Source: Chitinophagaceae bacterium C216
GTDB taxonomy: Bacteria; Bacteroidota; Bacteroidia; Chitinophagales; Chitinophagaceae
Assembly (NCBI GenBank): GCA_028485475.2
Contig: CP144143.1
Location: forward strand, 682,001 to 746,000
Direction: 5' to 3'
Length of the DNA: 64,000 bases
The translations under genes and the position numbers were made by a program. Positions 1-64,000 of the stretch are shown here, piece by piece; within the stretch, counting starts at the first letter, position 1; each line of letters starts with the position of its first letter. The notes beneath the pieces are model-generated. The model was not told the DNA's origin, did not search any database, and saw nothing but the letters and a program-made list of their open reading frames with translations.

Positions 1-1020
1 GTTCCAGCCCTGTGCTACTAATTTGTGTTTGGCTCCGCCTTTGGTGATGATATGGCAACTTTCTTCTATATCGGCCATATATCCAATAATGCTGATTTGA
101 TCGTTATCTTTTATTTTATCATAATCATCCTGCGCTACAGTAAATAAAAGCTCATAATCCTCACCGCCGCTGAGAGCGCATAAAGTTGGATCTAGTTCAA
201 ACTTAAACGCTGCCAATCGGGAATCTTCCGCAATGGGAATTTTTTCTTCATATAATACACACCCCAGATTGCTTTGCTTGCAGATGTGTAAAACTTCGGA
301 ACTAAGGCCATCGCTTACATCGATCATAGAAGTAGGAACCACTTGTTTTTCTGCAAAAAACTCCACAATGTCTTTTCGTGCTTCGGGTTTTAATAAGCGT
401 CCGATTACATGCGTTTGTTGTTCTAAATCTGGCTGTACGGATGGTGTTTCCAGAAATATCTTTTTTTCTCTTTCCAGAAACAGCAAGCCAAGATAAGCGG
501 CTCCCAAATCTCCCGACACACAAATTAGATCTCCTTTTTTAGCAGTACTGCGTTTTACAAATGTATCAGGAGTGACTTCTCCAATAGCGGTTACGGATAT
601 TACAAACCCTTTTTGAGAAGTTGTGGTATCGCCTCCGACGAGGTCCACTCCATATTTATTGCAGGCCACATATACGCCTTCGTAAAACTCTTCCAAAGCC
701 TCAAGGCTCATGCGATTGCTAACGCCAATGCTTAGTGTAATTTGAGTAGGAGTGGCATTCATGGCATATACATCGCTCAGGTTTACGATGACACTTTTAT
801 AACCTAGATGTTTCAATGGCGTATACATCAGGTCGAAGTGAATACCCTCCAGCAACAGGTCGGTTGTGATGACGGTCTGCTTACCGAAATGATCAATAAC
901 GGCAGCATCATCACCTACTCCCACCAGTGTAGAAGCGTTTTGCAATTCGATGTTTTTGGTGAGGTGGTCTATTAAACCAAACTCTCCCAAATCGGCTATT
1001 TCAGTTCTTTGTTCACTCAT
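1..1020 (-). CDS. thiL: Thiamine-monophosphate kinase, 3' end beyond the left edge
   Basis: ThiL phosphorylates thiamine monophosphate to thiamine diphosphate with ATP, the last step of coenzyme B1 synthesis, in the cytoplasm. Translating the minus strand from the ATG at 1018-1020 gives an open frame of 340 codons that reaches the window edge without a stop. It carries the AIR-synthase-type signature VGVGDDAAVI near residue 35, a VGGDTT metal-binding motif near the middle, MIDVSDGL and a late LSGGEDYELL motif, all typical of ThiL. The family is usually 320-350 residues, so almost the whole protein is present. It lies downstream of the inositol-phosphatase gene on the same strand, 114 bases away. 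No TPP riboswitch is visible upstream. Confidence 0.93.
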   Translation of the reverse strand, partial: MSEQRTEIADLGEFGLIDHLTKNIELQNASTLVGVGDDAAVIDHFGKQTVITTDLLLEGIHFDLMYTPLKHLGYKSVIVNLSDVYAMNATPTQITLSIGVSNRMSLEALEEFYEGVYVACNKYGVDLVGGDTTTSQKGFVISVTAIGEVTPDTFVKRSTAKKGDLICVSGDLGAAYLGLLFLEREKKIFLETPSVQPDLEQQTHVIGRLLKPEARKDIVEFFAEKQVVPTSMIDVSDGLSSEVLHICKQSNLGCVLYEEKIPIAEDSRLAAFKFELDPTLCALSGGEDYELLFTVAQDDYDKIKDNDQISIIGYMADIEESCHIITKGGAKHKLVAQGWN

Positions 1021-1134
1021 ATATATGTGTATAAAAGTCGCTTCTAATGCGTGTATCAAATGTAGGATTGTATACAATAATTATTACGAAGCGCTGATAA
1101 CTTTATCTAAGTTTTCTTTTTTCGTTAGAATTAT

Positions 1135-1905
1135 TTACTGATTGTGGATCACCTTCAACATTTGTTCATGAATCAGACCATTGGTGGCCAAAATCCGGTG
1201 TTGGTAAGGGCTGTAAGGGTTTCCATCAAAATCGGTAACCTTACCTCCTGCTTCTTCAACAATCAGAAATCCTGCTGCGCTATCCCAGGGTTGTAATCTG
1301 TGTTCGTAAAAACCATCCAATCTGCCACAAGCCACCCAGCAAAGGTCTATGGCGGCAGCTCCTAAACGACGCACCGGCACTCCTTCGGTAATAAGACGTT
1401 CGAAAACCTGCAGAGGCCCGTTTTGCTCGTGGATATAAGTATAAGGGAATCCTGTAACCAGACAACTTTTCATGGCGTCGGTTTCGCTACTCACTTTAAT
1501 GGGTTTTCCGTTAAGCGTAGCACCGCCTCCCCTTTCGGCAAAGAACAACTCGTTCATATGAGGATTGTACACCATTCCCAGAATCATTTCGCCGCTTTTT
1601 TCCACCGCCACTGAAATACAGTTGATAGGAATGCCGTGGGCAAAATTGATGGTTCCATCTATGGGATCAATAATCCATTTATATTCAGAGTGTTGGGGCA
1701 GATCGCCACTTTCTTCGGTTAAAATATGATGATCGGGATAGGTTTTTTTTATGACTTCGATAATCGCTTTTTCTGAGGCTTCATCGGCTTCTGTAACGAG
1801 ATTGTTACGACCTTCCTTGTACTTGATATCAAAAGTCTGATTGAAATATTTTACTACCTGTTCCGCACCGGCCATAACGGCTTCATGTAATACTGATTTT
1901 AGCAT
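1135..1905 (-). CDS. Inositol monophosphatase family protein
   Basis: A Mg-dependent sugar-phosphate phosphatase of the IMPase/SuhB family, 256 residues, the normal family size. The metal-binding motifs are clear: Glu64-Glu65 in ILTEESGD, Asp80 and Asp83 in DPIDGT, and Trp207-Asp208 in WDSAAG. The usual family motif is DPLDGTTNF; here it reads DPIDGTINF, a mild variant. It is cytoplasmic, with no signal peptide. Its substrate cannot be read from sequence: inositol-1-phosphate is the family default, but 3'(2'),5'-bisphosphate nucleotides or other sugar phosphates are possible. It may be transcribed with thiL downstream. Confidence 0.9.
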   Translation of the reverse strand: MLKSVLHEAVMAGAEQVVKYFNQTFDIKYKEGRNNLVTEADEASEKAIIEVIKKTYPDHHILTEESGDLPQHSEYKWIIDPIDGTINFAHGIPINCISVAVEKSGEMILGMVYNPHMNELFFAERGGGATLNGKPIKVSSETDAMKSCLVTGFPYTYIHEQNGPLQVFERLITEGVPVRRLGAAAIDLCWVACGRLDGFYEHRLQPWDSAAGFLIVEEAGGKVTDFDGNPYSPYQHRILATNGLIHEQMLKVIHNQ

Positions 1906-2102
1906 AAGGGCAAAGATAACATTGATTTACTATATCGCTTGGTTTACTGTATGTGTAGTATCTTCCCTTAAGAAAGGGGAAAAATCCCGTTTCCTTTAGA
2001 CAAAATTTATTGTTTCTTTGAAACGTAATTATTTTCTCTAAATTGGTAAAGCTCTCACCACATATTATAACTAACAAACCTTTATCAAAACGGTTGCACA
2101 TA

Positions 2103-2243
2103 ATGATGGAAAAGGAAAAACAGCTGCGCTCGAGTGACATATTTAAAACAGATCGTCAATTGTTTCTGTTAAAGGTATTTTTACTGGGGATCTTCACCTG
2201 TTTTCTGGGGCTTATCATATATGGCCTGATGATGGTTTTTTAG
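2103..2243 (+). CDS. Small single-pass membrane protein, hypothetical
   Basis: A 46-codon open frame starting at tandem ATG codons (2103 and 2106). The first 22 residues are charged (Lys/Glu/Arg-rich), followed by a hydrophobic segment of about 20 residues ending in GLMMVF. This charged-head, hydrophobic-tail layout is what short membrane proteins look like. The frame also extends upstream to 2043, but that extension has no signs of coding. No family is recognised. It sits alone between divergent neighbours, so chance cannot be excluded. Confidence 0.4.
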   Translation: MMEKEKQLRSSDIFKTDRQLFLLKVFLLGIFTCFLGLIIYGLMMVF

Positions 2244-2453
2244 GTATTTTTTATTGATGCTGAAATATTTCCTCGCCTATTCCTGTTTCTACTGAGTTTT
2301 TCTATTCATCAAATTCTGATAGTAGAAACAAATGCCATTTTTTCATAAATTAGACTCCGCAATACTGTTTAGGAGGAACATAAAAAGCTTACAAACACTC
2401 ATTTTTTACAAAGTCGTATATTGCAGTTTTGCAGGGATAGCAGGGAATGTATT

Positions 2454-3986
2454 ATGGCTTCAATTATTGATATTAAACTACCGGGAACGATTGCGAAGGT
2501 CTTTGGCCTTCCTAATGGTGATGTAAGCAGACAGCAGCGAAAAGTTCTTAAAAAGCTACTTAAAAAGGCAAGATTTACCGAATTTGGCCAAAAGTATGAA
2601 TTTGATAAAATCCTTTTGAGTAAGGATATAGAAAGAGCGTATCAGCAATCGGTACCCATTCATGATTATAACAAGATTTATAATGAATGGTGGAAAAAAA
2701 CATTGGACGGTGTTCCCGATGTTACCTGGCCCGGTAAAATAGAATACTACGCATTGAGCTCCGGAACATCCGAAGCCTCAAGTAAATATATTCCCGTAAC
2801 TAAAGATCTCTTACGCAGCAATACTATTAATTATCTTAAACAACTTATCAGCGTATTTACCTATCAGGAGGCCAACAAAAAGTCGCTGCGTAAAAGTTTT
2901 CTGATAATTGGTGGTGCTACCGATCTGCAGAAAAGCGATAAAGGATGGTATGCCGGCGATCTCAGTGGGATACTGGCTAAAAAACGTCCGTTCTGGTTTC
3001 AGACATTTTATAAACCCGGAGGGCGTATTGCTGCTTTACGCGACTGGAATGAAAAGCTCAATGAAATAGTAGAACATGCTCGAGATTGGGATATTGGCTA
3101 TATCGTAGGTGTACCAGCTTGGTGCCAGATGTGTATGGAAATGATTATAGAAAGGTACAATTTGAAAAACATACACGAAATATGGCCCAACTTTGGGGTG
3201 TTCGTACATGGAGGTGTAGCTTTTCAGCCGTATAAGAAATCCTTTGAACGATTGTTAGGCAAGCCTATTGTATATGTAGAGAATTATCTTTCCAGCGAGG
3301 GATTTATAGGCTATAAAATGCGCGAACATGCACAAGGCATGCAGCTAATTACTGACAATAATATTTTCTTTGAATTTATTCCTTTCGACAGCAACAACTT
3401 TGATGCAGATGGTAATTTGCTTCCTAATGCCAAAGCCGTTCTTATAAATGAAATAGAAGAAGAAAAAGAATACGCCATTTTGTTAAGTACCAATGCCGGT
3501 ACCTGGCGTTATCTAATAGGCGACACGATACGCTTTCTCGATACCCGGCGGTGTGAGCTCATTATTACTGGACGCACCAAACATTTCCTGAGTTTGGTAG
3601 GTGAGCACCTGAGTGTAGAAAACATGAATCGCGCTATTGAAGAAGCCAACAATCATTTCAACATCAGTATTCCGGAGTATACAGTAACCGGCTTTCCCTA
3701 TAAAAACTATTTTGCTCATAAGTGGTACATCGCTACCGATGACCCCGTAGACCCGCAGGAGCTGCTCACTTTTATTGACAATACGCTCAAGTCTATCAAT
3801 GATGACTATGCTACAGAAAGAGCCAGCGCTCTTAAAGACGTGTTTATAGAAATATTGCCTGAAGAGAAGTTTTTAAAATTTATGGAGCTTCGTGGCAAAT
3901 TGGGTAGTCAAAACAAATTCCCCCGGGTTATGAAAGGCAATCTGTTGCAAAGTTGGGATAAGTTTCTGTCGACCGGAAAAATTTAA
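2454..3986 (+). CDS. GH3 auxin-responsive promoter family protein
   Basis: 510 residues from the ATG at 2454; an in-frame ATG at 2421 would add 11 residues with no family match. It belongs to the GH3 branch of the acyl-adenylate (ANL) superfamily, known in plants for conjugating amino acids to jasmonate or auxin with ATP. Seen in the sequence: the phosphate-binding YYALSSGTSEASSKYIP segment (about residue 97), VENYLSSEGFIGY in the nucleotide region, YLIGDTIRF followed by ITGRTKHFLSLVGEHLS at the domain junction, and a C-terminal Lys-rich cap. Bacterial GH3 proteins of this size are common in Bacteroidota, but their substrate is largely unknown. It is followed 40 bases later by a LysE-type exporter on the same strand, so an amino-acid-related role is possible (inference). 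Confidence 0.85.
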   Translation: MASIIDIKLPGTIAKVFGLPNGDVSRQQRKVLKKLLKKARFTEFGQKYEFDKILLSKDIERAYQQSVPIHDYNKIYNEWWKKTLDGVPDVTWPGKIEYYALSSGTSEASSKYIPVTKDLLRSNTINYLKQLISVFTYQEANKKSLRKSFLIIGGATDLQKSDKGWYAGDLSGILAKKRPFWFQTFYKPGGRIAALRDWNEKLNEIVEHARDWDIGYIVGVPAWCQMCMEMIIERYNLKNIHEIWPNFGVFVHGGVAFQPYKKSFERLLGKPIVYVENYLSSEGFIGYKMREHAQGMQLITDNNIFFEFIPFDSNNFDADGNLLPNAKAVLINEIEEEKEYAILLSTNAGTWRYLIGDTIRFLDTRRCELIITGRTKHFLSLVGEHLSVENMNRAIEEANNHFNISIPEYTVTGFPYKNYFAHKWYIATDDPVDPQELLTFIDNTLKSINDDYATERASALKDVFIEILPEEKFLKFMELRGKLGSQNKFPRVMKGNLLQSWDKFLSTGKI

Positions 3987-4026
3987 CATCATGGGATAAA
4001 AAAACTTTACTAATCTTGCCGGGAGT

Positions 4027-4662
4027 ATGATTGAAGCCTTACTAAAAGGATTAACCCTGGGATTACTGTTAAGTATTGCGGTAGGCCCCGTATTGTTTTC
4101 CATCATCAAGCATAGCATCAATGTTGGGCACAAAGGAGGGCTTGCTTTTGTTGCCGGCGTTTCAATGAGCGATATTTCTCTGGCCTTTATAAGCAATGCG
4201 TTCTCCGCACTTTTTGAAGTGATGGTGGAACACAAACAGATCATAGGCATCATCGGAAGTTCTTTTTTGATGGGAATCGGTATATATTTTCTTTTTTTCA
4301 AAAAGGTGAAAATAAACGAAGAGGGCAAGGCCGAGCAAATTCACTTCCGAAAACGCGATTACGCCAAAATGTTTCTCTCCGGCTACCTGATGAACACTTT
4401 GAACCCTTCCGTATTCCTCTTCTGGCTCACAGCTTCTACCTCTTTTATCAGTCATACTATTCAGGAAAGAATTACCATTTTTACAACCTGTCTGCTGCTG
4501 GTATTAGCGGCCGATATTACTAAAGTAATGTTGGCAGGAAAAATTCGCAATCGTCTTACACCACATAACATTCAACTTATTAATCGGATAAATGGAATCA
4601 TACTCATTGGTTTTTCCATTGCTTTAATTATAGGGCTGCTTTTTTATAAAACTACAACCTAA
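4027..4662 (+). CDS. LysE family amino-acid exporter
   Basis: 211 residues with about six hydrophobic membrane segments. The N-terminal LLSIAVGPVLFSIIKHSIN stretch and the NPSVFLFW segment near residue 125 match the LysE/RhtB translocator fold, inner-membrane exporters of amino acids or similar small molecules. The segment after FFKKVKINEEGK is a cytoplasmic charged loop. It begins 40 bases after the GH3 gene; a near-consensus promoter element (TAATCTTG, 4010-4017) lies just ahead of its ATG, so it could also be transcribed independently. Substrate is not determinable here. Confidence 0.85.
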   Translation: MIEALLKGLTLGLLLSIAVGPVLFSIIKHSINVGHKGGLAFVAGVSMSDISLAFISNAFSALFEVMVEHKQIIGIIGSSFLMGIGIYFLFFKKVKINEEGKAEQIHFRKRDYAKMFLSGYLMNTLNPSVFLFWLTASTSFISHTIQERITIFTTCLLLVLAADITKVMLAGKIRNRLTPHNIQLINRINGIILIGFSIALIIGLLFYKTTT

Positions 4663-4751
4663 TAGCTGTTTTAAACGTCTATCTGAGATAAGGGATACCA
4701 AAACATAAAAGTTGCTATAGCAAGAATCAGATTTAATTTAAATTACGTTCG

Positions 4752-5450
4752 ATGAAAAGTATAAAATGGATATGGAGGTTTTTTAAAAGACTATTCATCG
4801 TTCTTTTCATTTTACAACTTGCATATATTGTTGCCTTAAAATGGATCAACCCTCCTATTACCATTACGCAAATTGTAAGCTGGATGAATGGAGAAGGCCT
4901 TACAAAAGAGTATGTGCCGCTGAAAGATATTTCTGAAGAAGCCAAGCTAGCTGTTATTGCATCGGAAGATCAACTTTTTCCCGATCATAGCGGATTTGAC
5001 TGGCGAAGTATTCAAAAAGCTATTGAGTATAACAAAAAGAAACCGGGGCGTGTGCGAGGCGGTAGTACTATCAGCCAGCAAACAGCTAAAAATGTTTTCC
5101 TATGGCAAGGTAGAAGCTGGATCAGGAAAGGCTTGGAAACTTATTTTACGTTTATGATTGAACGCATCTGGGGAAAACAACGCATTCTGGAAATATATCT
5201 GAATGTAGCCGAAATGGGTAGAGGAATATTCGGGATCGAGGAGGCGGCCCAGCGATATTTTAATAAACCGGCTCGTGACCTTACAGCACGAGAAGCTGCG
5301 GCTATTGCAGCCATATTGCCTAGTCCAAAAAAATATCAGATAAAGCCCATGAGCTCATATGTATCCTCGCGCAGCAAAAAGATATTGCAACAGATGAATT
5401 TTCTGAGACCCGACAGAGATATTCAGGCCATCATTAGTAATAAACAATAG
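4752..5450 (+). CDS. mtgA: Monofunctional peptidoglycan transglycosylase
   Basis: A GT51 glycosyltransferase that polymerises lipid II into glycan strands at the outer face of the inner membrane. 232 residues: an N-terminal membrane anchor (about 10-30), then the GT51 domain. The first catalytic glutamate is Glu72 in ASEDQLF. Further motifs are RGGSTISQQTAKN (about 97-109), the IYLNVAEMG motif with the second conserved glutamate, and the AAAIAAILPSPKKY end motif. There is no transpeptidase domain, so it is the monofunctional MtgA type rather than a class A PBP. Usual length is 230-245. Confidence 0.93.
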   Translation: MKSIKWIWRFFKRLFIVLFILQLAYIVALKWINPPITITQIVSWMNGEGLTKEYVPLKDISEEAKLAVIASEDQLFPDHSGFDWRSIQKAIEYNKKKPGRVRGGSTISQQTAKNVFLWQGRSWIRKGLETYFTFMIERIWGKQRILEIYLNVAEMGRGIFGIEEAAQRYFNKPARDLTAREAAAIAAILPSPKKYQIKPMSSYVSSRSKKILQQMNFLRPDRDIQAIISNKQ

Positions 5451-5508
5451 TTATGGGTTTTCTCGTGGTCCGTTTTTTGCTTGATTTATTCAATAAGAAA
5501 TAATTCTA

Positions 5509-5802
5509 ATGACGTTTCAGGAAATTATCAATCAAGATAAGCCCGTATTGGTAGACTTTTTTGCAGAATGGTGTGGTCCTTGCAAAATGATGGCGCCCAT
5601 GCTAAAAGAGCTCAAAGACCGCATTGGGGATGTTGCCACGATTATTAAGGTAGATGTGGATAAAAGTCCGCAAGCTGCTCAGCAATATCAGATACAGGGC
5701 GTGCCCACATTAATTCTGTTTAAAAATGGTCGTTCGGTATGGCGTCAGTCAGGAGTACGTTCGCTAGAGGAACTGGAAAAGGTTATCAGACAACACGTTT
5801 AA
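5509..5802 (+). CDS. Thioredoxin
   Basis: 97 residues, slightly shorter than E. coli TrxA (109) because it lacks the first helix region. The active site is Trp21-Cys22-Gly23-Pro24-Cys25, and the cis-proline loop is QGVPTLILFKNG. It is a cytoplasmic disulfide reductase with no signal peptide. Its stop codon overlaps the stop of the convergent nadR-like gene within a shared TTAA (5799-5802), so the two genes have no room for a terminator between them. Confidence 0.93.
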   Translation: MTFQEIINQDKPVLVDFFAEWCGPCKMMAPMLKELKDRIGDVATIIKVDVDKSPQAAQQYQIQGVPTLILFKNGRSVWRQSGVRSLEELEKVIRQHV

Positions 5803-6365
5803 GTAACGGTAGCCAGTAATCGGCTTACAGCCTCAATAGCCATCTGAATACGTTGTTCATGACTACCTTTTATTTCTACCCACGGCGTCTGTTGGTTTAT
5901 GAGCAAATCTTTATAGATGTAAAAGAGTGTTTCTCGTGTTTTCAGATCGGGATATTCTCTTAATTCATCTTTTACCCACGGCAGGTCGGTATTACATAGC
6001 AGATACAAGTCGTATTTTCTTGCTACAATTTCATCAAGAATAAATTTGTGGCATTTACCAAACACAAACTCACACCACACCTTCATCACATACATATCTG
6101 TATCTATAAAGAGAGGAACAGGATGGGTAGATGAAAGGCGATCTTTTGCTATTCGTTCGGCTTGTGCGATATGCTGTTCTTCCAGTGCAAGTTGCCCGCG
6201 GGCAATATCGGCAAGATCGTCGAAGCTGTAATTAGTACCGTTCTTGAGCAGATATTCCCTAGCATATTCGGGGCACCATAGGGTATTGAAGTGTTTTGCT
6301 AGCTGCTCACAAAGTGTACTTTTTCCGGTACTTTCGGGGCCTACTATAACAATCTTCTTAATCAT
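5799..6365 (-). CDS. NadR-like P-loop kinase (ribosylnicotinamide kinase-like)
   Basis: 188 residues from the ATG at 6363-6365. A longer frame to 6512 only runs back through pnuC. It has a Walker A loop GPESTGKST at residues 9-17 and resembles the C-terminal kinase domain of NadR, which phosphorylates nicotinamide riboside to NMN. The N-terminal NMN adenylyltransferase and DNA-binding domains of enterobacterial NadR are absent. The start overlaps the pnuC stop by four bases (ATGA, 6362-6365), so uptake and phosphorylation of the NAD precursor are translationally coupled. Role inferred from this pairing and the P-loop family. Confidence 0.85.
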   Translation of the reverse strand: MIKKIVIVGPESTGKSTLCEQLAKHFNTLWCPEYAREYLLKNGTNYSFDDLADIARGQLALEEQHIAQAERIAKDRLSSTHPVPLFIDTDMYVMKVWCEFVFGKCHKFILDEIVARKYDLYLLCNTDLPWVKDELREYPDLKTRETLFYIYKDLLINQQTPWVEIKGSHEQRIQMAIEAVSRLLATVT

Positions 6366-6994
6366 TCTGCGTTGTTTTGTGCTGCTTTTCTTTTCCACTC
6401 CTGCAATCCACCGAGGGCGATAAGCAGTAATATAAAATAATAAACACTGGTAAATACTAATCCCTTTACGAAATACAAAGGCATTCCGCAGATATTGGTA
6501 ATAATCCACCAATACCAGCTTTCTACCTTCTTTTTAGCCATTAACCACATTCCTGTAAATGCGCTTGCCGAAGCTAAGGCATCTGCCCAAGGAATGGCTC
6601 CGGGCGCAAACTCTTTTTTCAGAAATACCAACGCCCCGTAAATACCGCAATAGAAGAACGCAAAGAAGAGCAGTTCTTTAATCCACTCTTTGCGAGTAGA
6701 AAACTTTATAGCGAGTACTGGCTTTTGAGCGGCATCTTTTCTTGTCCACAAGTACCATCCATATATATTCATGATGGTGTAATAAAAGTTTACCGATGCT
6801 TCACCGAGCAGGTGGTATTTGAAACTGAGCCAGATGTAAATACTGGTGTTGAGCAGACCGGTAGGATATACCCATATATTTTCTTTTTTACTATACCAAA
6901 CGCTGGTAATGCCTGCAATTACTGCAATATACTCAGGTAAAGTAGTTGCTCTGAGTCCGTCAATAAATTGGTTGAAGATTTCCTGGACAGGCAA
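6362..6994 (-). CDS. pnuC: PnuC-type nicotinamide riboside transporter
   Basis: 210 residues with seven or so membrane segments; the family takes up nicotinamide riboside by facilitated diffusion, trapped by phosphorylation inside. Family features seen: an N-terminal EYIAVIAGITSVWYSKKENIWVYP-like region split over residues 20-45, YTIMNIYGWYLW in the middle, WWIITNICGMPLYFVKGL near the C-terminus. The start codon is TTG (6992-6994): there is no in-frame ATG before the conserved region. A TATATTTG promoter element lies 16 bases upstream. It forms an operon with the NadR-like kinase. Confidence 0.9.
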   Translation of the reverse strand: MPVQEIFNQFIDGLRATTLPEYIAVIAGITSVWYSKKENIWVYPTGLLNTSIYIWLSFKYHLLGEASVNFYYTIMNIYGWYLWTRKDAAQKPVLAIKFSTRKEWIKELLFFAFFYCGIYGALVFLKKEFAPGAIPWADALASASAFTGMWLMAKKKVESWYWWIITNICGMPLYFVKGLVFTSVYYFILLLIALGGLQEWKRKAAQNNAE

Positions 6995-7010
6995 AAGGCT
7001 TAATTTTTCT

Positions 7011-7042
7011 CAAATATAACAAACAAAAAAGCCGTACAACAA
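7011..7042 (-). promoter_or_regulatory. Bacteroidota-type promoter for pnuC
   Basis: On the minus strand a TATATTTG element (7011-7018) matches the Bacteroidota -7 consensus TAnnTTTG exactly. TTG triplets at 7037-7039 and 7040-7042 lie 18 and 21 bases upstream, suitable as the -33 element. The -33 triplets fall inside the hairpin that ends the upstream nfu-like gene. Confidence 0.6.
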
Positions 7043-7054
7043 TGTGCACGACTT
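7024..7054 (-). terminator. Rho-independent terminator of the Nfu-like gene
   Basis: Read on the minus strand, a nine-pair stem (AGTCGTGCA with TGTACGGCT, two G-U pairs) with a six-base loop is followed by TTTTTTG. It lies 26 bases past the stop of the Nfu-like gene. Confidence 0.75.
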
Positions 7055-7079
7055 CAAAATATTTTTATATAGAAATATA

Positions 7080-7676
7080 TTATTCAGCTTCTGCCACTAC
7101 TTCCTTCACTTCAGGAATCATACGCTTCATCATTCCTTCGATACCGGCTTTTAGCGTGATCATAGAAGAAGGACAACCGCTACAGCTACCCTGCATCATC
7201 AAATTTACCACGCCATCTTTATAGCTTTTGAACTGAATAGCACCGCCATCCATTTCTACAGCAGGTTTTACATAGTTTTCCAGCAGTTCTTTAATACGTT
7301 TTACCACATCATCGTCGTCGGCTAAAACCTCATTGCTACCCTCTTTCTTCACTTCTACAATTTCATCTTCGTTAATAACGGGCTTTCCTTCTTCGAGATA
7401 GTCTTTTAAGAATTGACGAATAGAGGGAGTAACATCCATCCACTCCGCATCGGGAGTTTTTGTAAGAGTAACAAAATTGCTGGCAATAAATACAGCCTTG
7501 ATAAAAGGAAAACCGAATAATTCAGTGGCCAGCGGAGAAGGTTTTGCACTTTCCGCATCTGGGAAATCAATGCTTTTTCCGGGATACAAAAGTTTGTTGG
7601 CGACAAACTTCATTGTTTCCGGGTTGGGTGTCATTTCCGTATAGATACTGATTACTGGGTTTCCTGTCTTTATCAT
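7080..7676 (-). CDS. NifU-like Fe-S cluster scaffold/carrier protein (Nfu)
   Basis: 198 residues: an N-terminal Nfu_N-type domain (about 1-95, beginning with TEMTPNPETMKF) and a C-terminal NifU-like domain (about 120-190) with the cluster-binding Cys165-x2-Cys168 in GSCSGCPSS. Proteins of this layout hold a [4Fe-4S] cluster between two monomers and pass it to target enzymes in the cytoplasm. It fits a genome with many Fe-S proteins such as ActB, MqnC and the PaoAB-like subunits. An exact TATCTTTG promoter element (7696-7703, minus strand) lies 19 bases ahead of the ATG. Confidence 0.92.
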   Translation of the reverse strand: MIKTGNPVISIYTEMTPNPETMKFVANKLLYPGKSIDFPDAESAKPSPLATELFGFPFIKAVFIASNFVTLTKTPDAEWMDVTPSIRQFLKDYLEEGKPVINEDEIVEVKKEGSNEVLADDDDVVKRIKELLENYVKPAVEMDGGAIQFKSYKDGVVNLMMQGSCSGCPSSMITLKAGIEGMMKRMIPEVKEVVAEAE

Positions 7677-7695
7677 AATTCAAAAAATTAATACA

Positions 7696-7703
7696 CAAAG
7701 ATA
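7696..7703 (-). promoter_or_regulatory. -7 promoter element for the Nfu-like gene
   Basis: TATCTTTG on the minus strand is an exact TAnnTTTG match, 19 bases before the ATG, implying a leader of about a dozen bases. No convincing -33 TTTG is seen. Confidence 0.5.
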
Positions 7704-7933
7704 ACAAATCTTTCGGGGAAAGGTTGGAAATCCGTACTGACTCCCCAAAGCGGTTCTAATTGCCATCATTTCAAGGCATTAAGTATACGAGGATGAGGTT
7801 ACAAAGATTCCTTCTTAATAAAAAGTTTTAGCAAAAGGGGGGTAACAAAGGGTTATTAGTACTGATATACCTATAAACAAGACTCTGGATGATGAATAGA
7901 GTAAAGAATGAAACAGATTTAAAACAGATTGTT

Positions 7934-9628
7934 ATGAAAAAGATTGTACTTATACCTATAATACTATTTGCCTCGTTATTACAAACAAAGGGGCAGATTT
8001 CAGATAAAGAGACCTCCGGTTGGTTTGCTTCTTTTCGCGGAGGGTATGATATAAAACCCTTTTACAACAATAATAACACACCCTACATAGTTTATAAAGG
8101 TGGAATGGCAGCCGGCGCCTCCATCAATTATTATTGGAGATGGATTGGGTTGGGTGGAGATTTCGATTACATCCAAAATCGACCAGAAAGCACGTATCCT
8201 GCCGGTACGGCATCGGTTTTAACCCAGGACAAAATCACCCGAATGTTTTATGGGGTGGGTCCCTCATTTAAATATCAACCTACGCGCAACTTTGCGGCAG
8301 AGTTATTCTTGCGCGCTGGACTTGGAACAGTAAAAGGCGGTTATACCGAAGTGGCTTCTGCTCCACCTACCCAATTATTAAACTTTCATGCCGGATATGA
8401 TGACCGGTCGGTGTTTTCGGCTAAAGCGCAACTGCAGTTCAACTATTATTTTTCTCCAGCGATAGGCCTGCATGCTGGTGCCTATTACCTGAATCATTTT
8501 AAGGTAAATGAGCTTACTGATCCTAACTATGGGCTTACTGCCGCCTATGTGCCGGTTAAAGCGGACCCTAAGCAACCCGACCCTCTTGTTCGAAACAATC
8601 CTTGTAATTGTGACATAAGTTCGTTGGGGGCATTTGCAGGTATCAGTGTCAGAATTCCAAAACGTCGTTCGCAGCCCAAACCCGTTCCTCAGCCTGAATG
8701 TCATAACTGCGATGTGTATACACTTACAGTAACCGCGAGGGATAAGTACACCAAAGAGGTATTACCCAATACGGATGTAATAGTAAAGAATATACATGGG
8801 GAAATTATGGGTACGGGTACCACCAATAGCTATGGCGTGGTGATATTTAATAATATCAAACCCGGAAAATATGCTATAAGCGGAAAATTGTATGAGGTGG
8901 ATTTGGAAGGAGCCGTAACTCTAGAATCAGAGTTTAAAACCAACGGCAATGTTCATAAGGAAATTGTATACGCTGATGACCGATTTATACTGAGGGGTAT
9001 AGTTGTTGAATGTAATGCAGCTCATCCGTTAACTAGCGCTTCGGTAGTACTGATTAATAAAGCTGTTGCAGAACAAAAAAATACGAATACAGATGATAAA
9101 GGAGGATTTGTTTTTCATGCATTGCAGAACGCTACTTACGATGTGTATGCAAAAAAGAACAACTACTTTTCTCAGACAGAAACCATAACAACCAACCATT
9201 TCGACAGAAATAAGACACTCTTTGTAAAACTCGAAGTGTGCATGGAAAAAACCGATTGCGGAAAAGCAATTACACTAAAGAATATTCATTACGATTTGGA
9301 TAAATACTTTATCCGTGAAGATGCCAAACCGGAACTGAATAAACTGGCGCAATTCATGAAGGACAATCCTGAGGTAAAAGTGGAACTAGCCTCCCATACC
9401 GATTCGAGAGCTTCAGACAGTTATAACATGACCTTATCACAAAATCGCGCTAATGCAGCCGTAGAATATTTGGTTGCACAGGGAATTTCCCGCGATCGAC
9501 TGATTCCGGTGGGATATGGAGAGCGCAAATTGCTTAATAAATGCAAAGATGGTGTGCCATGTAGTGAAGAGGAGCATCAGCTGAACCGTCGCACCGAAAT
9601 GAAAATAATCTGTCCAAACAATCCATAA
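7934..9628 (+). CDS. OmpA-family outer-membrane protein with carboxypeptidase-regulatory-like repeats
   Basis: 564 residues from the ATG at 7934, which gives a normal signal peptide (MKKIVLIPIILFASLLQ); ATGs at 7889 and 7892 add a charged stretch that would spoil it. Layout: signal peptide (1-20), a predicted beta-barrel region with alternating aromatic strands (about 25-235), a Pro/Cys-containing linker, two beta-sandwich repeats of the carboxypeptidase-regulatory type (about 260-340 and 355-435), then an OmpA C-terminal domain (about 450-560) with SHTDSRA and LSQNRANAAVEYL, the peptidoglycan-contact motifs. It likely anchors the outer membrane to the wall. A strong terminator follows. Confidence 0.88.
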   Translation: MKKIVLIPIILFASLLQTKGQISDKETSGWFASFRGGYDIKPFYNNNNTPYIVYKGGMAAGASINYYWRWIGLGGDFDYIQNRPESTYPAGTASVLTQDKITRMFYGVGPSFKYQPTRNFAAELFLRAGLGTVKGGYTEVASAPPTQLLNFHAGYDDRSVFSAKAQLQFNYYFSPAIGLHAGAYYLNHFKVNELTDPNYGLTAAYVPVKADPKQPDPLVRNNPCNCDISSLGAFAGISVRIPKRRSQPKPVPQPECHNCDVYTLTVTARDKYTKEVLPNTDVIVKNIHGEIMGTGTTNSYGVVIFNNIKPGKYAISGKLYEVDLEGAVTLESEFKTNGNVHKEIVYADDRFILRGIVVECNAAHPLTSASVVLINKAVAEQKNTNTDDKGGFVFHALQNATYDVYAKKNNYFSQTETITTNHFDRNKTLFVKLEVCMEKTDCGKAITLKNIHYDLDKYFIREDAKPELNKLAQFMKDNPEVKVELASHTDSRASDSYNMTLSQNRANAAVEYLVAQGISRDRLIPVGYGERKLLNKCKDGVPCSEEEHQLNRRTEMKIICPNNP

Positions 9629-9632
9629 ACCG

Positions 9633-9660
9633 GGGAGGTATTTCGTTACCTCCCTTCTTT
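9633..9660 (+). terminator. Terminator after the OmpA-family gene
   Basis: A perfect eight-pair stem (GGGAGGTA/TACCTCCC) with a TTTCGT loop, followed by TTCTTT, starts four bases past the stop codon. Confidence 0.8.
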
Positions 9661-9880
9661 AAGAAAACTTAAATAAAAACTCAAAAGTTGAGAAGATGCA
9701 ATAGCAATGCATCCTCTTACCGAACTGAGCGTATTGTTTTGAATGTTTATGGATTTGTTGAAAATAATTATACAGAAATAAAATATTACCATTAAACTGT
9801 TCTATTATCCTTTGTCGGCTGTTTCGTAACTGAAGCAGCCTTGTTTTTTGTACACCATGGGCAACAATTATCTTTGGGGC
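9661..9880 (+). promoter_or_regulatory. Structured leader or small-RNA region between two terminators
   Basis: Between the OmpA terminator and the ArsC-like gene lies a hairpin at 9691-9714 (GATGCA/TGCATC core) and a second rho-independent-type hairpin at 9817-9840 (nine pairs including one G-U, loop GTAACT) followed by TTGTTTTTT (9841-9849). The second one ends only 31 bases before the ArsC-like ATG. A promoter-like TATCCTTTG (9807-9815, spacer one base long) sits directly before it. It could be an attenuator or the end of a small RNA; no known family is recognised. Confidence 0.45.
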
Positions 9881-10240
9881 ATGAAGAAGATTTATTATCT
9901 GTCTACCTGCAGTACTTGCGCAGCAATAATGAAAGATGCTAATATCAATGAAGCAACAGGCTTTGAGTTACAGGATATCCGTACACAAAAAATAAGCCCT
10001 GCACAACTCGAGCATATGCAAAAGCTGGCAGGCTCTTATGAAAAACTTTTCAGCCGCCGTTCTTTGAAATATAAAGAGCTAGGCTTAAAAGATAAAAAGC
10101 TTACCGAAGAAGATTACAAAAACTATATTCTTCAATACGATACTTTTTTGAAGCGTCCTGTTGTAATTCTGGATGACCGTATTTTTATTGGTAGCGAAAA
10201 GAAAACCATACAGGCACTTAAAGAAGCCCTTAGTGTATAA
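9881..10240 (+). CDS. ArsC/Spx-family thioredoxin-fold protein
   Basis: 119 residues from the ATG at 9881; an earlier frame start at 9848 adds 11 residues lacking family similarity. The thioredoxin-like ArsC fold is shown by MKKIYYLSTCSTC with Cys10 and Cys13 (a CxxC like Spx rather than a lone ArsC cysteine), FSRRSLKYKELGL in the middle and RPVVILDDRIFIG near the end, where the arginine aligns with a substrate-binding arginine of ArsC. It may be a glutathione- or thioredoxin-linked reductase, or a YffB/Spx-like protein. Arsenate reduction is not established by the sequence. Its 3' end overlaps the 3' end of the convergent MFS gene by 11 bases. Confidence 0.8.
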   Translation: MKKIYYLSTCSTCAAIMKDANINEATGFELQDIRTQKISPAQLEHMQKLAGSYEKLFSRRSLKYKELGLKDKKLTEEDYKNYILQYDTFLKRPVVILDDRIFIGSEKKTIQALKEALSV

Positions 10241-11501
10241 CAGGTGTCTCTGAGGGCTCCTCGAAATGTTTGGCCAACTCTGGATTTTCGCGATGTTCTT
10301 TTTGCAATACGGATCGACATATTGTTACGCAAATCAGCATGAAAACAGCTCCCAGTAAGAATGGAGAACCGGCAAAATGAATAAGAGAATCTTCCTGAGT
10401 TGTATAGTTAAATAATCCGGTCATAATTAACGGACCGAATATAGAGGTAAGACTCATGATGCTGGTTAGGCTTCCTTGCAGTAGGCCTTGTTCGTTAGCC
10501 GGCACATGCTTGGTAATGATAGATTGTAGGGCTGGTCCGGCTATTCCTCCTAAACAGTAAGGAATTAAAAATGCATACATCATCCAGCTCTTCGTAGCAA
10601 GTGCAAAAAGAATGAGGCCTAATACATAAAGAAGCATGCCTGTATACACACTTTTTTCATCACCCAGTCTGGGATTGACGTACCGGATCAAACCTCCTTG
10701 TACTACACCGGCTAATACACCCACCAAGGCAAGTGAAATGCCCACCTGTTTTTCGGTCCAATTAAATGCGTACATAGTAAAATAGCTCCAGTTACTTTGT
10801 ACGGCATGAGAAGCTAGAAACATGAAGCCGAAAGCCACAAATAGACCGCTAATGGTTTTATACTTTCTTAAAAACTTGAGAGAACCTATCGGATTGGCCT
10901 TTTTCCAATCAAAGGGACTACGGTTTTCAGGTTTCAGAGATTCGGGTAACACAAAGAAACCGTACAGAAAGTTTACAAAACAAAGAATTGCGGCTGCATA
11001 AAACGGAGCTCTTATGCCCCATCCGGCGAGCAATCCACCCAATGCCGGACCCAGTACAAATCCCAGTCCAAAAGCTGCACCAATAAGACCGAAGTTTTTT
11101 GCACGGTTTTCATTAGTGCTGATATCAGCGATATAAGCACTTGCTGCAGTAAAGCTAGCTCCTGTAATGCCCGCCAGTACACGACCTACAAAAAGTAATG
11201 CATAGTTATGGGCAAGTGCCAGAATAATGTAGTCTATACAAAATCCCAGTAGTGATAGCAAAATAATAGGCCTTCTTCCGAAGCGGTCGCTGAGATTGCC
11301 CATCAACGGTGCAAATAAAAACTGCATTGCAGCAAACACAGATACGAGATATCCACCCCAGCGGCTTGTTTCGTTAAGAGGGATATGTTTGAGTTCTACC
11401 AATAACTGTGGCATAACAGGAATAATCAATCCCCAGCCAATAACATCAATTGTAAGGGTGACAAAAATAAATCCTATAGCGGCATTACTAGAGCTTTTCA
11501 T
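10230..11501 (-). CDS. MFS transporter, Tet(A)-like drug efflux group
   Basis: 423 residues, twelve hydrophobic segments, the usual size for 12-TM major facilitator proteins. The loop 2-3 signature GNLSDRFGRRPI is intact, and the segment GAAFGLGFVLGPALGG matches the antiporter motif C found in drug-proton antiporters such as TetA. The family pumps tetracycline or other drugs out in exchange for protons across the inner membrane. No TetR-type repressor lies next to it, so a general multidrug or metabolite role is equally likely. Confidence 0.85.
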   Translation of the reverse strand: MKSSSNAAIGFIFVTLTIDVIGWGLIIPVMPQLLVELKHIPLNETSRWGGYLVSVFAAMQFLFAPLMGNLSDRFGRRPIILLSLLGFCIDYIILALAHNYALLFVGRVLAGITGASFTAASAYIADISTNENRAKNFGLIGAAFGLGFVLGPALGGLLAGWGIRAPFYAAAILCFVNFLYGFFVLPESLKPENRSPFDWKKANPIGSLKFLRKYKTISGLFVAFGFMFLASHAVQSNWSYFTMYAFNWTEKQVGISLALVGVLAGVVQGGLIRYVNPRLGDEKSVYTGMLLYVLGLILFALATKSWMMYAFLIPYCLGGIAGPALQSIITKHVPANEQGLLQGSLTSIMSLTSIFGPLIMTGLFNYTTQEDSLIHFAGSPFLLGAVFMLICVTICRSVLQKEHRENPELAKHFEEPSETPVIH

Positions 11502-11596
11502 AAGAAAAAATTAGGCCTGCAAAGATGCAGAAAAGAAAGCAAAGAATTGCTTGCCATAAGAAAAGATATGTAAGGCATACTAGCAATTTATTGCAC

Positions 11597-12091
11597 TCAG
11601 GCCTTTCTTAGTTCTTCAAAAACGCCGGTTTGTTTGTTTTTGCGAACATTGTCCCAGTTAAAGTATCGGCCGTTCATAGCTACATAAACACCGTGAGGGA
11701 GTGTTTGTACAAATGCTAATGCACTTCCTAGATTGAATAATCCATCGGAGCTTCCAAACTTAATAGGAATCATGGCGCCGGTAATTACAATCGTTTTGTT
11801 TTTGACTTTTTCAGCCAACACTTTGGCTGTTTTATCCATAGTATCGGTGCCATGTGTAATGATGATTTGTGTTTCTTCACATTGCTCGCATTGATAAGCA
11901 ATCAGCTCACGATCTTCATCGGTCATCTCCAAACTGTCAATCATCATCAGGGTGCGTATTTCAACAGGAACAGTATTACGACCTTTTTCCAACAGCTCTG
12001 GTAAATGAGTATCTTTAAAGTATAGCTGCCCGGAGAGCATGTTATATTCCTTATCAAAAGTTCCTCCTGTTATAAATATTCTGACCGCCAT
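11597..12091 (-). CDS. Single-domain asparaginase-like protein
   Basis: 164 residues, matching only the N-terminal domain of type I/II L-asparaginases (normally about 330-350). The catalytic threonine motifs are present: FITGGTFDKEY near residue 7 and the IITHGTDTMDKTA motif near residue 78, followed by TGAMIPIKFGSSDG. The second, C-terminal domain that helps build the active site of classic asparaginases is missing, and no leftover coding sequence for it is seen downstream, so this looks like a genuine short form rather than a truncation. An exact TACTTTTG promoter element lies 19 bases upstream. Deamidase activity is inferred only. Confidence 0.8.
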   Translation of the reverse strand: MAVRIFITGGTFDKEYNMLSGQLYFKDTHLPELLEKGRNTVPVEIRTLMMIDSLEMTDEDRELIAYQCEQCEETQIIITHGTDTMDKTAKVLAEKVKNKTIVITGAMIPIKFGSSDGLFNLGSALAFVQTLPHGVYVAMNGRYFNWDNVRKNKQTGVFEELRKA

Positions 12092-12110
12092 ATCCTAATA
12101 ATTTGGGCAT

Positions 12111-12118
12111 CAAAAGTA
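12111..12118 (-). promoter_or_regulatory. -7 promoter element for the asparaginase-like gene
   Basis: TACTTTTG on the minus strand, an exact TAnnTTTG match, 19 bases ahead of the ATG. No clear -33 element. Confidence 0.45.
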
Positions 12119-12307
12119 GTGAAGTTTAGTGGGTACGTCTCATTTCTTTGATGAATATACTTTTAGTTGCTGAACGACATAAAAGAAAAGATATGAATTC
12201 TTATAATTCATTCAATGTTGTTTATAGCAAGCTACAGGAAACTATATATATCCGTTTAACATTTTGAAAAAATAAAACGCTGAGATAATTTGTTAGTAGT
12301 ACAGGCA

Positions 12308-14524
12308 TTAAGAAGCTGTAACAATCTTATCTGGCGTAATGGGCAAATCTCTCAATCGTTTGCCGGAAGCGTTGTAAATAGCATTGGCAATGGCTGCAGC
12401 AACACCTATGATACCTACTTCTCCCAATCCTTTTGCACCTGTAGGATTAATGTTTGCATCCGGTTTTCCAATGAAAGCTACTTCAATAATAGGTGCATCG
12501 GCATTTACCGGAAAATGATATCCGGCAAAATCGTGGCCTATCAAACCTCCTAGGTTGGCATCTGCGATTTGTTCTTCCATCAAAGCCATTCCTATTCCGC
12601 CCACTGCGGCTCCTGATATCTGATTGGCGGCTGCTTTTTCATTCACAATCTTACCTCCATCGGCCACACAAACCATTCTTTCTATTTTCACTTTTCCTGT
12701 GGAAGGATGTACTTTTACTTTACAGAAGTGAGCTGCGCCCGAGCAGAAGGCGTACTGTCTTCTTTCTTCCCCAGGACCGGAGCTAGCTTCCACATAAATA
12801 GTTTTAAGATTATGTTGAGCCCATAACTGCTGATAGGAAACAAATTCGTTATTGGGTGTTTGGTAAGAAATGCCGGTGTCGCCGAGTAATATATCTTTTT
12901 CGGTTGCGGTTTTATACTTTTCATTGATGGCCGCTGCGTATTCAGCTAACTTTAGCTTCAAGGCATTACATACCGCCACTACAGCTCCACTTATCGAAGA
13001 TAAACCTGTGCTACCGCCCTGACTGGGTGCTGGCGGTAGTGAGGAGTGTCCTAGTTCTACTTTTATTTTATTGCGAGGAATACCGGTGCTTTCATGAGCA
13101 ATGTTATACATGCCTGTAGCGGTACCGGTACCAATGTCTGTCATAGCTGTTTGAACCGTAATGCTGCCGTCTTGCTGCATTTCTATACCTGCGCTGGCAT
13201 TATTACGTCCGGCATTCCACATGCCCAAAGCCATACCATAACCAATAAACCAATCGCCTTCTTTGAGGGCTCGGGGCTGAGCTTTTCGTTGTGACCAATT
13301 GATGAGTGCTGCTCCTTTTTCGATACATTCATTAAGATAATTAGTAGACCACGGCAGGCCATTATCGGGATTTTTGTCTAAAGACAGATTTTGCAAACGA
13401 AGCGCCACAGGGTCCATGTTTAATTTATAACTCAGTTCATCTATAGCACTTTCAATAGCAAAGGCTCCTGTGCAATCACCTGGACCTCTCATCCATGTAG
13501 GTGTGGAAAGGTTTAAGGGTACAACGGCAGATTCTGTTTTCAGATTAGGGAATTTATAGATCAATCTGGTTACACGTGTAATGCCTTCTGTGAAGGTTTC
13601 ATACACCGAAGTACTATGCTTAGCGGCATGCCATACGCCGATGATGTTGCCTTTTTCGTCGGCACCCATTTTCACTTTTTGCCATGAAGCCGGTCGATAT
13701 CCTACCGAGTAAAACATTTGCGGACGAGTCAGCATTAGCTTTACAGGACGCTGGACTTGCTTTGCAGCCATGGCCGTCGCAATGGCATGAGGCCACACAC
13801 GTAGTCCGGAACCAAAACCTCCTCCAACATACTCACTCACTACTTCAATGTTTTTTTCAGGAATATTAAAGACTCGTGCAAAAGTGCGCTGCACGTTGTT
13901 TACACCCTGGTTTTTATCGTAGAGTTTAAGTTGATTGTCCGATATCCAATGTGCAATGGTCGCATGCATTTCCATGGGGTTATGCACTTCTGCTTTTATG
14001 TTGTACTCCGCCTCTATCACAAGAGGTGTATTATTCCATGCATCCATAGACCCCCGTTCTCTTCCGGCTGCGACCAGAGGGTGATGGAGATGTTCTTTTT
14101 CGAAATCTACTTTAAAAGGAGCCGACTCATATTCGGCTGTAATGAGAGAGGCTGCATATGTAGCGTCTTCGAGGGTTTCGGCAATGACCATGGCAATGGG
14201 CTGCCCCTTGAAATAAATTTTATCAGTGTGAAACACGGGTAAGCCGAAACGTGTTTCTTTAATTTTGACTTCGTCGGCAAAACCTGGTACAAAAGGTTTA
14301 TGTTGATGTGTAATGATGTCTAAGACTCCTGCTACTTGTTTAGCTTTTTCTGTATGGATGCTTTTTATAGTTCCTGATGCAATGGTGCTATCTACCAATA
14401 CGGCATAACACAGTCCCTCTATATTGTATTCTGCAGCGTATTTGGCTTTGCCGGTTACTTTGGCAATGCCTTCTACTCTTCCTTCGCTAGGGACTATATC
14501 GAATGGTTCATCAAAGAATGCCAT
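12308..14524 (-). CDS. paoC: Molybdopterin-binding subunit of a PaoABC-type aldehyde oxidoreductase
   Basis: 738 residues, close to E. coli PaoC (about 730), of the xanthine oxidase family. It binds molybdopterin cytosine dinucleotide and oxidises the substrate, probably aromatic or other aldehydes. Seen: the a/b-hammerhead start (EGIAKVTGKAKYAAEYN), EYVGGGFGSGLRVWPHA near residue 245, WMRGPGDCTGAFAIESA near 345, QGGSTGLSSISGA near 520 and the C-terminal GAKGLGEVGIIG that carries the conserved catalytic glutamate. It is the last gene of an operon of small, medium and large subunits. It has no signal peptide and would be exported with the Tat-bearing small subunit. Confidence 0.9.
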   Translation of the reverse strand: MAFFDEPFDIVPSEGRVEGIAKVTGKAKYAAEYNIEGLCYAVLVDSTIASGTIKSIHTEKAKQVAGVLDIITHQHKPFVPGFADEVKIKETRFGLPVFHTDKIYFKGQPIAMVIAETLEDATYAASLITAEYESAPFKVDFEKEHLHHPLVAAGRERGSMDAWNNTPLVIEAEYNIKAEVHNPMEMHATIAHWISDNQLKLYDKNQGVNNVQRTFARVFNIPEKNIEVVSEYVGGGFGSGLRVWPHAIATAMAAKQVQRPVKLMLTRPQMFYSVGYRPASWQKVKMGADEKGNIIGVWHAAKHSTSVYETFTEGITRVTRLIYKFPNLKTESAVVPLNLSTPTWMRGPGDCTGAFAIESAIDELSYKLNMDPVALRLQNLSLDKNPDNGLPWSTNYLNECIEKGAALINWSQRKAQPRALKEGDWFIGYGMALGMWNAGRNNASAGIEMQQDGSITVQTAMTDIGTGTATGMYNIAHESTGIPRNKIKVELGHSSLPPAPSQGGSTGLSSISGAVVAVCNALKLKLAEYAAAINEKYKTATEKDILLGDTGISYQTPNNEFVSYQQLWAQHNLKTIYVEASSGPGEERRQYAFCSGAAHFCKVKVHPSTGKVKIERMVCVADGGKIVNEKAAANQISGAAVGGIGMALMEEQIADANLGGLIGHDFAGYHFPVNADAPIIEVAFIGKPDANINPTGAKGLGEVGIIGVAAAIANAIYNASGKRLRDLPITPDKIVTAS

Positions 14525-14619
14525 AGTTCAATTTTTATTTTTGCCGATAAGTATTGTTGCAGCTGAAGTGTGCGACGCAACGATGCTACATGCGTGCACG
14601 AAGCTGGCTTCATAAAAAA

Positions 14620-15597
14620 TTAATTACGTAAACAATTTTGCAAAGCCGTTTCAATGGCGCCTTTCAGCAACGGCACTTTGAATGCATTGCCAGCTAGCGG
14701 TTTTACCTCGTCGGCTGCAATGGCAGCCGCTTTTGCAAAGTGCTCAATACTTGGTTCTTTGCCTTTTAAATAAGCTTCGGAAGCTAACCATCTCCAAGGT
14801 TTATGCGCTACACCTCCCGATGCTAAGCGGGCTTCCATGATTTTGTTACTTTCAATATGCAAGGCTGCTGCTACGGATACCAATGCAAATGCATAAGAGT
14901 CGCGATCGCGCAGCTTTAAGTATGCACAATGTTTGTTAAATGGATTGCGACTTATGTCTATAGAAGTAATCAAGGCATGTGACGGTAAGTTGTGATCCAG
15001 ATGCGGTTCGCTGCCCGGCAAACGGTGAAAATCTTTAAACGGAATTACGGATGCTTTTTGTTTTTTGTCGATAATATTTACGCGTGCTTCTAAAGCCGCC
15101 AACGCTACACATAAATCAGAAGGATGTACCGCCACACAATGCTCGCTGTAACCAATGATAGCGCTCATGCGATTATCACCTTGGAGCGCACTGCAGCCTG
15201 AGCCCGGCGTTCGTTTGTTGCAGGGAGTACTTACGTCGTAGAAATAAGGGCAACGCGTGCGTTGCAACAAATTACCTCCGGTGCTGGCCATGTTGCGAAT
15301 TTGTGCGGATGCACCGGCAAACACGGCTTTAGCGATGAGTGGATAGTCAGAAAGAATTTTGTTATCTGTGGTTAAAGCACTGTTGCGCACCATAGCGCCG
15401 ATGCGTATGCCATTATCAGTGTTTTCTATTTTATCGGAAAGCACATCGGTGATATCTATCAAATTCTCAGGCTGTGCGATGTGCTTCTTCATTAGGTCCA
15501 CCAAATTGGTGCCACCTGCAATAAATTGCGTATTGTCTTTCTTTATCGTTAACGCCTGGGTAATATTGGCTGATTTGTTAAAGCTGAAAGGTCTCAT
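14620..15597 (-). CDS. paoB: FAD-binding subunit with extra Fe-S site, PaoB-type
   Basis: 325 residues of the medium FAD-binding family of molybdenum hydroxylases; it relays electrons from the 2Fe-2S clusters to FAD. The FAD-binding FIAGGTNLVDLMK segment lies at residues 25-37 and NMASTGGNLLQR at 102-113. Unlike ordinary xanthine dehydrogenase medium subunits it has a cysteine insertion with Cys116, Cys126, Cys135 and Cys154 (RCPYFYD, PCNKRTPGSGC, SEHC), the pattern that binds an additional [4Fe-4S] cluster in E. coli PaoB. The ATG overlaps the stop of the small subunit by four bases (15594-15597). Confidence 0.9.
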   Translation of the reverse strand: MRPFSFNKSANITQALTIKKDNTQFIAGGTNLVDLMKKHIAQPENLIDITDVLSDKIENTDNGIRIGAMVRNSALTTDNKILSDYPLIAKAVFAGASAQIRNMASTGGNLLQRTRCPYFYDVSTPCNKRTPGSGCSALQGDNRMSAIIGYSEHCVAVHPSDLCVALAALEARVNIIDKKQKASVIPFKDFHRLPGSEPHLDHNLPSHALITSIDISRNPFNKHCAYLKLRDRDSYAFALVSVAAALHIESNKIMEARLASGGVAHKPWRWLASEAYLKGKEPSIEHFAKAAAIAADEVKPLAGNAFKVPLLKGAIETALQNCLRN

Positions 15598-16175
15598 AAT
15601 GCGGCTACTTTTTGAATTGATTCAACAATACCGTTATAGGCTCCGCAACGACATAGATTACCACTCATGAACTCTTTGATGGCGGCCACGGACTTGGTAT
15701 GGCCTTCGTTTACGCAGGCTACAGCCGACATAATCTGCCCCGGGGTACAATAGCCACACTGAAAGCCATCGCATTCGATAAATGCTTTTTGCATGGGATG
15801 CAGCTTATCGCCTTCGGCCAAGCCTTCGATGGTGGTAACCTCCTTGCCAGCTGCTTGTGCAGCCAGTGTGAGACAACTTAAAACATGTTTGCCTTTGATA
15901 TGAACTGTACAGGCTCCGCATTGTCCATGGTCACAGCCTTTTTTAGCTCCTGTAAGATGTAGCTGCTCTCTTAAGAGGTCCAACAGCGTTGTTCGAGTAT
16001 CTGCGGTTACTTTATATGTTTTTTTATTAACCGTAATGCTTATTGGCGTTGTATGTTTGGGAGGGATGATAAAGTTCTTAACATCCTTATAAAAAGCTTT
16101 TACGGAAGAAGGTAATGCAGCCAAGGCTGCTAATGCTCCCGATATTTTTAGGAAAGAACGACGCGAACTTTTCAT
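15594..16175 (-). CDS. paoA: 2Fe-2S subunit with Tat signal, PaoA-type
   Basis: 193 residues. A twin-arginine signal (SRRSFLKISGALAALAALPSS, residues 4-24) sends the assembled complex to the periplasm. Two [2Fe-2S] clusters are bound by Cys81, Cys86, Cys89 and Cys101 (plant-ferredoxin type, CDHGQCGAC) and by Cys140, Cys143, Cys175 and Cys177 (QCGYCTPG and LCRCG). It is the first gene of the three-subunit operon. No PaoD/XdhC-like maturation chaperone follows within the window, unlike the E. coli paoABCD operon. Confidence 0.92.
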   Translation of the reverse strand: MKSSRRSFLKISGALAALAALPSSVKAFYKDVKNFIIPPKHTTPISITVNKKTYKVTADTRTTLLDLLREQLHLTGAKKGCDHGQCGACTVHIKGKHVLSCLTLAAQAAGKEVTTIEGLAEGDKLHPMQKAFIECDGFQCGYCTPGQIMSAVACVNEGHTKSVAAIKEFMSGNLCRCGAYNGIVESIQKVAAL

Positions 16176-16240
16176 ATGAGCAGATATTATACAAAGACCT
16201 AGATTGTCTTTATGAAATTTTCGATTGCATAAATATAATT

Positions 16241-16267
16241 AAAAAGCCGCTTATATCAAGCGGCTTT
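16241..16267 (-). terminator. Terminator of the metal-efflux operon
   Basis: A perfect ten-pair stem (AAAGCCGCTT/AAGCGGCTTT) with a five-base loop; on the minus strand it is followed by TTAATTATA. It lies about 100 bases past the stop of the RND pump gene and before the Pao operon. Confidence 0.75.
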
Positions 16268-16366
16268 GTTGTAAAAAAGAAATGCGTTAATGAAAATGAA
16301 TGCTGTGTAAAATCTTGGAATACCTGATTTATTTTAAAATTTGTAAGGTATTAGAACCAAGTGTTT

Positions 16367-19300
16367 TTATTTGGGAGAAGTTATTTTTCGATAGGTATAA
16401 TAAAACAAAATAGGGATGACAGTAAACGATAATACTAAACTTATCAGCATCCCTCCAACAATCATTATTGCTAAGGGTTTTTGAATTTCAGATCCCATAC
16501 TGTTTGACATAGCTGCAGGTAGTAATCCCATTGAGCCCATTAGAGCTATCATTAATACAGGTCGAATTTTAGACTGAACGGCTTTAGTAATAGCATCTAA
16601 TAAGGAATTTTTCTTAAGGTATTCTTTCATAACAGTGATCAAAATAAGCGCGTTAATGGTATTTACTCCAAACAATATAATTAGGCCGATACCTGCAGAT
16701 ATACCAAAAATGGTTTGTGTGATCCAAATAGACAGAAAACCTCCTATAAAAGCAAAAGGCAATGTTATTGACGATAGAATCGTGTCGCGCAAGTTTCCAA
16801 AGTTGCTATATAATAAGATTAATATCAATATCAATGATATTGGAATAACTGTCATTAATTGTTTGGTGGCGCGTTCTTTACTTTCAAATTCTCCGGCCCA
16901 TTCCATGTGTTGATTTTTAGGTAATACCATTCTTTTTTCAACTTTAGCCTTGGCTTCAGCAATCGTACTACCTAAATCTCGTCCTTGAATGCTAAATCCT
17001 ACAGCACTATAACGACTATTTCCTTCGCGATAAATAAAGGCAGGTCCTGTTTTATAACCAATAGAAGCGATTTCCTTTAATGGAATACTATTACCATTGG
17101 AGGTACGAATGAGAATATTGCCAATTTTTTCTGGCGAATTGCGATAGTCTTCTTGAAAGCGTAACACGATATCAAAATGCCGATCCCCCTCATAAAATTT
17201 ATTCGCAGCTTGACCACCAATAGTCATAGCGATAACTGCTTGCACATCGGACGTCTGAATACCATATTTTGCCATTTTAGAATCATGTAGTTGAATGCGC
17301 AATTCTGGCAGGCCTATGTTTTTATAAACGTTTACATCAGTAATACCATTTACAGTACGTATGATGTTTGCTACTTTATGCGCCTGGTTTTCGAGTTCTT
17401 CCAGATCGTTTCCAAATATTTTGACTACCAAAGAGCTTTTTACACCCGCTACATATTCTTCAACATTATCTTGAATAGGTTGGCTGAAGCCGAAATTGAT
17501 TCCCGGGTATTGAGATAATAGTTCTCTTAGTTCTTGTACAATTTCGGCTTTGGTAATTTTACGCTTCCATGATTTTTCGTTTTTTAATTGGACATGAAAC
17601 TCTACATTAAAAAAGCCTGTAGGATCAGTTCCATCGTTAGGTCGTCCGGTTTGGGTTAGAATGAAATCAATTTCTTCACAATTGGCAAGCATTAGCTCTT
17701 TCATTTCTTTAGTGAGCTGAGTTGATGTAGTTAGGCTAATACTATTAGGTAAAGTCGCTCTAATATAGATTGCACCTTCATTAAGTTGCGGCAAGAATTC
17801 GGTACCATAATTTAAAAAACGTACAATACATATAAGAAGCAATATACAAAAAGCTCCAAGAGTTAGTCGTTTATATCGAAAAGAAAGTAGGTGGAGTGAA
17901 TAAATAAGCTGATGAGAGAACCGAGTTATTATGTTTTCTTTTTCTTCTATATTTTGATTGAACAAATATTTACACATTGCGGGCACGTATGTTAAGCTTA
18001 ATAATAAAGAACCTAACAAGGCATAACTCAAAGTATAAGCTAAGGGAATGAACATTTTGCCTTCTACTTTTTGAAAGGAGAAAATAGGTAATAAAGCAAC
18101 GATTAAAATCAATAAGGCAAAGGATATGTATGAGGCTACGGAGCTCGCTTGTTTGCGAATGATACCTGACTTGCTCATTTTGGCAAACCGCTCAGCACCT
18201 AGTGCTCGCTGCATGGCGGCAAGCGAAACAAAAATTGTTTCTACCATTACTAAAGTTCCTTCTAATAGCAGTCCAAAATCTAAAGCTCCCATGGAAATCA
18301 AATTGGCAGGCATGCCCTGCCACTTCAGCATAATAATGGCAAACAAAAAAGATAAAGGAATTACAGAAGCAACAATAAAAGTGGATTTCCAATTATTAAG
18401 GAAGATACCAACAATTAACGCTACTAGTAAAATGCCTTCGATTAAGTTGCGCGAAACTGTTTTGACGGTGCTATATACCAAGATGGTACGGTCGATGACG
18501 GGAACGATTTTAACACCATCGGGTAATAGCTGTTCATTTAGTAAATTGACTTTCTCCTTTAGATGTTTGATTACTTCAGATGCGTTTTCCCCTCGCAGCA
18601 TAACGACAATGCCTTCTACTACATCGTCCATTTCGTTAAACCCTGCTTGTCCCAGACGAGGTTTACTTGACATTACAACATCGGCGACATTTTTGATCAG
18701 AATGGGAGTAGAGCCATTTAGTTTTATAGTAATATTTCTAATGTCTTCTAATTTATCGAGAAGTCCTACACCTCTAACCACATATGCTTGTTCTCCCTGC
18801 TGAATAATATCTCCACCTACGTTGATATTGGATTTAGATACTGCTTCATAAACATCTAAAGGAGAAAGATCAAAGTTTTTTAATTCGGTAGGATTGATAC
18901 GTATTTCATAAATCTTTTCTTCTCCACCAAAACTAATAACATCTGCTACGCCCGGTACACTCAACAGCTCACTTTCAATTACCCAGTTTTGAAGAGTTGT
19001 TGTTTCTTTTAGAGGCAGACTACTTTTAATAATATATCGAAATATTTCGCCCGTAGCTCCCGAAGGCGGTTCTATGCTAAAAGACGCACCATCCGGTAGT
19101 TCTACTTTTCCAATTTTGCTCGCAACATTTTGTTGGGCGTAAAAATCATCAACTGTATCTGCAAACTGTACTGTCACCACGGATAAACCAAACAGAGATA
19201 CCGAGCGAATTTGTTTTTTTTGGGGAATGGTGTTCATTTCCTTGGTGACTGGAAGTGTGACCAATTTTTCAACTTCCTCAGCACTTCGACCAGGCCATTG

Positions 19301-19462
19301 TGTAATGATTCTTACACGTGTATTGGTCACGTCAGGGAATGCCTCAATGGTAGTATTCTTTAAGGAATAAATACCATAGCATAATAAGGCAAAAGTTAAG
19401 AACAAGATTAATGAGGCTCGCCTCAGTGAAAAAGTGACTATATGTTGTACCAGTTTTTTCAT
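16367..19462 (-). CDS. Heavy-metal efflux RND pump, CusA/CzcA family
   Basis: 1031 residues, the normal size of the heavy-metal branch of RND transporters, inner-membrane proton-driven pumps that reach into the periplasm. The N-terminal SLKNTTIEAFPDVTNTRV and the four-segment block around residues 330-500 fit the CzcA/CusA group. The TM4 proton-relay motif is Asp385, Glu391, Glu398 with the same spacing as CzcA Asp402, Asp408, Glu415, so the central aspartate is a glutamate here. It overlaps the adaptor gene by four bases (19459-19462). Whether it moves Cu/Ag or Co/Zn/Cd is not settled by the sequence. Confidence 0.92.
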   Translation of the reverse strand: MKKLVQHIVTFSLRRASLILFLTFALLCYGIYSLKNTTIEAFPDVTNTRVRIITQWPGRSAEEVEKLVTLPVTKEMNTIPQKKQIRSVSLFGLSVVTVQFADTVDDFYAQQNVASKIGKVELPDGASFSIEPPSGATGEIFRYIIKSSLPLKETTTLQNWVIESELLSVPGVADVISFGGEEKIYEIRINPTELKNFDLSPLDVYEAVSKSNINVGGDIIQQGEQAYVVRGVGLLDKLEDIRNITIKLNGSTPILIKNVADVVMSSKPRLGQAGFNEMDDVVEGIVVMLRGENASEVIKHLKEKVNLLNEQLLPDGVKIVPVIDRTILVYSTVKTVSRNLIEGILLVALIVGIFLNNWKSTFIVASVIPLSFLFAIIMLKWQGMPANLISMGALDFGLLLEGTLVMVETIFVSLAAMQRALGAERFAKMSKSGIIRKQASSVASYISFALLILIVALLPIFSFQKVEGKMFIPLAYTLSYALLGSLLLSLTYVPAMCKYLFNQNIEEKENIITRFSHQLIYSLHLLSFRYKRLTLGAFCILLLICIVRFLNYGTEFLPQLNEGAIYIRATLPNSISLTTSTQLTKEMKELMLANCEEIDFILTQTGRPNDGTDPTGFFNVEFHVQLKNEKSWKRKITKAEIVQELRELLSQYPGINFGFSQPIQDNVEEYVAGVKSSLVVKIFGNDLEELENQAHKVANIIRTVNGITDVNVYKNIGLPELRIQLHDSKMAKYGIQTSDVQAVIAMTIGGQAANKFYEGDRHFDIVLRFQEDYRNSPEKIGNILIRTSNGNSIPLKEIASIGYKTGPAFIYREGNSRYSAVGFSIQGRDLGSTIAEAKAKVEKRMVLPKNQHMEWAGEFESKERATKQLMTVIPISLILILILLYSNFGNLRDTILSSITLPFAFIGGFLSIWITQTIFGISAGIGLIILFGVNTINALILITVMKEYLKKNSLLDAITKAVQSKIRPVLMIALMGSMGLLPAAMSNSMGSEIQKPLAIMIVGGMLISLVLSFTVIPILFYYTYRKITSPK

Positions 19463-20559
19463 GCCTTATTTTTTAGCTCCTCAAACAACAACAAAACGTT
19501 CGTTACTACAACTCTTTCGTCGGGATCCAACACCTCCTTTACATAATAATATTCATCATTGCTGGCTATTTTATGGACATGGCGAACTTTTAAATCACAA
19601 TCCGATTTATGGGTGATTATATATTCCCTATCGTTATAAAAGATAACAGCACTTTGAGGAATAGCTAAAGCACTGTCTAGAACAGTTCGTTTATTCACGA
19701 TGATATCGGCGCTTAGCCCTGGCATGAGTTGTAGGTTTTTATTGTCAAGAACTACTCGGGCCTTCAAAACATGTTCGTCATCATCAAAAACATTATATAT
19801 TTTATCGATTTTGCCAATGTATATTTCGTCAGGATATGCGACGGTTCTTACTTTCACTGTATCTCCCACTTTAATTTCTCTTAGATTGCTGGCATAAATA
19901 TTTACCATCACCCAGACTTGCTTTAAATTAGAAATCGAAAAAAGAGGTTCGCTTTCAGGTGTAATATTTTGCCCTCGATTAATGGTTTTCTGAATGATGT
20001 ACCCATTTTGAGGAGATATAATATCAAAGTATCCGTCCTTTCTAACTCGATACATGGCCAAGGTTTGTTGTACCTTTTGTAACGAGATTTTTGCCATTTC
20101 GAGTTCGTGCTTTGTTTTCAGTACATCGATTTTTACAGATAAACCATCTCTCAAAAGATCATTAGATAATTGCAGTTCGTTTTTTAGCATTTCGACTTGC
20201 GTTTCGTAGAGTCTTTTTTGCTGAAATAGCTCTTGAGCTTCTTCCGAATGTAGGGTTGCCAACACTTGACCTTTATGAACGTAATCTCCTAGTTCGAAGT
20301 TTACAGACTCAACAGTTCCTTTTAGTAATGATCGATATATCAGCAAGTCGTTTTCATTATATTCGATTTTGCCCGACATAGTTATTTGTTCATGTACAGG
20401 CTGAATGGATACAGGGGCAATTGCTGTTGTTTTCTTTAGTTCTTCAGTTAAGCAATAAACAGTAGTGATAGAATCATCTATTTTAGATACTTTTCCTTTA
20501 CAAGAGAAGCATATAATCATCCCGCAGATGATTCCTGTTATGATATACCATTTGTTCAT
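19459..20559 (-). CDS. RND efflux periplasmic adaptor (CusB/CzcB-like), lipoprotein
   Basis: 366 residues. The signal ends in a lipobox (MIICFSCKGK), so it is likely anchored to the inner membrane by lipid. It has a membrane-fusion-protein layout: barrel-sandwich halves around GTVESVNFELGDYVHKGQVLATL and DIISPQNGYIIQKTINRGQ, a helical hairpin between them (about 105-165), then beta-barrel and proximal domains. It bridges the pump to the TolC-like channel. It lacks the Met-rich N-terminal motif typical of E. coli CusB. Spacing is one base from the TolC gene and a four-base overlap with the pump gene. Confidence 0.9.
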   Translation of the reverse strand: MNKWYIITGIICGMIICFSCKGKVSKIDDSITTVYCLTEELKKTTAIAPVSIQPVHEQITMSGKIEYNENDLLIYRSLLKGTVESVNFELGDYVHKGQVLATLHSEEAQELFQQKRLYETQVEMLKNELQLSNDLLRDGLSVKIDVLKTKHELEMAKISLQKVQQTLAMYRVRKDGYFDIISPQNGYIIQKTINRGQNITPESEPLFSISNLKQVWVMVNIYASNLREIKVGDTVKVRTVAYPDEIYIGKIDKIYNVFDDDEHVLKARVVLDNKNLQLMPGLSADIIVNKRTVLDSALAIPQSAVIFYNDREYIITHKSDCDLKVRHVHKIASNDEYYYVKEVLDPDERVVVTNVLLLFEELKNKA

Positions 20560-20560
20560 A

Positions 20561-21820
20561 TTAAAAATGTTTTCCTACGAGAAGTTGTAACTGTTCAATC
20601 AATTTTAAGTATGTTAATGCGGCATCCCAATAAGCAATAGCTGTTGATTGATGAGATTCTATGTAATCGATATATTGTGTCAATGTAATTTGTTTTTGTT
20701 GCAAGCGTTGCCAGAACTGTGCTAGTATACTTTGATAATCGTCTTTAAGAAAGTTATTGGAGTATTGTGATAGATATTGTTCCCATTTTTTTATTTGTGT
20801 AATGCAATTATTAATTTGCTGTTCCAGTTGCGTTACAATGCTCTGGTATTTATTTTCCTCAATAGCTTTTTGGTGTTGGGCCGCTAATATGTTGCCTTTG
20901 TTGCGATGGAAAATGGGTAGATCAATCGAAATGCCGAATCCCACAAAATCTTTCATGATATTTCCTCCACGGTCATAATTTGCTAGAAGTGTTACACTGG
21001 GTACAGCCATTGCTTTTTCCAGTGCAATGTTAGCATCAGCAAGTCGTTGCATTTGTGTTTGATGTTTTAAGACGTGATTATTTTGCAGTGCCAATTCCAA
21101 TACGTTGGAGGGGATACGTGAGGTATAGTTAAGTGATAAAGTATCAAAAACAATGTTGCTTTCTGACAAAGTGTTTAATCCGGTTAAATATTTTAATTCA
21201 TTAAGCAGTTCTTTTTTTTCCTCTTCCGCTGAAAATGCTTCTTTTTGTAACTGTGAGAAAGTATTTTGGGCACGCATTAATTCTGGCAACAGAACATTTC
21301 GATTGTTATACTGTCTTTGATATTTTTCTACCAGACGGCTAATTTCATTTAATAAACTTGCATTTACTTTTTCTTTTTTCGTTAGGATGTAGTATGTGTA
21401 ATAAGCAACTCTAAGTTCGTACTGTAATTGAGCTGTTAAAGCATCTTTTTGTATGTGTTGTGTTTGTAGTGCTTGGGTATTTACCTGAATGCGCTTTTTG
21501 CGTTTAGCTGCGGTTTCTATTTTTTGTTCTAGCTCAATACCAAATTGTTGATATTTCCCATAGTTACCAAATAGTCTACGTTGAGATTCTATATCGAAAG
21601 TTTTCCAAAAGTTTACCTCTTGTAAGGATAAAGTTGGATTCTCATGGGCCTTGGCTTGTTGTAATTCTGCAGCGGCTTTTTCAATGTTTAAAGATTGTTC
21701 GCGTATTTGTAAGTTATGCTCGGTTAAAGCGTTTTGTAGATCACGTAGTGAATATTCTTGAGCCCATAGTACCTTGTAGCATAAAATAATATTAATCACC
21801 AAAAGAGCGAAACGCGCCAT
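20561..21820 (-). CDS. TolC-family outer-membrane channel (CusC/CzcC-like)
   Basis: 419 residues with a signal peptide ending near WAQEYS, then two repeats of the outer-membrane efflux protein domain dominated by long Gln/Glu/Lys-rich helices. Each helical repeat starts with a segment like SLRDLQNALTEHN or IPSNVLELALQNNH. It forms the exit duct of the tripartite metal pump. It is the third gene of the five-gene operon, 87 bases after the sensor kinase. Confidence 0.9.
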   Translation of the reverse strand: MARFALLVINIILCYKVLWAQEYSLRDLQNALTEHNLQIREQSLNIEKAAAELQQAKAHENPTLSLQEVNFWKTFDIESQRRLFGNYGKYQQFGIELEQKIETAAKRKKRIQVNTQALQTQHIQKDALTAQLQYELRVAYYTYYILTKKEKVNASLLNEISRLVEKYQRQYNNRNVLLPELMRAQNTFSQLQKEAFSAEEEKKELLNELKYLTGLNTLSESNIVFDTLSLNYTSRIPSNVLELALQNNHVLKHQTQMQRLADANIALEKAMAVPSVTLLANYDRGGNIMKDFVGFGISIDLPIFHRNKGNILAAQHQKAIEENKYQSIVTQLEQQINNCITQIKKWEQYLSQYSNNFLKDDYQSILAQFWQRLQQKQITLTQYIDYIESHQSTAIAYWDAALTYLKLIEQLQLLVGKHF

Positions 21821-21907
21821 AGACAGTTTTTTGCAAAACTATCTATGGTAGATTAAAGGAATTTTGGAGCTGCATTAAAAATATATTGAAAGCGGATTAG
21901 AATTTAG

Positions 21908-23245
21908 TTAGAAAATTAATGTAACCCTAGTACCTCCTTCTGGCTCGTTGTGAATAGCCATCCCGATATGATGTAGTGAGAATATAATATTAGCTAATGA
22001 GAGGCCAATTCCTTTGCCTCTATGATTTTTGGCATTTGCTGCTCTATAAAAATTGCGTGTGATATTTGGCAAATCTTTTTCAGGTATGCCTATTCCGCGA
22101 TCGATGATATAAATATGTAATTTTTGGTCAACTATCAAAAGTTTAAATTGAATAGGTTTATTGTGAGAGTATTTAATAGCGTTTTCAACAATATTTGTTA
22201 AGGCAATTTCTAAAAGTTTAGCATTTCCTTTCAATTCGAGCATCGATTGATCCTCGACAGCCATATTCACTTCAATCTTGGCTTGATGATGTATAACTGC
22301 GTTTTCAATAACCTTCCATATAATTTCGTCTATGCGAGTTGTAGTAAATTCAAAAGAAGGGTTTGCACCTGATAAAAGAAGCATATTGTTTAATGCATCT
22401 TCGAGATCGTGTACGTATTGTTTTGATTTTTGTAATACAATTTGATATTCCTGTGCTGATCGTGCTTTTTGTCCAGTTACTTCTAGTATTCCTAGTAAAG
22501 CGGATATAGGTGTTTTTAATTCATGAGAAACATAGTCGATAAAATTCTTTTGTACGGAAAAAGTTTCAGATATACGGTTGACTAGGTAGTTGTAGTTTTC
22601 TACTAGGTCTTGTAACTCCTGATATGTTTTTTCAACTTTAATGGGTTGATGAAAATTTTGTGCATCACGATTTTTAATCTGCTTAGTGATTTTAATAATG
22701 GGGGCATAAGCCCATTTACTCAAATATCTGGCGATGAAAAAAATAATAAGGATGCTAATAGCCGAAGCCACCCACAAAATATGGAAAAGACTTTGTAGCT
22801 GCGTTTTAAACTCTGTTTTAGGCTCACGAGCAATAACTATGAAATTACCCTGATTGTCTTGATAATATATTCCGTGATAAAAAAAATCTTTTGTTGCAAA
22901 ATGTTCACTATTATTCTCTCTGATCTGATCAATAAACTGTCGTTGAATGTCGGATGTGGGAGACATATCTCCATATACCTGATGGTATAGACTATCAAAG
23001 ATGGCAATGTTTTTACGTGATATTTTTTTTAAAAGCTGACTTTTGATGTTTTCATGATCTCCAATAGATAATTCGTCTTTTTCCAGATAGTATAAAGCTG
23101 CCAATAAGGTTTTGCTTTCCAATCCCTGCATTTCTTTACGTTCCATTACGGCTGCAAAAGAAAAATAAATAATTGCCGATACCCCGATAATAAGGATGCT
23201 GAACAAGATAACTGCATATAAGGAAAGCCGTTGTTTTAATTTCAT
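21908..23245 (-). CDS. Sensor histidine kinase of the metal-efflux operon
   Basis: 445 residues: TM1 (about 8-30), a periplasmic sensor of roughly 125 residues, TM2 (about 155-172), HAMP, HisKA with phospho-acceptor His241 in YVSHELKTP, and a HATPase domain with NIVENAIKYS, DRGIGIP and GKGIGLSLA motifs. It pairs with the response regulator one base upstream. Given the pump genes downstream it probably senses periplasmic metal, as CusS does (inference). No obvious Cys/Met metal cluster is seen in the periplasmic part; several His residues are. Confidence 0.9.
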   Translation of the reverse strand: MKLKQRLSLYAVILFSILIIGVSAIIYFSFAAVMERKEMQGLESKTLLAALYYLEKDELSIGDHENIKSQLLKKISRKNIAIFDSLYHQVYGDMSPTSDIQRQFIDQIRENNSEHFATKDFFYHGIYYQDNQGNFIVIAREPKTEFKTQLQSLFHILWVASAISILIIFFIARYLSKWAYAPIIKITKQIKNRDAQNFHQPIKVEKTYQELQDLVENYNYLVNRISETFSVQKNFIDYVSHELKTPISALLGILEVTGQKARSAQEYQIVLQKSKQYVHDLEDALNNMLLLSGANPSFEFTTTRIDEIIWKVIENAVIHHQAKIEVNMAVEDQSMLELKGNAKLLEIALTNIVENAIKYSHNKPIQFKLLIVDQKLHIYIIDRGIGIPEKDLPNITRNFYRAANAKNHRGKGIGLSLANIIFSLHHIGMAIHNEPEGGTRVTLIF

Positions 23246-23246
23246 A

Positions 23247-23924
23247 TTATTCTACCTTAAATAGATAGCCTATTCCTTTTACCGTGTGGATAAATTTTTG
23301 CTTAGATTCGAGTTTATTTCTCAGATAAGAAATGTAAACATCTACAACGTTTGAAGGGTTTTCAAAATGAATGCCCCATACTGCATTTAGAATTTGCTGC
23401 CGAGTAACCACTTTGCCGTAATTATCGCATAAATATTTAAGTAATTTGAATTCGCGGGGAGACAAGTCGACTGGGTTTTGATTTAAGTGCACCTTATATT
23501 GGTGAGTGTCGATTTGAATAGGCCCAAAATCTTGTATATGCTTTGAGGTGTCTAATTGATCGTATTGATTTCTTCGTGTGAGTGCTTTTATGCGTGCAAG
23601 CAATTCATCAAAATGAAAAGGTTTGGTCATATAATCATCTGCACCGCTATCTAAGGCGGTGGTTTTGTCTAGCACACTATTCAATGCACTCAGCATAAGA
23701 ATTGGGGTGAAAATTTTCTTATACCGTATAGTTTGTACCAATTGAATACCATCAATACCGGGCAGCATTACGTCTATAATCATTAAATCGAAACTCAGAG
23801 AAAGATATTGCTGAAGGACTTCTTCGCCCGATTTGCATAAAGTAATTACATAACCGACCTCCTCAAGGCCTTTTACTAAAAAATCACTTATCCTTCTGTC
23901 GTCTTCAACAATCAATATTTGCAT
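23247..23924 (-). CDS. OmpR-family response regulator of the metal-efflux operon
   Basis: 225 residues: receiver domain (1-115) with acidic pocket Glu7-Asp8-Asp9, phosphorylated Asp51 (IIDVMLPG) and Lys in MTKPFHF, then an OmpR/PhoB winged helix (about 128-223) with LSPREFKLLKYL and VDVYISYLRNKL. It is the first gene of the leftward operon and likely activates it, in the manner of CusR or CopR. The two genes are separated by a single base. Confidence 0.93.
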   Translation of the reverse strand: MQILIVEDDRRISDFLVKGLEEVGYVITLCKSGEEVLQQYLSLSFDLMIIDVMLPGIDGIQLVQTIRYKKIFTPILMLSALNSVLDKTTALDSGADDYMTKPFHFDELLARIKALTRRNQYDQLDTSKHIQDFGPIQIDTHQYKVHLNQNPVDLSPREFKLLKYLCDNYGKVVTRQQILNAVWGIHFENPSNVVDVYISYLRNKLESKQKFIHTVKGIGYLFKVE

Positions 23925-24258
23925 AATTATTATTCAACTTATTTAAAACAGTAGATATTTGCACTTATTCAAAATTGACAAATATTTATTCTTTTGAAAA
24001 TGGTAAAGTATTAATTTTTTAATAAAAGTACTGGCCCCTCTTTAAAGAAAATAAATTTTCATTGATAAAAGGATCTTATAATTTCAAAATAATTTCCATC
24101 AAAAAAGCATACATAGTAAAGCCCGAGAGGTAAGCGCAATAATAAATGTTTCAATGGGGCGCAACAATTTTTACATATACCTACAAGTAAAATCGTTTAC
24201 TTTGACGATGTATTGCCAATGAAATGTTTTCTAAACATCTATTCATAATTGAACCGAT
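23925..24258. other. Divergent intergenic region, metal operon and hexosaminidase
   Basis: 334 bases, A+T-rich, between divergent genes, so it must hold both promoters. No exact TAnnTTTG element is seen on either strand; a near match (TTTACTTTG, 24197-24205) lies 53 bases before the hexosaminidase ATG. No convincing operator palindrome or hairpin was identified. Confidence 0.4.
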
Positions 24259-25836
24259 ATGCTGAAACCGATATTCCATTTCGTTTTCGCTTGTTTGCTG
24301 ATAGTGTATTATAATAATATATCGGCACAACAATGCCCTATTATACCAAAACCACTGGAAGCTGTTAAAACAAAAGATAGCTTCATCATTAGCTCACAGA
24401 CTAAGTTATTTATTGAAAAACCGGAACTAAGATCTGCTGCCGGCTATTTGCAGTTTCGCATGCTGCATATGTTTGCGATACCGTTAATCCCCACGCCCAC
24501 TACCCCTGTTGCCGATGTAGTAGAATTGCGCTTAAGTAATAATGCTACGGCCAACGAAGAAGGATATCTATTATCCGTAACAGATAAAAAAGTAATTATT
24601 ACAGGAAATTCTACCGCAGGAGTAATTAACGGAATTTCTAGTTTGTTACAGTTAGCAGCCTCAGGTAGTAAAAAAGACCAAAAAATTGTCTTAGCCGGAT
24701 GGAATATTAAAGATGCTCCGTTGTATGCGTGGCGCGGACTCATGTTGGACGAGTCAAGACATTTTTTCGGTATTAATAAGGTAAAATCTATTTTAGACTG
24801 GATGGCTTTGTATAAGCTGAACCGTTTTCATTGGCACCTCACAGATGAGCCCGGTTGGCGTATAGAAATTAAAAAATATCCACGATTGGCTCTGGTAGGA
24901 GGCGTAGGTTCACACACCGATCCCAATACGCCGGCTCAATATTATACACAGGATCAAATTGCGGAAGTCGTTCGTTATGCTGCTGAAAGAAATATTACAG
25001 TAATACCCGAGATTGATATGCCCGGACATGCCACTGCTGCCAATCGTGCCTATCCTGAGTTTAGCGGTGGAGGTAGTGAAAAATATCCCAATTTTACTTT
25101 TCATCCCGGTAAGGAGGCTACTTATTCCTATCTCACTGATATACTGAGAGAGGTAAATGCTTTATTCCCTTCAGGGATGTTGCATTTGGGCGGTGATGAA
25201 GTAAGCTTTGGCAATCAACAATGGCTGTCTGATCCGGAAGTAAAAAAGCTGATGGCCCAAAATAAGCTCAACAATGTGCTGGAGGTGGAACAATATTTCA
25301 TGCAGCGAATGGCCGACTCTGTTTTTAAAATGAATGCAAAACTGTTGGCATGGGATGAAGTAGCCAATATGAATTTTTCCCGAGACAGAACGATTGTATT
25401 CTGGTGGCGACACGACAGACTTTACCAGCTGGATACGGCATTGAGGAAAGGATATAGTGCGGTGCTTTGTCCACGCATTCCTTTATATTTCGATTTTGTG
25501 CAAGATAGCACGCATTCCATTGGGCGCAAATGGGGTAAAGCTTATAGCTCCTTGAAAGGGGTGTATGATTTTAACGCTCGCAATCTATCAGTAATTAATG
25601 ACGCTAATTATCGTCAAGTATTGGGCATACAGGCCAACTTGTGGACTGAAACCATTGCCGATACGCACCGTTTGGATTTTATGCTTTTCCCGAGAATTGC
25701 AGCTTTATCAGAAGCGGCCTGGACCCCGACCGATAAGAAAGACTACGATGCATTTGTTAGGAAATTAAAACAACATTTTGATTTGTATAAAAAAGAAAAG
25801 ATTCATTATTTCGATCCCTTCAATATGCGTTTATAA
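24259..25836 (+). CDS. Beta-N-acetylhexosaminidase, GH20
   Basis: 525 residues with a signal peptide (cleavage near ISAQQC; the Cys at 26 follows SAQQ and is not a classic lipobox). An N-terminal GH20b domain (about 28-150) precedes the GH20 barrel (about 155-490). Substrate-assisted catalysis residues Asp313-Glu314 lie in HLGGDEVSFGN; RGLMLDESRHFF and FHWHLTDEPGWRIEI are typical barrel strands. It removes terminal GlcNAc or GalNAc from chitin oligomers, glycans or muropeptides, in the periplasm or outside. It stands alone. Confidence 0.93.
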   Translation: MLKPIFHFVFACLLIVYYNNISAQQCPIIPKPLEAVKTKDSFIISSQTKLFIEKPELRSAAGYLQFRMLHMFAIPLIPTPTTPVADVVELRLSNNATANEEGYLLSVTDKKVIITGNSTAGVINGISSLLQLAASGSKKDQKIVLAGWNIKDAPLYAWRGLMLDESRHFFGINKVKSILDWMALYKLNRFHWHLTDEPGWRIEIKKYPRLALVGGVGSHTDPNTPAQYYTQDQIAEVVRYAAERNITVIPEIDMPGHATAANRAYPEFSGGGSEKYPNFTFHPGKEATYSYLTDILREVNALFPSGMLHLGGDEVSFGNQQWLSDPEVKKLMAQNKLNNVLEVEQYFMQRMADSVFKMNAKLLAWDEVANMNFSRDRTIVFWWRHDRLYQLDTALRKGYSAVLCPRIPLYFDFVQDSTHSIGRKWGKAYSSLKGVYDFNARNLSVINDANYRQVLGIQANLWTETIADTHRLDFMLFPRIAALSEAAWTPTDKKDYDAFVRKLKQHFDLYKKEKIHYFDPFNMRL

Positions 25837-25857
25837 AGTTGTTATTATGATAAAAAG

Positions 25858-25884
25858 AAATGCTCCGTCAATATCGGAGCATTT
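25858..25884 (-). terminator. Terminator of the NADH dehydrogenase gene, possibly bidirectional
   Basis: A perfect ten-pair stem (AAATGCTCCG/CGGAGCATTT) with a seven-base loop between convergent genes. The minus-strand side continues CTTTTTATC, a fair T-tract; the plus-strand side has only CTCATAAT. Confidence 0.75.
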
Positions 25885-25913
25885 CTCATAATATGTATAT
25901 GAAGAAAAGTCGT

Positions 25914-27197
25914 TTAGGTTGAAAGATTTTTTTCTTTATCCTCGGGACGAATAATCATACGGAACGATTGGTCTTTGCTAAAATAAGCAATCACCCAGTT
26001 GGTGAAAGTTCTTAACCGATTTTTTACTGTTAACAGCGACATTACGTGTATGAATAGCCATACTACCCATGCCAAAAATCCGTTGAAGTGAAATTTTGGC
26101 TTAGGAATATCCGCAACTGCTTTATTACGGCCGATGATAGCCATAGAGCCTTTGTCGTTATATTTAAACGGGGTTCTTTCGGATGCGGGTTTGGTTAAAT
26201 TTTTAGCCAATAATTTACCCTGTTGTATGGCTACTTGAGCTACCTGCGGATGCCCTTTAGGAAAATTGGGATCTGAAGTTTGAAGACAGGTGTCTCCTAT
26301 CGCATAAATATTCTCGGTGCCTAAAATTTTATTGTATTCATCCACCAACATTCGTTTTCCGGGACCAATGCTTTCTTCGGGGATACCTTCGTAAGCAACG
26401 GCAGAAACTCCTGCGGCCCAAATCAGATTTTTGGTTTTGATAACCGTGTCGTCAGAGAGGGTTACTTCTTCTCCGTCAAAATCCTTTACTCTGGTATTCA
26501 GCATTACTTTCACACCCAGCTTTTCCAGAGATTCTTTGGAGTATTTCTGTGAAGATTCAGACATGGGAGACAGTACTGCTTGACCACCATCTACCAAAAT
26601 AATTTCGCTTAGCCCTTTACCTAGTTCGGGATAGTCCTTACGGATAATAGTCTGCCGCATTTCGGCAAACATACCAGACACCTCTACACCTGTAGGTCCG
26701 GCGCCTGCTATCACAGTAGTGAGCAATCTTCGTTTTAAATCAATATCTGTAGTGCGGGACGCTTCTTCTAAGCGGTTGAGTAGTAGGTTACGCATAGCCA
26801 GCGCATCACTCAATGTTTTCATTGGAATGGCATACCGCTTTACGTTCTCCATACCAAAAAAATTGGTAACAGCACCCGTGGCTATTACCAGTATATCATA
26901 TTCCAGCTCTCCATTCGAAAGAATAATTTTGTTTTCAGCAGGAAGAACTTTTTTCATCTCTCCCATCCGGAAATGTACATTGGATTTATTTCTCAGAAAT
27001 TTCCGGAACGGATAACTGATACTGGAGGGCTCCAGAAAACCTGTTGCCACCTGATATAATAAAGGTGGAAAGAAGTTATAATTATTCAAATCCACCAGCG
27101 TAATATCGAACGCAGGGTTCTTGGCCAGTTTCTTTATGAAATTAACGCCGGCGAAACCACCGCCAACAACCACCACTTTTTTAATAGCATCAGCCAT
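25914..27197 (-). CDS. ndh: Type II NADH dehydrogenase (NDH-2)
   Basis: 427 residues. It has two dinucleotide-binding folds: FAD at VVVGGGFAGVNF (residue 8 on) and NAD at VIAGAGPTGVEVSG (about 165). NIYAIGDTCLQ (about 295) is the FAD-contact motif near the end, followed by the QVAQVAIQQGKLLAKNL quinone-region helix and a hydrophobic C-terminal patch (FLAWVVWLFIHVMSL) for membrane attachment. It oxidises NADH and reduces menaquinone without pumping protons. A plausible electron entry for the alternative complex III/aa3 chain encoded further right. Confidence 0.9.
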   Translation of the reverse strand: MADAIKKVVVVGGGFAGVNFIKKLAKNPAFDITLVDLNNYNFFPPLLYQVATGFLEPSSISYPFRKFLRNKSNVHFRMGEMKKVLPAENKIILSNGELEYDILVIATGAVTNFFGMENVKRYAIPMKTLSDALAMRNLLLNRLEEASRTTDIDLKRRLLTTVIAGAGPTGVEVSGMFAEMRQTIIRKDYPELGKGLSEIILVDGGQAVLSPMSESSQKYSKESLEKLGVKVMLNTRVKDFDGEEVTLSDDTVIKTKNLIWAAGVSAVAYEGIPEESIGPGKRMLVDEYNKILGTENIYAIGDTCLQTSDPNFPKGHPQVAQVAIQQGKLLAKNLTKPASERTPFKYNDKGSMAIIGRNKAVADIPKPKFHFNGFLAWVVWLFIHVMSLLTVKNRLRTFTNWVIAYFSKDQSFRMIIRPEDKEKNLST

Positions 27198-27253
27198 AAG
27201 AATGTTTATTACTTTAATATTTATTGAACCCCACAGTAATAAATACCGTCGGA

Positions 27254-27688
27254 TTATTTTTCGGGAACTTTGTGAAAAGTTATTGCTACACGATTCAGCA
27301 TATTCATGTGTGCTATAGCAAAGCTTAAGTCTACTAAGTCCTTTTCATTAAAATGCTGACGCGCTTCGTTAAGAATAGCTTCCGGCACTTCTTGATCTTT
27401 TAATATCGTCATTGCTTCGGCCAGGGCTAGAGCTGCTTTTTCTTTTTCGGAAAAGAAAGGCATGTCTTTCCATTTTACTATCGCATTTAATTTACGTGCG
27501 TCTTCCCCACTGTTGATGGCGTCTTTCCAATGTAAATCTATGCAATAAGGGCAACCATTGATTTGCGATACTCTTAAATAAACAATATGTAGTAAAGATG
27601 CTGGTAATGCTGTGTGCTTTAAATAGCCATACATCGCCAATAAAGTCTTATATCCCTCGGGAGCCACAGTTCCATAATCAATACGCAT
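27254..27688 (-). CDS. Carboxymuconolactone decarboxylase/AhpD-family protein
   Basis: 144 residues, all-helical, with the AhpD redox motif Cys46-x2-Cys49-x3-His53 (CPYCIDLHW). This subgroup acts as a thiol peroxidase-like or alkylhydroperoxidase protein rather than a true decarboxylase. It lies 50 bases downstream of mqnC on the same strand and 56 bases before the NDH-2 gene, so a redox stress role beside quinone metabolism is plausible (inference). Confidence 0.85.
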   Translation of the reverse strand: MRIDYGTVAPEGYKTLLAMYGYLKHTALPASLLHIVYLRVSQINGCPYCIDLHWKDAINSGEDARKLNAIVKWKDMPFFSEKEKAALALAEAMTILKDQEVPEAILNEARQHFNEKDLVDLSFAIAHMNMLNRVAITFHKVPEK

Positions 27689-27738
27689 ATTCTTTATATT
27701 TTTACTTATAATGATCTTTGATCTTTTCTCAGTGTTGG

Positions 27739-28863
27739 CTAATAATCGATTACCTGTTCCTGTATGGTTTCAGGAATTTCACGCCACTGGTACAACTGAT
27801 TGCGTAATTGTGGTTCAAAGCCGGCTTCGCGAATAGCTTCTTGAATGGTTTTATAGGTAAACCTGTGTGGTGCACCTGCAGCACTTACTACATTCTCCTC
27901 AATCATAATGCTACCGAAATCGTTAGCTCCGGCATGGAGACATACCTGCGCTGTAGCTTTTCCTACGGTTAGCCAGCTAGCCTGTATATTTTTAATATTG
28001 GGTAGCATAATGCGTGACAGTGCTACCATACGCACATACTCCTCTGCAGTGGTAAGATTGTGTACACCTCTAATACGTGCCAACAATGTATCTACATCCT
28101 GAAATGTCCAGGCAATAAAAGCCAGAAATCCGTTGGTGCCTTCGGGTTTGCGACTTTGCACTTCGCGTATTTTCACTAAATGTTCAAAGCGTTCTTCTAT
28201 AGTTTCTACATGGCCGAACATCATGGTTGCAGAGGTGGTGATATCCAGCTTATGCGCTTCATGCATAATGTCTAGCCATTCTTGCGCCCCACATTTTCCC
28301 TTACTGATAAGACGACGTACCCGATCTACTAATATTTCCGCTCCCGCTCCGGGAAGAGAATCCAATCCGGCCTCTTTCAAAGCCATCAGCACTTCACGGT
28401 GAGTACTCTTTTCCAGTTTGGTGATATGTGCTATTTCGGGTGGCCCTAAAGCGTGTAGGCGGATATCAGGGAATTCGGCCTTTATGGCACGAAACGTATC
28501 TACATAAAATTGTAATCCTAACTCGGGATGGTGGCCTCCTTGCAGTAGCAATTGATCGCCTCCGTATTGGATGGTTTCTCGGATCTTTTGGCGATAGGTG
28601 TCCATATCGGTTATATAAGCCTCAGGATGTCCGGGAATGCGAAAAAAATTGCAAAACTTACAGTTGGCGATACAAACATTGGTTGTATTTACGTTACGAT
28701 CGATCTGCCAGGTTACTTTTCCATGGGGTACCTGTATTTTACGCAGCTCGTCTGCTACATACATGAGCTCACTCAGCGGGGCGTTGTGATACAGGAATAC
28801 ACCTTCCTCTACACTTAGAAACTCAAAATTCAACGCTTTTTTATAAAGATCCTCTAAATCCAT
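27739..28863 (-). CDS. mqnC: Cyclic dehypoxanthinyl futalosine synthase
   Basis: 374 residues of the radical SAM superfamily. MqnC turns dehypoxanthine futalosine into its cyclic form in the futalosine route to menaquinone. The [4Fe-4S]/SAM cysteines are Cys64-x3-Cys68-x2-Cys71 (CIANCKFC); other family signs are QIDRNVNTTNVC, LLQGGHHPELGL, SLPGAGAEIL and SIMIEENVVSAAG. It is separated from MqnE (aminofutalosine synthase) by these motifs. Other mqn genes are not in the window. Family lengths are 360-380. Confidence 0.9.
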   Translation of the reverse strand: MDLEDLYKKALNFEFLSVEEGVFLYHNAPLSELMYVADELRKIQVPHGKVTWQIDRNVNTTNVCIANCKFCNFFRIPGHPEAYITDMDTYRQKIRETIQYGGDQLLLQGGHHPELGLQFYVDTFRAIKAEFPDIRLHALGPPEIAHITKLEKSTHREVLMALKEAGLDSLPGAGAEILVDRVRRLISKGKCGAQEWLDIMHEAHKLDITTSATMMFGHVETIEERFEHLVKIREVQSRKPEGTNGFLAFIAWTFQDVDTLLARIRGVHNLTTAEEYVRMVALSRIMLPNIKNIQASWLTVGKATAQVCLHAGANDFGSIMIEENVVSAAGAPHRFTYKTIQEAIREAGFEPQLRNQLYQWREIPETIQEQVIDY

Positions 28864-29163
28864 ATGCGGAGTAAATTATAGGCTAAGGTACGAAATGAAT
28901 GATAAAGCATTTCATTCTCATCAACATCAACGATATAGATAATTTTGCAACACTGGAAGGCACCGCTCCGTTCTTAATATTGTTAATAATAACCATCGAA
29001 GCGCTTTATTTGTTTTTATCATTGTAAATAATCGGAGTATTAAGGATTTACGGGTAAGTTGCTTCGTTTGAACAGGTACAGTGAGCCCTTTAGCATTCCT
29101 TTCATCATAAATGAATAGGCGCTTTTATAAAAAGAAGTAATTTTAATCGGATTGTTTTACCTA
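28864..29163. other. Divergent intergenic region, mqnC and aspartyl protease
   Basis: About 300 bases between divergent genes. No open frame, no strong hairpin and no exact TAnnTTTG element was found. TACCTTAG on the minus strand (28884-28891) is a two-mismatch promoter candidate for mqnC. Confidence 0.35.
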
Positions 29164-30450
29164 ATGAAAATACTCTTTACCAGTTTGCCCTTGATTGTAC
29201 TGTTTTTCCGGGTAGCCGCACAGGATTCCTTCGAAGAGCCGTCTAGTCAGGAACTCACCACTATTAAGTTTATACAATTTACGGGAGGTGTCATTTGTTT
29301 TAAAGCCCTGTTAGACGATAAAAAGGACTCGCTGTTGTTTATATTGGATACCGGAAGTGGTGGTATATCGCTGGATTCTACCACTGTACGCGAGTTGGGT
29401 ATAGAGCCACCGGCTCCGGAGCGTCTGGTTCGAGGGGTTGGTGGTGTACAAAAAGTGGGCGTGCTCAAGAACAGAAAGCTAACCGTTAATGGTCTAGAGA
29501 TTGACAGTCTTAATTTTCATGTAGTGGATTATGAGATCCTTTCGGCATTGTATGGGGAAAAAATTGACGGCATTGTTGGGTATGCTGTATTAAGCCGGTT
29601 TATCCTAAAAATAGATTATGAAAAGCAAGAAATAACATTTTGTTCCAATGGTAGTATAAAATATCCACGTGGAGGCTATTTATTGCAACCACAATTAAAT
29701 ACGCTTCCCTATTTACAGTCCCAGGTTAAAGATCATGTAAAACGTCAGTTTTATTATCTGTATGATATTGGGGCTGGCCTTACCGTACTGTTTTCCAAGA
29801 AATATATGGAAGATAGCGCCTTTCTTAAAAAGAAGAGACGGAAGTACCTAAAACAAGGTGAGGGACTTGGGGGTAAGGTAGACATGTATATCAGCGTAAT
29901 GAAAAAGTTAAGAATTGGTCCGTATAAGTTCCGATATGTGCCCTTAAATATTTTCGATGATACCCACAATATCACTTCCTACCCCACATATGGTGGCTTA
30001 ATTGGAAACGATATCTTCCGTAGATTTAACTGTATTCTAAACTATAATAAAAAAGAGATTTACATCACCCCTAATAAGTTTTTTCGAGATCCATTTGATT
30101 ATGCTTATTCGGGTTTGGAGTTATATCTGATCGACGGTAGACCTATAATCGGTGATATACCTAATGGTTCGCCCGCGGATCGGGCAGGTCTTAAGGCTGG
30201 GGATGAGGTGATTGCCGTGAATAATCGTTTCGGGATGACGTTGAATGAAATGAAGCAGATGCTGCAATCCACTTATGGTATCATTAATATTCTTATTAGA
30301 AGGAACAATGAATTACAAATGAAAAAAATGAAAATTATCAACATCCTGAATGGAAAATATATCTCCAATCAAAGCATTCCCAATACTTTCAGAGAAAAAA
30401 TTCGGATAAAATCGGGCAGCGATTTATATACCACCCCACCGCTAGAATGA
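29164..30450 (+). CDS. Pepsin/retropepsin-like aspartyl protease with C-terminal PDZ domain
   Basis: 428 residues from the ATG at 29164, which gives a signal peptide (MKILFTSLPLIVLFFRVAAQ). Layout: first protease lobe (about 30-165) with the catalytic Asp62-Thr63-Gly64 and KIDGIVGYAVLSRF flap-end motif; second lobe (about 170-310) with Asp201-Ile202-Gly203 and GGLIGNDIFRRF; PDZ domain (about 320-405) with GSPADRAGLKAGDEVIAVN. The tandem-lobe plus PDZ form occurs widely in Bacteroidota. The second catalytic triplet is DIG rather than DTG/DSG, which could weaken activity. Likely periplasmic. Confidence 0.85.
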   Translation: MKILFTSLPLIVLFFRVAAQDSFEEPSSQELTTIKFIQFTGGVICFKALLDDKKDSLLFILDTGSGGISLDSTTVRELGIEPPAPERLVRGVGGVQKVGVLKNRKLTVNGLEIDSLNFHVVDYEILSALYGEKIDGIVGYAVLSRFILKIDYEKQEITFCSNGSIKYPRGGYLLQPQLNTLPYLQSQVKDHVKRQFYYLYDIGAGLTVLFSKKYMEDSAFLKKKRRKYLKQGEGLGGKVDMYISVMKKLRIGPYKFRYVPLNIFDDTHNITSYPTYGGLIGNDIFRRFNCILNYNKKEIYITPNKFFRDPFDYAYSGLELYLIDGRPIIGDIPNGSPADRAGLKAGDEVIAVNNRFGMTLNEMKQMLQSTYGIINILIRRNNELQMKKMKIINILNGKYISNQSIPNTFREKIRIKSGSDLYTTPPLE

Positions 30451-30463
30451 ACTTTAGGAGGGT

Positions 30464-30495
30464 TTTGACTGTTTCAAAAATCAAAACTACTTTCG
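30464..30495 (+). promoter_or_regulatory. Promoter for the M16 peptidase pair
   Basis: TTTG (30464-30467), 20 bases, then TACTTTCG (30488-30495), one mismatch to TAnnTTTG. The start codon follows only four bases later, so the transcript would have little or no leader. Confidence 0.5.
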
Positions 30496-30499
30496 CTGC

Positions 30500-31741
30500 A
30501 TGGTTCAATTTGAAAAATTTGTTTTAAGCAATGGTTTGCGTGTGATAGCGCATGTAGACAAATCCACCCCTCTGGCGGTGATGAACGTGTTGTACGATGT
30601 GGGGGCTAGAGATGAGGATCCTCAGCGCACGGGCTTTGCGCATTTGTTTGAGCATCTAATGTTCGGAGGTTCGGTAAACATTCCGGTGTACGACGAGCCT
30701 TTGCAAATGGCCGGAGGAGAAAACAATGCTTATACAACCAACGATCTTACTAATTACTATATACAGCTTCCGGCCGAAAATCTTGAAACAGCTTTCTGGC
30801 TGGAAAGCGACCGCATGCTTTCGCTAGCCTTCAGCGAAAAAAGCTTGGAAGTACAGCGGAAGGTGGTATGCGAAGAGTTTAAAGAGCATTATCTAGATAA
30901 GCCTTATGGCGATGCCTGGTTTAAAATGCGAGAGTTGGCTTATAAACAGCATCCTTACCGTTGGATGACCATAGGCAAGGAGCTGGCTCATATTGAGCAG
31001 GCACAGCTCAGCGATGTAAAAGCTTTTTTCTTTAAGCATTATCGTCCGGTAAATGCTATTCTAGTAGTGGCAGGCAATATTGATGTGGAGGAAGTAAAAC
31101 GATTAGCGGAAAAATGGTTTGGTGATATTGAATCGGGAGAAAAATATGTGCGTCAACTTCCGCAAGAGCCGGAACAAACCGAAGCCCGTCGGTTGGAAGT
31201 AACAGCCGATGTACCGCTAGATGCTTTTTATAAATGCTGGCATATTGGCGGGCGTCTGAATAAAGAATATTATGTGGCGGATCTAATCACCGATATCTTG
31301 GGCGGAGGCGAGTCTTCTAGGCTTTATCAAAAATTAGTAAAAGAACAGCAGCTTTTCGTAAACATACAATGCTACCATTTCGGGAGTTTGGACCCCGGCA
31401 TCATTTGTATCGAAGGTAAGCTAGTGAAAGGGGTAGACATTAAAGCCGCCGAAGCCGCTGTTGAAGCCATTCTAAAGGAGTTTAAGGAACAGATCATATC
31501 CGATAAAGAATTACAGAAAGTAAAAAACAAAACAGAAAGCATGCTGGCTTTCGAAGATATGAGTGTGTTAAATCGTGCCTCCAGCCTAGCGTTTTACGAA
31601 CTACTAGGTGATGCCAACATGATGAATACGGAGTTGCAACAGTATGCCTCCGTAACCGTGTCGGATATTCATGAAACTGCCAATAAGGTTTTCAGAGACT
31701 CCAATAGTAGTACGCTTTATTATCTGGCAAAAAATAGATAG
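30500..31741 (+). CDS. M16 zinc metallopeptidase, catalytic member
   Basis: 413 residues. The inverted zinc motif His48-x2-Glu51-His52 (HLFEH) is intact, with the third ligand region VCEEFKEHY about 75 residues on. Two M16 half-domains follow the usual order. No signal peptide is visible, so it may be cytoplasmic, or exported by a route not evident here. It is paired with a second M16 gene 72 bases downstream that lacks the zinc motif; such active/inactive pairs act as heterodimers in related bacteria (family knowledge). Likely degrades peptides. Confidence 0.9.
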   Translation: MVQFEKFVLSNGLRVIAHVDKSTPLAVMNVLYDVGARDEDPQRTGFAHLFEHLMFGGSVNIPVYDEPLQMAGGENNAYTTNDLTNYYIQLPAENLETAFWLESDRMLSLAFSEKSLEVQRKVVCEEFKEHYLDKPYGDAWFKMRELAYKQHPYRWMTIGKELAHIEQAQLSDVKAFFFKHYRPVNAILVVAGNIDVEEVKRLAEKWFGDIESGEKYVRQLPQEPEQTEARRLEVTADVPLDAFYKCWHIGGRLNKEYYVADLITDILGGGESSRLYQKLVKEQQLFVNIQCYHFGSLDPGIICIEGKLVKGVDIKAAEAAVEAILKEFKEQIISDKELQKVKNKTESMLAFEDMSVLNRASSLAFYELLGDANMMNTELQQYASVTVSDIHETANKVFRDSNSSTLYYLAKNR

Positions 31742-31813
31742 AAAGCTTGAAAAGCGGTTCTTTCATGACAGTTGTTATCGATATTTCTAATTTTTGAAAA
31801 TAAATATTTGCTC

Positions 31814-33088
31814 ATGCTGAATAGATCTGTAGCGCCCACGATTGTGCATCCGGTTAATTTTAATCTGCAATTACAGCCGTATCAGAAGTATATTTTAAAT
31901 AATGGTGTGGAAGTGTATGCGATAGATGCAGGTACGGAGGAGGTATTGCAAATCGAATGGGTATTTGACGCGGGTAATTGGTATGAGCAGAAAAATCTGG
32001 TGGCAGCTGTTACCAACTATTTGCTGAAAAACGGTACGCATCAACAATCGGCACTTGAAATCAACGAACATTTTGAGTACTACGGTGCTTATTTAAACCG
32101 TCATTGCGGAGCGGAGTTTGCTACGCTTACACTGCACTGTCTTACCAAACATACAGAGATGCTTTTACCTGTGGTGCGCGAAATTCTTTCCGAAGCAGCC
32201 TTACTGCAAACAGAAATGGATATTGCCATTCAAAACATGAAGCAAAAATTAGACATTAATCTGAAAAAAAGCAGTTTCGTGGCAGGAAGGCTAATTGATG
32301 CTTATCTGTTTGGAGGAGAGCACCCCTATGGTCGCTTCAGCCGTCATGAGGATTTTGATAAACTGACCAGAGATGATTTAGTTGCATTTTACAATCAATA
32401 TTATAAAGAAGGTTCTTTTAAAATTTTTATTGCCGGAAAACTGCCCCCTCATCTTTCAACAGTGCTGAACCAGTATTTTGGAGATTTTAAAAACGCAACC
32501 CCTAATACCATAGTGCATGCTGCAACACCAGCACAGGAAAAAAAGCATCGCGTAGTAAATGATGCCAACAGCAGCCAGGGATCTATACGTATGGCGCGCC
32601 CTTTCGGCAACAGACATCATCCTGATTTTTTAAATGCTCAGGTATTAAATGTACTGTTTGGTGGCTTTTTCGGGAGTAGATTGATGATGAATATTCGCGA
32701 AGACAAAGGGTATACCTATGGTATTCATAGCTATCTGCTGGGCAATAGAAAAGAGAATGGCTGGATGATTACTACCGAGGCCGGTCGGGATGTAAGCGAA
32801 GCCACCATCGAGGAAGTGTATAAAGAAATGCATAGATTGAGGGAAGAGCCTATTGACGAAGAGGAATTGATGCTTGTAAAGAACTTTATGATGGGTACTA
32901 TTCTGGGCGATTTGGATGGTCCGTTTCAGATCATAGGAAGATGGAAAAATATTATATTGAATGAACTGGACAATGATTACTTTAATAGATATATCTCCCA
33001 TATCAAATCCATTTCTGCTAAAACATTACAGCAGACCGCCGAAAAGTATCTGATACCGGAAGATTTTTACGAATTGATAGTGATATAA
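31814..33088 (+). CDS. M16 peptidase-like protein, non-catalytic partner
   Basis: 424 residues from the ATG at 31814; the frame opens at 31772 but the added residues match nothing. It is an M16 fold protein in which the zinc motif is lost: where HxxEH should be, the aligned residues are Ala65, Asn68 and Tyr69 (AAVTNYLLKNGT). The C-terminal RPFGNRHHPDFLNAQVLNVLFGGFF-type segment, split by strand, is typical of the substrate-binding half. It probably shapes the chamber of the heterodimer with the upstream protease. Its stop is one base from the stop of the convergent DUF4421 gene. Confidence 0.88.
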   Translation: MLNRSVAPTIVHPVNFNLQLQPYQKYILNNGVEVYAIDAGTEEVLQIEWVFDAGNWYEQKNLVAAVTNYLLKNGTHQQSALEINEHFEYYGAYLNRHCGAEFATLTLHCLTKHTEMLLPVVREILSEAALLQTEMDIAIQNMKQKLDINLKKSSFVAGRLIDAYLFGGEHPYGRFSRHEDFDKLTRDDLVAFYNQYYKEGSFKIFIAGKLPPHLSTVLNQYFGDFKNATPNTIVHAATPAQEKKHRVVNDANSSQGSIRMARPFGNRHHPDFLNAQVLNVLFGGFFGSRLMMNIREDKGYTYGIHSYLLGNRKENGWMITTEAGRDVSEATIEEVYKEMHRLREEPIDEEELMLVKNFMMGTILGDLDGPFQIIGRWKNIILNELDNDYFNRYISHIKSISAKTLQQTAEKYLIPEDFYELIVI

Positions 33089-33089
33089 G

Positions 33090-34148
33090 CTAGTTTACCA
33101 GAAAACCCAAGCCTACTTTATTGATTATATTTTTGGCAAAACCGGTTATTTTAGGAATGGTTTTGCCTGCATTGATTCTGCGTACATACATCAGCTTGTA
33201 ATTATCGTTATAATTCAGATAGCGCGCATCTATTTCTTTTGATGTAAAGAAGATGCGATTGGAAACGTACGATAGCGATATACCCCATTTTTCTGTGTTA
33301 TAGCCGGCGGCTGCTTTCATTTTTAAATTAGGATTGAATTTCCATCCCGTGTGCTTTTCATTGTTGAGATTGTGTTCGGTGATATAACTAATATCTCCAT
33401 TTAAAGAAAGCATACCTGTAAGAAAAAGGTATTGCTTTGTCACGAAAGTATAGCCATAGCCTACGCCAGGTCCTATTGTGATAAAGTGAATTTTGTGTAT
33501 ATCGGAGTGAGGATAGTCTTCTGCTTGTTGTGAAGGAATAAATGCGCTGTCGCCAGTAGCATTACCATAATAAATTTCACCTCCATACAATAACGAGCCG
33601 GCCGATTTCTTTTGTCGCGAATCCAGTAAGAAAGGAGCCTGTGCGGTAAATCTGCGGTTATTGTCAATAATAGTAATTGTGGTTCCATAAAGGCTTGTGG
33701 CGATATCAGGACGTACATAATATTTCCCACTGTTGCCGATGTCGGCATGGGTGATATTGGCATATAAACCTTTATAACGCTGAATATAAATATCTGCTAG
33801 CACCTTACGTCCTGTGAAGCTGAGCTGAAGATTTAATTGCTTAGTTTTTCCTTTGTCTTTGGAACTAGATGGGTCCAGACGACCTACACCTATAGTACCA
33901 GATAGCGCTAAGAAATCGTGATTGGCATATAATCCTATCCGAGAGGGATTGTTAGAGAAGTATCTTAATGCATTCGATTCACTAGCATTCATTTTGAACG
34001 CCGTATTTTTTTTAGCCAATAATGGCCCCAGCGTAAGTTTATCTCGATAAGATACATAATAACTGGTATCGTATCGTTCGGCTTGATATTGTGCGTATGT
34101 TGCAATGGAACTCGCTAGGTTTAGGAATGCAATAATAAACTTCTTCAT
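33090..34148 (-). CDS. DUF4421-family exported protein
   Basis: 352 residues from the ATG at 34146-34148, which begins a signal peptide (MKKFIIAFLNLASSIATYAQ); a start at 34163 adds five residues. Near the N-terminus it carries YDTSYYVSYRDKLTLGPLL, the entry motif of DUF4421 proteins. The rest is a run of alternating aromatic strands ending in VGLGFLVN, with a terminal hydrophobic beta signal, suggesting an outer-membrane beta-barrel. Function is unknown. Confidence 0.8.
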   Translation of the reverse strand: MKKFIIAFLNLASSIATYAQYQAERYDTSYYVSYRDKLTLGPLLAKKNTAFKMNASESNALRYFSNNPSRIGLYANHDFLALSGTIGVGRLDPSSSKDKGKTKQLNLQLSFTGRKVLADIYIQRYKGLYANITHADIGNSGKYYVRPDIATSLYGTTITIIDNNRRFTAQAPFLLDSRQKKSAGSLLYGGEIYYGNATGDSAFIPSQQAEDYPHSDIHKIHFITIGPGVGYGYTFVTKQYLFLTGMLSLNGDISYITEHNLNNEKHTGWKFNPNLKMKAAAGYNTEKWGISLSYVSNRIFFTSKEIDARYLNYNDNYKLMYVRRINAGKTIPKITGFAKNIINKVGLGFLVN

Positions 34149-34297
34149 ATGATAAGGTATCACAAATTACAATAATATTTTCGGTTCTGTATTAAAAAAT
34201 ATTTTACTTAGAGGAACAGAGATAGCCGTATGGGCACACTATCGAAAAGTCTTGGGGTGTGAAGGTTCACATCAGGTAAGTGTTCAAAATGCTAATA

Positions 34298-34326
34298 TTT
34301 GCTATCGATAAAAAAACTTACGTTTG
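34298..34326 (+). promoter_or_regulatory. Promoter for the E1 dehydrogenase operon
   Basis: TTTG (34298-34301), 17 bases, then an exact TACGTTTG (34319-34326). The start codon at 34331 is four bases further, so the mRNA is probably leaderless. Confidence 0.55.
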
Positions 34327-34330
34327 TAAT

Positions 34331-36319
34331 ATGTTTTTCGACCGAAAAGACTTGTCCAATGCGCAGTTGCTGCAGTTGCATCGAAGTCTGTTATACCCCC
34401 GCCTTATAGAAGAAAAAATGCTCATTTTGCTACGTCAAGGAAAAATAAGCAAATGGTTTAGTGGTATCGGTCAGGAGGCTATCGCTGTGGGAGCAACAAT
34501 GGCTATGCAACAGGATGAGTGGATAATGCCACTACATCGTAATCTGGGTGTATTTACCACCCGACAAATGCCTTTACGAAAGCTTTTTAAGCAGTGGCAG
34601 GGCGAGCAGGACGGGTACAGTAAAGGAAGAGAACGTAGCTTTCATTTCGGTAGCAGCGATCATTATATCTGTGGCATGATTTCGCATCTGGGGCCTCAGC
34701 TAGCAGTGGCGGATGGGGTAGCGCTCGCTTATCAGCTGGCAGAACAAAACAAAGCTGTTTTAGCTTTCACGGGCGAAGGGGGAACCAGCGAAGGCGATTT
34801 TCATGAAGCTCTCAATATTGCAGCAGTGTGGGACCTGCCAGTCATTTTTCTTGTGGAAAACAATGGCTATGCCTTAAGCACTCCTACGAATGAGCAGTAC
34901 CGCTGTGTGCATTTGGTAGACAAGGCCAAAGGATATGGCATGGAGGGCGTACGAATCGACGGTAACAATATTCTGGCAGTATACGATACCATCAAAGGCG
35001 TGAGGGAATATTGTATCACCTACCAAAAACCTTATCTGGTAGAGTGTGTGACTTTTCGCATGCGTGGCCATGAAGAAGCTAGTGGCACGCATTATGTACC
35101 ATCTTCCTTATTTGAGCTGTGGCAGCAAAAAGACCCCGTTAACAATTTTGAACAGTATTTGCAAGAGCAGGAAATCATTACGCAGGAAGGTCTGCAGGCT
35201 GTGCGGGATGAAATTAAAACCCAGATAGAAGAAGAACTGGCTGCAGCGGAAAAAGAAAAATCTTACTTCGTTATTGATACAAAACTTGAGCTGGATGAAG
35301 TGTACTATCCACATCAGCAAAGTGAAGAATTACTGAATGTGGATGAAAATGATGCATCGGAAAAACGTTTTATAGATGCCATAAAGGAAGGTCTTATTCA
35401 ATCCATGAAAGAGCATGAAAAGCTCATCATCATGGGTCAGGATATTGCAGAATATGGCGGAGCCTTTAAGGTTACTGAGGGTCTAGTGAACATCTTTGGA
35501 AAAAAAAGAATTCGCAATACACCCATTTGCGAGAGTGGTGTGGTAGGAGCCGCACTGGGATTGGCTTTGGAGGGCTACAAGTCGGTAGTGGAAATGCAAT
35601 TTGCCGATTTTGTAACCATGGCCTTTAATCAAATTGTAAATAATCTTGCAAAAATTCATTATCGATGGGGACAACCGGCCGACGTGGTGGTGCGCATGCC
35701 TACTGGCGGCGGTATGGGGGCTGGCCCTTTTCATAGTCAGAGCAATGAGGCCTGGTTTGCCCATGTTCCCGGATTAAAAATAGTGTATCCCGCTTCTCCA
35801 CGTGATGCTAAAGGATTACTAATAGCAGCCATCAATGATCCCAATCCGGTGCTTTTCTTTGAGCACAAAGCCCTTTATCGCAGTCTTACCGAGCGGGTGC
35901 CCAACGCCTTCTATGAAGTGGAAATCGGAAAAGCACGTTTGGTGCAATCCGGAGAAGATGTTTCCATTATTACTTACGGCATGGGTGTTATATGGGCGCA
36001 GCAATATGCCGAAGCACACCCCGAAGTAGATGTGGAGATATTGGATTTGAGAAGCTTGCTGCCCCTAGATTATGATGCCATCAGAAATACGACAGCTCGA
36101 ACAGGCCGCGTACTAATTTTGCATGAGGATACACTGACGGGAGGCATCGGGGCGGAGATTGCCGCCTGGATTGGAGAACACTGTTTTAATATGTTGGATG
36201 CTCCGGTAATGCGTTGTGCTTCGCTAGATACACCTGTACCGTTTAACAAAGCATTGGAAAAGAATTTTATGGCTGTAGCAAGACTTGAAAAATGTATGGA
36301 TGAACTGCTGGCTTATTAA
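34331..36319 (+). CDS. Branched-chain 2-oxoacid dehydrogenase E1, fused alpha and beta subunits
   Basis: 662 residues from the ATG at 34331; the frame extends to 34280 but the promoter element lies inside that extension. The alpha part (about 1-325) carries the thiamine diphosphate motif FTGEGGTSEGDFHE followed about 25 residues later by VENNGYA, and RMRGHEEASGTHY. The beta part (about 345-660) has MGQDIAEYGGAFKVTEGL, PICESGVVGAALGLALEG and HEDTLTGGIGAEIAAW. It decarboxylates branched-chain 2-oxoacids and passes the acyl group to lipoyl E2; related pyruvate or acetoin substrates cannot be excluded. E2 and E3 are not nearby. Confidence 0.9.
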   Translation: MFFDRKDLSNAQLLQLHRSLLYPRLIEEKMLILLRQGKISKWFSGIGQEAIAVGATMAMQQDEWIMPLHRNLGVFTTRQMPLRKLFKQWQGEQDGYSKGRERSFHFGSSDHYICGMISHLGPQLAVADGVALAYQLAEQNKAVLAFTGEGGTSEGDFHEALNIAAVWDLPVIFLVENNGYALSTPTNEQYRCVHLVDKAKGYGMEGVRIDGNNILAVYDTIKGVREYCITYQKPYLVECVTFRMRGHEEASGTHYVPSSLFELWQQKDPVNNFEQYLQEQEIITQEGLQAVRDEIKTQIEEELAAAEKEKSYFVIDTKLELDEVYYPHQQSEELLNVDENDASEKRFIDAIKEGLIQSMKEHEKLIIMGQDIAEYGGAFKVTEGLVNIFGKKRIRNTPICESGVVGAALGLALEGYKSVVEMQFADFVTMAFNQIVNNLAKIHYRWGQPADVVVRMPTGGGMGAGPFHSQSNEAWFAHVPGLKIVYPASPRDAKGLLIAAINDPNPVLFFEHKALYRSLTERVPNAFYEVEIGKARLVQSGEDVSIITYGMGVIWAQQYAEAHPEVDVEILDLRSLLPLDYDAIRNTTARTGRVLILHEDTLTGGIGAEIAAWIGEHCFNMLDAPVMRCASLDTPVPFNKALEKNFMAVARLEKCMDELLAY

Positions 36320-36343
36320 TGCTAGCTTAATAAAATCATTACT

Positions 36344-36928
36344 ATGGCATATGATCTGTTGATACAAAGCATTTCAAAACACGTAACATTGAGTGAAGAC
36401 GACATTGCTGTTTTGAAAAGTTTTCTGAAAGAAAAGAAGGTGAAAAAAAAGCATTTTCTTTTTTTGGAAGGAGACATGCAGCAGCAGGTGTCTTTTGTGA
36501 GCAGTGGTTGTTTGCGCAGCTATGCTATTGATAAAAACGGTAATGAACATATTATCCAGTTTGCTCCGGCCGGATGGTGGATTGGTGATATGCGCAGCGT
36601 CCTCTATGACGAACCCGCCACCTTAAATGTAGAAGCCATAGAGGATAGCGAAATAGTATGGATCAGCCAACACGACAAAGAACAACTGTATGAGAAAATA
36701 CCTGCCTTGGAGCGTTATTTTAGAATACTAGCAGAACGAGCACTGGCTACTTTTCAACAAAGACTCATCGATGCCCTCAGTCTTACCGCTGCAGAACGTT
36801 ACAGTAATTTTTGCAAAAGATATCCTTCTCTTATTCAGTCGATGCCGCAGAAATATATTGCTTCGTACATAGGTGTAACACCGGAGTTTTTTAGCAAAAT
36901 GCTTAGCCAGCCTATGAAGCGCAAATAG
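36344..36928 (+). CDS. Crp/Fnr-family transcriptional regulator
   Basis: 194 residues: a cyclic-nucleotide-binding-type beta-roll (about 15-115, with FLFLEGDMQQQVSFVSSG at 38-55), a dimerisation helix (about 118-140) and a short C-terminal helix-turn-helix (IASYIGVTPEFFSKML, residues 173-188). There is no cysteine cluster for an Fnr-type Fe-S centre. It begins 24 bases after the E1 gene with no promoter between, so it is probably cotranscribed. A hairpin follows 41 bases after its stop. Confidence 0.85.
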   Translation: MAYDLLIQSISKHVTLSEDDIAVLKSFLKEKKVKKKHFLFLEGDMQQQVSFVSSGCLRSYAIDKNGNEHIIQFAPAGWWIGDMRSVLYDEPATLNVEAIEDSEIVWISQHDKEQLYEKIPALERYFRILAERALATFQQRLIDALSLTAAERYSNFCKRYPSLIQSMPQKYIASYIGVTPEFFSKMLSQPMKRK

Positions 36929-36969
36929 CCCTAAAACAATCTTGTGAGCTTTTTGTTCGCTGTAATCAT

Positions 36970-37004
36970 TAATCTAGATTAAGCTTTTTGCTTAATCCAG
37001 ATTA
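36970..37004 (+). terminator. Fifteen-pair inverted repeat between Crp-like gene and pirin
   Basis: TAATCTAGATTAAGC (36970-36984), loop TTTTT, GCTTAATCCAGATTA (36990-37004), one mismatch. It could terminate the upstream transcript, although no T-tract follows on the plus strand. Its right arm runs straight into the -33 triplet of the pirin promoter (37005-37007), so an operator role is equally possible. Confidence 0.55.
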
Positions 37005-37036
37005 TTGTATGGGGGTAAGGCATGTGGGTAGCTTTG
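37005..37036 (+). promoter_or_regulatory. Promoter for the pirin gene
   Basis: TTG (37005-37007), 21 bases, then TAGCTTTG (37029-37036), an exact match to TAnnTTTG. The ATG is 16 bases further on. Confidence 0.7.
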
Positions 37037-37052
37037 TTTAAAACTTAAGACG

Positions 37053-37922
37053 ATGAAAAAGACAATAGAAAAAGTAGTTTCAAGACCCAGGCATGCCGGA
37101 ATGGTAGGAGATGGTTTTAGAGTTTACAATTATATTCCCAGGGGAGGCATAGAGCAACATAGGTTGAGCCCATTTTTACTGATGGATTTTGCCGCGGCGC
37201 ATTATTTCTCGCCTACAGATACACCCCGAGGCGTGGATGCACATCCTCACAAAGGATTTGAAACAGTTACTATAGCATATAAAGGCAGTGTGGCCCATCA
37301 TGACAGTGCCGGCAACAGTGGTGTGATACATCCGGGTGATGTGCAGTGGATGACTGCCGGCTCAGGCCTGCTGCATAAAGAGTATCATGATGCACAATTT
37401 GCGGCTGAGGGAGGCATTTTTGAGATGGTTCAGCTTTGGGTAAATCTACCTAAAGCATACAAGTTGGTAAATCCGCATTATCAGGCTTTGACTGCAGACC
37501 GCATTCCCAAAGTTTTATTACCCAATGATGGTGGAGAAGTAAATGTAATTGCTGGTAGCTTCAACGGTCAGAATGGTGCGGCAACTACTTATACACCTGT
37601 AAACCTTTTTGACATTAAGCTGCATGCAAAAGGACAGGTATCGGCTACCATTCCTGCAACGCACAATACCGCCCTACTGGTGGTGGAGGGAAATGTAACA
37701 GTAAATGATCGCCCAGTACATCAACACGATTTTGTTTTGTTTAATAACGACGGAACATCAGTAGAGATTAAAGCCGATACCGATGCAGTGGTTTTATTAT
37801 TGAGCGGTACCCCTATAGAAGAACCCATTGCCAGTTACGGTCCGTTCGTAATGAACACGCAGGATGAAATAGTGGAAGCGATAAAAGAGTTTCAGCGCGG
37901 TGCTTACGGCGTACTTGCCTAA
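37053..37922 (+). CDS. Pirin family protein
   Basis: 289 residues, two cupin barrels. The N-terminal barrel holds the metal ligands expected of pirins in DAHPHKGFETVTI (about 60-72) and a later HKEYH; GDVQWMTAGSGLLHKE is a hallmark. Some bacterial pirins act as quercetin 2,3-dioxygenases and others regulate redox enzymes; neither can be assigned here. It follows the Crp-like regulator and has its own promoter. Confidence 0.9.
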   Translation: MKKTIEKVVSRPRHAGMVGDGFRVYNYIPRGGIEQHRLSPFLLMDFAAAHYFSPTDTPRGVDAHPHKGFETVTIAYKGSVAHHDSAGNSGVIHPGDVQWMTAGSGLLHKEYHDAQFAAEGGIFEMVQLWVNLPKAYKLVNPHYQALTADRIPKVLLPNDGGEVNVIAGSFNGQNGAATTYTPVNLFDIKLHAKGQVSATIPATHNTALLVVEGNVTVNDRPVHQHDFVLFNNDGTSVEIKADTDAVVLLLSGTPIEEPIASYGPFVMNTQDEIVEAIKEFQRGAYGVLA

Positions 37923-37999
37923 GCCTGCGTCTATCGCCTATTCGAGGGATTGCCGGAGTGTAAAGCTGTATGTATTTTGCAGCTTTAAAACTTCAGGAT

Positions 38000-38668
38000 A
38001 TGAGACTTATATTTCTGCTTGCAATTTTGTACATTGGTGTGAATGCTTATGCCCAATGCGGTTATTATTATATGCAAAATAATAAAACCATCACCATGGG
38101 CTCTTTTGACAAAAGTGGAAAAGAAAACGGAAGATTTGTTTATAAGGTGTTGGATGTAAGTAATAGCGGCGGTGTTGTTACTTCTAAAATAAAATCCGAA
38201 GCCTTTGATAAAAAGGGAAAGTCGATTGTGGCTATGCAAGGAAATATGCAGTGTAAGAATGGTGTGCTGATGTTGGATATGAAAACATTGGTTACTAGCT
38301 CGCAAATGCAACAGTTTAAAGATGCTGATGTAGACGGAAAAATTTCCTACCTCGAATATCCCGGTGATATAAAAGTTGGCCAAACTCTACCAGACGGAAA
38401 GTTTGATATGGATGTAACCATGCAAAAAGGCATGCGTGCCAAATTGTCCATGGAGGTAACCAACAGAAAAGTTTTAGATAAAGAAAGAGTAACTACCAAG
38501 GCCGGATCTTGGGATGCATATAAAATTTCTTACAACGCTAAAATGGTGATTACCATGGGGATATCAATACCAGTAAACGTAGATATGACCGAGTGGTTCG
38601 TTCCGGGTTTTGGGGTGGTAAAAAGCAGCTCTAAGTCCGGTACGCAGGAATTGTTGTCTATAGAATAA
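38000..38668 (+). CDS. Exported protein of unknown function (DUF3108/TapB-like)
   Basis: 222 residues from the ATG at 38000, which starts a signal peptide (MRLIFLLAILYIGVNAYAQC); the frame opens at 37970 but that part is not signal-like. The mature protein is all-beta, with repeated two-strand units such as GSFDKSGKENGRFVYKVL and IKSEAFDKKGKSIVAM, and a GFGVVKSSSKSG end. This resembles DUF3108-like exported proteins of Bacteroidota. The Cys after the signal might be lipidated, but the lipobox (AYAQC) is poor. Function unknown. Confidence 0.7.
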   Translation: MRLIFLLAILYIGVNAYAQCGYYYMQNNKTITMGSFDKSGKENGRFVYKVLDVSNSGGVVTSKIKSEAFDKKGKSIVAMQGNMQCKNGVLMLDMKTLVTSSQMQQFKDADVDGKISYLEYPGDIKVGQTLPDGKFDMDVTMQKGMRAKLSMEVTNRKVLDKERVTTKAGSWDAYKISYNAKMVITMGISIPVNVDMTEWFVPGFGVVKSSSKSGTQELLSIE

Positions 38669-39387
38669 AAAATATTTGTAATTTTATACAGTAAAAGCTT
38701 TGTTATTCTAAGGATAGGTTTGTAAATGCTGGGTTGAGATTTTCGAAACCCGTATCTGTTGTTCACTTTAACCAAACCATTAATGCCTATGGAGTTCGGT
38801 AGTTGCTCATGGGTATAGGTGATGAAGAATATGTTTAGACACTTTATGAAAGCTATTTGATCGGGTTTTTGTGGTACGACCGGAGGTCGTCATCATTCCG
38901 GTGGAATAGCCATTCAATAATTACATTGCTTTCCGGCTATTCTTCCCTATACCCAGGCAATTTTTATCATACATCTAGCACTTAATTGCTATCCTATTTT
39001 AAAGTCCCCTCGTTATTGTGAGTTTACATTTTCGAGAAATCGCCATACCTTAACCAATACATAGCGAAAATCTTTGATGTCTTTGCATGGCTATTACCTT
39101 GTGGTAGTAGGGGAAAGTTGATGTTGAAAGATCCAGTAGAAGTTTTTGTATTTCATTTACCAAAAGCTTTCATATCTCTGTCGTTTTTCGGCAATAGATA
39201 AATTGTATAGTGAAGGTTTTGTCGCTAGTAAAATAAAATTTGGAAAATTAGATAAGAGTAATACAATCAGCTTTTTACTCAACTAGAATTGTAGTTGAAA
39301 TGTATGATAATTTGTTAAATTCGTAGAGAATGATGTTATACAAAGATTTTTCCTATAGTTAAAACTGTAAATAAAAATTTACGTATA
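38669..39387. other. Long non-coding stretch at the left border of an accessory island
   Basis: 719 bases without a convincing gene. It contains three inverted repeats in a row: ACGACC/GGTCGT (38876-38890), ATTCC/GGAAT (38895-38907) and GAATAGCC/GGCTATTC (38904-38911 and 38935-38942). The last 150 bases before the next gene become very A+T-rich. No tRNA, integrase or att-like repeat was recognised. Confidence 0.4.
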
Positions 39388-40956
39388 ATGAACAAAAACA
39401 TTTGGAGTTTATACAAAAATTCAGACAGAGGAAAGAGTGTGATTAAACTATTTACCGTACATGAAGAAGATGATGAGCTGAATTGGGCAGAGCAAGTTTT
39501 TAAAAATTATGTCGAATATTTAGGTGAGCAAGTTGGAGGGTATAATAAAGAAAGGATGCTAAACTCTTGCATTAATAATTTTTGTATCATACTAATGTGT
39601 ATTTGGGCTGATAACTTGCAGCTAAAAGAGAATGAAGGGATCGATGATTATTATGAAAGGTTAATTGATAATATTGAACTTTCAGAAGTAGAGGTAAATG
39701 AGGAAGAAAGACGCCTTTATAAGGAAAAGGATAGAATAATATATCTACATAAGCAAAACTATAAGTCTCTTTGTTCCATTCTTCCAGAGCTTTCTCTGGC
39801 CTTATTTTACTTATATCCAAATGTTTTTTTTCCAATACTTTTTCGAGAACGATTTGATGTGTTCATGAGAATTCTTGATGTATTGGAAATTTCAATGCCA
39901 GAACTTCCCACAAAACCAGATAAAAGAGGAAGATTGTTATTTTATAAAGAGCTGGTGAAAAATATTTATGCTTTTTCAAAGCAGCATGATCTAACAGCAG
40001 AAGAAACATGTGCTTGTATTTATGATTTTGCACTTATGCTATTAGAAGATAATCAAACTAAAGATGAAATGCCCGAGCCAACTAACATTTGGCTAACTGG
40101 TGCTTGTAAAGAAGATTATAAAAATTTCTTGAAAAATCCAATTAAAGATGCAAAAGCCATTTGGACTTGTAATGAGAACACTAAACGGGGCGACATTATT
40201 ATAATGTATGTTCTTTCCCCGTATAGTTGTATTCAATCCATTTGGCGATCAGATATGGACGGAGTTTATACTCCATTCAATTATTATAACAGTAGAACAA
40301 GAGTTACAAGTGGAATTCTGATTTCTCCCATAACACTTAACGAGCTAAAAGCAGACCAATATTTTTCGCAGCTTGGAATTGTAAGGAAAAACTTTCAAGG
40401 AGTAAATGGAGTAAAATTTACGGCCAAAGATTATAAAGAACTTCAACGATTATTATCTGAAAAGGGATTTGATATTTCTCTCTTGCCACAATTGTACAAG
40501 CCCAACTTGGAAATCGAAGGTGATATTAAAAACGAAAAAGATGTGGAAGAAAAACTACTGATTCCACTACTAACGAAATTAGGATATACAGAAGGGGATT
40601 GGACAAGACAATTGTCTCAAAAAGTAGGAAGAAACTTAAAAGCAATTCCCGATTTTGTATTTCTTCCTAAAGGGGAATTATATTTTCAGAACGCTCCTCT
40701 GATTATAGAAGCGAAATTTGATATAAGTTCGAATATTGAAAGAACAAAATCCTATAATCAAGCATTATCTTATGCAAGAATGATGAAGTCTTCAATGTTC
40801 GGAATTTGCGACAAAGAAAGATTAATAATATATAAAGAACGAAAAGGTCTCTTTGACCGTTTTCAACCAGCTTTTGAAAAATATTGGCAAAATATAAATG
40901 ATACAGAAACCTTTAATCAATTAAAATTAATAATAGGAAAAAGTGCAATTCAATAA
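39388..40956 (+). CDS. Putative EVE-like/PD-(D/E)XK nuclease, candidate modification-dependent restriction enzyme
   Basis: 522 residues with three parts. Residues 1-229 are helical with acidic/basic stretches and a core around LYPNVFFPILFRERFD, of no recognised family. Residues 233-365 look like an EVE/PUA-type domain: NIWLTGACKEDYKNFL, then AIWTCNEN, then KRGDIIIMYVLSP and IQSIWRS; EVE domains bind modified bases in DNA. Residues 380-490 resemble the N-terminal nuclease domain of type I restriction R subunits: Glu387-Glu388, Pro421-Asp422 and Glu441-Ala442-Lys443 form a PD-(D/E)XK site. The combination suggests cleavage of DNA carrying foreign base modifications (inference). No methylase, helicase or McrB-like GTPase is nearby, so it would act alone. 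It is A+T-richer than its neighbours. Confidence 0.65.
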   Translation: MNKNIWSLYKNSDRGKSVIKLFTVHEEDDELNWAEQVFKNYVEYLGEQVGGYNKERMLNSCINNFCIILMCIWADNLQLKENEGIDDYYERLIDNIELSEVEVNEEERRLYKEKDRIIYLHKQNYKSLCSILPELSLALFYLYPNVFFPILFRERFDVFMRILDVLEISMPELPTKPDKRGRLLFYKELVKNIYAFSKQHDLTAEETCACIYDFALMLLEDNQTKDEMPEPTNIWLTGACKEDYKNFLKNPIKDAKAIWTCNENTKRGDIIIMYVLSPYSCIQSIWRSDMDGVYTPFNYYNSRTRVTSGILISPITLNELKADQYFSQLGIVRKNFQGVNGVKFTAKDYKELQRLLSEKGFDISLLPQLYKPNLEIEGDIKNEKDVEEKLLIPLLTKLGYTEGDWTRQLSQKVGRNLKAIPDFVFLPKGELYFQNAPLIIEAKFDISSNIERTKSYNQALSYARMMKSSMFGICDKERLIIYKERKGLFDRFQPAFEKYWQNINDTETFNQLKLIIGKSAIQ

Positions 40957-41063
40957 TATACTTGTATCACAAAGCTTGTCATAATAAATATGCTGATATA
41001 TATCTATTTTTCCTCCCTCGTCTTATCAATCTACATTTTCAATAATGAAAGACATAAAAAGAT

Positions 41064-41492
41064 ATGCGAATCTGGTCGGTTCATCCAAAATATTTAGATA
41101 CAAAAGGGCTTGTGGCATTATGGCGGGAAACGATTCTTGCCAAGCACGTTCTTGAAGGCCGAACCAAAGGATACCGAAACCACCCTCAACTTATCAGATT
41201 TAAACAATCTGACCATCCATTAGATAGAATAAACCAATATTTGGCAACCGTATATGAGGAGGCAACGCGTAGAGGGTATACATTTGACAAAGAAAAGATT
41301 GACTGGAATTTTTCATCTTCTTTAATGAAAGTAACCAGCGGGCAATTGCAATATGAAAAAGAGCACTTACTCCGAAAACTTAATGTGCGTGATCCTCAAA
41401 GATCTGATCTCGTAAAAGCAATAAGTAAAATCGACCCCCATCCTATGTTTAAAGTTGTCAAGGGCGGCATAGAAGCGTGGGAAATAATCTAA
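41064..41492 (+). CDS. Pyrimidine dimer DNA glycosylase-like protein (Pyr_excise family)
   Basis: 142 residues. The N-terminus MRIWSVHPKYLDTKGLVAL followed by WRE matches the group annotated as pyrimidine dimer DNA glycosylase/endonuclease V. In T4 endonuclease V the nucleophile is the amine of Thr2 and Glu23 is catalytic; here Glu22 in WRE takes the glutamate position and Met1 the position of Thr2. There is no in-frame upstream start. It lies 107 bases after the EVE-like nuclease gene on the same strand. Dimer excision is possible, but substrates of this short branch are not established. Confidence 0.75.
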   Translation: MRIWSVHPKYLDTKGLVALWRETILAKHVLEGRTKGYRNHPQLIRFKQSDHPLDRINQYLATVYEEATRRGYTFDKEKIDWNFSSSLMKVTSGQLQYEKEHLLRKLNVRDPQRSDLVKAISKIDPHPMFKVVKGGIEAWEII

Positions 41493-41734
41493 CAATATAA
41501 TTACGCACACCGTGTATGCTTGTGGGCAATATGGGTTTTGGCAAATGAAATAATCGGTATCATCTATTTTTTATCTCACTATCCAACCCTCTCATTTAAG
41601 CAAATTTTATATCCGGCTTTTCCCTGTTTTCGATAAAAATTAGGATTCGGCAGACGTTCTTTCGGAAGAAATACCCCTCCCGCTTTGGCCATGCCGTACC
41701 CCTGGCATGTAATAACAATAAAATAAGAAGCCGA

Positions 41735-42283
41735 ATGAACGACACTCGAATCACGTTAAAATATATTCTGATCGGAATTATTGTTGTAATCTTTACCTGG
41801 ACATTTCATGAGTTTGCACACTGGCTTACAAGCGAGCTTTTGGGATATGACACAGCGATGTATCTAAATGCGAGCTCGACCTTAGGCGATAATAAGCCGA
41901 ACGACTTACATAGAGTCATTATCTCTGCTACAGGTCCCGCTGTTACGCTGCTTCAGGGATGGATTGTTTTCCTATTGCTCAAAAACAAAAAATGGGATAA
42001 GTATGGATACTTGTTGCTTTTCACAGCATGCTACATGCGTTTCCTAGCAGGACTGATGAATGGTATCAACCCTAATGATGAGGGGCGTATCAGCGCTTAT
42101 CTGGGATGGGGCACCTTCACATTGCCGATAATTGTTTGTGTGCTTTTATTTTTAATGGTTCGGAGAATATCGAAGCAATATCATCTAAGCTGGAAATTCC
42201 AGCTCGCGAACACCTTAATTGTCATGTTTGTCAGCTCAGCCTTAATTCTCGCTGACCAGTTTTTTAAAATCAGATTATTGTAA
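41735..42283 (+). CDS. Small membrane protein with HExxH zinc motif (M50-like)
   Basis: 182 residues with about five hydrophobic segments. The first one contains His25-Glu26-x2-His29 (FHEFAHW), the zinc-protease motif, placed within or at the edge of the membrane as in site-2 proteases. ISATGPAVTLLQG (about 68-80) resembles the AGPxxN-type motif of M50, and INPNDEGRIS (about 110) supplies a possible third ligand Asp. The family cannot be assigned with certainty; it may be a reduced intramembrane protease. It is the last gene of the island. Confidence 0.55.
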   Translation: MNDTRITLKYILIGIIVVIFTWTFHEFAHWLTSELLGYDTAMYLNASSTLGDNKPNDLHRVIISATGPAVTLLQGWIVFLLLKNKKWDKYGYLLLFTACYMRFLAGLMNGINPNDEGRISAYLGWGTFTLPIIVCVLLFLMVRRISKQYHLSWKFQLANTLIVMFVSSALILADQFFKIRLL

Positions 42284-42928
42284 GGCCTTCTACATTTGCT
42301 AACAGTTTGCTTTCATTTACCCATGAAGCCTCTCGAATGGCTTAAGCCATCAAGTATTTCATTGCGTTTTTTCAGAAACTAGAGGGAATAGTCGTCCTTG
42401 CCAATCCTGGATCGGCTAGGTGTATGTATTATGAATCACTGCAGCTCATGTGAGTAAACTCTCTTCGAAAGTTATTGATGAAACCTTAAAAGATAGTATT
42501 GATGTTGCACGCTTTCGTAACATTTGCTGCAACAATTGTATGGGTGATTGCACCCAGCTGGATATCCAAAAAGGAAACTTCTCCATTGAGAGCAATGCTT
42601 ATTGAGCTGTTTTCTGGAGGCTGCTGAGTTGGGTAGCGCGTATCTGTCGTTTCAAAGCAGCAACATTCGCGACTAGGATGCATTGCGAATAATCATTACT
42701 ACTTTCACTTACCCACCGAATTATTGGAGATCTAAGACTTATTTCAAAACGTTAATCTTAAAATCATTGAGAACATTTTACTGAGAATAGTAATAGAAGT
42801 TCTTTTTTATTATTTGGGGATTTTTTTAAACGCGTTGGTGGATAACGATCATAAATAAAAGGTCTCTATTGTCGCAATCTTGTGCTAGGCAGCAATTAAT
42901 AATGTACCTATACAATCTGTTTCATTTC
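42284..42928. other. Non-coding stretch at the right border of the island
   Basis: 645 bases with no gene of normal size. It holds a 14-base perfect palindrome ATGGCTTAAGCCAT (42337-42350) and a short Cys-rich open frame (42450-42605, listed separately). Otherwise A+T-rich with no recognised element. Confidence 0.4.
42450..42605 (+). pseudogene. Short Cys-cluster open frame, possible gene remnant
   Basis: A 51-codon frame with a GTG start. It reads like protein in its first 40 residues and contains four cysteines at 26, 27, 30 and 34 (CCNNCMGDC), a spacing seen in small zinc-binding sites. It stops at 42603-42605 without a longer continuation. It may be a decayed gene end or chance; no family is recognised. 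Confidence 0.25.
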
Positions 42929-44515
42929 TCACCAAACAGGGTTCTTTCCCGGTCCGTACAATGCTTTACCGGCGCGGACTCCAGTGTGTTTTTCGTTTTC
43001 CAACGTAATCACACCGTTAACCAACACATAGTGGAAGCCTTTGGAATATTGATGCGGTTGTTGAAAAGTAGCTTTATCCGTAACCGTTTTTTCATCAAAA
43101 ATGACAATATCGGCAGCCATTCCTTTTCGGATAAGGCCACGATCATTTAACTGAAACTTTTGTGCCGGAAGCGATGTCATACGGCGAATGGCTTCTTCCA
43201 GCGTGAGCACCTTTTCTTCTCTTACATACTTGCCCAGCACACGTGCATTAGTGCCATAACCGCGGGGGTGTGGCATGCCTACATTAAACAAACGTATAGA
43301 GGCATCGCTAGCAAACATGTTAAAGGGGTATTGCATGATGCGTTTTACATCCTCTTCACTCATGCCATGAAATACGGCACTGGCACCACCATTCATTGCA
43401 ATATCCATAATGGTTTGAGCTTCTTCTTTGGCCTTATGCTTGCGCCCTATCATACGATTGATTTCTTCTATGCTTTTGCCATTATAAGTAGTGTCATTCT
43501 TGTAATAGGCAATTACGGCATAGCTGAAGTGTTTCAGTTTTCTTTTTTTAAGATTTTTCAGCATTACTTCAGTGGCATGCTTTCTTACTTCGGGTCTTTG
43601 TAAGCGAGCTCTTATGCTGTCCTGCCCATCGGCAAGTAGGGCACCGGGTAGCAAAGTGCTAATGGAAGTGCTACTGGCAGTATAAGGATACTGGTCTATG
43701 GTAACCTCAATACCTTCGCTGCGCGCCTTTGTTACCAACGGTATTGTTTCCTTGCTACGCCCCCAATTTTGCTGTCCACTAAGTTTAAAGTGAGAGATCT
43801 GTACCGGTATTTTCGCTTCGCGTCCTATATGTAGCGCTTCGTTGATGGCATCCACCACTCTGTCGCCTTCGTTACGTATATGCGATGCATATATGCCGTT
43901 GTATTTTGCCGCTACTTTGGCCAATGCCAGGATCTCGGAGGTTTTAGCATACGTACCGGGGATATAGATGAGCCCGGTAGACAGGCCTACTGCGCCTTCT
44001 TGCATAGCTTTTTCTACGAGTGCTTCCATTTTTTTCAGCTCTTCGGGTGTGGCATCTCGATTGGCTCTACCCATCACCGCTCTACGCACATCATTATGTC
44101 CAATAAGTGTGGCCACATTTATGGATAGCTTAAAAGAATCTACCCAGTTTAAGTACTTTCCTACCTGCACGTTGGAGGAACCGCAGTTGCCGGCTATTAC
44201 AGTGGTTACTCCATCATAAATAAAGTTGTCGGCCGTGGGGTTTTTGGCATCATCACCTTCGATATGCGTATGCACATCAATAAAGCCTGGTGCTACAATC
44301 AGTCCTGAAGCATCGATGGTTTTGTCTGTGATATATTGAAGACTTCTTCCTACGTCTAGTATTTTACCATCTTTGATAGCAACGTCGCCGTAAAACCAAT
44401 TGTTGCCGGTACCATCGATGATTTTTCCGTTTTTGATAAGAACATCGCAGAAGGTTTGAGCGTAAGTTGTAAGTGAAGTAATAACGAACAGGAGGGTGAT
44501 TTTGATGTAGCGCAT
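42929..44515 (-). CDS. N-acyl-D-amino-acid deacylase family amidohydrolase, exported
   Basis: 528 residues with a signal peptide (MRYIKITLLFVITSLTTYAQ). The amidohydrolase metal motif is in GFIDVHTHIEGD (about residue 77-88), followed by IAGNCGSS (with the cysteine ligand typical of D-aminoacylases), ASHIRNEGDRV, QISHFKLSG and FASDASIR with the late catalytic Asp. This subtype hydrolyses N-acyl-D-amino acids in the periplasm. Length matches D-aminoacylases of 480-540. It is convergent with the island and downstream of the next gene on the same strand. Confidence 0.88.
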   Translation of the reverse strand: MRYIKITLLFVITSLTTYAQTFCDVLIKNGKIIDGTGNNWFYGDVAIKDGKILDVGRSLQYITDKTIDASGLIVAPGFIDVHTHIEGDDAKNPTADNFIYDGVTTVIAGNCGSSNVQVGKYLNWVDSFKLSINVATLIGHNDVRRAVMGRANRDATPEELKKMEALVEKAMQEGAVGLSTGLIYIPGTYAKTSEILALAKVAAKYNGIYASHIRNEGDRVVDAINEALHIGREAKIPVQISHFKLSGQQNWGRSKETIPLVTKARSEGIEVTIDQYPYTASSTSISTLLPGALLADGQDSIRARLQRPEVRKHATEVMLKNLKKRKLKHFSYAVIAYYKNDTTYNGKSIEEINRMIGRKHKAKEEAQTIMDIAMNGGASAVFHGMSEEDVKRIMQYPFNMFASDASIRLFNVGMPHPRGYGTNARVLGKYVREEKVLTLEEAIRRMTSLPAQKFQLNDRGLIRKGMAADIVIFDEKTVTDKATFQQPHQYSKGFHYVLVNGVITLENEKHTGVRAGKALYGPGKNPVW

Positions 44516-44550
44516 ACCTGCAATTTAAAAAGAATCGCGGGTTTCTGCAA

Positions 44551-45342
44551 TTAATCCTCCTTTCTGTAAAGGATCAAATCTTCTTCCGAAGTAGCACCTT
44601 CTCGCCAGAGCAGCGGCGGCAGTAATCCCTGAAGAAAGCGGTTGTAAGAATCCTTGATGTACTTGTGGAATGTATAATCGCTTGCTGTAGAAGTAAACAG
44701 ATAGGATGGAAAATACATTTCTATAAATGCCGTAATCACACTGTCGTCTGTAGCCTGTGTAATTCTCCTGATAAGGGCTTTGTTAAACCGGTGTCTGATG
44801 AAAGCTTCTTGCTCTTGTGTTATCAACCGGTCCCTGAATGCCTGCATACGCCGGTTTTTCTTAAACTGAAAAGAACTGATAAGGGCATCCAGATCGAAAC
44901 CTACGGATCCGTCGTTCAACGAGCTTACCCGAAGCCCTGGTTTTTCGTAATTAAATATTTTGGCATAATCTTGCCGATTTTGAATCGAGTCCTGTCTATA
45001 ATATCTATTGCGAGTTTTTACAGTAGGCAACAGCGTAACAAAGGTTTGAAGTGATATATCAAATGCATATGGGGTGCTAATGGTTCTTACGGGAAACTTA
45101 CGTGTGGGTTTATTCAGATAGCTAAACCAGATGGAGTCGTTTTCGGATACCTTTATTTCATAATCCCCATTGGCATCGGTAATAGTTCCCACTCCACTGG
45201 TAGCTAATACCGATACCGACTGCACCGGGTACATTCCCGTACTATCATACACGGTACCTCGGATGACAATTTGGGCATCTGCATCTAGGCCCAACCCCAT
45301 CAGTAGGAATAATATGTATGCAAATCTTTTCAAGAGCACCAA
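44551..45342 (-). CDS. Exported protein with carboxypeptidase-regulatory-like domain
   Basis: 263 residues starting with TTG at 45340-45342, or GTG at the next codon; there is no in-frame ATG ahead of the signal peptide. After the signal (cleavage near ADAQ) comes a CarboxypepD_reg-like beta-sandwich (about 25-100: IRGTVYDSTG, GVGTITDANGDYEIKV). The remaining 160 residues are Arg/Phe-rich and helical, without a recognised family. Such proteins are common surface or periplasmic proteins in Bacteroidota. Function unknown. Confidence 0.7.
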   Translation of the reverse strand: MVLLKRFAYILFLLMGLGLDADAQIVIRGTVYDSTGMYPVQSVSVLATSGVGTITDANGDYEIKVSENDSIWFSYLNKPTRKFPVRTISTPYAFDISLQTFVTLLPTVKTRNRYYRQDSIQNRQDYAKIFNYEKPGLRVSSLNDGSVGFDLDALISSFQFKKNRRMQAFRDRLITQEQEAFIRHRFNKALIRRITQATDDSVITAFIEMYFPSYLFTSTASDYTFHKYIKDSYNRFLQGLLPPLLWREGATSEEDLILYRKED

Positions 45343-45407
45343 TAAGATGTCAAAACAAACAAAGAAATTGCAAATAGTTTGGTAAAAAACTGATGAAAGT
45401 TCGGTCT

Positions 45408-45974
45408 TTATTTCGTAATTAACGATTCTATTACGCGTGGAAAATGAGCGTGTTCGAGTTGGTGAATTTTTTGAGCCAGTGTTTCGGGTGTATCATCAGG
45501 CGCTACCGTACATTTAGCCTGAAAAATAACGTCTCCATGATCGTAATGCTCATCTACATAATGTATGGTTATACCGCTTTCTTTTTCTTTATTCTTGATT
45601 ACAGCTTCGTGTACATGGACACCATACATGCCTTTTCCTCCGTATTTGGGTAGCAAAGCAGGGTGAATATTTACAATGCGATTAGGATACGCATCGATAA
45701 GGGCTTGTGGAATTTTCCACAAGAAACCGGCAAGAATTACAAAATCTATCCCTTTTTCCTTTAAAAAAGAGGCATAGCCGTCGATTTTATATTGCGCTTT
45801 TTCAATCAATACATGTTCAATCCCCTCCCTTTCGGCTATCGATAAAACACCTGCACCCGGTTTATTACACAATATTAATGTGACCGCTGCGGTAGAGCTG
45901 TTTTTGAAATAATCGATGATTTTTTGGGCATTACTGCCTGCCCCGCTGGCGAAAATGGCTAGTTTCTTACTCAT
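45408..45974 (-). CDS. purN: Phosphoribosylglycinamide formyltransferase
   Basis: 188 residues from the ATG at 45972-45974 (a start at 45983 adds three). PurN adds a formyl group from 10-formyl-THF to GAR in purine synthesis. Motifs: FASGAGSNAQKI (phosphate binding), FVILAGFLWKIP, the catalytic VNIHPALLPKYGGKGMYG with Asn and His, and HYDHGDVIFQ with the catalytic Asp. Length matches the family (185-215). Confidence 0.93.
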   Translation of the reverse strand: MSKKLAIFASGAGSNAQKIIDYFKNSSTAAVTLILCNKPGAGVLSIAEREGIEHVLIEKAQYKIDGYASFLKEKGIDFVILAGFLWKIPQALIDAYPNRIVNIHPALLPKYGGKGMYGVHVHEAVIKNKEKESGITIHYVDEHYDHGDVIFQAKCTVAPDDTPETLAQKIHQLEHAHFPRVIESLITK

Positions 45975-46457
45975 AAATTGCAAAATGAATGCATATATAT
46001 AGATATTCTGCCGAAAACCATGATTTCTTTCCCCAAATTTTTATGAAAATGCCCAAAAATGGCAAAAGTGGCTATTTGTGGCCGATAGCAAGTGGGTTTT
46101 TGAAAAATCCATTTAAGATTTGCGAATTATTTATTGAAATTCAGGTAAAAAATAAATAACTGTTTTTTCTAAAGTTTTTTCGTTCGAGGAAAATCGTTAA
46201 AAACTGTTAATATATTGTAAAATACGACAATATCAAGACATCTAAAAAGAGATATTCACATCTTTTGGTGGCAAAAATAGATGACTTTTAAATGACAATT
46301 CATTTTTCAATTTTTTAAAAAAAGCCTCAAAATTCGCTGAAATGCAGTCTGGATGCGGGTTTAAAAAATTTTCAAATTGTTGCTGGAATGTTAACGTGGA
46401 GCCTTATTTTTGCAGTCAATCAGAGGTTTTTTCCACATTTTAGATTTTATGTGTTTT
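45975..46457. other. Upstream region of the act-cox operon
   Basis: About 480 bases between divergent genes, very A+T-rich with many A and T runs. It contains the act promoter near its right end. No open frame or clear operator was found; the A-tract-rich stretch (46180-46330) may be bent DNA (inference). Confidence 0.45.
46377..46412 (+). promoter_or_regulatory. Promoter of the act-cox operon
   Basis: TTG triplets at 46377-46379 and 46380-46382, then an exact TATTTTTG (46405-46412) at 22-25 bases. The leader to the ATG at 46458 would be about 40 bases. Confidence 0.65.
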
Positions 46458-47744
46458 ATGAATAATAATAAGTGTTTATTTAACCAACTAACCTCACTTG
46501 TAATAGCGCTTTTAGTGTCCGTGGCCCCGGTTTTTGGACAGGGTGGCGATATTCAGGAGGGTAAGACTTTGTATATAAGCAAGTGTCAGAGCTGTCACTC
46601 AGGTGATATGAAGTCTAACAGTACCGGACCGGCACTGGCTGGGGTACAAGACCGTTGGGAAGACAGAGGAAAATTGTTCGAGTGGATTAGAAATAACCAA
46701 AAGCTGATCGCATCTGGTTATCCAAAAGCGGTTGAGGCGTCTAAGTTCAGCCCGACTGTTATGACTACCTTCCCGGATCTTACTGATGATCAGATAGAAA
46801 GCATTTTGGCGTATGTTGATGCAAAAGCCTCTGGGAAATTAGATACTCCTAAAGATGGAGGTGCTGGTGCGGCTGCAGGCTCCGGCGTTTCTACCCAAAA
46901 CGACCTGATGTATGGCGTTGTATCGCTGATACTAGCCCTCGTTGCATTAGTATTAATATATGTAAACTACAACCTGCAAAAAGCTGCCCGTGAAGCAGAA
47001 GGTGTAAAATCAGCTCCTTCACTTCCGATATATCGCAATAAGACTTACATTGCTATTGTAGCTATCGTATTGTTTATCATCGGTGGTTATTACATCACCA
47101 AGGCCATGATCAATGTTAATAGACAAATTGATTATCAGCCTAAGCAACCTATTTTCTATTCTCACAAAGTTCACGCAGGTATCAATCAGATCAACTGTTT
47201 ATACTGTCATGGTAATGCCTGGGAAAGCAAAACCGCAGCTATACCTTCTGTAAATGTGTGTATGAACTGTCATAAAACCATTCAGAAGTATACCGGTCCT
47301 GAGCTGAAGGACAGACACGGAAATGTGGTGGATGGTACCCGTGAAATTCAGAAACTGTACGAATACGCAGGTTTCGATCCTAATAATCCTAACGACTGGG
47401 ATCCTTCAAAAGCTAAGCCTATTCCTTGGGTAAAAATTCACAACTTACCCGATCACGTTTATTTCAATCACAGCCAGCACGTGAGAGTTGGAAACGTACA
47501 GTGTCAGACCTGTCATGGCGAAATTACCGCTATGGATGAAGTGGCACAGTTCTCTGAGCTGAGCATGGGTTGGTGTGTGAACTGTCACAGAGAAACAAAA
47601 GTGAACTTCAACGTTGACTCTGCAACAGGCAATCAGTTTTATAGCATTTACGAAAGATTCCACAACGATATCAAAGCCGGAAAAATGGATAGTGTAACAG
47701 TGAAAGATATCGGTGGTCTTGAATGTCAGAAATGTCACTATTAA
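46458..47744 (+). CDS. actA: Alternative complex III subunit ActA, multiheme cytochrome c
   Basis: 428 residues from the ATG at 46458 (46449 is an alternative). It carries six CxxCH heme motifs: one in an N-terminal monoheme domain (Cys43-x2-Cys46-His47, CQSCH) and five in the C-terminal part (CLYCH, CMNCH, CQTCH, CVNCH, CQKCH). Signal peptide 1-27; two hydrophobic segments follow the first domain (about 137-160 and 190-212). ActA carries electrons from the menaquinol site of the complex towards the oxidase. Rhodothermus ActA is described as pentaheme, so the monoheme domain is extra relative to that. First gene of the operon. Confidence 0.9.
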   Translation: MNNNKCLFNQLTSLVIALLVSVAPVFGQGGDIQEGKTLYISKCQSCHSGDMKSNSTGPALAGVQDRWEDRGKLFEWIRNNQKLIASGYPKAVEASKFSPTVMTTFPDLTDDQIESILAYVDAKASGKLDTPKDGGAGAAAGSGVSTQNDLMYGVVSLILALVALVLIYVNYNLQKAAREAEGVKSAPSLPIYRNKTYIAIVAIVLFIIGGYYITKAMINVNRQIDYQPKQPIFYSHKVHAGINQINCLYCHGNAWESKTAAIPSVNVCMNCHKTIQKYTGPELKDRHGNVVDGTREIQKLYEYAGFDPNNPNDWDPSKAKPIPWVKIHNLPDHVYFNHSQHVRVGNVQCQTCHGEITAMDEVAQFSELSMGWCVNCHRETKVNFNVDSATGNQFYSIYERFHNDIKAGKMDSVTVKDIGGLECQKCHY

Positions 47745-47750
47745 TTCCGG

Positions 47751-47878
47751 CCGCTTCGGTGTAATGAAGCGGAGGGTGATACAATATATATAAACAGTAT
47801 AAAACAGAATTATTTTTTAACTATCTCCAGGCGCTGCCTAAAAAATGCAAACCTGGAGTTTAAAAGTCCCTTAAGGGA
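47751..47878 (+). repeat. Three consecutive hairpins in the actA-actB gap
   Basis: CCGCTTC/GAAGCGG (47751-47772), CTCCAGG/CCTGGAG (47825-47831 and 47852-47858) and the palindrome TCCCTTAAGGGA (47867-47878). None is followed by a T-tract, so they look like mRNA structures rather than terminators. Confidence 0.55.
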
Positions 47879-47888
47879 TTAGGGTAAT

Positions 47889-50800
47889 ATGAGTAATAAG
47901 TACTGGCAAGGTTTCGGAGAAATCAATGACCCTGAAAATTTTCAGAAGAGGGTACGTGATGAATTTCGCGATGAACTTCCCTTCGAAGATTTTGATAGTA
48001 AGGGTTTATTAGATGCAAAGACCCCACGTAGGGATTTTTTGAAGTACCTTGGTTTTAGCACTGCGGCTGCTACGCTCGCGGCCAGCTGTAAAACAAAAGT
48101 GCGCGAAGCCATTCCTTACGCTTTCAAGCCCGAAAATATTGTGCCGGGCGAGGCGCAGTACTACGCAACAACATTTGTACAAGATGGTGATGTAGTGCCT
48201 GTATTAGCTCGTGTACGGGATGGAAGACCTATTTTGATAGAAGGCAATGACCTTTCTTTCACAAAAGGTAGTACCACTCCTCGTATTCAGGCTTCGGTGC
48301 TGGACCTGTACGATAAATACAGAATCACGCACCCTAAGCATCGCGTAGGTGATAAATTAAACGAAGTGCCCACTTTTGAGGCATTAGATAAAAATATTAT
48401 CGAGGCTATTAAGGCCGCAGGAGGACAAGTGGTATTGCTCACCAGCACCATCAACTCTCCTTCTGCCCTCAAGGTAATCGATGATTTCAAAGCCGCTTAC
48501 CCGAACTTTAAACATATTCAGTACGACGCAGTGTCTTACTCAGCATTACTGCTGGCTAACGAAATCAGCTTCGGCAAGAGAGCTATTCCTTCTTACCGAT
48601 TTGAAAATGCATCCAAAGTAGTAGTAAGCCTGGGTGCAGATTTCCTAGGTACATGGCTGAGCCCCGTAGACTTTCAGCAGGGATATGTTCAGAATCGTAA
48701 AATCGATGAGAACAATCCGCAAATGAGTAAGCACTACCAGTTCGAAAGCTTCTTAAGCCTTACCGGTGCTAATGCTGACGAAAGATTCAACCACCGTCAG
48801 TCCGAAACCGGTTTGGTAGCTTTAGCCTTAGCGGCAGCGGTAGGCGTTCCAGGAATAAGTGCTCCTACCATTGCTAACCCGAAACTGAAAGCAGGAATTG
48901 AAAAGGTTGCAAAAGACCTTCTGAATAATAAAGGCCAAAGCCTTGTGGTTTGCGGCAGCAATGATGTAAACGTTCAGGTGGTAGTAAATGCCATCAACGC
49001 AGCCATTGGAGCTTACGGCACTACTATCGACTGGTCAGCTCCCGTAAACTATCGTAAAGGTATCGATAAAGACTTTGCTGATCTGCTCACCGAAATGGAA
49101 AATGGTGCAGTGGGTACGCTGCTCATTTATGGTGCCAACCCTGTATATACATGGCCCGATCAGGAGCGCGTGAAAAAAGCGCTGGCTAAAGTAAAACTGA
49201 AAATTTCCTTTAACGAAAAACAAGACGAAACTTCTGCATACTGCGACTACTTAGTGCCGACCCATCATTATCTGGAAAGTTGGGGTGACGGTGAAGCTGC
49301 TCCCGGTAAAATTGGATTCATGCAGCCTACCATTGCTCCTCTGTTCAAAACCAGACAATGGCAGGAAAGCCTGTTAGTATGGGCCGGAAAATCCGAAACA
49401 TATGCAGATTACTTCAGAAATTATTGGATTAGTCGTTTAGGAGGAGAAACTGCATATATCAAATGTCTGCAGGATGGTGTATGGCAAACCGAGTCTACCG
49501 GTGCATCCGCCGGCTCTTACAGCGCTAGTGGTCTTGAAGCTGCAGTGGCTGCTATCAACGCCGCACCTAAATCCACTCAAAAAGAAGTTGTATTATATCA
49601 AAGCAATGCGATAGGTGCCGGTACGCATCCGGCCAACCCATGGCTACAGGAGTTGCCCGATCCTATTACCAAGATTACTTGGGACAACTACGCTATGATT
49701 TCTGTAGCTATCGCAGATGAGCTCAAGATCGACTATAAGAGCAACGACTACGAATACTATCCGCACAAACCGATTATTAATGTAAAAGTTGGCGGAAAAG
49801 AACTGGAGTTGCCCATCATCGTAGTTCCTGGTATGGATGCCGATACTATTGCAGTAGCATTAGGTTACGGCCGTACTACTACCTTAGGTGCTACTTATGT
49901 AGATGAGAATAAAGAAGACGGCAAACTGGGTGTGGATGTATATCCGTTAGCATCCTTCAACGGTACTACCGTTAATCATTTTGCCATCAATGCCGAGCTT
50001 ACCAATACAGGAAAGAAATATAAGCTGGCTCAAACTCAAATTCACAACAGTTACGAAGGTCGTGTGGAAGTGGTAAGAGAAACCACAATGGCCACCTTCC
50101 TGAAAGATAAAAATCAGTTCAAAGATCACGCAGATAAACTGTACGAAACATTTACAGGCAAAAAAGGCGCTACCCGCGAAGACTTCGTAAAAGCAGGTAC
50201 ACTTTATAAAGAGCATCGTGCAGAAGGCATCAAGTGGGGTATGAGCATCGATATGAACGCTTGTATCGGGTGTGGTGCCTGCGTTATAGCCTGTCATGCA
50301 GAAAATAACGTACCTGTGGTAGGTAAGAGCGAAGTGCTACGTTATCACGATATGCACTGGCTGCGCATCGACCGCTACTATGTGTCTGACGAAAACGATC
50401 CTAACGAACTGAAAGGCGTGGTATTCCAGCCGGTAATGTGTCAGCACTGCGACAACGCTCCTTGTGAGAACGTATGTCCGGTAGCTGCAACTAACCACAG
50501 TAACGAAGGGCTGAACCAAATGGCTTACAACCGTTGTATCGGTACTAGATACTGTGCCAACAACTGTCCATTCAAGGTACGTCGCTTCAACTGGTTAGAC
50601 TATACCGGAGCAGACAGCTTCCCGAATAACCAAGATCAGAAGCTGGTAGGTAAGTTCGATCCGGCTGTATTCTACATGAATGATGAGCTTACTCGCATGG
50701 TGCTGAACCCTGATGTAACAGTGCGTTCAAGAGGTGTGATGGAAAAATGCTCATTCTGTATTCAGCGTTTACAACACGGCAAACTGGATGCCAAGAAGAA

Positions 50801-51107
50801 CGGTGAGCCGCTGAGCGATAAACACGTGAAAATTGCTTGTGCAACAGCTTGTCCTGCTAATGCAATTGTGTTCGGAAATGTAAACGATCCAGAAAGTGCT
50901 ATCAGCAAAGAGCGTGAAAACAATCCGCTGCGCACCTTCTATGTACTGGAGCAATTGCACGTGCTGCCTAACGTGAACTACTTAGCGAAAATCAGAAACA
51001 CAGACGAGATTATAGCGAGCGACGATCATCACGGTGACAGCGATCATAAAGAAGCCGGCCATGCTTCAGAAAAACATGAAGCTGCAGCCGAAGGAGCACA
51101 CCATTAA
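47889..51107 (+). CDS. actB: Alternative complex III subunit ActB, Fe-S protein
   Basis: 1072 residues. A twin-arginine motif RRDFLKYLGFS lies at about 48-58, so export by Tat. Residues 60-770 are homologous to molybdopterin oxidoreductases but in ActB bind no molybdenum cofactor (family knowledge). The C-terminal 4Fe-4S domain has CIGCGACVIACHAEN, CQHCDNAPCENVCPV, CIGTRYCANNCPF, CSFCIQ and later CATACP; these bind three [4Fe-4S] and one [3Fe-4S] clusters in characterised complexes. The last 25 residues are strikingly His-rich. Located in the periplasm, bound to ActC and ActF. Confidence 0.93.
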   Translation: MSNKYWQGFGEINDPENFQKRVRDEFRDELPFEDFDSKGLLDAKTPRRDFLKYLGFSTAAATLAASCKTKVREAIPYAFKPENIVPGEAQYYATTFVQDGDVVPVLARVRDGRPILIEGNDLSFTKGSTTPRIQASVLDLYDKYRITHPKHRVGDKLNEVPTFEALDKNIIEAIKAAGGQVVLLTSTINSPSALKVIDDFKAAYPNFKHIQYDAVSYSALLLANEISFGKRAIPSYRFENASKVVVSLGADFLGTWLSPVDFQQGYVQNRKIDENNPQMSKHYQFESFLSLTGANADERFNHRQSETGLVALALAAAVGVPGISAPTIANPKLKAGIEKVAKDLLNNKGQSLVVCGSNDVNVQVVVNAINAAIGAYGTTIDWSAPVNYRKGIDKDFADLLTEMENGAVGTLLIYGANPVYTWPDQERVKKALAKVKLKISFNEKQDETSAYCDYLVPTHHYLESWGDGEAAPGKIGFMQPTIAPLFKTRQWQESLLVWAGKSETYADYFRNYWISRLGGETAYIKCLQDGVWQTESTGASAGSYSASGLEAAVAAINAAPKSTQKEVVLYQSNAIGAGTHPANPWLQELPDPITKITWDNYAMISVAIADELKIDYKSNDYEYYPHKPIINVKVGGKELELPIIVVPGMDADTIAVALGYGRTTTLGATYVDENKEDGKLGVDVYPLASFNGTTVNHFAINAELTNTGKKYKLAQTQIHNSYEGRVEVVRETTMATFLKDKNQFKDHADKLYETFTGKKGATREDFVKAGTLYKEHRAEGIKWGMSIDMNACIGCGACVIACHAENNVPVVGKSEVLRYHDMHWLRIDRYYVSDENDPNELKGVVFQPVMCQHCDNAPCENVCPVAATNHSNEGLNQMAYNRCIGTRYCANNCPFKVRRFNWLDYTGADSFPNNQDQKLVGKFDPAVFYMNDELTRMVLNPDVTVRSRGVMEKCSFCIQRLQHGKLDAKKNGEPLSDKHVKIACATACPANAIVFGNVNDPESAISKERENNPLRTFYVLEQLHVLPNVNYLAKIRNTDEIIASDDHHGDSDHKEAGHASEKHEAAAEGAHH

Positions 51108-51209
51108 TATCCGCAGTGTCTCCGAAGGTTTTTGGAATAGCGGGAGATGGTCGAAAGACCTAGCAAGACGATAAAATAAATATTGAGAATTAGAATTTTA
51201 TAAAGTATT

Positions 51210-52658
51210 ATGTCATTACTCAGATACGAATCGCAGGCAAGGGCGCCATTGGTGGAAGGAAATAAGACCTACCATGATGTAACGGAAGATATCTGCCGTC
51301 CCGTAGAAGCCAAACCCAGTAAGCTCTGGTGGATTGGTTTTATCATCTCCCTGGGATTATTAGGCTTCGGTGTGGTATCGATTTATATGGATGTCGTATA
51401 TGGTATCGGCCAGTGGAACCTTAACAAAACAATTGGTTGGGGATGGGACATTACCAACTTCGTGTGGTGGGTAGGTATTGGTCACGCAGGTACCCTGATT
51501 TCGGCCATCCTATTGCTTTTCCGCCAAGGCTGGCGTACCGGTGTAAACCGTGCCGCAGAAGCGATGACCATCTTTGCGGTAATGTGTGCGGGACAGTTTC
51601 CTATATGGCACATGGGTCGTGTGTGGAACGCGTTCTTCGTATTACCTTACCCTAACACTCGCGGTCCGCTGTGGGTAAACTTCAACTCTCCGTTGCTTTG
51701 GGACGTATTTGCAATTTCTACATACTTTACCGTATCACTGTTATTCTGGTACTCCGGTTTATTGCCCGATATGGCAACGCTCCGCGACCGTGCCAAATTG
51801 AAATGGAGAAAGTTCTTCTACGGTCTGGCATCCTTTGGATGGACCGGTAGTACTAAGCACTGGCAAAGACACGAAGCGCTGTCATTGGTATTGGCAGGTT
51901 TGTCTACGCCACTAGTACTTTCAGTACACACTATCGTATCGTTCGACTTCGCAACTTCGGTAATTCCGGGTTGGCACACAACTATCTTCCCTCCTTACTT
52001 CGTTGCGGGTGCGGTATTCAGTGGTTTCGCAATGGTACAGACCCTGCTGCTCATTACCCGTAAAGTACTGAATCTGGAAGAATACATTACAATAGAGCAC
52101 ATCGATGTAATGAACAAGATTATCGTGTTGACAGGTTCGATTGTGGGTATCGCTTACCTAACCGAGCTATTCATTGCATGGTATAGTGCTTCTCCATACG
52201 AGTGGTTTGTATTTAGAGAAAACCGTGTGAACCTGAGCAGCCCTTACGGCTGGAGCTACTGGCTCATGATGGGTTGTAACGTGATTTCGCCACAGATTTT
52301 CTGGTTCCGTAAAATGAGACGTAATCTGCTGGTGACCTTCTTCATGAGTATTCTGGTAAATATTGGTATGTGGTTCGAAAGATTTGTGATTATCGTTACC
52401 TCTATTTATCGCGATTTCTTACCAAGTTCTTGGAGTACTTACTATACTCCTACTATTTGGGAAATCGGCTTCTACTTGGGTACATTCGGTCTGTTCTTTA
52501 CTTGCTACTTCTTATTTGCCAAATTCTTCCCGGTTATTGCCATTGCAGAAATTAAGAGCATTCTGAAACGCAGCGGTGATAGCTACAAAGCGCAAATGGA
52601 TAAAGAAGAAGGTCAAGAATATGACGAATTCGTGAAGGAGCATGCACATCATCATTAA
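51210..52658 (+). CDS. actC: Alternative complex III subunit ActC, NrfD-like quinol-binding membrane protein
   Basis: 482 residues with about ten membrane segments of the NrfD/PsrC family. GIGHAGTLISAILLL and MTIFAVMCAGQFPIWHMGR are characteristic of ActC, and the pocket near them is the menaquinol site in known structures. The protein ends in EHAHHH. It follows actB by 102 bases. Confidence 0.92.
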   Translation: MSLLRYESQARAPLVEGNKTYHDVTEDICRPVEAKPSKLWWIGFIISLGLLGFGVVSIYMDVVYGIGQWNLNKTIGWGWDITNFVWWVGIGHAGTLISAILLLFRQGWRTGVNRAAEAMTIFAVMCAGQFPIWHMGRVWNAFFVLPYPNTRGPLWVNFNSPLLWDVFAISTYFTVSLLFWYSGLLPDMATLRDRAKLKWRKFFYGLASFGWTGSTKHWQRHEALSLVLAGLSTPLVLSVHTIVSFDFATSVIPGWHTTIFPPYFVAGAVFSGFAMVQTLLLITRKVLNLEEYITIEHIDVMNKIIVLTGSIVGIAYLTELFIAWYSASPYEWFVFRENRVNLSSPYGWSYWLMMGCNVISPQIFWFRKMRRNLLVTFFMSILVNIGMWFERFVIIVTSIYRDFLPSSWSTYYTPTIWEIGFYLGTFGLFFTCYFLFAKFFPVIAIAEIKSILKRSGDSYKAQMDKEEGQEYDEFVKEHAHHH

Positions 52659-52799
52659 TAGTTCCTGCTGGAATTGTGAGGCGTGCATAAAACGATGAAA
52701 AAGTTAGGATAGATTTTTGAAAGGTTATCAATTAGACAAAGGATTGGAAAACGGTATTGAATCAATATCCGGTAACCCCAAACCAGTAACAAATAATAT

Positions 52800-53387
52800 A
52801 TGAACGTTAAAAAATTTGTTGTAGGTAATTTTTACGACGAAGCGGTGTTGTTCCCCGCTGTGACCAAAGTGCGTCGTGCGGGATATAAAATACACGATGT
52901 GTATACCCCCTTCCCTGTTCACGGACTGGACAAAGCGATGGGACTGAAGGATACCGACCTTCACATTGCCGGGTTTATTTATGGTATTACCGGTACTTCC
53001 ACTGCTCTGGGATTTATTACCTGGATGCTGACACGTGATTGGCCCCTCAACTTTGGTGGTAAGCCTCACTTCTCGTTGCCGGCGTGGATTCCAATTACGT
53101 TTGAGTTAACCGTATTATTTGCAGCGGTGGGCATGGTACTTACCTTCTGTTGGTTGTGTCAGTTGGCTCCTTTTGTGAAGAAAGATCATTTTAATCCGCG
53201 TAGCACAGATGATACTTTCACCATGGCAATTGAGTGTACTGATAAAACCAATGAAGCTGAAGCCATTGCTTTTTTACAAAGTGTAGGAGCACAGGACGTA
53301 GAGGTGCAGCATCGCGAAGCTGATTGGTGGATTGGTCGCTACGATAGAGAAACCGTGCGTTTTGGTAAAAAAGTGCCACAAGTATAA
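52800..53387 (+). CDS. actD: Alternative complex III subunit ActD (DUF3341)
   Basis: 195 residues: a soluble N-terminal ferredoxin-like domain (about 1-60, VVGNFYDEAVLFPAV, KIHDVYTPFPVHGLDKAMG), then two membrane helices (about 60-80 and 98-120) separated by a loop, then a second soluble part. ActD is a structural subunit without cofactors. Length as usual (170-200). Confidence 0.9.
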   Translation: MNVKKFVVGNFYDEAVLFPAVTKVRRAGYKIHDVYTPFPVHGLDKAMGLKDTDLHIAGFIYGITGTSTALGFITWMLTRDWPLNFGGKPHFSLPAWIPITFELTVLFAAVGMVLTFCWLCQLAPFVKKDHFNPRSTDDTFTMAIECTDKTNEAEAIAFLQSVGAQDVEVQHREADWWIGRYDRETVRFGKKVPQV

Positions 53388-53447
53388 GACAGCTGAAAGT
53401 TAATGGAGGTAATAAAAAAATTAAGTTTCAAGAATCGAATAATTAAT

Positions 53448-54068
53448 ATGAACAAATTCTTTTACATAGCAGTTGTGATGCTTGGCGCGATGGCTGCAGG
53501 TTGTGGCGCAGGTAAGGACCCCGGGTATGCGTATATGCCCGACATGTTCTATAGTGTGGCATATGAAACATATGCCCCTGCAGGCGAAAGATTAAAAGAA
53601 TCGGGCGCGCACTATGATGGAAAGCCTGTACCTGGAACCATATCCAGAAATGATGATGTTGCTTTTTACTTTAATCTGAAAAACGATTCGGCAGGTTATG
53701 CACAGTCAGCTTACCTGAAGAATCCTCTGGATACTGCAGGTGCCAAGATTGACCTGAAAGAAGCTGAGCGGCTTTACCTCATCCACTGTGGAATTTGCCA
53801 TGGTGCAGATCTGGACGGTAATGGTCCGCTGTTTAACGGAGGAGAAGGACCTTACACAGCTGCTCCGAAAAACTTTAAAGATCCGGAAATGGTAGCTATG
53901 GCTCCCGGCACCATGTATTTCTCCATTACATATGGTAAAGGGCAAATGGGTAGCTATGCTTCTCAATTGACGCCTAAGCAACGCTGGGAAATTGTATCAT
54001 ATATCAAATCTAAAACAGCAGCGTCAGCACCAGCCAACGCTTCGACCGAGAGTACTGAATCGAAATAA
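53448..54068 (+). CDS. actE: Alternative complex III subunit ActE, monoheme cytochrome c lipoprotein
   Basis: 206 residues from the ATG at 53448; the frame opens at 53403, but the added basic stretch would spoil the lipoprotein signal. The lipobox is MAAGC (Cys19), so the mature protein is anchored by lipid. The class I cytochrome domain (about 95-190) has CGICH heme binding, with MGSYASQL near the expected Met ligand. ActE sits beside ActA on the periplasmic face. Confidence 0.9.
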   Translation: MNKFFYIAVVMLGAMAAGCGAGKDPGYAYMPDMFYSVAYETYAPAGERLKESGAHYDGKPVPGTISRNDDVAFYFNLKNDSAGYAQSAYLKNPLDTAGAKIDLKEAERLYLIHCGICHGADLDGNGPLFNGGEGPYTAAPKNFKDPEMVAMAPGTMYFSITYGKGQMGSYASQLTPKQRWEIVSYIKSKTAASAPANASTESTESK

Positions 54069-54098
54069 TTATTTGAACTTATTTAATATAGAATAGGG

Positions 54099-55358
54099 AT
54101 GTCAACAGTAGAAAAGTTTATACCTACAAAAAAATATAACACTATTGCGTATGCGTTAATAGCAGTAGGATTGATTACAGCTATCGCATTATATATTTCT
54201 ACGCATGGTGCTGCAGCTAGTGAAGAAGAAGCGCACAGAAATCATGCACGCTTCTGGGCCAGCTTATTGCAGAATAGTGTTTACTTCCTGCTGGTAGTAA
54301 ATGCCGCGATGTTCTTTATGTGTGCCACTACGTTGGCGTGGGGGTCTTGGCAGCTTGCATTTTCTAGAGTTACTGAAGCTGTATCGTCCGCCGTACCGGT
54401 GATTGGTGTAATTGCTGCAGTAATATTACTTTCTATTGTATTCGGCGACAACCATGTAATTTATCACTGGACCGATACAGAGCATGTAAAACATGACGAG
54501 ATACTTAATTTTAAGAAAGGATTCTTGAATAAGACCTTCTATACTGTCATAACCTTATTTACCGTAATCTTCTGGTCTTTCTTGGGTTGGAAAATGCGTC
54601 AGCGCTCTCGCAGTCTGGATACGAATCCGCCCAGAACTTTAGAAGAGAAAAAGAAGTTCATTTGGGATAACACTGTAGTGGCTGCATTGTATATTGTGGT
54701 GTTTGCCTTAACCATTATGTCTTCATTACCTTGGTTGTGGCTGATGAGTATTGATGCACACTGGTTCAGTACAATGTACAGCTGGTATACTTTCGCCAGT
54801 ACTTTTGTAGCAGGCATGGCTCTGTTGACGCTCTATGTAGTGTTCCTTAAAAACAATGGTTTGTTGGCTACAGTAACCAAAGAGCACCTGCATGATTTAG
54901 GAAAATTCATGTTTGCATTCTCTATTTTCTGGACGTATTTATGGTTCTCTCAATTCATGCTCATTTGGTATAGTAACCAGCCAGAGGAAACCATTTACTT
55001 TATAAACAGAATTGGCAATGAAGAAAGACCTGGTCATTATGCCGGTATCTTCTGGACAATGCTCATTATTAACTTTGTGGCTCCTATTCTGATTTTAATG
55101 AGCCGCGACTCCAAGCGTAACTATACAATTGTGACTTTTGTAGCCGTGATTATTCTGTTTGGCCATTGGTTAGACTTCTATCAAATGGTATTCCCTGCAG
55201 TATCTCCGGACAAAGTACCTGCAATTGTTTACGATATGGGTATTGCGCTGTTCTTTGTGGGATTGATTATGCTGGTAGTAGGTCGCACTTTAAGCAAGTA
55301 TCCGTTAGAGGTGAAAAACCATCCTTTCATCAAGGAAAGCGTTATCCACCATACATAA
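54099..55358 (+). CDS. actF: Alternative complex III subunit ActF, NrfD-like membrane protein
   Basis: 419 residues with about ten membrane segments, paralogous to ActC. Signs are FWASLLQNSVYFLLVVNAAMF (about 48-68), LPWLWLMSIDAHWFSTMYSW (about 208-227) and FSIFWTYLWFSQFMLIWYSN (about 270-289). It forms a second transmembrane bundle and has been proposed to take part in proton movement in ACIII. It is 31 bases after actE. Confidence 0.92.
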   Translation: MSTVEKFIPTKKYNTIAYALIAVGLITAIALYISTHGAAASEEEAHRNHARFWASLLQNSVYFLLVVNAAMFFMCATTLAWGSWQLAFSRVTEAVSSAVPVIGVIAAVILLSIVFGDNHVIYHWTDTEHVKHDEILNFKKGFLNKTFYTVITLFTVIFWSFLGWKMRQRSRSLDTNPPRTLEEKKKFIWDNTVVAALYIVVFALTIMSSLPWLWLMSIDAHWFSTMYSWYTFASTFVAGMALLTLYVVFLKNNGLLATVTKEHLHDLGKFMFAFSIFWTYLWFSQFMLIWYSNQPEETIYFINRIGNEERPGHYAGIFWTMLIINFVAPILILMSRDSKRNYTIVTFVAVIILFGHWLDFYQMVFPAVSPDKVPAIVYDMGIALFFVGLIMLVVGRTLSKYPLEVKNHPFIKESVIHHT

Positions 55359-55425
55359 TTGGTGCTTAAAATTTTGAGTGTTTGAGTAATAAAAATATTT
55401 AGATAATAACAGAACAACACATAGT

Positions 55426-56478
55426 ATGCATACCTTTTTATTAGTAGTGATTTTAGTATTAGGGTTTATTATCACCGTTCAGATTGCGAGGGCGACTGAG
55501 TTTGTATCGATAATTCAGGGTGAGGAAAAAACAAGGAAGCAAAGCAATCGCATCAATGCGGTACTGTTATTGATCTTCCTGTTTGTAGGTCTGTTTGGTG
55601 TGTATTGGGCGCATCATACGCTGGGCGACAAAATCCTGAAACTAGGAACGGCGGCGTCTGACCATGGAATTAAAGTGGACAAAATGCTTACTTACACTTT
55701 AATTGCTACTGGTCTGGTATTCTTTGTTACTCAAATTCTGTTATTCTGGTATTCTTTCAGATATCAAGAGAGAGAAAATAGAAAACCTTACTTCTTCCCG
55801 CATAACAATAAGCTGGAAATGTTGTGGACCGTAGTGCCGGCGATTGTGCTCACCATATTAATTGCATTTGGTCTGGTATATTGGTTCCAGATTACAGGTC
55901 CGGCTCCTGAAAATGCTGCTACTGTGGAAATTACCGGTAGTCAGTTTAAATGGGAGTTCCGCTATCCCGGAAAAGATGGCGTATTGGGTAAGAAAAACTA
56001 CAAATATATTGATGAGAGTCAGGACAACTCTTTGGGTTTAATCTGGGATGATGTAGCTACTCACGACGACATTGTTTCGGGTGGTCCGCTGCACTTAGTT
56101 GTAGGTAAACCCGTAAAGCTGGTCATTGGCTCGAAAGACGTAATACATAGTGTAGGTTTGCCGCACTTCCGTTTGAAAATGGATGCTGTACCAGGTACGC
56201 CTACTACACTGTGGTTTACTCCGTTGAAAACCACTAAACAAATGATAGAAGAAACAGGTAATGAAAATTTTGTGTTTGAAATTGCCTGTGATCAAATGTG
56301 CGGTGCGGGTCACACTGCAATGCGCGGAGAAATTATTGTAGAAACTCAAGAAGAATATGATCAGTGGATGGCTACTCAAAAGCCTCAGTATCAGATAGCC
56401 GTGTTGGATAAGCAAGAGCCTGCGGCAGATAGCACAGCGGCTGTAGCAGTAGCTAGCATTGCAGACGAGAACAAATAA
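55426..56478 (+). CDS. coxB: Cytochrome c oxidase subunit II
   Basis: 350 residues. An N-terminal extra helix and TM region, then two TM helices (about 85-105 and 130-152), then the cupredoxin domain with the binuclear CuA ligands in the CDQMCGAGHTAM motif (about 285-296) preceded by the VIHSVGLPHFRLK histidine. It has no fused C-terminal cytochrome c domain, so it is of the aa3 type rather than caa3. Accepts electrons, probably directly from ActA/ActE in a supercomplex. Confidence 0.93.
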   Translation: MHTFLLVVILVLGFIITVQIARATEFVSIIQGEEKTRKQSNRINAVLLLIFLFVGLFGVYWAHHTLGDKILKLGTAASDHGIKVDKMLTYTLIATGLVFFVTQILLFWYSFRYQERENRKPYFFPHNNKLEMLWTVVPAIVLTILIAFGLVYWFQITGPAPENAATVEITGSQFKWEFRYPGKDGVLGKKNYKYIDESQDNSLGLIWDDVATHDDIVSGGPLHLVVGKPVKLVIGSKDVIHSVGLPHFRLKMDAVPGTPTTLWFTPLKTTKQMIEETGNENFVFEIACDQMCGAGHTAMRGEIIVETQEEYDQWMATQKPQYQIAVLDKQEPAADSTAAVAVASIADENK

Positions 56479-56517
56479 TTTAGTTATACCTTTAATATCC
56501 GAAATCAAGATATTGTT

Positions 56518-58329
56518 ATGAGCGATACATTACATACCTACCAGGAAACAGCGAGCATCGGCCATCACGCGGCTGATCACCATGTGCATGCACATCATAA
56601 AGAAACTTTTATTACAAAGTATATCTTTAGCCAGGACCATAAAATGATTGCTAAGCAATTTTTGGTTACTGGTATTATATGGGCAATCATTGGCGGGCTG
56701 TTTTCGGTGTTATTCAGGTTACAATTGGGTTTTCCGGATCAGACATTTCCCATTCTGGAAACCTTCTTTGGAAAATGGGCTGAGGGTGGACGCATTAAAC
56801 CTGAATTCTATTATGCATTAACTACGATGCACGGTACCGTGCTGGTGTTCTTTGTACTTACTGCCGGATTGAGTGGAACTTTTGCCAACTTACTCATTCC
56901 TCTGCAAATAGGAGCACGTGATATGGCTTCGCCCATAATGAACATGCTCTCTTACTGGTTCTTCTTTGCAGGAAGCGTGGTAATGCTGGCTTCTTTATTC
57001 ATCGAAACTGGCCCTGCTTCCGGTGGTTGGACTATTTATCCTCCTTTGAGTGCGTTAGGACAGGCATCTGAGGGATCCAAAGCCGGTATGGACTATTGGA
57101 TTGCCGGTATGGCCCTGTTTATCATATCTCAGCTGTTTGGTGGTCTTAACTACATTGCAACCATTTTGAACATGCGTACCAAGGGTATGTCAATGACCCG
57201 TTTGCCACTGACAATTTGGTCGCTATTGTTCACTGCAATACTGGGTGTATTATCTTTCCCTGTGTTGTTGTCTGGTGTGGTATTGCTACTGTTTGACCGT
57301 CATCTGGGTACCAGCTTCTATCTGAGCGATATCTTCATCGCCGGACAAGCCTTACCTAATGAAGGAGGTAGCGCTATCCTGTTCCAGCACTTGTTCTGGT
57401 TCTTAGGTCACCCCGAGGTATACATTATCATTCTGCCTACCATGGGATTGGTATCAGAGGTAATGTCTATCAACGCGCGCAAACCAATCTTCGGTTATAT
57501 GGCGATGGTGTTCTCTATGTTTGGTATCTGTGTATTGGCATTCTTAGTATGGGCACACCACATGTTCGTAACCGGTTTGAATCCTTTCCTTGGATCGGTG
57601 TTTGTATTGCTGACACTGCTTATCGCGGTACCTTCAGCTATCAAAGTGTTTAACTGGCTGACAACATTATGGCGTGGTAACATTCGCTTCACTCCTGCTA
57701 TGTTGTTTTCAATAGGTTTTGTGAGCCTGTTTATCTCTGGAGGTCTAACCGGTATATTCTTAGGAAACTCAACCATCGATATCCACCTGCACGATACCAT
57801 GTTCGTAATTGCACACTTCCACATTGTGATGGGGGTATCGGCATTCTTTGGAATGTTTGCAGGTATTTATCACTGGTTCCCGAAAATGTTCGGCCGTTAC
57901 ATGAATAACACTTTAGGTTATATTCACTTTTGGGTAACACTGGTTGGTGCTTACCTGATTTTCTGGCCGATGCACTATCAAGGTTTAGCCGGTATGCCAA
58001 GAAGATACTTGGATAAGAGTAGCTGGGTAAGCTTTAGCCAATTCGATAGCTTGGATGCTATGATTACCGTAGTGACCGTATTGGTATTTGCTATACAGCT
58101 TCTGTTTGTGTTCAACTTCTTCTATTCAATATATAAGGGCAGAAGAGTAAGATCTCAAAACCCATGGGGTGCTACAACACTGGAATGGACCACTCCTATT
58201 CGTCCTGGCCATGGCAACTGGGAAGGCGAAATTCCTGAAGTGCATCGTTGGGCTTACGATTACGGTAAAGACGGAAGAGATTTTATTCCTCAAACAGAGC
58301 CTATAGGAGAAAAAGAAAGTTCGCATTAA
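56518..58329 (+). CDS. coxA: Cytochrome c oxidase subunit I
   Basis: 603 residues, 12 membrane helices of the heme-copper superfamily. The D-channel motif (FANLLIPLQIGARDMASP with Asn, Asp and the following Asn) is present. HPEVYIIILP carries the CuB His, the cross-linked Tyr and the glutamate of the A1 class. HDTMFVIAHFHIV carries the heme-a/a3 ligands. The N-terminus has a His cluster (HHAADHHVHAHH, about 16-27). It forms the core of the proton-pumping oxidase. Confidence 0.95.
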   Translation: MSDTLHTYQETASIGHHAADHHVHAHHKETFITKYIFSQDHKMIAKQFLVTGIIWAIIGGLFSVLFRLQLGFPDQTFPILETFFGKWAEGGRIKPEFYYALTTMHGTVLVFFVLTAGLSGTFANLLIPLQIGARDMASPIMNMLSYWFFFAGSVVMLASLFIETGPASGGWTIYPPLSALGQASEGSKAGMDYWIAGMALFIISQLFGGLNYIATILNMRTKGMSMTRLPLTIWSLLFTAILGVLSFPVLLSGVVLLLFDRHLGTSFYLSDIFIAGQALPNEGGSAILFQHLFWFLGHPEVYIIILPTMGLVSEVMSINARKPIFGYMAMVFSMFGICVLAFLVWAHHMFVTGLNPFLGSVFVLLTLLIAVPSAIKVFNWLTTLWRGNIRFTPAMLFSIGFVSLFISGGLTGIFLGNSTIDIHLHDTMFVIAHFHIVMGVSAFFGMFAGIYHWFPKMFGRYMNNTLGYIHFWVTLVGAYLIFWPMHYQGLAGMPRRYLDKSSWVSFSQFDSLDAMITVVTVLVFAIQLLFVFNFFYSIYKGRRVRSQNPWGATTLEWTTPIRPGHGNWEGEIPEVHRWAYDYGKDGRDFIPQTEPIGEKESSH

Positions 58330-58351
58330 TAGCAATGAATTGTCCATAAAA

Positions 58352-58372
58352 CGAAACAGCCAGTTTGTTTCG
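58352..58372 (+). repeat. Intercistronic hairpin coxA-cyoE
   Basis: CGAAACA (58352-58358) and TGTTTCG (58366-58372) form a perfect seven-pair stem with a seven-base loop. No T-run follows, so it is not a usual terminator. Confidence 0.4.
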
Positions 58373-58410
58373 GAATAGGCTATAATTACGAACCATTAAT
58401 AAATAATAAA

Positions 58411-59307
58411 TTGGAACAATCAAGAGCAGGCTTAAAAGATTATATATTACTTATTAAGCCCTCTTTAAGTATAATGGTGGTTTTCAGCAGTGTAATTAGT
58501 TATCTGCTGGTACCCGGGGTGTTGATTGATTGGTGGCGGATTATTTTGTTCTTTGCAGGTGGTATGCTGGTTACAGGCAGCGCGAATACCATCAATATGG
58601 TTGTGGAGAAGGATACCGATGCGCTGATGAAAAGAACTGCCAAAAGACCCATTGCTAGCGGGCGTATTACGCCTGAGCAAGGTTTGGGATTTGCAGTACT
58701 TACTGGAGCTTTAGGTGTGTTTATTCTGGGGTATTACTTTAACTGGACGGCGGCATTGTTGGCTGCGTTCAGCTTGTTTTTATACGCTTTTGTATATACT
58801 CCGCTAAAGAAGATAAATTCTGTAGCCGTATTGATAGGTGCTGTGCCGGGGGCTTTACCATGTCTTATTGGATGGGTAGCTGGATTTCTTCCCGGACAGG
58901 AGATTGCCTGGTTAGGGGGAATTATCATGTTTGGTATCCAGTTTTTCTGGCAGTTCCCTCATTTTTGGGCAATAGCTTGGGTGGCACATCAGGATTATAG
59001 TAGGGTTGGATTTAAACTGTTGCCCAGTGACAAGGGGCCCACAAAATTCACGGCATTACAAACATTGGTATATACTTTACTAATGGTGCCGGTAACATTA
59101 GCTCCCTTTTTTACAGGCATTAGTACTACTGCAGGGACTAAAGGAATTACCGCATTGATATTCGTCATACTCGCCAATATATTTATGATCGTGCGTAGTG
59201 TGATATTATATAACAAAATGGATGTAGCGAGTGCACGGAAAGTGATGTTTGGTAGCTACCTATATCTACCAGTAATACTCTTAGCATTATTATTGGCAAA
59301 AGCTTAG
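58411..59307 (+). CDS. cyoE: Heme O synthase (protoheme IX farnesyltransferase)
   Basis: 298 residues of the UbiA prenyltransferase superfamily with about nine helices; it farnesylates heme B to heme O, the precursor of heme A of the oxidase. The first substrate motif is NTINMVVEKDTDALMKRTAKRP (aligned Asn and two Asp), the second YTPLKK and a later DYSRVGFKLLP. The start is TTG at 58411-58413; no in-frame ATG or GTG exists between the upstream stop (58336-58338) and this point. Starting at the later Met would remove conserved residues. Confidence 0.93.
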   Translation: MEQSRAGLKDYILLIKPSLSIMVVFSSVISYLLVPGVLIDWWRIILFFAGGMLVTGSANTINMVVEKDTDALMKRTAKRPIASGRITPEQGLGFAVLTGALGVFILGYYFNWTAALLAAFSLFLYAFVYTPLKKINSVAVLIGAVPGALPCLIGWVAGFLPGQEIAWLGGIIMFGIQFFWQFPHFWAIAWVAHQDYSRVGFKLLPSDKGPTKFTALQTLVYTLLMVPVTLAPFFTGISTTAGTKGITALIFVILANIFMIVRSVILYNKMDVASARKVMFGSYLYLPVILLALLLAKA

Positions 59308-59346
59308 AAGGAGCATACATCCTACAACGTAAAGAGGAAATAAAGA

Positions 59347-59922
59347 ATGTTACAAACTACAATGAGCAACGAACAGCATAAGAAATTGCACCCCCATAAA
59401 TTTACTTTATGGGTTGCAATGGCAAGCATCATTATGATGTTCGCCGGTCTTACCAGTGCGTTCATTGTAAAGAGCAATCTCACCGGGTGGAGAACCATTG
59501 AGTTACCTCGAGTTTTTTGGATCTCTACTGTGGTAATATTGGCAAGTAGCCTTACCGTGCAAATGGCTGTAAGGGCCTTCAAGGATCGGGACATGAGTAA
59601 GTACCGCACCTTACTGACCATCACCTTTGTATTGGGAATTGGCTTCGTTATCTGCCAGATTATCGGATTCACCGAGCTATGGGAACAGAATGTTCGATTT
59701 AGAGGATCTTCCGGTGCAGGACAGTTCTTCTATGTTATTGCCGGATTGCACGCTCTACACGTACTGGGTGGGGTAGTAGCAATGGCTGTAATGGTTATCA
59801 GATCTTTTATTGGTAAAATAAAAGTATATAGTCCTATACCATCGGAAGTAATGGCCATGTATTGGCACTTTGTAGATATATTGTGGTTATATTTATTAAT
59901 CTTTTTTATAATTGTTGGATAA
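59347..59922 (+). CDS. coxC: Cytochrome c oxidase subunit III, short form
   Basis: 191 residues, about five membrane helices, the short bacterial type of subunit III. The family motifs are present: GAGQFFYVIAGLHALHVLGG (about 120-139) and YWHFVDILWLYLLIFF at the C-terminus. A downstream paralogue lies 15 bases further. Subunit III stabilises the core and helps proton uptake. Alternative ATG at 59362. Confidence 0.88.
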   Translation: MLQTTMSNEQHKKLHPHKFTLWVAMASIIMMFAGLTSAFIVKSNLTGWRTIELPRVFWISTVVILASSLTVQMAVRAFKDRDMSKYRTLLTITFVLGIGFVICQIIGFTELWEQNVRFRGSSGAGQFFYVIAGLHALHVLGGVVAMAVMVIRSFIGKIKVYSPIPSEVMAMYWHFVDILWLYLLIFFIIVG

Positions 59923-59936
59923 AACTTTATTAAGGA

Positions 59937-60821
59937 ATGGCACACGAAGCAACAGTAAACACACATCGTACTAAATGGTGGAGCGGCGGTAAAAGCCCGT
60001 TTAATATAGAGTACGGAAAGGTGATGATGTGGTATTTTTTAATGAGCGATGCTTTCACTTTTGGCGCGTTCCTTATATCATATGGTACCATCAGATTCAG
60101 CCATAATTACTGGCCCGATCCTAACGTTGTATTCAACGCTTTCCCTGGAGCCGGCCACGCAAACCTGCCTCTGGCATTTGTGAGTGTGATGACTTTTATC
60201 CTTATTATCAGTTCGGTTACCATGGTATTGGCTGTACACGCCGGACACAACAGGGATAAAAAAGGAGTTGAAAAATGGTTGATTTGGACTATCATAGGTG
60301 GTTTAGCGTTCCTCAGCTGTCAGGCATGGGAGTGGCATCACCTTATCACAGGAGAGCATGCTACATTGATTGATGGTAAAATTGAGCTGATTGGGCAAAC
60401 TACCAAGCGCAACCCTTGGGGTGAGCTGGTTGCCGGTCAGGAAGTTGTAGCTGCTTTGCAGAATACCGATACACATGTTCTTGCCAAGCTGGTAGAAGAA
60501 CATCATTTATCTACTCAAACACATGCCGAACTAATGAAGGCGCCTAAAGAGCAACTGATTCAATTGCTCAGCAGTAGCTCCGATTTCCACGTGCGTAAAC
60601 CCGGCCCTGTAGCTTTTGGTGGTTTCTTCTACGAGATTACCGGCTTCCACGGGTTCCACGTATTCAGTGGTGTAATTATCAATATTATTATGCTGCTGAT
60701 GACTAGAGCAAATGTGTTTGAAAGAAAAGGACACTACCTGATGATTGAAAAAGCCGGATTATACTGGCACTTCGTAGACCTAGTGTGGGTATTCGTGTTC
60801 TTATGCTTCTACCTGATTTAA
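59937..60821 (+). CDS. Cytochrome c oxidase subunit III, long form with soluble insert
   Basis: 294 residues. It is a second subunit III with the usual motifs (GGFFYEITGFHGFHVFSG near 230 and LYWHFVDLVWVFVFLCF at the end). Relative to the short form it carries an insert of about 85 residues (about 140-228) between the third and fourth helices, Gln/His/Glu-rich and without cysteines. It may be a replacement of a fused domain or a lipid/protein contact (inference). The gene is 15 bases after the short form. Confidence 0.85.
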   Translation: MAHEATVNTHRTKWWSGGKSPFNIEYGKVMMWYFLMSDAFTFGAFLISYGTIRFSHNYWPDPNVVFNAFPGAGHANLPLAFVSVMTFILIISSVTMVLAVHAGHNRDKKGVEKWLIWTIIGGLAFLSCQAWEWHHLITGEHATLIDGKIELIGQTTKRNPWGELVAGQEVVAALQNTDTHVLAKLVEEHHLSTQTHAELMKAPKEQLIQLLSSSSDFHVRKPGPVAFGGFFYEITGFHGFHVFSGVIINIIMLLMTRANVFERKGHYLMIEKAGLYWHFVDLVWVFVFLCFYLI

Positions 60822-60885
60822 TAGGGCTTAACAAGCTAATCTGAATGATAAAAATTTTGTGATCCGAGTAATATAAAACAGCATT

Positions 60886-61359
60886 ATGAGTCAACATTAC
60901 GATCCTACTAAAGATATTTCTCCTTCAGCAGCATATCCTGAAGTAACTTTTCATCAACATCACGATGATAAAAGTTTTTACCGCCGCGTAAAAAGAACTA
61001 CTATCATTCTTTCTATTGTAACTGTGGTAGAGTTGCTGATAGGATTGCTGATATATAAACTGTTTTTAAACGGCACACCTAGCCCTGCATTTATTTTATT
61101 TTTGAAAGGAGTGGTATGTATCCTTACGCTGGCTAAAGCGTATTACATTGTAGCCGTATTTATGCACCTAGGCGATGAGATACGTAATTTCATACTTACT
61201 ATAGTGGTTCCGTTGTTGTTGTTTATATGGTTTATTATTGCGTTTCTATCCGACGGTAACTCTTACAAAAATCTTCGTAATACTTACGATAAACATCACG
61301 AAGAAACCACTATGCCTCAGCCACATACACCTCCAGCTGCTGAGCAACCTCAAAAGTAA
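60886..61359 (+). CDS. Cytochrome c oxidase subunit IV-like protein (CoxD/CyoD family)
   Basis: 157 residues: a hydrophilic N-terminus with His/Asp-rich residues (FHQHHDDKSFY), three membrane helices (about 45-65, 70-100 and 105-125) and a C-terminal His/Pro tail. The helix set with YYIVAVFMHLGDE is typical of the prokaryotic subunit IV family. Last gene of the operon, followed by a strong terminator. Confidence 0.85.
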   Translation: MSQHYDPTKDISPSAAYPEVTFHQHHDDKSFYRRVKRTTIILSIVTVVELLIGLLIYKLFLNGTPSPAFILFLKGVVCILTLAKAYYIVAVFMHLGDEIRNFILTIVVPLLLFIWFIIAFLSDGNSYKNLRNTYDKHHEETTMPQPHTPPAAEQPQK

Positions 61360-61382
61360 GATCGTATTAATTTTAAGATAAT

Positions 61383-61414
61383 ACGGCTATGCATAAACTG
61401 CATAGCCGTTTTTT
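61383..61414 (+). terminator. Rho-independent terminator of the act-cox operon
   Basis: A perfect ten-pair stem ACGGCTATGC/GCATAGCCGT (61383-61392 and 61400-61409) with a seven-base loop, followed by TTTTT and ATTTT. It lies 24 bases past the last oxidase gene. Confidence 0.9.
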
Positions 61415-61472
61415 ATTTTGAAGGGGAAAATACATGAGCATCACAACTTCTTATATTTACAAAAAAGAAAGT

Positions 61473-61859
61473 ATGGCACTCAGTAAACAGTTTTTCTTTA
61501 TAATTAGATTGCCCATCGCCATGTCATTTTTAGGACATGGGCTGGTACGAATTCCTAAACTTCAGGCATTCAGCAATTGGATGGTGCAGGAAATGGAGCC
61601 ATCAGGAATACCCTCAATATTACTCATACCGTATAGTTATATATTGCCGTTTGCAGAAGCGTTGCTGGGGGTATTGGTAATATTAGGCTATAAACCCCGA
61701 TATACCATTGCAGCTTCCATTATTTTAATCACTACGTTGATTTTCGGTAGTAGCATGATTGAAAACTGGGGGGCTATTCAGGCCCAACTGGTCCATGCGA
61801 TCTGTTTAATGTTTTTACTATGGTTGTATGAAAAGAATGAACGCTACGAGCTGAAATAG
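61473..61859 (+). CDS. DoxX-family membrane protein
   Basis: 128 residues from the ATG at 61473; an ATG at 61434 would add 13 residues. Four membrane segments with FLGHGLVRIPKLQAFSNWM and PFAEALLGVLVILG, typical of DoxX-like proteins. The family is linked to oxidoreductases and thiosulfate or redox metabolism, but the role here is open. It is convergent with the DUF4290 gene. Confidence 0.8.
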   Translation: MALSKQFFFIIRLPIAMSFLGHGLVRIPKLQAFSNWMVQEMEPSGIPSILLIPYSYILPFAEALLGVLVILGYKPRYTIAASIILITTLIFGSSMIENWGAIQAQLVHAICLMFLLWLYEKNERYELK

Positions 61860-61908
61860 ACGATTGGTGCTTTGTTGAGAAAGTGACATTTCTTTTAGTA
61901 AATAAAAA

Positions 61909-61946
61909 AAACGCCTGCTTTATCATAAATTATAAAGTAGGCGTTT
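61909..61946. terminator. Bidirectional terminator between DoxX and DUF4290 genes
   Basis: A 15-pair stem with one mismatch: AAACGCCTGCTTTAT (61909-61923) and ATAAAGTAGGCGTTT (61932-61946). It has an A-run on its left (a T-run on the minus strand) and TTGC on its right, so it can terminate both convergent genes. Confidence 0.8.
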
Positions 61947-61973
61947 TTGCTTACAAACTTTATCTATATTAAG

Positions 61974-62657
61974 TTAAAATCTTTTCTTCTTGTAATTGCC
62001 GTTGTTTCCGTTGTTACCGTTATTGCCGTTGCGACGGTTGCCATTGCCATTACGTTGTTGTTGCTGAAACTTGGTTTTTTTACCAAAGTTGTTGTTTTTG
62101 TTGCTAGCTTCCTGCTGACGGAATGATTTTACATACGGAGTATTGGTAAACTCTAACTTACCTCTGGTAATACTGCTTAATTCGGCTTGAATAGCATCGT
62201 CATGCACTATCTCCTTGTGCCAGTTATTATAGGCCAATTTCATGTAGTAAGCGATGGTATTAGCAAAACCCTGTCTTTTTTCCGGATCTTGTTCTTCCAG
62301 CGCTTTATTAATCACATCTTCCAGATTTTTACCTAAATGCGAGAATTTGGATGAACGTTTAGGGTAAGGAAGTGGCTTAGGTTTTGCTCTTAGCGTTTCT
62401 CGTGTAGGAATGGGATAAGGCGATTTTACGTCCAGTTTAAAATCCGATATTAAAAACAGATGATCCCAAAGCTTGTGCTTGAAATCTTCAACATTTTTCA
62501 GGTGCGGATTTAAAAATCCCATCAATTCTATTACGGCTTCTGCGTTTTTTTGTCTTCTTTCGGGGTCTTCAATGGTCAGGATGTGCTCTACCATTTTTTG
62601 AACATGCCTGCCATACTCGCGCATAGCCAGGGGATTTCTCGTTGTATTATATTCCAT
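61974..62657 (-). CDS. DUF4290-domain protein with Asn/Gly-rich tail
   Basis: 227 residues from the ATG at 62655-62657; the frame continues to 62693 with unrelated residues. The N-terminal DUF4290 region (about 1-180) is helical with MREYGRHVQKMVEHIL, IELMGFLNPHLKNVEDF and KLWDHLFLISDF. From about 195 the protein turns to Gln, then to a run of Arg-Asn-Gly and Asn-Asn-Gly units ending in KKKRF. Such tails bind RNA or nucleic acid in other proteins (inference). The function of DUF4290 is not known to me. An exact TATCTTTG element (62733-62740) lies upstream on the minus strand. Confidence 0.85.
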   Translation of the reverse strand: MEYNTTRNPLAMREYGRHVQKMVEHILTIEDPERRQKNAEAVIELMGFLNPHLKNVEDFKHKLWDHLFLISDFKLDVKSPYPIPTRETLRAKPKPLPYPKRSSKFSHLGKNLEDVINKALEEQDPEKRQGFANTIAYYMKLAYNNWHKEIVHDDAIQAELSSITRGKLEFTNTPYVKSFRQQEASNKNNNFGKKTKFQQQQRNGNGNRRNGNNGNNGNNGNYKKKRF

Positions 62658-62713
62658 AAAAAATTTTGGATGAAGCAAAAAATGTATCTGCAACTAAATC
62701 TTGTGTAGTACTA

Positions 62714-62721
62714 TACCTTTG
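62714..62721 (+). promoter_or_regulatory. -7 promoter element for the glycosyltransferase-like gene
   Basis: TACCTTTG, an exact TAnnTTTG, 45 bases before the ATG at 62767. It faces the DUF4290 element on the other strand. Confidence 0.55.
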
Positions 62722-62732
62722 CAGTTGTTGGG

Positions 62733-62740
62733 CAAAGATA
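62733..62740 (-). promoter_or_regulatory. -7 promoter element for the DUF4290 gene
   Basis: TATCTTTG on the minus strand, exact TAnnTTTG. Transcription would start near 62726 and run through the opposing promoter. Confidence 0.5.
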
Positions 62741-62766
62741 GAGGAAAATCATCTTATTTATTACTA

Positions 62767-63804
62767 ATGGCTATTATTTTAGACGTCCAGTATCATAAGG
62801 GCGATGCATATCAAAGATATTTAGAAAAAACACTTTTCGGTGCATTGGCAAAAGCTTTGCCAACAGAAAAATTTATTGCCCCCAATAATGAAGATTATGG
62901 TTTAAATAGTTTGAAAAACGTAACCACCACAACCTTTCCTCCCATCCAGGGGCTTTTTCTTAAAATGAAGAATGATAAGTGGTTACGCGCACAAAATGCT
63001 TCTGTTTTTATCAGTTTTACCCGTACATTGAAGACCTCTATACCATTAAAGCAGGTGCTGCTGATATCGACACACAACCCTAAGATTCAGGAAAAAGATT
63101 GGTCTCGGGCCGAGGCCATAGGATTGACGACCGTATCCTTAAAAACCGAATTTTCAACACAACTGCCGACTTTGGCATCAAGAATATTTCTGGCCGAAGG
63201 TTTTGTAACCGGCCCCGAAATATTGCCTGATGATGTGCAGCAACAACATATAAAAGAACAATTTACCGAAGGACTTGAGTTTTTTATAGCCACCGATTTT
63301 GATTGGAGTAAAGAAAAGCTAATACTGTTACTAAAGTCCTTTTCCCGATTGAAGAAGATGCAGCAAAGCAGCTGGAAACTCATGATTGTGGTGCGTTTCG
63401 GAGACGAAACCATTATGAATATGGCTCTGGAGCTGATCTCCACCTATAAATACCGAGCCGATGTGGTAATAACAGATGATGAACAACTATATGAAAAAAT
63501 AGCCGCTGCTTATGCACTTGTGAGTGTGGACAAAGAAGAAAAATTTCCGGTGGTTGTAGAAGAAGCTTTTCAGGTAAACACCCCTGCAATAGCCCTTCCT
63601 ACACAAGCCTTAAAAGATATGTACGGCGATATAGTGGTGTATCCTTTAGACTCAAACCATGATGCTATCGGTGATATGCTGATGCTGATGTACAAAGGAG
63701 AAACCTACCGACAAAGTTTAGCAAAACGTATTGCCGGACGCAAGAGTTCATATGGTGAGGAAAGCTTTATAAAGGCACTAAAACAAGTGCTAACAAATAC
63801 ATAG
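62767..63804 (+). CDS. Glycosyltransferase-like protein (GT-B type), unassigned
   Basis: 345 residues from the ATG at 62767; a TTG start at 62701 would place the promoter inside the gene. The two-domain layout with KLMIVVRFGD (about 220-229), VVITDDEQLYEKIAAAYALVSVDKEE (strands near 255-280) and FPVVVEEAFQVNTPAIAL recalls the C-terminal nucleotide-sugar half of GT4-type enzymes, including an acidic EE pair. The N-terminal half is weaker. It may be a sugar transferase with an unknown acceptor, or a catalytically lost relative. Confidence 0.6.
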   Translation: MAIILDVQYHKGDAYQRYLEKTLFGALAKALPTEKFIAPNNEDYGLNSLKNVTTTTFPPIQGLFLKMKNDKWLRAQNASVFISFTRTLKTSIPLKQVLLISTHNPKIQEKDWSRAEAIGLTTVSLKTEFSTQLPTLASRIFLAEGFVTGPEILPDDVQQQHIKEQFTEGLEFFIATDFDWSKEKLILLLKSFSRLKKMQQSSWKLMIVVRFGDETIMNMALELISTYKYRADVVITDDEQLYEKIAAAYALVSVDKEEKFPVVVEEAFQVNTPAIALPTQALKDMYGDIVVYPLDSNHDAIGDMLMLMYKGETYRQSLAKRIAGRKSSYGEESFIKALKQVLTNT

Positions 63805-63821
63805 CGGCAAGGATAAATACT

Positions 63822-63829
63822 TACTTTTG
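63822..63829 (+). promoter_or_regulatory. -7 promoter element for gldC
   Basis: TACTTTTG, an exact TAnnTTTG, 19 bases before the gldC ATG. Confidence 0.55.
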
Positions 63830-63848
63830 CACATTAAATTTTGAAATA

Positions 63849-64000
63849 ATGAAGTCTACGATAACCATTGATGTGAAAATGGACGAGAACCGCATTCCTG
63901 ATGCAATTGAGTGGAGTGCTACTGAAAGTACGGCCAGCAGACCTCAAAAAGCAAAGGCAATGATGGTTTCTTTCTGGGATGGTGCTGATAAAGCCGCATT
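63849..64000 (+). CDS. gldC: Gliding motility protein GldC, cut by the right edge
   Basis: The first 50 codons are present and open to the window edge. The N-terminus MKSTITIDVKMDENRIPDA followed by IEWSAT and the basic QKAKAMMVSFWDG segment match GldC, a small cytoplasmic protein (about 110 residues) needed for efficient gliding in Flavobacterium johnsoniae. The 3' half is missing. GldC occurs also in non-gliding Bacteroidota, so gliding is not proven. Confidence 0.85.
   Translation, partial: MKSTITIDVKMDENRIPDAIEWSATESTASRPQKAKAMMVSFWDGADKAA

Follow-up and report, generated by a model that had tools for sequence, protein, structure and literature searches.

A candidate modification-dependent nuclease gene joining an acidic N-terminal lobe, an EVE domain and a PD-(D/E)XK domain

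Proteins that pair an EVE domain with a PD-(D/E)XK nuclease were predicted to be type IV restriction endonucleases by Bell, Wolf and Koonin in 2020, in the part of their paper devoted to this class (PMC7641849). In the EVE-HNH enzyme VcaM4I, the EVE domain flips 5mC or 5hmC into a pocket, as described in part of the report on that enzyme (PMC7897488). Passages of the same two papers also place domains of the EVE/PUA superfamily in RNA-binding and regulatory proteins, which is a counter-point to a DNA restriction role (PMC7641849, PMC7897488). BREX loci with PD-(D/E)XK auxiliary effectors appear among the systems listed in a 2026 survey (PMC12839542). The DNA analysed here is a stretch of 64,000 nt (the window), in which an original prediction had described a stand-alone EVE-like plus PD-(D/E)XK protein as a candidate defence enzyme directed at modified DNA. 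Both that description and its interpretation are supported, with corrections concerning one catalytic-site residue and the claim that the gene stands alone.

The nuclease gene and the insert that carries it

The coordinates of the gene, its domains and the insert around it are collected in Table 1. The open reading frame has a GC content of 31.7%, compared with 40.3% for the whole window, and a third-position GC of 24.3%; both values are the lowest among the 40 ORFs of 200 aa or more that were called mechanically across the 64,000 nt, and the A+T-rich composition taken earlier as a sign of transfer is thus confirmed. Over residues 1-515 the protein matches PHROG 37753, a family of unknown function (E=4.8e-103). 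Its sole Pfam match is HSDR_N, below threshold, and searches of NCBIfam and of PDB sequences with the 522-aa protein gave no match. Promoter and terminator scans at the locus yielded nothing above the level of shuffled sequences.

Table 1. Coordinates in the window of the nuclease gene, its domains and the surrounding insert.
Feature	Coordinates	Strand	Extent and basis
Lineage-specific insert, 4.26 kb	38669..42928		nuclease gene and two small genes
Nuclease gene	39388..40956	+	522 aa, ATG start; N-terminal lobe, EVE and PD-(D/E)XK nuclease
N-terminal acidic helical lobe	39388..40065	+	residues 1-226; AlphaFold2, charge, profile search
EVE/PUA domain	40066..40491	+	residues 227-368; family profile and Foldseek on AlphaFold2 model
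PD-(D/E)XK nuclease, HSDR_N type	40501..40953	+	residues 372-522; E387, D422, E441-x-K443, Q458-x3-Y462
Pyrimidine-dimer DNA glycosylase gene	41064..41492	+	Pfam Pyr_excise E=2.6e-25; same insert
Small membrane protein gene	41735-42283	+	weak Peptidase_M50B E=0.0016, below cut-off

Comparison with 16 other same-genus genomes, 12 of which do not share this synteny and are uninformative, showed that the gene arrived by insertion. All four genomes that carry the two flanking genes as neighbours (G001, G003, G004 and G012) lack the insert, and the small membrane protein gene is missing at each of these empty sites. The flanking genes are separated by 557 bp in G001, 76 bp in G003 (where the flanking genes themselves are fragmented) and 28 bp in G004, and in G012 the gap holds one 269-aa ORF with no Pfam match. 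At the ends of the insert, convincing direct or inverted repeats were not found. Absence from the four informative genomes, low GC and a patchy family together uphold the proposed horizontal transfer. A second low-GC stretch of the window (16367-23924, minus strand) appears by eye to encode an RND-type efflux pump, an adaptor, an outer-membrane protein and a two-component regulator, and was possibly acquired too.

A type IV-like enzyme had been proposed in part from the lack of a cognate methylase and of an McrBC GTPase nearby, and reading of the window's ORFs bore this out. No cognate methyltransferase was seen by eye beside the gene among the ORFs at 33-47 kb of the window. The 522-aa protein has no Pfam match to the AAA+ GTPase McrB or to McrC, and neither was seen by eye in an adjoining gene. 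Zorya genes were likewise not seen by eye beside the gene; elsewhere in the same genome, a search with one ZorD model found a single SNF2 helicase, generic-looking by eye, about 115 kb away.

Domains of the 522-residue protein

An AlphaFold2 model of the whole protein, built from 12 alignment rows, had a mean pLDDT of 83.6 and divides it as had been claimed, with a helical lobe at about 1-226, an EVE/PUA domain at about 227-368 and a nuclease at about 372-522. Foldseek comparison of the full model with the PDB gave 2gbs (E=1.7e-4), 2hd9 (E=4.9e-4) and 1zce (E=4.3e-3) at ranks 1 to 3 and 2g2x (E=1.4e-2) at rank 5, all four of which are EVE-domain proteins. TM-scores to these targets were 0.56-0.65, with E<0.001 for 2gbs and 2hd9 only, and ASCH and YTH domains were interspersed among and below the top matches, including a YTH RNA reader at ranks 12-13. 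The check proposed earlier, of a PUA fold by structure prediction and structure matching, thus shows the fold to be present with EVE-type proteins as its closest PDB structures.

Sequence comparison led to the same domain. The middle domain of the family profile, and no other part of it, matched an ORF in each of the genomes G566 and G484; both ORFs are McrB-like, carry an EVE domain by Pfam (E=6.8e-9 and 2.3e-8) and adjoin McrC genes, and the profile falls exactly on their EVE domains (27.7 and 22.0 bits). Eight residues (W235, G268, D269, Y274, P278, Q337, G338 and Y349) are invariant across 14 rows of the family and both EVE rows from McrB. The Pfam EVE model itself (PF01878, gathering score 23.0) has no match in the 522-aa protein and gives 14.3 bits for the homologue L009. 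A PDB sequence search with the EVE alignment gave E-values of 0.1 for 2ar1, also an EVE-type protein, and 0.33 for 2gbs; the VcaM4I chain was not matched in this search, and the positions equivalent to the VcaM4I pocket residues could not be assigned in the present domain. Profile and fold together give the protein a putative reader domain for modified bases, as expected of a type IV enzyme, and the EVE/PUA middle originally placed at residues 233-365 is well founded.

The C-terminal domain contains a PD-(D/E)XK core with a QxxxY motif, which is a feature of HsdR proteins. E387, D422, E441, K443, Q458, S461 and Y462 are invariant in the 16 full-length homologues, each of which therefore has a nuclease domain with intact catalytic residues, as a type IV enzyme requires. 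Among the residues picked out by the original prediction, E387, D422, E441 and K443 are in this invariant set, but Glu388 is not. Pfam HSDR_N was matched at E<=0.1 in 6 of 12 members (best E 8.3e-5), none of which reached the curated cut-off; against the gathering score of 25.1 for PF04313, the best member (L026) scored 23.0 bits and the window's protein 17.2 bits. The top Foldseek match in BFVD is named 'Type I restriction enzyme R protein, N-terminal domain' (E=3.5e-4), and a PDB sequence search with the nuclease alignment gave no match.

The N-terminal half, as predicted, is modelled mainly as helices, with short strands only between residues 102 and 120; modelled alone, the lobe reached a pLDDT of 88.2 and a pTM of 0.87. 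It had also been said to resemble nothing recognisable, and indeed Foldseek comparison of the lobe model with the PDB gave no match (best E 0.87), while a PDB sequence search with the wider family alignment gave only E-values of 0.16 and 0.51 for N-terminal relatives. A lobe-only profile matched 8 of 246 genomes, and every one of these matches was to a member of the nuclease family itself, including one broken copy. In all 16 homologues the net charge of the lobe is negative (-3.6 to -19.9, mean about -15; pI 4.4 to 5.2), compared with means of -1.2 for the EVE domain and +0.9 for the nuclease, and it is the least conserved part of the protein, with a mean top-residue fraction of 0.44 against 0.62 and 0.58, respectively. 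Since the lobe is acidic, poorly conserved and always present, an inhibitor, sensor or partner-binding part would fit better than a DNA-binding one.

Two candidate relationships of the lobe were rejected. A 677-aa protein in genome G999 matched at profile positions 22-142 (E=2.3e-4) and was not counted because the matched stretch looks coiled-coil by eye; its C-terminal stretch appears PD-(D/E)XK-like by eye. Residues 90-150 of the lobe match the PADLOC ZorC model (E=0.0023), which was taken as chance since the homologues L002, L008 and L009 gave no PADLOC match up to E=1.

Homologues and their neighbourhoods

The main alignment consists of 16 full-length open copies, the window's included. 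Left out of the counts were three broken copies (L004, L005 and L096 of genome G1405), the fragments L088 and G1347 (at a contig end), matches to McrB only, and the G999 and L038 matches. A genome-contig scan found five relatives, two of them broken, and a plasmid search found two copies, both in Deinococcus. The first two viral-contig scans found no copy, a scan with the wider alignment found three, one of them the fragment L088, and a fourth scan met one of these three again; phage records gave no match with four queries (the window's protein, L008, L087 and L015, the last being the gene of L029).

With the window's protein alone as query, its own genome was the only one of 59 near relatives to carry the gene, and with the PHROG model it was the only one of 395 across the phylum; that model also matched one of 14 control genomes, Deinobacterium chartae. 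A class-wide search matched 2 of 345 genomes (the window's own and G999, uncounted), and an order-wide search 2 of 296, one uncounted; L038, from the order-wide search, is a separate PD-(D/E)XK-like protein and was not treated as a member. In the family of Epilithonimonas, 12 of 296 genomes were matched, 10 of which carry the nuclease family (one copy broken) and 2 of which were reached through the middle domain only; within the genus itself, 2 of 23 genomes have a copy. The family of L001 gave 3 of 200 (one intact copy, one broken, one fragment). These counts show the gene to be rare and patchy; among Bacteroidota and Deinococcota it occurs in defence loci, on plasmids and on prophage contigs.

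The tree groups the window's copy with those of a Prevotellaceae MAG, a Sphingobacteriales MAG and Weeksellaceae in one mixed clade (support 100/100), whose inner forks are weakly supported. The gene is under purifying selection in close relatives, with dN/dS of 0.10-0.12 in four pairs that are not all independent because they were drawn from five Weeksellaceae copies; in two more distant pairs dS is saturated. Such constraint, together with full-length homologues in two phyla, marks the frame as more than a chance ORF. Broken copies show that it decays as well as spreads: in Vaginella massiliensis the copy (L005, 8001-9508) is split, with parts missing and a transposase-like ORF inside (DDE_Tnp_1_6, E=5.2e-10), and a genome of the L001 family (L096, 7835-9420) holds one in two frames. 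The L004 copy is broken into several frames.

The survey of homologue neighbours that had been suggested for a defence link found 7 of the 15 other full-length copies within 2.5 kb of defence, toxin-antitoxin or phage genes, a proportion that has no matched control rate for random genes beside it. Homologues are therefore not confined to housekeeping contexts, yet the remaining 8 of 15 lie amid genes that look housekeeping by eye. Three of these eight (L029, L030 and L032) share one site and were probably inherited together. At L028, the flank on one side extends for 1.2 kb only.

In Epilithonimonas caeni (L002), the gene starts 3 nt after zorD as the fifth gene of a ZorB-ZorA-ZorC-ZorD operon (E-values 8.4e-82, 1.7e-31, 3.6e-19 and 0, in that order). 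Downstream of this homologue, L002 also encodes a 212-aa PD-(D/E)XK-like protein (9682-10320; PDDEXK_9, E=0.0034, below cut-off). On a plasmid of Deinococcus QL22 (L009), the gene is inside a BREX locus, on the opposite strand, with pglX on one side and pglZ-brxL on the other; this locus has brxB and brxC, GTPase and DarT-like genes and, after brxL, an McrBC pair; brxA was not identified there. Seen as L040 (579-4273), the same locus shows an McrC gene (Pfam McrBC, E=1.6e-89) and an AAA_5 ATPase gene beside brxL, and at 9265-11014 of L009 two GTPase genes adjoin the homologue, the first of them LeoA-like (PADLOC, E=7.8e-9). The description of the gene as stand-alone thus holds in the window and fails for these two copies, of which one closes a Zorya operon and the other lies within a BREX locus.

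Other copies have smaller neighbours. The copy on D. proteolyticus pDEIPR02 (L008) has a type IIG R-M gene at a distance of 2.4 kb, and the methylases in the surroundings of L008 and L009 are recognised by models of type IIG and PglX. The gene of L001 is 196 bp from a RhuM gene (PADLOC candidate family PDC-S05), and that of L026 is 591 bp from a PemK toxin gene. On two viral contigs the gene is separated from a phage-integrase gene by 1056 bp (one small ORF) and 888 bp (two small ORFs); terminase and portal genes are also present on one of these contigs, and the other has an S24-type repressor gene 38 bp upstream. On viral contig L086, an ORF at 6733-7134 that looks ASCH-like by eye and has no Pfam match lies beside PAPS-reductase-like and ParB-like ORFs.

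Interpretation and comparison with known systems

The protein is best explained as a single-chain modification-dependent (type IV-like) restriction nuclease encoded by a mobile anti-phage gene, a reading to which we give a probability of roughly two in three. Cleavage of modified DNA is inferred from the domain families. The EVE domain would flip and hold a modified base in incoming DNA, most likely a C5-modified cytosine, and the PD-(D/E)XK domain would then cut that DNA, probably as a dimer. The acidic lobe would restrain the enzyme or sense a partner or trigger, and would not be a DNA-binding part; in Zorya and BREX loci, the nuclease would cover phages whose modified DNA evades the main system. 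Taken together, three constant domains, catalytic residues in every full-length copy and a repeated defence, toxin-antitoxin or phage neighbourhood argue for this reading. Against it count the missing Pfam EVE match in the window's protein, an HSDR_N score below the curated cut-off and the eight copies in housekeeping-looking surroundings.

The Zorya and BREX placements, and a lobe that is acidic, variable and never absent, could also be read as signs of a trigger-activated DNA nuclease effector, whose lobe would detect infection or be recruited by a separate system such as ZorAB, and whose EVE domain would merely anchor the protein to DNA without modification deciding the target. ZorAB does recruit Zorya effector nucleases, according to part of a report on that system (PMC11890865), but of the 15 other full-length copies only one is in a Zorya and one in a BREX locus, for most copies a partner gene is not evident, and the sole other copy in the genus Epilithonimonas (L030, found in one of 22 other genomes) has no adjoining Zorya genes by eye; such an effector is unlikely. 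A nuclease directed at RNA or tRNA, in which the EVE domain would recognise a modified base in RNA and the nuclease domain would cut nucleic acid during infection, is quite improbable: PUA-superfamily domains are often RNA-binding and the known roles of EVE domains mostly concern RNA, as stated in parts of two papers (PMC7641849, PMC7897488), and a YTH reader is among the structural matches, but the EVE relatives found by sequence sit in McrB-like DNA-restriction proteins, and the nuclease belongs to the HSDR_N type, which cuts DNA. Most improbable is a repair or other housekeeping nuclease acting on damaged rather than modified bases with the pyrimidine-dimer glycosylase as partner. The Pyr_excise gene begins 107 bp downstream of the nuclease gene, and the housekeeping-looking neighbourhoods would suit such a role; however, tblastn of the DNA surrounding other copies found no Pyr_excise homologue (one 28-residue chance match, E 0.11), and presence in 1 of 59 near-relative genomes does not fit a housekeeping function.

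A bolder extension of the restriction-nuclease reading is tentative and unlikely. The lobe might be a regulatory fold of a new type, acting as a DNA mimic or as a sensor of a trigger. It would hold the modification-reading nuclease away from the DNA of the host, and would allow a single mobile gene to join several unrelated defence machines; in Epilithonimonas caeni the protein would serve Zorya as a fifth component and extend it to phages with modified DNA. Should the lobe prove to inhibit the enzyme or to act as a sensor, this would reveal how a nuclease without a partner spares the host cell, and how Zorya or BREX can be supplemented with a type IV enzyme against phages hidden by modified bases. 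More generally, a compact and testable modification-dependent nuclease is added by prediction.

Among known families, PHROG 37753, matched over the full length (E=4.8e-103) and recorded without function, gains a probable one. The nuclease domain is of the same type as the N-terminal nuclease of HsdR, with E...D...ExK and QxxxY, but it has no helicase motor, and HsdM and HsdS were not seen adjoining. The EVE domain is detectably related by sequence to those of type IV EVE-McrB/McrC systems, whereas this nuclease has no AAA+ GTPase and no McrC and carries its cutter in the same chain. Like VcaM4I, which cuts modified DNA, it joins an EVE reader and a nuclease in one polypeptide; VcaM4I has its EVE domain at the N-terminus (1-147) and an HNH domain at 179-309, in the description given in part of that report, whereas the present protein has a central EVE domain, a PD-(D/E)XK nuclease and an additional lobe about 200 residues long (PMC7897488). 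The core pairing of EVE reader and PD-(D/E)XK in one chain is that of the putative type IV enzymes of Bell and colleagues, among whose sequences this family may itself be, and because that class was predicted in 2020 the kind is already known by prediction (PMC7641849). Section 9 of the same paper, on this class, makes no mention of an acidic N-terminal lobe or of a Zorya or BREX partner, and a search of the literature turned up no paper that combines Zorya with an EVE domain. What is new is the constant third domain, without a PDB match and acidic in 16 of 16 copies, and the pairing with larger defence systems (Zorya, BREX) and prophages.
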